Assembly: GCA_024196135.1 (NCBI GenBank)
Contig: JAMQCK010000414.1
Span: 1 to 24,193 of the forward strand
Reading direction: 5' to 3'
Source of the DNA: Pleurotus ostreatus/Saccharomyces cerevisiae fusant
Lineage: Eukaryota > Opisthokonta
DNA length: 24,193 nucleotides
The notes under the pieces were generated by a model that did no database searches, was not told where the DNA came from, and was given only the letters and a program-made list of their open reading frames with translations. This document shows positions 1-24,193 of the stretch, in pieces (within the stretch, counting starts at the first letter, position 1; each line of letters opens with the position of its first letter). The translations under genes and the position numbers were made by a program.

Positions 1-146
1 ATCGCCGCACGCGCACGTGACCAGCGCTTATATACCGCGTTTTTGTAGATTTTTACCTTATCCGTTTATCCTCGTACCACCATACAGGACAACCGGAACA
101 CACTCTATTCTTGCTGGACTCGAGGCAACAGACGACTACAACAACA
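1..146. repeat. LTR-like direct repeat, left copy (cut by window edge)
   Basis: The first 146 bases recur at 930-1075 with a single difference (C at 99, T at 1028). The shared block ends in CAACA, and the opposite-strand reading starts TGTTG, as the TG...CA ends of a long terminal repeat would. A TATA-like stretch lies at about 26-33. The 5' end of this copy lies left of the window, so its full length is unknown. The near identity suggests a recent insertion. Confidence 0.75.
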
Positions 147-907
147 CAAACGGATCCTAGCCAGTCCAGCCGGCTAGTAAAACATAGGGCTGAAGAAGGC
201 CGCGCTCACTCCGCGATGTGAGCCGCCTTGTCGTCATCACGAGTCCCCGACCGCGATCTATCGCCGGCTCGCTGATCCCGAAGCCGCTTGACGAAGCGCA
301 CTACCGCCGCCGACGCTGATCGACCGCGATCACCGACGATCTCGACGATCCCGACGAGCAAGACGCGACGCTGATGGAGCCGATAAGCGATCGGCGGCCA
401 TCATTCCCCTCCCCTTCCCCCGACGACGACGCGACGCGAACCCGCTGTCCTCTCCGGAGACAGCAAACCTCCCCATCCATCCATCACGCACCACCTACCC
501 TCTATTGACGCCGAGTCAAAGCGCACGCACGGCGGAGCCTCGCGCATGGTCATTTGCGCAGATTATTGGTCGCGCCGACGGAGCGGCGGAGAGCACGAGA
601 CGTGGCGGGAGTCCCGAGACCCAGCAGCTGAGTGAAGGCTGTTGGCGAGCACCCCGACGAGACGAGACGTGACAACGACGAAGAAAATTTTCGGACGCCC
701 GACGCTGCCGACGCCGACGATCACCACCTTCCTTTTTGGGCGATTCGGACGACGCGTCGTCCTCAAGGCCCAATTTGGTAATCGCGACGTGTTGCTGCTG
801 CCGAACGTTAATTGCAGGTTTGTTTGGATTCTGGGGGTGCATTCTACTTATAATACGGTACCTACACTCTACTACACCTCGCGCGACGTGCAGCGCTCGT
901 GGGGGTG
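147..907. mobile_element. Internal region of a short LTR element (TRIM-like)
   Basis: About 760-780 bp separate the two direct repeats. This stretch is GC-rich and full of CGACGATC-type simple motifs. It shows no gag, protease, reverse transcriptase or integrase sequence in any frame. LTR pairs with under 1 kb of non-coding interior are described as TRIM-type, non-autonomous retrotransposons, and that is the best reading here. A G-rich tract at 899-907 just before TGTGG could be a polypurine tract, which would start the right LTR at 908. I could not identify a primer-binding site after 146, so orientation is unsettled. Confidence 0.5.
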
Positions 908-929
908 TGTGGAATTCGGGTTTTCGGCG

Positions 930-1075
930 ATCGCCGCACGCGCACGTGACCAGCGCTTATATACCGCGTTTTTGTAGATTTTTACCTTATCCGTTTATCC
1001 TCGTACCACCATACAGGACAACCGGAATACACTCTATTCTTGCTGGACTCGAGGCAACAGACGACTACAACAACA
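930..1075. repeat. LTR-like direct repeat, right copy
   Basis: This matches 1-146 at 145 of 146 positions. It ends at CAACA, and the flanking sequence to the right is the interrupted minus-strand reading frame with the HPNGQR motif. A TATA-like box at 955-962 reads TATATAAG on the minus strand. The left end may extend to 908, where TGTGG follows a G-rich tract. Confidence 0.75.
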
Positions 1076-1430
1076 TGCGATTTCCGCGATCTTGATGAGG
1101 CGCTGACCGTTGGGATGGACCTCCTTTGTCGTTGGGTTCTGCTGATTTCCTCCGATCTTGTTGGCGGCTCTTTTGCCGGCACCACGACCCCTGCCGGCGC
1201 CTCTACCTCTAACGCTTGCTCCTCGTCCGGCGCCTGCTCCGCTAGCTTCTTCTCCGGTGGTGCCAGTCCCACCGATAGCTCCTCGACCAGCGCCTCCCCT
1301 GACGCGTCCCCTCTTGACGCCGCCCCTGCCCACGCGGCCTCTATTGACGCCTCTCGGCGCATCAGTGGTCCCTCTATACGGCGTAAGATTCTTGGTCGTC
1401 TGCAAATCAAAGCACATACCTTGTCGACAT
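1076..1430 (-). pseudogene. HPNG-family gene 1, interrupted by the LTR element
   Basis: On the minus strand an ATG at 1430-1428 begins MST and runs 11 nt into a GTATGT donor at 1419. The two intact relatives in this window have the same layout (MSxx, then an intron in the same phase). Downstream the frame reads KEVHPNGQRLIKIAEIA and then runs straight into the LTR end at 1075, so the 3' part is displaced to the left of the window. About 300 nt between the donor and the motif encode an Arg/Gly-rich stretch in one frame and an acidic stretch in another, and the splice acceptor is not clear. A TATAAA at 1530-1525 lies about 95 bp upstream of the ATG. Function is unknown; homology to the other two loci rests on the motif and the matching start. 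Confidence 0.4.
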
Positions 1431-1524
1431 CCCTCAATGTTCAGATAAGATGGTCAATGTTCGACGATGCACAAGGCGCGGCTGGGTGAGAGAAGCAAAG
1501 TCGGTCCACAGTCCGCCCAGGTCC

Positions 1525-1530
1525 TTTATA
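1525..1530 (-). promoter_or_regulatory. TATA box upstream of HPNG gene 1
   Basis: Minus-strand TATAAA about 95 bp before the candidate ATG at 1430. The spacing is like that of the secreted-protein gene near 12.7 kb, where TATAAA also lies about 98 bp before the start. Confidence 0.45.
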
Positions 1531-2479
1531 CGTGGTCAAAAGAAGTTCCATTCGTGGGATGAATCTCGTCATATGCCGTACTAGGATGAACAAAAGCAGT
1601 CCACATAATAGAAGGCAAAACCAACACGAGTCAGGACATGGGGCTGCGCGACTGCAGCCACGGGTCGATAGCGGCGATTGGGCGGAAGCTGCGCACTGGA
1701 AATCGTGACTTGTGATTGACCAGTCGGCTAAGGATGGTTGAGGGGCTGACGTCTGATGAGACATATAAAGATCGACATTTGTTGAGAGCGAGCGAGCGGA
1801 GATAGCAGCGTCGAAAGTCTGAACTTCGGATGACAGCGAAAGCCAAGCTTTCAATTTCGCGCGTGGCGAGAAGTCACTGTTCCGTTGTGACAGACACGGT
1901 TGAAGTCTTGGGCATATCCGGGCAGTCGAGTACGCGGCAGGGCTCTCTGTAAAGACGTTGCCACACATAGCATCATGTTACTCTTTTCTTGTGCTCGCTT
2001 GAGCGACCCAGAACCCTGGTTACGTCGCGCGCGCTTGTCGCTGTTGCTCATTATGTCTGCTCGACGATGCTGGATTGTCCAGGGCAGTGACCTTGAGAAT
2101 CGCCTTGAAATCATTGAAAGCACGACTCGTTGCCTCTCAAGCCCGTAAAGTCAATATAGGTGCGTCGCCTCGTTGAATTGCGGAGGAAGGCATTGAGAAT
2201 GTCGACGCTTGTGCCTTGAGAGCATCGAACCTTCCGTCTTGCAAGTGGCGACGTCTTGTTTGCCGCGATGTTCGAGTCTTTCGCACCGTCGATCCAAGTT
2301 TCGCATCTTGCGCCTTGCTCTCATTGCGGTCGGCGGACGATTTCTTCGTCCGCATCGCCCAGCCGCGCGTCCTTTTCCGGATGCTCGTCTTGGCCAAGTC
2401 GGTCGATCCGGTCTTGTCACCGTTGAAATATGAGGTCGTCCCGGTCTCGAAGAGAAGTAAAAGCCCAAAATCCACGCAC
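1531..2479. other. Intergenic stretch with no recognisable gene
   Basis: Several open frames exist but none has a coherent start, splice sites or motif. The last 330 bases (about 2150-2480) have the same CTTGCG/TTGAGG-rich texture as the element copy that follows, so the left end of that element may lie inside this stretch. Confidence 0.5.
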
Positions 2480-2484
2480 GCTAG

Positions 2485-2580
2485 CCCCCCCCCCCCAAAC
2501 TCGGGAGGTTCACCTTGGACCGCGCCTCGGATGAGGTCAGGCGCTGGCGTACGAAATACACCTATCCCAAGGGAATCTTA
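2485..2580 (-). repeat. Hairpin cassette a, copy 1
   Basis: The shortest and most eroded cassette of copy 1. It keeps the GGTTCACC element, the CCTTGG/CCAAGG closing stem, a GACC/GGTC stem, and the variable stem GGCGTA/TACACC (one A.C on plus, U.G on minus). A run of 13 C at 2484-2496 replaces one arm of the stem that other cassettes keep. It lacks the two terminal hairpins found in b and c, as cassette a of copy 2 also does. Confidence 0.65.
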
Positions 2581-2690
2581 GGGCACGCGCGTTGACGTCT
2601 TGCGGCTGGTCAAGTCTTTCTCCCCGGCGCCGGCGTCTTGCTCCTTGCTCTCACCCCGTTCGTCCGACAGAGTCTTCAAGCACCGGCAGG

Positions 2691-2832
2691 CACGCCAGTT
2701 GGCCCTCACCCACAAAGCGGGTGAGGTTCACCCTCGGGCCGCGTTGAGGCCTGGCGCCGGTCGTGATTTTGAGGCACGACCTATTCCAAGGGAAAGCCCG
2801 CAAGGGCCGGTCTCCCCGTTAGGGAGACCTAG
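2691..2832 (-). repeat. Hairpin cassette b, copy 1
   Basis: A full cassette. In plus-strand order it shows the CGCCAG/CTGGCG outer stem, hairpin CCTCACCC/GGGTGAGG, the CCCTCGG/CCAAGGG stem (U.G on minus), hairpin GGCC/GGCC, the variable hairpin GGTCGTG/CACGACC, GCCC/GGGC, and the terminal hairpin GGTCTCCC/GGGAGACC, ending at CTAG. The homologous cassette at 7594 has a different variable stem but the same architecture. Confidence 0.75.
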
Positions 2833-3300
2833 AGAAGGAGGAAGGTGGTGATGATAGTGGTGGGCATGCAAGCAGGGCGAAAGGGTCGAACAACGAAGGA
2901 ACGGGGATCGAACACGGCAGGGAGAGGAAAGCAATCGATCTCTGACGGAGATAAGACGTTGTCAACGTCTCGCAGCTGATTACACCAAGTGTATGCTCAT
3001 GTCGGCGGAGGTGCTCGAAGCTGTGAAGATAGGTGAGCTGGGCACGACTACGGGGAGATCAGAGGGACGTACATTCAACTCAGACGACAGAGAACCCGCT
3101 ACGCGATGCACACGCTCTTACGCTCAGCCCAAGGCATCGATTGCAGAAACTCAACGAGACGCAGCACGCCTCTGCCGCGCTGACCGACTGTTGCGGTTGG
3201 CCACGCTCACTCATCACGCATCACTCTGCAAAGGGAGATTAGCGTGGCTCGAGGACAAGTAAAGAAATGCAACGTACCTCACGCTCACTCCAGCGAGCGA

Positions 3301-3437
3301 GAACGCCAGTTGGCCCTCCCCTTTCGAGGAGGTTCACCCTTGGGCCACGTTGAGGCCTGGCGCCGATTGCGCTCGAAAGCGCAACCTATTCCAAGGGAAG
3401 GCCCGTAAGGCCACAGTCTCCCCGTCAGGGAGACCTA
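3301..3437 (-). repeat. Hairpin cassette c, copy 1
   Basis: Same architecture as b. Read as minus-strand RNA, one hairpin is CCUCCUC-GAAA-GGGGAGG (a GNRA tetraloop with one U.G) and the variable hairpin is GGUUGCGCU-UUCG-AGCGCAAUC (a UUCG tetraloop with one G.U). On the plus strand both have A.C mismatches. The minus-strand side beyond CGCCAG runs through CTCGCTC-GCTG-GAGTGAG to GTGAG|GTACGT. Confidence 0.78.
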
Positions 3438-3954
3438 GAGAAGGATGAAGATATGACGGCGGTAAGAACGGAGGCGAGAAATGGGAGTGATGGCGGGATC
3501 GTGAACGATAGGGAGCGAGCAGCGGTGCAGGGGGGAGAACGAGCGAGACAGGACGTCGAGAGGGAGCGATGGTAGCGTGCGCGTAATGTCGACGACTCAG
3601 AGGGCAGCAAGACCATCATGACTAATCACACGACGAACGCGTTGACGTCGGCGGAGACGCACGGTACTGTGAAGACTGGTCAGCGTGAGCCAGAAGACGA
3701 GAAGAGTGGAGGGAGCGCACATTCACCTCAAACGATGGCGAACATCCTTCGCAATGCCACGCTCTTACGCTCAGTTTTGGGCGCCCAATGCAGAAACTCA
3801 GATACACAGCACGCGTCCGCCACGCTGAGCCGACTGTTGCGGTCGGCCGAGCCTCAAGCTCACTTACTCACTCATCACGCTGCGAAAGATAATCAGCGAC
3901 AATGGAGTAACAACAAGGGAATAAACATACCTCACACTCACTCCAGCGAGCGAG

Positions 3955-4064
3955 AACGCCAGTCTCGACAGAGCCGAGAGGTTCACCCTTGGACCACGTT
4001 GAGGTCTGGCGCCGGTGCACTGCCCGCCTGCCGTGCACCTATTCCAAGGGGTCTTGAGGCACAC
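3955..4064 (-). repeat. Hairpin cassette d, copy 1
   Basis: It has the CGCCAG/CTGGCG outer stem, TCTCG/CGAGA hairpin, CCCTTGG/CCAAGGG closing stem, GACC/GGTC hairpin and variable stem GGTGCAC/GTGCACC. Like cassette a it lacks the two terminal hairpins and instead runs into GTCTTGAGGCAC. The copy 2 counterpart at 9088 shares this end. Confidence 0.72.
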
Positions 4065-4394
4065 ATCCTTGAGGCACGCGCGTTGACTCTTGCTCCTTGC
4101 TCTCACTCCAACGGACCAGCGGGCGGGTTGCAGTACTTGCTGTTGAAGCGTTGAGGGTATTGAAAGGCGAAATTTCGCGGAGCGCCGTGCCATCTAGATT
4201 TCAAGAGAGACTTTCGACATCGCGAAGGAGCGTCTTGACGAGGAGCGCCAAATGCGGCGAACTATTGGGCCTTTCCCATAAGGTAGGAAAGGCGCCCCGG
4301 GCGAGGTAGTTCTTGAAGGCACCCAAGGTAGAAGTTGTTGCGGTTCGATGACGTTTGATCATCTTGACGCTGATGGGCGTTGGGGAAAGCAGAG

Positions 4395-4420
4395 GGTGCG
4401 ATCGGTCTTGACGCGCTTGA
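4395..4420 (-). other. 26-bp block identical between element copies
   Basis: Positions 4395-4420 and 9595-9620 are identical over 26 bases, while their flanks are poorly conserved. On the minus strand one frame reads KRVKTDRT in both copies. It could be a short coding remnant, a splicing or binding signal, or a conserved stretch of the putative RNA. Confidence 0.5.
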
Positions 4421-4894
4421 CCTCGGGGGTGGTAGTAGCGTTGACGAGCTGCAACGAGAGTGAGCGTGTGAGCGACGGCAAGAGCATTGCCACGCACCTC
4501 GAGATCCATAGTGCTCATCCTAATACCCATAGGCGACGGTCTTGAAAGGTTGGGGAATGGGGCGCCAATCCGCCACAAAGTGGCGGATGTGAGCGAAACC
4601 GGTGGTGAGCAGCGCGTTGAGGCTCGTAAATCGGTGGTATGTACGTAGAGTGCAGTGGTAGACATGATAAGGGAATAACGTGAGGGGCACGAAGCTCGGC
4701 AACGAGCGGAGGACGCCGTCGAGCCGTGGCCACCACGACGATCACCAGCACCTCGTGCATAGTAGAGCCAAATGAGGAAGAGAGGCAATAAGTTGGGCAA
4801 GCAGCCAAGCCTAACGACGCGCCCGCGACTCGAGGAAGGGGATGGTGGCAGAAGGGAGAAGAGGATGTGGGGGATCAAGCGAAGGTCCTGGTCC

Positions 4895-4901
4895 TTATAT
4901 A
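4895..4901 (-). promoter_or_regulatory. TATA-like box of element copy 1
   Basis: Minus-strand TATATAA, followed about 20-30 bp downstream by the CTTGATCCCCCA block shared with copy 2. The equivalent in copy 2 is the weaker TACAAAAGG at 10284-10276. Confidence 0.5.
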
Positions 4902-5097
4902 GCCTCTCGGCTCGATCATACCCGACACGCGCCCGTCACGGGACCCGTCTTTGTATCGACACGAGGCGACACAAACACGAGGCTGAATCGCAATTCATTG
5001 AGAGAGCATGAAAGAAGACGAGAAGGCCTGCTGCGCCAAGTGATTTTTGTGTGGACTGCTGGGACATGGTGGTTGAAGCCAACCCTAAACGTCCCAA

Positions 5098-5138
5098 GCG
5101 GGACCAAATAGGCAGGTCCACGTGTAATTTGGTTCCGT
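5098..5138. repeat. Terminal palindrome of element copy 1
   Basis: Arms at 5098-5109 and 5127-5138 pair over 12 bases, two of them G.T on the plus strand. The same palindrome at 10477-10517 is a perfect 12-bp stem. Both are followed by CGGAGTTAT and mark the right end of recognisable similarity between copies. They lie upstream of the TATA box, so they are not part of the putative transcript; a terminal structure or a protein-binding site fits better. Confidence 0.6.
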
Positions 5139-5145
5139 CACGGAG

Positions 5146-5739
5146 TTATCCAAACATGAGTTCTCTTCTCAATGGACATTGTCTGGCGCGTCCGTAATAT
5201 GCGACTAAATCATTCTGGGAGGCCGGCTTCCGCTCTTCGAAATGCGGGCAACCAGCAGTCGCCTCTGAGCTCAATAGTTGACTGAGTTTTTTGCACGCAG
5301 CAGAAGGCTGTACTAGTCGCGAGCCGCCGATGAAGTGGTGTTTGATTGCTTCACATCCCCTCAACGGCGGCGCGTGCCACATGAGCATGATCTTTGCTTG
5401 CCGCGAGAATGCAGCGTCAGCTACAGCAGACATACTTGTGGGACGGATAGCCTCTCGAGACCATGATGTAAGTTCGGTCGATCTGGCGAGTTTACTGGAT
5501 CCCTCGTCCGCCATGCCTCGGACATTCCAAAGCGCGTCGCGCTCCGAAACGAGGGCGTACTCACCTCCCCGTGCTTCAACAAGGGCACAGCACTCACCGA
5601 GCGCGAGCTCGGGGACCCTAAGCTCGTCGGCCGTCTCCCGTACCGCGTGAACACGCTCGAAGAGCAGTGTCGCGAATGAGGTCTGCAAGACCTTGCACAT
5701 GAGAGGAACCATGTTCAGAGTTAACGGCAGATATCGCAT
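5146..5739 (-). CDS. Hypothetical open frame, possible gene fragment
   Basis: A 197-codon minus-strand frame beginning MRYLPLTLNMVPLM. Its first 55 residues look protein-like (helical, FERVHAVRETADELRVPELALGE) and end at a GGGG|GTGAGTACG donor near 5570, so the rest of the open frame may be intron and chance sequence. It lies directly downstream of HPNG gene 2 on the same strand and has no counterpart in the next unit. I recognise no family. Confidence 0.3.
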   Translation of the reverse strand: MRYLPLTLNMVPLMCKVLQTSFATLLFERVHAVRETADELRVPELALGECCALVEARGGEYALVSERDALWNVRGMADEGSSKLARSTELTSWSREAIRPTSMSAVADAAFSRQAKIMLMWHAPPLRGCEAIKHHFIGGSRLVQPSAACKKLSQLLSSEATAGCPHFEERKPASQNDLVAYYGRARQCPLRRELMFG

Positions 5740-5879
5740 GAGGAATATTCTAAAGGACGGCCGCAGTCCTCATGCTCTACATAGAGGCAGCAAGTACCTC
5801 GATTCGCGGTCTGGAATCGCGACGCTGCTCATAACGTCAGTTATCAAATGATATGACCTACAGAGCATCACACACCACG

Positions 5880-6488
5880 CTAGGCGTCCCGCTGCCTACG
5901 CACTATCTCTGGAGGAGCGAATTCGACCCTCGAGTAAGCTGCCTCGAACACTTTCCGCTTTTCGAGGCCTTCTCTGTGGTGCATGATCATCGCCTCGCCG
6001 TATGCAGCCCATGCGCCAGACATTTTGTCATCAGGACGCAACCTCGCGGATTCGCCACTGGCCTCCGGTAAGAAGTCGGTATCATCGCGGCTGGAGTAGG
6101 AATCGGGCGTCGTCGGCTGAGTGGCGGAAGTTTCCGACATAGTGGCCGCCGTTTCGGAAGGCGCCTTCCCAGTTTGCTTCGCGCGCAGATCCTCTACTTC
6201 GTCCAGACCGCCCTGAAGTGCCGCCCTTATTTGCGCGGGCGTAACGTTGGTAAAGCTGCAGGTTTCTTCCGGGACGCCTGCTACCTTTCGGAAGCAGGAC
6301 TCCGGAATGATCAGGCCTCCATAATGAAGAGGAATCTCCCATACTATGCGGATGTACCGTTCGCCGTTGGGATGCACAGGACCAAAGACCAGGTACTCTT
6401 CCTGGCGAGCAACCTCAGTGTCACTGGAGCCTTGTCAGCTTACGAGCCAGAGAAAGTTCTCAGCGCAGGCATACCTGTATCTCGACAT
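5880..6488 (-). CDS. HPNG-family hypothetical protein, gene 2 (2 exons)
   Basis: Start ATG at 6488. Exon 1 is only 14 nt (6475-6488, MSRY plus two bases). The intron is 6424-6474 (GTATGC, branch CTGAC, CCAG). Exon 2 is 6423-5880, ending in TAG. The product is 185 aa. The N-terminal half reads EEYLVFGPVHPNGERYIRI, then WEIPLHYGGLIIPESC, a beta-rich domain. The middle (about 95-145) is Ser/Thr/Asp-rich and probably disordered; the C-terminal 45 residues are charged and helical. No signal peptide or membrane segment is seen. Gene 3 at 10830-11344 has the same 14-nt first exon, the same intron phase and a matching core (HPNGxR, EIP/EVP, YxGLxIPxSC, then VP..., TN(L)VTP(A/G)Q). That supports the model and makes this a real, fast-evolving lineage-specific family. 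Function is unknown. Confidence 0.62.
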
Positions 6489-7318
6489 GGACGAGGAGAC
6501 GTGGTGCGGCACGACGACGAGGGAGGCGAGGAGGACCAATGCGCGGGCCCCAACCTTTTGTATGCTGTTCCAAGAGGCTCAAATCGCCGAGTACATCTCG
6601 CCATATGCCAGCGAAGTGTAGGTCATTCCGCTCGGGAGGGCGGATATGCATAAGAGAAGCCAGCCTGAGCGCCGTGACTGCCTTGTGTTAAGAGGTTACT
6701 AGTTTCTGGATGCTCGCGGGCGTAGCCATACTAGTATCGATTCAAGAGGTCGTCGTCAAGGTGGAGGAGAGCTGAGAACAGACAGCGTCCGAGCGTTGGA
6801 GGAGCTTGGACGAGGGTGCCAATCGACATTCTTGAATGTTGGCGGCAGGAGTCAGAATGTATTTGCACGTGATGCGCAGTGACTTGAGACGTGAGCGTAA
6901 TGGTCACTGTTCGTCACGGTCGTGATCTGGTGCCGAATCCGTATCGTGGCCGCGCTGGGCGCTTTCGAGCTTCCATGAGAGTTTCCAATTGACGATGCAT
7001 GCCCGTAGAGTGGTATGCCGCATACGACTGTGCTGGGATGACTGCCATTTGAATACACCTTGCGAGAAATGCTGTACCGGAGTCCACAAAGGCTTTCAGA
7101 GGAGACGCCGGGTCGCATTGTCTGCCATGAGAACAACCTAACCGTTCTGTTTCCGGAGATGACTTGCGAGCAGTGGAGGGAGTCCTTGAAGTTTCTGCGC
7201 GGTAGGTCGTCGCCCCTTGAGGATAAGATACTAGTACCAGCTGCCGTTTCGGAAGCGTATTCTGTCAACATCCATTACACGCGTCGTCATGAAGTCATAA
7301 GTCAAGAGGCGGAGACAG
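6489..7318. other. Intergenic stretch between gene 2 and element copy 2
   Basis: No confident gene. A plus-strand frame at about 7048-7310 (LREMLYRSPQRLSEETPGRI, followed by a well-composed FPEMTCEQWRESLKFLRG segment) looks more protein-like than its surroundings and may be a remnant exon. It has no clear start or splice partners and runs into cassette a of copy 2. Confidence 0.35.
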
Positions 7319-7412
7319 CACGCCAGCTGGCCATCCCAAACTCGGGAGGTTCACCCTTGAACCGCAATGAGGTCTGGCGCGCCGGTGGAGAGCACCTGTT
7401 CCAAGGGAATCT
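7319..7412 (-). repeat. Hairpin cassette a, copy 2
   Basis: It has CGCCAG/CTGGCG outer arms, CCATCCC/GGGAGG, CCCTTGA/CCAAGGG, ACC/GGT and the short variable stem GGTG/CACC. It ends GGGAATCTTCAGGCAC, matching the end of cassette a in copy 1, and lacks the two terminal hairpins. Confidence 0.68.
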
Positions 7413-7561
7413 TCAGGCACGTGTGTTGAGGAGAAGGTCTTGCGCGTTGCGTCTTGCGTCTTGCTCTTTCTCTAAATCCCCGTCTGGTCTTGGATACCGC
7501 GCGTTGAGGTCTTCCGCCTTGGTCTTATTCCGGTCTTGAGGAGGTCTTTCTCCTGGCTGTT

Positions 7562-7740
7562 CGCCCGACGAAGTCTTCCTACGCCTCGTCGGGCACGCCA
7601 GTTGGCCCTCACCCGCAAAGCAGGTGAGGTTCACCCTTGGGCCGCGTTGAGGCCTGGCGCCGACCGCGCTTTTGAGCGCGGCCTATTCCAAGGGAAGGCC
7701 CTTTGGGCCCGGTCTCCCCGTCAGGGAGACCTAGTAAAGA
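7562..7740 (-). repeat. Hairpin cassette b, copy 2, with an extra flanking hairpin
   Basis: Full cassette from about 7594, with CCTCACC/GGTGAGG, GGCC/GGCC, the variable stem GACCGCGC/GCGCGGCC (A.C on plus, G.U on minus), GGCCC/GGGCC and GGTCTCCC/GGGAGACC ending at CTAG. Just outside it, GCCCGACGA (7564-7572) pairs with TCGTCGGGC (7586-7594), a 9-bp hairpin only weakly present in copy 1. Confidence 0.74.
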
Positions 7741-8380
7741 AGAGAGATGGCGGTGGAAAAAAGGAGCGGTCCGAATGAAGCAGAGGTTAATTCGGACGCG
7801 AAGATGAGGGGGCGGTCGCTGAGCATGACGAGCGCGCGACTGATACGCAGAGAGGGCGGCAACGAGGGAAGAGTGGCGAGAGCGCGACCTTAGCAGGCAC
7901 TGGCAAGCGTCGTCGATGACTCAAGAAGCACGCACGGCGAGCACGGTGATATCGGCGAGAAGGCGACGCTGGAAAAGCTGATCAGTATCGATTCGGTGAA
8001 TAAAGATGAGAATGACACATACGTTCAGCTGAGGCGACGGAGGCGTCGGAATGTAGGAGCTAAAGACCTCATGCGCGTACTGATAACACAGCGAGATGCC
8101 ATTTTGCCGGCCGAGCGCGTGAAAAAGGCGTTCGCGAGCCGGCGCACCAGAGCTCAATGCGACGCCATGCGCGCTCTCAGGACCTCAACACCATACGTCA
8201 AACGAGCAGACTGAGCAGAGCGTAGCCCCCAATTGCCATGCAGCGACTGTTGCGGTCGGCCATGCCTCAAGCCCATTCACTCACTCTCTCACTCACGCAT
8301 CACTCTGCAGAAGACAAATCAGCGACGATGGATTATGAGCAAGGAAATAAACATACCTCACACTCACTCCAGCGAGCGAG

Positions 8381-8536
8381 AACGCCAGTTGGCCCTCCCC
8401 TTCAAGGAAGGTAAATTCTTCCTTCCGGGGAGGTTCACCCTTGGGCCACGTTGAGGCCTGGCGCCGGTCGCACTCAAAGGCGCGACCTATTCCAAGGGAA
8501 GGCCCTTAAGGCCCGGTCTCCCCGTTTGGGAGACCT
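8381..8536 (-). repeat. Hairpin cassette c, copy 2
   Basis: Same layout as cassette c of copy 1. One stem (CCTCCCC/GGGGAGG) carries an inserted inner hairpin of about 20 bases in which AAGGAAG pairs with CTTCCTT, so the insertion lengthens the arm without breaking it. The variable stem is GGTCGC/GCGACC, extended on the minus strand to 8 bp with one G.U. Terminal hairpins GGCC/GGCC and GGTCTCCC/GGGAGACC are present. Confidence 0.76.
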
Positions 8537-9087
8537 ATTGGATGTGAAAGGCGGATGTGATGGTGGGCTGAGAATGGAAAGAGACGGTGACGGCGAGACC
8601 CCAAGGCCATGAGAGTAGGGTGGCGATGAAATGGAAAGCGAGCGTGACGATGAGAAAGCGACCTTGGCGCACGACAAGCATGCCCAGCCAACGACTTATG
8701 GAAGGCATCACGACTGATGATGCCGCGAGTACGTTGAGGTCGGCGGAAGCACGACACTATAAATTGATGAGTATGGGTCCCGGAAGGTAAATGGGTATGA
8801 CACGCACGTTTGGCTTGAACGATGGAGGTATTGGTCAGGATGGCGCGAGAATCCTCAAAATCATCGCACAAGTGCTGCGCGTCGCGCGCGCTCTCACAAC
8901 CTGAGCATGAGAAGACTGACAGAGACATCGAGACAGACGAAGCAGCACGCGTTCGCCATGCTGTACCGACTGTTGCGGTCGGCCAGCCACAAGCTCACTC
9001 ACTCACGCATCACTCTGCAGAAGGCGGTCAGTCACAGCGAAGAAGATAGCAGCGATACATACGCACCTCACACTCACTCCCGCGCTC

Positions 9088-9200
9088 GAACGCCAGTTGG
9101 CCCCCACCCGCAAAGCGGGCGAGGTTCACCCTTGGAACACGATGAGTTCTGGCGCCGGCGCGCTGCCCGCCAGCAGCGCACCTATCCCAAGGGATCTTGA
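9088..9200 (-). repeat. Hairpin cassette d, copy 2
   Basis: It shows CGCCAG/CTGGCG, CCCGC/GCGGG with further U.G and G.U pairs on the minus strand, CCCTTGG/CCAAGGG, and GAAC/GTTC where other cassettes have GGCC/GGCC or GACC/GGTC. The variable stem pairs over 10 bp on the minus strand (GGTGCGCTGC/GCAGCGCGCC, one U.G). It ends GATCTTGAGGCAC like cassette d of copy 1. Confidence 0.74.
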
Positions 9201-9594
9201 GGCACACGAGTCGCTTGAGGCACGCATGTTGAGTCTTGCGCTTGCTCTTGCTCTTGGAGGTCGATGGTCCGAGAGAAGCAGTGTGCGAGCGAGTCGCGTA
9301 GGAATCGAAGCCACATCGTGCGGTGGCGAAGCGAAGCGAGATCAAAGGAGCGTCCGCAGTTCGTCTCGATGTTGAAGGTAGATCGCGCAGTCAAAAGCGT
9401 GTCTTGATGTCGAGAGCGCGTCTTGATAATCGAAAAGCCAGAAGACGGCAAGCGGACAGACCTTTCCCACAAGATGGGAAAGGGGAATTCGTTGTACTGT
9501 TGTCGACGACTTGAGAGCGGAGAAAGCCAAAGGAGGGTACAGCGCTAGAGACGCTTGGTAATCTTGAAGTCGAAGAGCGAGTCATTGAGAATAC

Positions 9595-9620
9595 GGTGCG
9601 ATCGGTCTTGACGCGCTTGA
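9595..9620 (-). other. 26-bp block identical between element copies (copy 2)
   Basis: The same 26 bases as at 4395-4420, in the same relative position between the promoter-proximal part and cassette d. Confidence 0.5.
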
Positions 9621-10476
9621 GGTCGGATGGTCGAGAGGCGAATCGACGATGGCGGGCGCAAGTGAGCGGCGTCCATGACAGAGAAGCGTAGCCATCAGAG
9701 CCCAGCTGTAGAGCGAGATAAAGATCCTGAATGGCTGTCAGTGTGAGGAATGATGGGGAAAGGAGTGGCTACGCACCCAGTGACAAAGCGGGCATCGAAG
9801 GTCGAGTGGCGTCGACGAACTACAGAAGCGATGAGCCAAGGCATGAGCGCGCGAACGTTGCCACGCACCTTGAGCGCCACTTTTCGTCACAAGTCCCCGT
9901 CGACGAAGGCCTTGAGGGTCCGGGAGAGCGCGGCGCCTATTTGCCACAAAGTGGCGATCGTGAAAGAGAACGCGTCGAGGAGGGGTCTTGAGGCGAGCTT
10001 GAGGATCGGAGGTAGGTGGCATGTAGGTAGAGTATAGTAAGCGACAAGATGGTGGAGGAAATGAGGAGGAGCGGGAACGGTAATAAGCAAACGATGCGGG
10101 GAACGATGCCAGGCGCAGTGGCCACCGCGACGACTCGTGTACAGTAGAGCGCAAAAGAGGAAGAGAGAAGAAGAGAAGCAATGGAGAGACACGCCCTGCG
10201 ACGCGCTCATCACTCGGGGGAGGTGATGGGGGCAGAAGGGAAGATGGGAGATGGGGGATCAAGCGAGGACCCTGGCCTTTTGTACCCCGCCGGTCCGATC
10301 AATAAAAGACACGAGCTAGTCACGGGACCCCGTCTTTGACCTAAACACGAGGCGATACAAACGCCGGACTAGATTGCGTATCAATGAAGAGAACCTGAAA
10401 GAAGGCGCGCAGGCTAGCTGCGGGCAGTGCTATGCGGTGTGGCATGGTGGCCACGACCAACCCTCGACGGCCACAA

Positions 10477-10517
10477 GCGGAACCAAATGCGGCAGACCCC
10501 GCGTAATTTGGTTCCGC
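10477..10517. repeat. Terminal palindrome of element copy 2
   Basis: Perfect 12-bp arms (10477-10488 and 10506-10517) enclose a nested GCGG/CCGC. It corresponds to 5098-5138 of copy 1 and is followed by the same CGGAGTTAT sequence. Confidence 0.62.
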
Positions 10518-10829
10518 GGCGGAGTTATTCAAATCACATGTGCTCCGGGAGCCCATTGTCCAACGTTCAGACGCGCGTGAGCCAACGATGGCGAGAGAGA
10601 AACTGCAGTCTGCATTGCAAGCCGCTCAGGGTCGCAGCTGAGGTCTTTCGCATTATCATATTCAGGAAATCATACATTCTTTATTTTATCTGACGTGACA
10701 TGAGGCGCGGGTCATCAGGACTATCCATCGTTCCGTCAGCCAAGTCCATTACACGGGACCCGCAGGCGCAACATTTTTGTGAAGGGTAGCAGGCCTATGT
10801 GTACTCAACGTGGGGATCCGAGTACTGCG

Positions 10830-11344
10830 CTAGTCGTCCCAGTGCTTGTACGCCATCCCTGGCGCAGTGCATCCAAAACCCGAACTAATGTCATCCAGCA
10901 GGTTCCGCATGGGTTCGTCGATGTCGTACGAGCGCGAGCCTCCCCAAGACGCGTTGGAGCGTCTCGAAGATCCCCCGCGAGGCTTCGTCGACTTGGCCTT
11001 CCTTAACCTGGCTTTGTTCTCTGACGATGCGACTCAGCCTTCCTGCCCAGGTGCGGAGTCCGCACTGAGTGCGTACCATTCGCCACCTTCACTTGCCCAG
11101 GTGTGACGAGGTTGGTGAGGGTGATGCTGTTTGCTGGGACAGGGGTCCCCAATGAGATGTCGAGAATCCCGATAGTCTGATAGCAGGATAGTGGGATGTC
11201 GAGCCCAGGATAGAGGCTGGGAACCTCCGATATGGGTACGCGACGTTGACCGTTGGGGTGCTTTTTGCCGAAGCTCCTAGGGCTAGCGAGGCATAAGCAT
11301 TGAAGGTGCTCAGAGCAGTTATCAGCTTACCTTGTCGTCGACAT
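10830..11344 (-). CDS. HPNG-family hypothetical protein, gene 3 (3 exons)
   Basis: Start ATG at 11344. Exon 1 is 11331-11344 (14 nt, as in gene 2), exon 2 is 11077-11282, exon 3 is 10830-11020 with stop TAG. Intron 1 has GTAAGC...CTAG; intron 2 has GTACGC, a CTGAG branch-like site and CAG. The product is 136 aa. The core, from KKHPNGQRRVPI on through SEVPSLYPGLDIPLSC, aligns with gene 2, followed by VPAN, TNLVTPGQVKVAN, an Arg/Lys/Ser-rich linker and the tail MRNLLDDISSGFGCTAPG. If intron 2 is not spliced the frame stops at 11003, giving 97 aa. It is shorter and more basic than gene 2. No targeting signal is seen and function is unknown. Confidence 0.55.
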
Positions 11345-11959
11345 AGGGGCCTGGAAGATTGTTGACGAGCGAAGTAATAGCAGCCGCAGTCGACGTAGGA
11401 AGCAAGAAATGTCTCACGACATTTTGTACGTTTTTGAGGAAGCTCAGGCCACGGGATCCGTCTCGTCATCGGGAGGCTGCACTGTATACCAACATCTGCA
11501 CGAGCTGATGGAGGGTGGCGATTGAGGGGAAGGGCGCGTCGGAAGCAAAGAGGTCGGCCGTTTAAGGAGAAGTGTCTGTAGCATGATCGCGAGCGACAGA
11601 GACAGACCGCAAGTCGACGTTCTCCATGGTCGGAGTCAAGATAATATTATCACGCGGTAAGCTGTGACCGGCGAAGCAAGCGTGACTGTCACGGTTGAAG
11701 TCCTGCTTGAACGATGTGACTCAGGAAGGAAGGAACCCGTGAGTGTAGCCACAATATTCTGACAACTGAGCGAAATAGTTTACAGTATATATGGACCTGT
11801 AGACTATCTGCGAATCGCGAATACACCCGCTATATAACCACCAGAAATACGATAGTCCACGAAAGTCCTTGAAAGAGAGGTAAGGTCACGCCACGGTCCC
11901 TAGGGTGCGACGCCGCGACTGGAGTGCGACACTGCGACTCCTTCAGCTGATTTACCCCT
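11345..11959. other. Intergenic boundary between repeat-rich and gene-dense parts
   Basis: No supported gene. It holds TATA-like sequences at about 11785-11791 and 11830-11836 and one AATATTAT stretch near 11640. None is at promoter distance from a start I can defend. The similarity between repeat units ends here. Confidence 0.5.
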
Positions 11960-12681
11960 TTACGAGTAGTGCAGGAAGTCGTTGAAGTTGCCGTAGGGCA
12001 GGCTGTCGCCGGAGTTGGCCCACTTGAGGATGGGCTGCCAGCCGTTCGAGAGGAGGGTGTCGACGCTGCTGTGAGGGAGTCAGACCCTACTTTCAACCAA
12101 GGCATGGGATCGTGGGCGCGTACCTGGGGAAGTCACCCGAGCCGATCTCGCTCAGGGTGCTGTAGATGAAGTCGATGAAGTTCTGCTGCGTGACGGGGCA
12201 GCCGCCCTCCGCCCAGGCGCAGTCGCCGACGATGCTGGCGTAGATCTGTGCGCGTGTCAGCAAAGCGCGTGTGCTTTTACTCGCAACCAGCAACGTACGT
12301 TGTAGTCCAGGCTGGGCTGCTGGTCGAGCGCGATCTCGTCCGTGTTCTTGCACGCCGCGAGGCCACGGACGGTCTCAGGCTGCGATTTACATTAACTTTC
12401 CACATTTCCCAACGTTGTGCATGAATGCTCACCCAGATGTTCTTGAAGCTGACGGCAGCCGCAACGCAAGCCTTGTTGCCCCAGAGGTTGCTGCCGGTGA
12501 CCGCGGCGTCGTCCGCCAGGCAGGCGCCCATGAGGTTGCGCTGGTACTGCTCCTTGTCCGGGTACGAGAACCCGTGCGTGGCGACATAGCAGTCGTCGTC
12601 GTTGTCGCGCGCCTGGAGGGCAGAGGGCGCAGCGAGCACCGCGGCGGCAGTGAGCGCGGGAACGAAGAGGGAGAGCTTCAT
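11960..12681 (-). CDS. Small secreted cysteine-containing protein (4 exons)
   Basis: Exons 12433-12681, 12299-12379, 12124-12245 and 11960-12068 join in frame to 186 aa ending in TAA. The N-terminus MKLSLFVPALTAAAVLAAPS is a classical signal peptide with a likely cut near residue 18-19, so the product enters the secretory pathway. The mature part has six Cys (31, 54, 72, and the AACK, GDCAW and GGCP positions), enough for three disulfides. There is no membrane anchor, GPI signal or enzyme motif. I do not recognise a family. An extracellular matrix, effector-like or fruiting-body protein is possible but unproven. TATAAA lies 98 bp upstream, followed by a CT-rich leader, typical of a well-expressed basidiomycete gene. 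The last intron ends CAGCAG, so two acceptors are possible. Confidence 0.88.
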
Positions 12682-12778
12682 GATAAAATGAGTTGAGGGT
12701 AGTGGGTAGTAGAAGAAAAGTGAGTGCGTGTGGTGGGTATGTGTTTTGGATGGAGATGAGTCTCGACTGAAGTTCCCC

Positions 12779-12784
12779 TTTATA
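12779..12784 (-). promoter_or_regulatory. TATA box of the secreted-protein gene
   Basis: Minus-strand TATAAA (12784-12779), 98 bp before the ATG at 12681, followed by a CT-rich, CA-rich 5' leader. Confidence 0.65.
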
Positions 12785-13738
12785 CTGATCTCGAGGACAG
12801 TGGTACCCACTTTCGACCCGGTCGTGATGATTGTTGGAGACAGACGGACTGAAAAGAGGCGGCTGCACCGTGTGGCCTTCACGGCGGACAATGGCCGTGC
12901 TAGGCGTCGGGAGATTGACCACATCGTTCGGGAATGGTCTGTAAGCATACCACGGGTCGAGTTTGCTGGCCTCGGTTCCTTATCCCTCAAGGAAGGGGAT
13001 CTTTGATACCCCGACCCATCTCTGTGAATCCTCAGACCGTATTTCGCGTGAGCCTGCGTAAGAAAGCCCAGTCGTTGTTTGTGGAAGCCTACAACTCGTG
13101 CACCGACAGGAAGTCAAGGTCGTCTCCCAAAGAACGAAGTACGCACCTGCGATTCTGAATCCAGCTCTCGGAGACACAGGATGCCTACATGAAGCAGTAC
13201 CTGGCGTCGGGAGGCACATGCTTAGCAGCGCACTCACTCAATGGTTTCCAAGCCTGGTCGATCGTCGAGGAAGCGGTTCTGCGGCTGGCAGATCGTCGGG
13301 ATCGGCAGATTAGAGTGAGATTGATGCGGACGCGCCTGACGCGCCTGTGCCCTCCTGTGCCGCGTATGCATGCCCTCGGAGACGCTGTGTGTGGCCGAAA
13401 CCATATCGGGAGTGTCCGCTCATCATTGGTCGTTTGCACGTAGATAGATCGTCGGTTTGCGTCGGTTCATCGCGATGGCTGCACAGCCCGACTCGAAGAG
13501 CAGCATCCGGTCGGAGATGCGTGGCTCCTCCCGCCCTGGGGGAGGCCTAAGGGCCACTGGTCGGCAATGCAGTGCGTCGCTCACGCAATCGTATGTCTCA
13601 TGGCGGTTACATGTCTTGTTCATTCGCGCCACAGAAGCATTGAGAGGGGTCAGCATTGCTTTCAATTATGGCTCCTACACACCGTGCTACTATACTTGAA
13701 CATTGATTTGGCTACTCGTCATTCCCTCGACTTCGCCG
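12785..13738. other. Intergenic region, about 950 bp, no gene seen
   Basis: It separates the secreted-protein promoter from the stop codon of the M3 peptidase gene and should hold that gene's 3' UTR. Short open frames on both strands have no splice or family support. Confidence 0.55.
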
Positions 13739-16583
13739 CTATAGACTAGACTGAGCAGCATCGCCAAACAGCTCCTTCAAGAAGGCGTCGCTGTTCGGTG
13801 GGCGGCCCAGGAATTCCTGTATTTGGAGTTAGCAACTTACGCGCATATGAGAATCTCAGACGAGACACTGTACCTTCAACGAATCCATCTCCTCCCTGCT
13901 GCCTCCCGGCCTGAGGATGCAGTCGCGGTACTTCTTGCCGCGTGCCGGGTCCAGAGGGTCTGCCTTGAAGACCGTCGCTGTAGAAAGACACACGTTAGTC
14001 TCACTTGGGCGACGATCACATATGCGCAACCCGCCACTCACCGTACATATCCGCGGCATACACCAGCGAGTACATGTAGCCGTAGTACCCAGCGTCGTAG
14101 CCGCCAGTGATGTGACCGAAGGTGCCCTGCCCTGGGCATGGCTTGCCGGACTTGACGAGCGAGATCTGCTCGCGGAGGTTGTTCCAGAGCGCGGTGTGGT
14201 CTTGCGCCTCTGTTAGAGGGATAAAAAGGTCAGGAGACGTTGGTGGAGGAATTGCAAAAGTTGCGCACCCTTGGCCATGTGCACCTTGATGTCGAAGTTG
14301 GCGAAGAAGAGCTGGCGAAGGTCGAAGAGGCCAATGTTGACGTAGCGGCTGAAGGCAACATCATCAGCATCCTGAAGCAGTCACCGTGAACAGTGAGCCG
14401 ACCTCTTGATAATCTTCTCAATGAGCTCCGCCGACAACGGCTTCTTGGTCTCGTAGTGGCTGGACATCTTCTCCAGAACGCGCGGCTCCCAGCACCAGTT
14501 CTCCAGCATCTGCGACGGCGCCTCCACGAAGTCGCGCGCGACGCTGGTCCCGTGGAATCGTGCGTATTTGGTGCGCGACAGCAGACCGTGGAAGACATGG
14601 CCCATCTCGTGGAAGAAGGTGACGACGTCTGTAAAGCATCGCCGTCAACACTCTCCTCTTCTGCCGTCACCTTCAATCAAAGCACCACCAAGGGCACTTA
14701 CCATCATGACGCATCAGCGCAGGCTTGTCCGGCGTCGGCTTCGCCAAGTTCGCCACCATCGCCGCGAGCGGGTAGCTTCTCGAGCCGTCTGCCTTCTCAT
14801 AGCCGCTGAGCAGGGGCCAGACCGCCGCGTGCGAGTACTTCGACTCGCGGGGGAAGAGGTCGAGGTAGCAGTAGCCGACGAAGCCGGACTCGTCCTTGGA
14901 GTCTTTCTCCCAGACGGAGAATTGTTGGACATCTGTGAGGACGTGTTAACGAGGTAGACGGGTGAGGTGAGAAGTGTGAGTTTGGAGAAAGGGAGAGAAG
15001 GATAGAGGAAGTAAGCAAAAAAGTACGAACCAGGATGCCACGTCTTGTCGTTTTTAATCTCGACAAACTGGACGTTGAGGAGGTTCTGGTAGATCTCGAG
15101 GATAGTGGGCACGACGACGGAGACGGGGAAGTACTCCTTGACGAGCATATCGTCAAGGTCAAGGGTCTCCTCGATGTACTTGCGGTCGTAGTACCTAGGT
15201 GCCTGTCAGCGAAACGGTCAAGGGAAGGTGGATAAGAAATACCGACCGGTAGTCCCAGATGTAGAACTCGCCATCGAAGGGCAAGCCCTTCTCCTTGTGC
15301 TCCTTCTCCTTCATAGCCAAAAGCGTCTCGCGATCCTTCAACCCGACGGGTCGCAGCTTCTGCTCGAGGTCACCTAGGAACTGATAGTGTCGATCAGACA
15401 AGTAAGAGTAGACGAGACTCTGGAGGCGTACATCGACAACACCGCGGGCGTTCTTGATCATCTTCTCCTCAGTGATATAGTCCGCCCAAGTGGGGTACCC
15501 GAGGATATCAGCGATCTTCCGACGCAGCTCAAGCGCCTTGTCGAGCAGCGGAACATTGACAGCCAGACGAGATTCATGCCCTTCCTGCGCGCGTTGCCGT
15601 GTCGTCGGGTTCTCCGCGAACTTGAACACAGGGAAGATGTCCGGGGTCTTGTAAGTCACGTCGTAGACCGTCTTGTCGCCCTCGGTGCGCTTCTTGTACC
15701 CAGAGATGACATCCTTCGGCACTCCCTTGAGCTCCTCTTCGGTGAACGAGATGACCTCGTTCTCTTCGTTGAAGTTTTTCTATGGGGGATGTCAGATGCG
15801 TGGAATAGGCGCCCAGAGCGATGACGACGCACGCTGAACTGCAGGCAGGTCTGCGATAGCTCCTTCTTGAGGCTCATGAGGGCATCACGCTTGTCTTCGG
15901 GTAGTGCCAGGCCAGCGCGCTTGCCATCGAGGACCATCTTGTCGACGAGGCGCTTGTCTTCCGGGGAGAGCTTGTCGTATTCGCCAGACGATTTCAGGTT
16001 CTTCTCCGCGGCCGCTTTCGCCTGGAAGACATCCAGGCGCATAGACGACGTAACACCAAATTCGCGGCAGAGACCTTCGGCGTCGTTGGAGGCATCGCGA
16101 AGTTCCTTAGACGGAGAGACGTTCTGGTAGAAGCAGAGGGGTTCCGTGGTCGCGTCGAACTTGGTCTCCGCATCCGCCAGAGCGCGGAAGACCTGGGGGA
16201 GAGTACCTCTGTCAGCTTCTTGCACTTGCCCTCGGCATAACGACACGCACGGAGTTGAAGTTGCACTCCGCCTCCTTCAGCGCTGCGACCTTGTCCTGTT
16301 CCGCGCGATTGACCTCGATGGCCTCCTTCGTCAAGCGCAGGATGTCCTCTGCGCTGTGCGACCATTGCGGGGGCGGTTGCGGCGGCGTGAGGTTTGCCAT
16401 AGCTGGGTTCAGTGAAGCAGAGAAGATGGTCGATAGTGGGGAAGCCCTAAACTGACGGAAGGGCGTGACCTTCACGCCTGCTGACCGCCATGCTGCCGCC
16501 GTCAGCCCGGCGGCGACGGCGCTTCCGAAGAGCCAGCCCTTCGGCTGCAGCAGCGTCCGCTTCACCGATGCCGCTACCAGCAT
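13739..16583 (-). CDS. PRD1: M3 zinc metallopeptidase, thimet oligopeptidase/saccharolysin type (11 exons)
   Basis: It cleaves short peptides, as cytosolic oligopeptidases of the saccharolysin (Prd1)/thimet family do, downstream of the proteasome or in mitochondrial peptide clearance. Exons are 16251-16583, 15833-16192, 15432-15779, 15247-15380, 15031-15194, 14702-14932, 14403-14628, 14269-14348, 14042-14209, 13874-13977 and 13739-13816; all junctions keep frame, giving 741 aa. The zinc site HEMGH is at residues 530-534, and the third ligand Glu lies in FVEAPSQMLENW about 26 residues on. GHITGGYDAGYYGYMYS near the C-terminus is the conserved substrate-binding region with family Tyr/His residues. 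Starting at the second in-frame Met (MANLTPP, 16400) gives 680 aa, the usual family length. The extra 61 residues resemble a mitochondrial presequence with a hydrophobic stretch. The gene is complete with no broken motif. Confidence 0.95.
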
Positions 16584-16799
16584 ACGGCTTTGCGACCCTC
16601 AAGGTAGGAAGTAAGGAATGAATAAGGCGCGTCGCGTCTACCGCGTTGATGCGAGGCGAGCGCGTCCCGGACCAGCCGGACCCTCCCCGAATTTCACGTA
16701 ACTTGTTCCCAGCGTTCATCTCCGAGCGAGGACCCTGCAAATGGCTACACAGGCTTGAAAGGGTATCGCATATCGAAGGGTATCACAATACGCATTCTC
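16584..16799 (-). promoter_or_regulatory. Promoter interval of the M3 peptidase gene
   Basis: 216 bp between the stop of the PLK4-like gene and the first ATG of the peptidase, both on the minus strand. It must hold the upstream gene's 3' end and the peptidase promoter. No TATA box is evident. Confidence 0.4.
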
Positions 16800-19700
16800 C
16801 TACACCTCCCCTTCGTCCTCCTCATCCTCGTCGAACATCGACACAAACTCCTCGAACGCCTTCATCCTTCCTCCCAACTTCCGTCTAGCCCGCGGGTCGC
16901 GCATGCCCACCCTGCATCAATACAAGTCAGCTCAAGCCTACTCACACTCCCTTGCTCGCGAGAGAAATCGCCCACTCACCTCACAACATCCCCCTCCTGC
17001 CGCAGCTCAACCCACTCTTCATCTACGTCGATATCCATCGTCGCCCCATCCAAATACATGATTCTGAACCTTCCTCCCTGCGAAACTCGCGAGCCATACC
17101 GAATGCACCAGCCAACATTCGGTAAGAAGCGTGTGGCGATACCCGGTACGGCGAGCGCTGTCCAGTCAAGGCTTTTGAAGAAGCTGGCGCCGATGTGGAT
17201 ACGAGCGTCGTCTTCTGGATGTTCATCGGAGTCGTCTGGTATACTTTCGTTGCCTTGCTGCCTACCGGCGTCGCCTAGTTCATCCACCTTGCCGTCTGGT
17301 CCCAAAGCTTGTCGTACACCGACAGAGTAGAAGTCCCGCCGAAAAGTTGAACCTTGTTCAGCCGCGTCCGAGTCGTCAGCGTCTTCAGCTAGCTCTTGTG
17401 CGCCGGAGAGCTGTCTATGTGGCAGCGTAGCAGGTGCTGGCATCGCTGCGGAGTACGACCCGCTCCATAGTTTGCTAGGTCGCCGATTGACATTGAGGCC
17501 AAAGAAACGGTCGCTGCGGTTGCTGGTGCTGGGTAGGTTCGGCGTGGCGTTCCCGAGGTAGGGATTGTCTTTCGCGAGTGCAGTCGGAGCAGCAGGTAGC
17601 GCCACGTCCGGCGAGGGGACCCGGTTACTCAGCGAGGTTAGCGTAGAACGTCCCGGCGTAGATTCCGTATCGCGTTGTTCTGAGCGAGGAGCGGCCTCCG
17701 GAGCACAAAGAGCAGTCGCTGTCGTAGACCCAGCCCCATCAGCCGCCTCCACCCGCTCGCAGACTTCCACGAATCGCGCCAGCGCAGCCATCCCGTGACT
17801 TCCCACGTCTCGCAGAGCCTCAGCGTCGTCGTAGCCGTCGCCAGAGTATACGTAGGTCTTCCGAATCCACTCAGAGGCAGAGGCAGGTCCAGCGCCGTTG
17901 TCATGTGCAGCACCAGAAATAGCGCCGGAGCAGGCGACGTCACGTATGAGCTCCAGCGAGCGCGTCTTCCTCGAAAGTCGGATTCGCATAGTCGTCACAG
18001 GTTTCCCGGCCGGGTCGGCTGAGTCCAGAGAGAAAAAGTCCAGTTCGATATCGCCAGGTGCGGAGTTGGCCATAAGAGTGCACTTGACACCGTCTTCATA
18101 CATGACGAGCTTCAGAAACAATGGGTTAGCCTACGAGTACCTGTAAGTGAGATGAGCAGTTGACTTGCCCTCGGTGTCCTCTGCTTGATTTTCTCCACCA
18201 ACGCCGCCGCATCGTTGTACGATTTCCAGTACGTGCTCGGAAGTGCCTCAAGCGCGTACTCGGCGAGTGGCTCCGTGAGGCAGCAGGGCGCACTCAGATG
18301 CGGCGCGCTATAGACCTTGATCTGAGGACATGTATAAGCGAAAGTTCCGCGTCATGATTTGCAACGCAAAGTTGGCCCGTAGCTCTTTTGCGGAGTCAAA
18401 ATCAACCCGAACCCACTCACCCTCCCCCCAGCCGCACTAACCACCAGCACCGCCGTCCCCTTCGCCCCTCGTCGCCTTTCCGCTTCCCGAAAGTCGATCA
18501 ACAGCGAGCGCGACGGAAGCACGGTGACCTGGCCGTGCAGCGCTTTATGCGACTTCGGCGCCATGAGGCGGGTGCTGAAGGGCGTGGGGCGGACGGTGCC
18601 AATGGGGAGGGGTTCGGGTGTGGGTTGAGGGTGGCGAGAAGGTGCGGTGGGTTGAGGTCGATCGTTACAAGGCAGCGTGATGGATTTTGGTGCGACAGAA
18701 TCAGCTTGAGGAGCTAAGACGTTCGTGCGCTGAGCAGGTTTCACTTCGAGGAGCGTAGGCCTATCAGACGGAGTCGACGAAACAAGGAAGGTACGATGCT
18801 TCGAGGTCGCGTCCGAGAACAGTCGGTGCTTGGCGTCGAGCTCAGACACTAACCGCTGCTTTGCAATGTCGTTCGAGACCAGGCGTTGCTGAAGAACCGC
18901 GTCGGAGACAACCCTCGGCTGCGAAATCGATGTAGATACCGTTCTTTGCTGAGCCATCGGGTCGGAGACTACGCGAGGAGCAGATTCGAAGAGAAGACGC
19001 TTCGTTCCGGAGTCAGATACGAGTCGCTTCAAAGGATTGACGAGCGGATCGCTAGGCAGGTAACGAGGGCGGTTGACAGCGAGAGCGTCAACAGACTCGT
19101 CAGACTCGGGCGAAGATGGGGCAGTCGAGATGCTCGTGTCGAGAGACGGGGTCGCTGGTCTCGTCAGAAGGCGTTGCGAAGGCGAAGGTCGGCGAGAGGG
19201 CGGAGACGGTGCCTGATGTCGAAAAGGCTGAGAGGGCCAACGAAGAGATGTTGTCGGAGTCTTGCTCTCCACAGGTTCGGAGACTATCCGTCGAGCGCGG
19301 GAGAGACCAGAAACCTCATCAGAGAGCAGTCGACGAAGATCGGTGTTGCCAATATTGCCTAGGACGGAGCGAGTAATTTGAGGACGCAGGGTGGGGAATG
19401 CGGAGGGCTTGAGGGTCGTTGAAACTGTCCCGAGAGTCGTAAGTTGGGCTTTTGATCCAGGCGTAGATTCTTCGGTAAAGAATGGATGACGTGCGAGGTC
19501 GCGGGAGGATATGCGAGTGGCGGTCTAAGAAAGGTCGGAACTTTGGTCATACCCAGGGAGTAGAGATGGACTTACGGGTTGGAAGATATAATCAATAAGG
19601 TTTCGTAGGGTTGCTGAAGCATTTCGAGGGATGCTATACGAGGCCCGGAATATGTTGTCGGCGGTTATTTGTGGCACGCGGGCCTGGAGCAGTTTCAGCA

Positions 19701-20538
19701 TGCATATGCCAGCCATTGAAGTCATATCCTTACCATGAATGGATGATACCCAGAAGCGCATAAGAAGACGACGCAGCCGAATGACCACACATCTGTTGCG
19801 AAGCTGTATGGAACGCTGGTGATCATTTCGGGTGACCTGTACTCGAATGCGCCGTGCGGGCCAGAGGCCGTAGATTGAGTGGAGGATAAGCGGGTGGCGG
19901 ATGAGAAGTTCGACAGTTTCTGAGCAATCAAAATACATCTCAGCCATGCACACGGAGAAAACGCGTGCGCGTACCAGCTGTCCCGTCGAAGTGAGGAGCA
20001 TGTTGTCCGGGTTGACGTCTCGGTGAACAATCAGCTCTTGCGCCAGGTATCCCAATGCGTCGGCGATGCCCTTGAGGAGAGATGCAACATCGTATTCGGC
20101 CATGCTATCATGGTTCCTCTCCTTGAGGAATTCGCGCAGCGAGCCTGACGAACAATGCTCCACAACGTGAACACGGGAAGACAGGCTCGCGACAAAGGTA
20201 AAAAGAGATGGATGGGACAGGTCTTTCAGTACGTCTTGTTCGTCGCCGCGCTCCCTTGTGTGCTTGGCATCGATGAGCTATCGACACTGATTAGCGCGAG
20301 GAAACATGCTGAACGCAAGACTTGCCGTCTTCAGAACGAACAGACGCCCTTTAACTGGCACGCTAAGTCCCCGGACAAGTTCCGAGATATATACTCCATC
20401 AGACGGCAATATTTCGACGGAATCGAAGTCCTGCGAGCCCGTCTATTCATCCGAGGAATTCAGCTGCTCGGTGCTGAAGCGTACCTGGAATGTGAGGGTT
20501 TCGCGAGATCCCGAGGCAAGTCCAAGTCCAGAGAGCAT
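16800..20538 (-). CDS. PLK4/SAK-like polo kinase with degenerate catalytic motifs (9 exons)
   Basis: Exons 20485-20538, 20326-20442, 19975-20277, 19734-19919, 19576-19683, 18421-19524, 18169-18321, 16980-18109 and 16800-16911 give 1088 aa. The N-terminal kinase fold has the VAIK-type Lys (FVLK, K56), HRDVNPDN (142-149), SPE (187-189) and DVWSFG. However, the Gly loop is lost (one Gly), and the DFG site reads SNFS (N162 for Asp), so phosphotransfer may be weak or absent. A long disordered linker follows, with 10-residue repeats at about 440-500. The C-terminal half carries a cryptic polo-box region (VLPSRSLLIDFREAERRRG, about 590-675; MYEDGVKCTLMANSAPGDIE from 677) and a final polo-box-like domain (about 990-1050). 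This layout is that of PLK4/SAK, the centriole-duplication kinase, although basidiomycetes lack centrioles. A spindle-pole-body role is inference. Introns 2 and 7 use GC donors. Confidence 0.85.
18793..18975 (-). repeat. 30-bp/10-residue coding repeat in the PLK4-like linker
   Basis: Six consecutive units of ten residues starting with Arg (protein residues about 440-500), pattern R-[VTL]-[VF]-S-[DNET]-x(3)-[QKS]-[QPH]. Shorter related units lie just before (RLVSDSGTK, RLLFESAP). The bases have diverged but the period is exact, so selection has held the length in codons. The repeat may present Ser sites for phosphorylation. Confidence 0.7.
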
Positions 20539-20706
20539 ATTTTCCTTTCAGGATTGACGATAACAAGGGCGTGTTGAGGGTTATCGCGAAGGGCGCCGAT
20601 GAAGGGAGGAGGAGGAGCAGGCATCCTGCGCGCCACAAACATCGCGACATACGGGTTCCCACGCGTCACGCCCTTGCCTCCTTCTCCATCTACGCGCCCG
20701 AGCACC
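20539..20706. promoter_or_regulatory. Shared divergent promoter, PLK4-like and ARPC5 genes
   Basis: Only 168 bp separate the minus-strand ATG at 20538 from the plus-strand ATG at 20707. Both 5' UTRs and core promoters must fit in this interval or overlap the neighbouring gene. There is no TATA box. CT-rich stretches precede the ARPC5 start, which sits in a good context (AGCACCATGG). Confidence 0.55.
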
Positions 20707-21331
20707 ATGGACTACAACTTACGGAAGATCGACATAGACGCGTACGACGAGGACATCATCCAGGAGTCCGAGCTGTACGATGCTGATCCGCGCGATCCCG
20801 CCGCCGTGCTTGACGAGGCGAAGCAGCGTCAGGTCGCCGTACGGAGCGCGCTCTCCAAGTAAGACTGTACGAAGGAAGGAGATGAAGGTTGTCTTACGGA
20901 TCTCTAGGAACGATGCTGCCGGTGCGCTTCTCATCGCGCTGGAGAACGCGCCATACGGACCGAATGTGGAGGAGGCGAAGGTGCGTGTTTGCTTGGGGCG
21001 TATGCGACATGCTGTACTGAACGACGCGCACGACAGCTCATCACCCTTAACACCATCCTATCCATCTTGAACGCGACGAGGTCGAACGAGATCTCCGGCG
21101 TCGTACGCGCGCTGCCGCAAGACGCGCAGGATACCTTGATGAAGTACTTGTACAAGGGGATGTCGACTGCGGGTATGGGGGACACGAGCGGGAACGTGCT
21201 GCTCGGCTGGCACGAGAAAGTGCGTACATCGCACTGCACATCGGAGTTTGGGCTGACTGTCCACCTAGTTAACGGAGGCTGCTGGGACGGGATGCATCGT
21301 GCGCACGATGACTGACCGGCGAACCGTGTAA
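20707..21331 (+). CDS. ARPC5: Arp2/3 complex subunit 5 (p16-ARC) (4 exons)
   Basis: The smallest subunit of the seven-part Arp2/3 complex, which nucleates branched actin filaments at cortical patches during endocytosis and polarised growth. Exons 20707-20858, 20908-20980, 21037-21219 and 21269-21331 give 156 aa, the usual family length (about 150). It begins MDYNLRKIDIDAYDEDI, then shows the conserved ALENAPYG region, a helical VRALPQDAQDTLMKYLYKGM segment, and WHEKLTEAAGTGCIVRTMTD at the C-terminus, all typical of ARPC5. Introns are 49-56 bp with standard signals. The gene is complete. It is divergent from the PLK4-like gene and convergent with POP1, whose stop lies 142 bp past this one. Confidence 0.97.
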
Positions 21332-21473
21332 CGGACATCTCAATCGGATTATACTTGTCATCCCCGGACAAAAACATTGTAATATCACTCATGCGCGTTG
21401 CTTCAACGAGCTACTTGGAAAAGTACGTGGAAGCGGTAGGTCAATGCACGGCATGTCTTGTATGATCTTTCCC

Positions 21474-24193
21474 TCAATCCACTACCTCTATCCTTGCCGC
21501 ACGACACATCGCACTGTTCCTGTTCTTCACCTTCACGAACCAGAACTTCTCGTTCATGCTGGAGCCTCATTAGCGCAACATCAGGTGGCACGAAGTCAAG
21601 AGCACATACCGAACCCTCTGCTCTTCCAACTTCAACAGCGCGGTCAGCGCTATAGATCCAATCCCGAAGCCCTCGCCCCTCGCAAGCGAGTAGTTTCCTG
21701 TGGTGACGAATCCGATATTGTCCTTCAGATCTGGCATAACATTCGCGAGCTGCATCGGAGCCGTTAGCACTCCATTAACAGCACACCAGCCCAAAACTTC
21801 ACTCGCCTCAATCTCCTTCACCGACATTCCCTCCTGCGCTTTCGTCGCGTGCTCTTCATCCTGCAACCCGTCCTCATCATCACTATCCGAGTCTTCTGGC
21901 CGGTCCATCACGGGTTGCCTTGCCTTCTCAGCCAACGCCCTCGCCCAGTTGCGCCTCTCCGCATCGTCGACGGCATAGATCGCAGCCAAGTCTCCGGGAC
22001 GCCCTCGCCGGCACATCTGCACGCGCACTTGTATCAATGCTGTCTGCAAAAGGGTATCGGCTTTGTTGATGTCGGCTGTGGAGATTGGGTTCCTCGGGTC
22101 CGGAATCGTTGCAGCAATGGTCGTCGCGCTGTTACGGTCGGCACAGGCATCTTGTCCTGGTAGTGGTAGGCCTCGCTTGCCACGCAGACGGAAGATTTCG
22201 CTCTTCAGGGCTTCCGCGGGCAACAGGACCGACGTCAGGCGCTGCAGGACCTGCCGAGTCTCTGGCCCGCGGAGCAGCCAGGGCTGAGCGATGTGGGGCT
22301 TGAGGAGGGCGGGGGTGGGCTTGGGACGCGGATGGTCCTCTGGGTTCACCGCATCGGCATCCATAGTCTCATCGGCCCTTTCCACGACTTCCGCATCCTC
22401 CATATTCGCATCGTTGACCACCTCTTCCTCCCTTTGCGCGCTCACAAACTCCTCCGCCGCTTCCTGCGCCTTCTCCTGCGCCTCAGCAACCCCCGGATAC
22501 TCAAACATCGGTTCAATCCCCAGCACCTGTCTCCAATCCGGCATCCACATGCTCGCCGTCCCCAGCGCCGCCCAATTCGGCCTCTTGCTCGGCGGCGTGC
22601 GCTCCCACCGCGCCTGCTCCTCAATCGCGCGCATCGCCCACCAGCTCTCGTGGCTGCCGTACTGCGCGAGCGTGGTCCAGTCGCCCGGGACATCCTGCGG
22701 GAAGTGCGGGACGCCGGCCTCGAAGGACTGGCTGGCGCGCTCGCGCTGGCCGGCAACGCGCGTGCCCGTGTGCACGAGGGAGGGGAGGAACGCCATGCCC
22801 CAGCCGGCGGGGAAGATGAGCGTCCAGCCGTGGATGGGCTGCGAGGGGGTGGAGGGGGAGGTGAGGGGGGAGTGGGAGGAATTGGTGCGGTTGAAGGAAG
22901 ATGTGCGGGAGGGGGCGGCGGAAGGGGCAAGGGAAGAGGTGCCGGAGGTGGATGGTGACAAAGGTTCCACGGAGCGTTGGACGAGAAGGACAGGGACGCG
23001 GTCGTCAAGGCGGAGGGTGTTGAGGGGAGTGCCGGGGACGAGATTCTGCGGGGTGAACATGTAAGCGCAAGAGGTAGTTGGCGAGGGAAATAATGCTATA
23101 CCTTCGCACGCCGCTCGTCAAGCTGCTTTTGGGTATACTTCGGCACAGTTAATTTCTTGCGAACATCCGGATCCCAAATAATGCTCGCAGCAAGCGCAGG
23201 CGAGGGGAATGTAGGTGACTGCGACTGCGCTGCCTCGTCATCCGGTTTCGCTCGCTTGGGTGGGAATCTGCAGCAGCGCTGTTTAGCGTCCTTGCCTTTT
23301 GGATTGTGCACCAGGGACGTTACCTCAGCCTCGGATCGTCCACCGTGAACCCCACAATCATGTTCCTCGGCACCGCACCCGACGTCTGCAAATCCTTCAA
23401 CGATGCCCAGAACTGGTCAAATTCCCCCTCTCCTCTTGGTACCGCCCTGAGCGCACCCCTCAACACCTGGTTCGCCTGCGGACCCATGATCTCGAAGATG
23501 TTGACCTCTCCCCGCAAGTCGGCGATCTCCACATCCTGCGAGGGCTCATCCGGGTGCGCCTTGTTGTATGTGTCCAGAGCGAATGTGACGGAGCGTTGCA
23601 GGATTTGGAAAACCCACTGAAAAGCATCGGCGTGGCAGCGAAGCCAGAGGGTACGCTTTTCGGCCGCAGGGCTGATGGGCGTGGAGGGCGTGGAGGTTGC
23701 AGGAGCTTTCCCTTTCCCTTTCCCTTTCCCTTGACTTTTAGTGGCAGGTTTTTGTGGGATGGAATTTCGAGGTTGCCAGATGATGGACGCGGGAGAGACG
23801 AGAGCAAGAGGATAAGTCTGGAACTCGTAAATGTAAGTACTGAAAGCGCGGGAGCCATCAGCGAAGCTGGTGACACGGTGAGTCAATGTCGAGGAATGAG
23901 CGTTAAAACCCTACCGAGGCGCGGCAGGGCTTGGACCCTGGCAGTCGCAGCATTGCTCAAGTGCGAGTTTCAAGATCTCCAACGGACCAGAAACCTCGAT
24001 GGGACCCTCGTACGAGGCGTCGTGCAAGATTGAGCCGTGCATAGCGGCACGATGGGAAGGGCGGAAGGATTTCTCGGTTGGTTTGACGGCCTGGGATATG
24101 TAAGGTTAGGATACTGGACAGTGCGATGTTGACGCTTATACGCACAAGTCTATAGCCCCACATATTCTTCATGATCATGCGCTTTGCATGCCA
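21474..24193 (-). CDS. POP1: Ribonuclease P/MRP subunit POP1 (6 exons visible, 5' end outside)
   Basis: The largest protein subunit of RNase P and RNase MRP; it acts in nuclear tRNA 5' processing and nucleolar rRNA processing by binding the RNA core. Visible exons 24146-24193, 23915-24090, 23324-23866, 23102-23267, 21610-23045 and 21474-21558 encode 817 aa. They start in WHAKRMIMKNMWGYRL, the family's conserved N-terminal region, so the true start lies to the right. Further landmarks are FTVDDPRLRFPPKR, the POPLD region (GWTLIFPAGWGMAFLPSLVH, then the GSHESWWA stretch), the C-terminal glycine motif in GNYSLARGEGFGIG, and the final MNEKFWFVKVKNRNSAMCRA segment. A GKGKGKGK run (about 23706-23733) comes from a hexanucleotide repeat. 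No break is seen. Confidence 0.95.
23706..23733 (+). repeat. CCCTTT hexanucleotide microsatellite inside POP1
   Basis: About four and a half CCCTTT units on the plus strand. They encode alternating Gly-Lys in POP1 on the minus strand, in a low-complexity insert between conserved segments. Because the unit is six bases, length changes keep the reading frame. Confidence 0.8.

Follow-up and report, generated by a model that had tools for sequence, protein, structure and literature searches.

The closest described relatives of the elements reported here are the fungal HDV variants of Li and Breaker (2017; PMC5640933), in whose main text a C-G pair is typical at the cleavage site and two variants are reported to cleave in vitro. 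The same text gives R-Y as the general HDV consensus at this site, but not as a universal one. The letters U20 and G25 in L3 are described as a signature of HDV-like ribozymes (PMC3386971), and in the mosquito HDV-like ribozyme drz-Agam-2-1 a P1.2 domain with an extended P2 is described as speeding the ribozyme (PMC4908430).

We analysed a 24,193-nucleotide stretch of DNA (the window), in which an initial annotation had described eight minus-strand hairpin cassettes and had proposed their genome-wide collection with a covariance model. This search was run (model R1) and returned 44 matches in the home genome, spread over ten contigs. Eight of them lie in the window, all on the minus strand; the stems quoted in the annotation are also present. 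Six of the eight window cassettes were in the training set of R1, and the two that were left out, a1 and d1, score 49.1 and 73.9 bits. Another site, C913:43053, found as a pattern match with three mismatches, is no cassette according to the covariance model. The arrays probably come from Schizophyllum commune or from one of its close relatives.

The candidate ribozymes of the window lie at 2479..2574 (a1), 2693..2792 (b1; R1 match 2693-2793), 3304..3397 (c1; 3304-3398), 3957..4051 (d1), 7321..7407 (a2; 7321-7408), 7596..7694 (b2; 7596-7695), 8383..8498 (c2; 8383-8499) and 9091..9193 (d2; 9091-9194). Cleavage is predicted just before 9193 in d2, before 8498 in c2 and before 7694 in b2. The copy a2 is marginal, having a weak P1.2 and changed letters in L3 and J4/2. 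Decayed copies are a1 (in P1' and P2'), d1, which is without J4/2 and its catalytic C, and C43/C746.

A nested double pseudoknot of the order P1-P2-P3-P1.1-P4 fits 38 of the 44 model matches, and these 38, with presumed alleles entered as separate copies, are used in the pair counts. The unparsed six are d1, a1, one match on C43, the second on C638 and the weakest on C438 and C556. The long-range helices are P1 (CCCUUGG/CCAAGGG), P2 (CGCCAG/CUGGCG) and P1.1. The hairpins of the initial annotation exist as described, as parts of this double pseudoknot, of which the crossing helices P1, P2 and P1.1 had been missed. U20 and G25 of L3 occur in all 38 parsed cassettes, the parse having left the L3 letters free, and so does the C75 equivalent in J4/2, where the parse tolerated two changes in six letters. 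Both P1.1 pairs are likewise kept in 38/38, whereas L3 position 23 and the letter following C75 vary. A generic HDV descriptor, which like the site classes below was drawn up after the cassettes had been seen, found 36 sites on both strands of 119,248 bases, every one a cassette; it found none outside cassettes in these bases and none in 20 resampled copies. Judged from these letters and pairings, the cassettes are very probably HDV-class self-cleaving ribozymes, cleavage itself being predicted.

The annotation had matched the cassettes to no known RNA family. This holds for the Rfam models: scans run at the gathering score and at E≤10 returned a few weak, unrelated hits and none to HDV, and a genome-wide search with RF00094, in which 86 of 2045 candidates were scored, found nothing at E≤10. 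By fold and letters, however, the cassettes do have HDV-like relatives. A single scan of viral contigs for the cassette core gave no match.

The HDV plan, the C-G cleavage pair and fungal hosts are common to the cassettes and the variants described in the main text of PMC5640933, which does not name Schizophyllum. In those variants P4 is partly a loop E, whereas in the cassettes it is a plain helix with 96.3% of cells paired over eight pairs (pairing only). The variants also have an extra nucleotide between P2 and P3; in the cassettes P2 abuts P3, and in this register the two helices pair at 99.5% and 100%. Unlike the variants as described there, the cassettes have a P1.2 hairpin, stand in arrays with as many as seven parsed copies at one locus and lie in a putative spliced noncoding gene. 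A P1.2 hairpin in J1/2 and an extended P2 are shared with drz-Agam-2-1, which in its description (PMC4908430) is single, animal and of other sequence.

All 38 cassettes have C at position 1; immediately ahead of the predicted cut, 25 have U and 13 have C. The cassettes lack the R-Y cleavage-site pair of the general consensus. We did not treat this as excluding the HDV class because published fungal variants with C-G cleave.

Of the 38 cassettes, 24 have a hairpin (H2) that ends 0–3 nt ahead of the predicted cut (class II, a class defined once the cassettes were known), compared to 10% in shuffled flanks; the other 14 have no pre-cut hairpin (class I). In the window, b1, c1, b2 and c2 belong to class II, while a2 and d2 belong to class I. 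On the minus strand, H1 and H2 together span 2793..2829 before the cut of b1, 3398..3435 before c1, 7695..7731 before b2 and 8499..8535 before c2, where they end 1–2 nt before the cut. The two classes alternate along the arrays. The next class II site is 604–939 nt away in 20 of 21 intervals; the outlier, of 4010 nt, spans both window copies. Class I spacers measure 255–387 nt in six of eight cases, and in C648 and C373, which lack H1, the spacers are 1129 and 1099 nt long. A 3' splice site placed just before H1 was considered and given up because several units have no AG there.

These observations bear on the view that a long noncoding RNA retains the HDV-like fold as a scaffold that does not cleave, serving to bind protein or to block an exonuclease. 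Such a scaffold would suit a ribozyme made slow or silent by C1, and the cleavage-site pair is indeed C1-G37 in 37/38 (C opposite U in one) rather than the general R-Y (PMC5640933). However, the C75 equivalent is invariant next to a varying letter, fungal variants with C-G do cleave according to the same source, and hairpins stand within 3 nt of most predicted cuts. We regard the scaffold as unlikely.

Next we considered strand and selection. Minus-strand folding gave z values of −3.5 to −4.0 for b1, c1, b2, c2 and d2, and only −1.1, −0.2 and −0.1 for a1, a2 and d1 (200 shuffles). Plus-strand values range from −0.6 to −4.3, and b2 therefore folds equally well on either strand. The annotation had also reported that imperfect pairs are directional, G.U on the minus strand, with one opposite case. 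The bias was found: read on the minus strand, the six fully parsed window cassettes have 12 G.U and 3 A.C cells (binomial p 0.035), so that the opposite cells number three. Among the 38 genomic cassettes the counts are 65 against 18 (p 2e-7), although related copies contribute cells that are not independent; they become 34 against 11 once loop-proximal pairs are removed, and 24 against 13 as distinct positions by orientation.

The claim that the stems keep pairing while their sequences change was borne out by alignment A1 (35 cassettes; the parsed cassettes C818 a, C963 4950 and C964 12262 were left out). Over 34 pairs, 96.8% of 1159 cells are paired, compared to 85.0% when shuffled and at most 48.8% when the alignment is slid. 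Changes on both sides occur at 16 of the 34 pairs; 0 of 500 shuffles came as high, and the covariation is located in P3, P4 and P1.2. A stricter tree-aware test of our own passes only 2 of 39 structure pairs at E<0.05, one in P3 and one in P4, among 4465 column pairs, along with one non-structure pair. P1, P2 and P1.1 hardly vary, and covariation therefore does not test the pseudoknots. Cassettes are more conserved than adjacent introns in two presumed allele pairs; in C630/C818, where the array part is badly aligned, identities of 0.773 for cassettes and 0.789 for the rest do not bear this out.

The argument of the annotation that selection has acted on a minus-strand RNA, and not on a DNA palindrome, is supported by the G.U bias, the covariation, the conservation of the cassettes in two presumed allele pairs and, as described below, splice-site-like sequences on the same strand and a shared promoter-like block. 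Some hairpins are near-perfect inverted repeats, as palindromes working at the DNA level would be. Nevertheless, the G.U bias, the HDV letters and the crossing helices all fall on one strand, and we reject this reading as having next to no chance.

Six arrays have a promoter-like block in common. Its two copies in the window, both on the minus strand and both repeat D17, lie at 4893..5154 (copy 1, TATATAAGG) and 10276..10533 (copy 2; an inverted repeat and a TATA-like box, then a CT-rich stretch). Splice-site-like sequences occur downstream of cassettes on the cassette strand, and 19 post-cassette introns were predicted from recurring motifs. Those in the window, motif-only predictions on the minus strand, are of 52 nt after c1 (3226..3277), c2 (8305..8356) and d2 (9015..9066) and of 51 nt after d1 (3880..3930). 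The arrays therefore look, from their motifs, like spliced noncoding RNA genes.

A promoter-like block and introns would also fit coding genes with repeated domains, in which the RNA features are secondary. However, indels between presumed alleles inside the arrays are multiples of three in only 12/50, 6/33 and 5/31 cases, which is not codon-like, and two scanned minus-strand ORFs of the leader region have no Pfam match. This reading is very improbable and was rejected.

Retrozymes are noncoding repeats with hammerhead ribozymes in their LTRs. The arrays resemble them as noncoding ribozyme-bearing repeats, but are HDV-like, and no LTRs were noticed around them. A selfish retrozyme- or viroid-like element, whose ribozymes cut tandem units into monomers that circularise and spread, could account for tandem units of 604–939 nt with one ribozyme each and for their presence at several loci. 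On the other hand, presumed alleles of this one genome have the arrays at identical places, the arrays carry introns and the promoter-like block, and a Pfam scan of ten large ORFs of the array-bearing stretches, not exhaustive, found no reverse transcriptase. We consider such an element quite improbable. The R2 and L1Tc ribozymes (as described in PMC3774820 and PMC4035085) share with the cassettes the HDV plan and a cut at the P1 base, but sit at the 5' end of retrotransposons, in contrast to arrays whose scanned ORFs held no reverse transcriptase.

RGG-rich, Schizophyllum-only proteins are encoded beside three arrays. This HPNG/RGG family has eight matches at E<1e-3, on C630, C818 and C438, and no Pfam match above cut-off. 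A functional link with the arrays is only an idea because the other array flanks are covered only in part.

We favour, as reasonably probable on the sequence features above, a mechanism in which HDV-class ribozymes punctuate a Pol II-type spliced noncoding precursor, class II sites ending units and class I sites trimming. In this mechanism each cassette would be an HDV-class ribozyme whose cleavage-site pair is C-G and whose P1 and P2 are separated by a P1.2 hairpin, and intact copies would cleave on the 5' side of the C that opens P1. Class II sites would divide successive units of about 600–940 nt. Each released unit would begin with a 5'-OH folded ribozyme and end in a 3' hairpin with a 2',3'-cyclic phosphate, this terminal hairpin protecting its 3' end; class I sites would remove the leader and spacers. 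We infer transcription, splicing, cleavage and end protection from the fold, the ordered sites, the block and the intron motifs, which are themselves present in the DNA. One long transcript is thus probably cut into a series of smaller RNAs, and our best guess is that the released units are a set of stable noncoding RNAs. More tentatively, the arrays may form an operon-like noncoding family in which class I entry and class II exit sites dice the spliced precursor and the RGG-rich neighbours possibly bind the RNAs.

To our knowledge, and in part following PMC4908430, most HDV-like ribozymes described to date act in the processing of viral or retroelement RNA or are found as single copies. Here, one noncoding array holds up to seven parsed copies in an ordered grammar of sites, and the cassettes would represent a fungal HDV subclass missed here by Rfam models. 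Ribozyme-driven processing of polycistronic noncoding RNA was not found in the literature searched, which consisted of open-licence papers only. If the cassettes cleave, they would provide a case of polycistronic noncoding RNA processed by ribozymes, probably in a genus that includes a laboratory model mushroom.

On the minus strand, the cassettes read, 5' to 3', P1 (CCCUUGG), AAUA, the P1.2 hairpin, GG, P2 (CGCCAG), P3 and L3 (UCANYGY), followed by P3', P1' (CCAAGGG), UGAA, the P4 hairpin, GCYAR and P2' (CUGGCG). Helix P1 crosses P2, and P1.1 forms between two letters of L3 and the two that follow P1'; this layout is the HDV ribozyme plan. The C75 equivalent was unchanged in 38 of 38 parsed cassettes, and L3 position 23 and the letter following C75 were variable; these positions, like the A77/A78 equivalents, are given in HDV numbering. 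U20 and G25 of L3, described as a signature of the HDV family (PMC3386971), were also unchanged in all 38. As the parse relied on conserved sequence, we wrote a generic descriptor of HDV-type letters and pairings only. This descriptor, drawn up with the cassettes already seen and uncalibrated on known HDV ribozymes, gave 36 matches in 119,248 bases (both strands), every one a cassette, with zero non-cassette matches on either strand and zero matches in 20 first-order resampled copies of these bases. We are highly confident that the cassettes have an HDV-class fold, and intact copies would quite probably self-cleave.

The eight minus-strand cassettes proposed in the initial annotation were borne out by sequence and covariance model, and the proposed G.U excess also held on that strand (among the six parsing window cassettes, 12 G.U vs 3 A.C; across 38 genomic ones, 65 vs 18). 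Minus-strand folding was strongly better than shuffles in five of the eight; in b2, the plus-strand fold equalled it. By sequence, b1 (2693-2793), c1 (3304-3398), b2 (7596-7695), c2 (8383-8499) and d2 (9091-9194) look intact and a2 (7321-7408) is marginal. The decayed ribozymes are d1 (3957-4051; J4/2 gone), a1 (2479-2574; P1' and P2' eroded) and those of contigs C43/C746 (L040 4660-4759 and L041 1482-1573; L3 gone).

As claimed earlier, pairing was kept despite sequence change; few pairs passed a strict tree-aware simulation. Among 1159 cells in 35 aligned cassettes, 96.8% were paired vs 85.0% when shuffled, with two-sided changes in 16 of 34 pairs; sliding the partner out of register lowered pairing to 48.8% or less. 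In the simulation, which is stricter than this count, one P3 and one P4 pair exceeded all pair scores of 60 null alignments, structure pairs made up nine of the top 16 among 4465 column pairs, and one non-structure pair, within P1.2, likewise reached E<0.05. Covariation informs the pseudoknots little, because there is almost no variation in P1, P2 and P1.1.

By DNA search there were 36 matches, window included; a pattern search located 41 places (reversed control, 0). A covariance-model search, as suggested earlier, of eleven stretches yielded 44 matches (E<0.01), those of the window among them, on ten of the eleven and on a single strand within each contig, and one more on C746 beyond the 44. 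In the genome, the peptidase exon of the window's contig is matched by a single partner (96% identical), located on the contig with the C818 array, and flanks align over much of their length in the array pairs C438/C556, C963/C964 and C648/C373. We infer that these pairs, and C818 with the window's array (C630), are probably alleles of an unmerged dikaryon. In the order C438/C556, C963/C964, C648/C373, cassettes were 0.928, 0.930 and 0.963 identical and the remaining array sequence 0.850, 0.901 and 0.885; post-cassette introns were 0.810 and 0.796 identical in two of these pairs (three introns each), the script finding none to compare in the third. C630/C818 aligned poorly in the array part, and cassettes (0.773) were no better conserved there than the rest (0.789).

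Li and Breaker described 230 fungal HDV variants from 26 species, in which the cleavage-site pair is typically C-G, and in vitro cleavage by two variant constructs (PMC5640933). Our cassettes share this pair and, like drz-Agam-2-1 (PMC4908430), bear a P1.2 domain; unlike the variants as described in PMC5640933, they have no loop E and no additional nucleotide between P2 and P3. They are thus HDV-like, yet outside that variant class. Position 1 differs from the general HDV consensus, and Rfam comparison did not detect the cassettes; as C-G members cleave, neither was counted as excluding HDV.

Upstream of the first cassette, a common block (inverted repeat, TATA-like box, CT-rich stretch, hairpins and intron-like block) is present in C630 (both copies), C818, C438, where it is most diverged, C963 and C964; C556 has its downstream part only, because the contig ends there. 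Minus-strand leader hairpins of the CGCCACTTTGTGGCG and CCTTTCCC...GGGAAAGG types (window 9923-9972, 4552-4601, 9461-9483 and 4270-4292) are kept between arrays. A motif scan without shuffle control (G-A-G or A-A-G before GT, CTRAY, YAG) predicted 19 introns of 50-54 nt after cassettes in seven arrays, and many units have a second intron-like stretch ~260-420 nt past the cassette core. Of 50, 33 and 31 array indels between presumed alleles, 12, 6 and 5, respectively, were divisible by three in length. The indels, predicted introns and upstream block fit a putative spliced noncoding RNA. A small hairpin, CCGAC...GTCGG with a loop like CGCAACA, follows the first intron of units (window 8965-8985, 8242-8262, 3829-3849 and 3183-3203) and recurs with changes.

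Three arrays adjoin members of a protein family that carries HP[ND]G repeats and is limited to Schizophyllum (window 11081-11266 and 6072-6377, minus strand; L031 7085-7879, with an RGG-rich stretch; L033 1983-2801). In a search of 5.8 billion sequences, the array-neighbouring protein matched in Schizophyllum only: S. commune accounts for four proteins (69-91%), and S. fasciatum for one (46%, over a quarter). A POP1-like protein (RNase P/MRP; window 21570-23060) and the M3 peptidase exon (15195-15722), both on the minus strand, are ordinary neighbours. At the contig end, two 146-bp direct repeats (window 1-146 and 930-1075; 99% identical, 783 bp between) look like a candidate miniature LTR-type (TRIM-like) element.

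With presumed alleles counted separately, the predicted cuts (5' of the first C of P1) fall into two classes. Class II sites have a hairpin, H2, whose end lies 0-3 nt ahead of the cut (24 of 38 cassettes; shuffled flanks, 10%); another, H1, lies upstream of H2 in 22 of the 24 (shuffled flanks, 17%), the script's count of 23 taking in one stem that belongs to a class I site and is unrelated. The 14 class I cassettes are without H2, and 12 have CTCAAGA just upstream. Immediately ahead of the cut, 25 of the 38 carry U and 13 carry C. Of 21 intervals with a class II site at their end, 20 measure 604-939 nt, and the outlier (4010 nt) runs across both window copies; class II to class I intervals measure 255-387 nt in six of eight, with outliers of 1129 and 1099 nt in C648/C373. 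On the simplest reading, a class II cut would free a completed unit that terminates 3' in a hairpin, and a class I cut would throw away a leader or spacer. Cutting would leave the post-cassette introns unbroken, because those found sit inside units. It is fairly probable that the ribozymes would thus dice one spliced noncoding precursor into units; that the arrays form an operon-like gene family with entry and exit sites, the boldest form of this model, is a tentative proposal to which we give slightly less than even chances.
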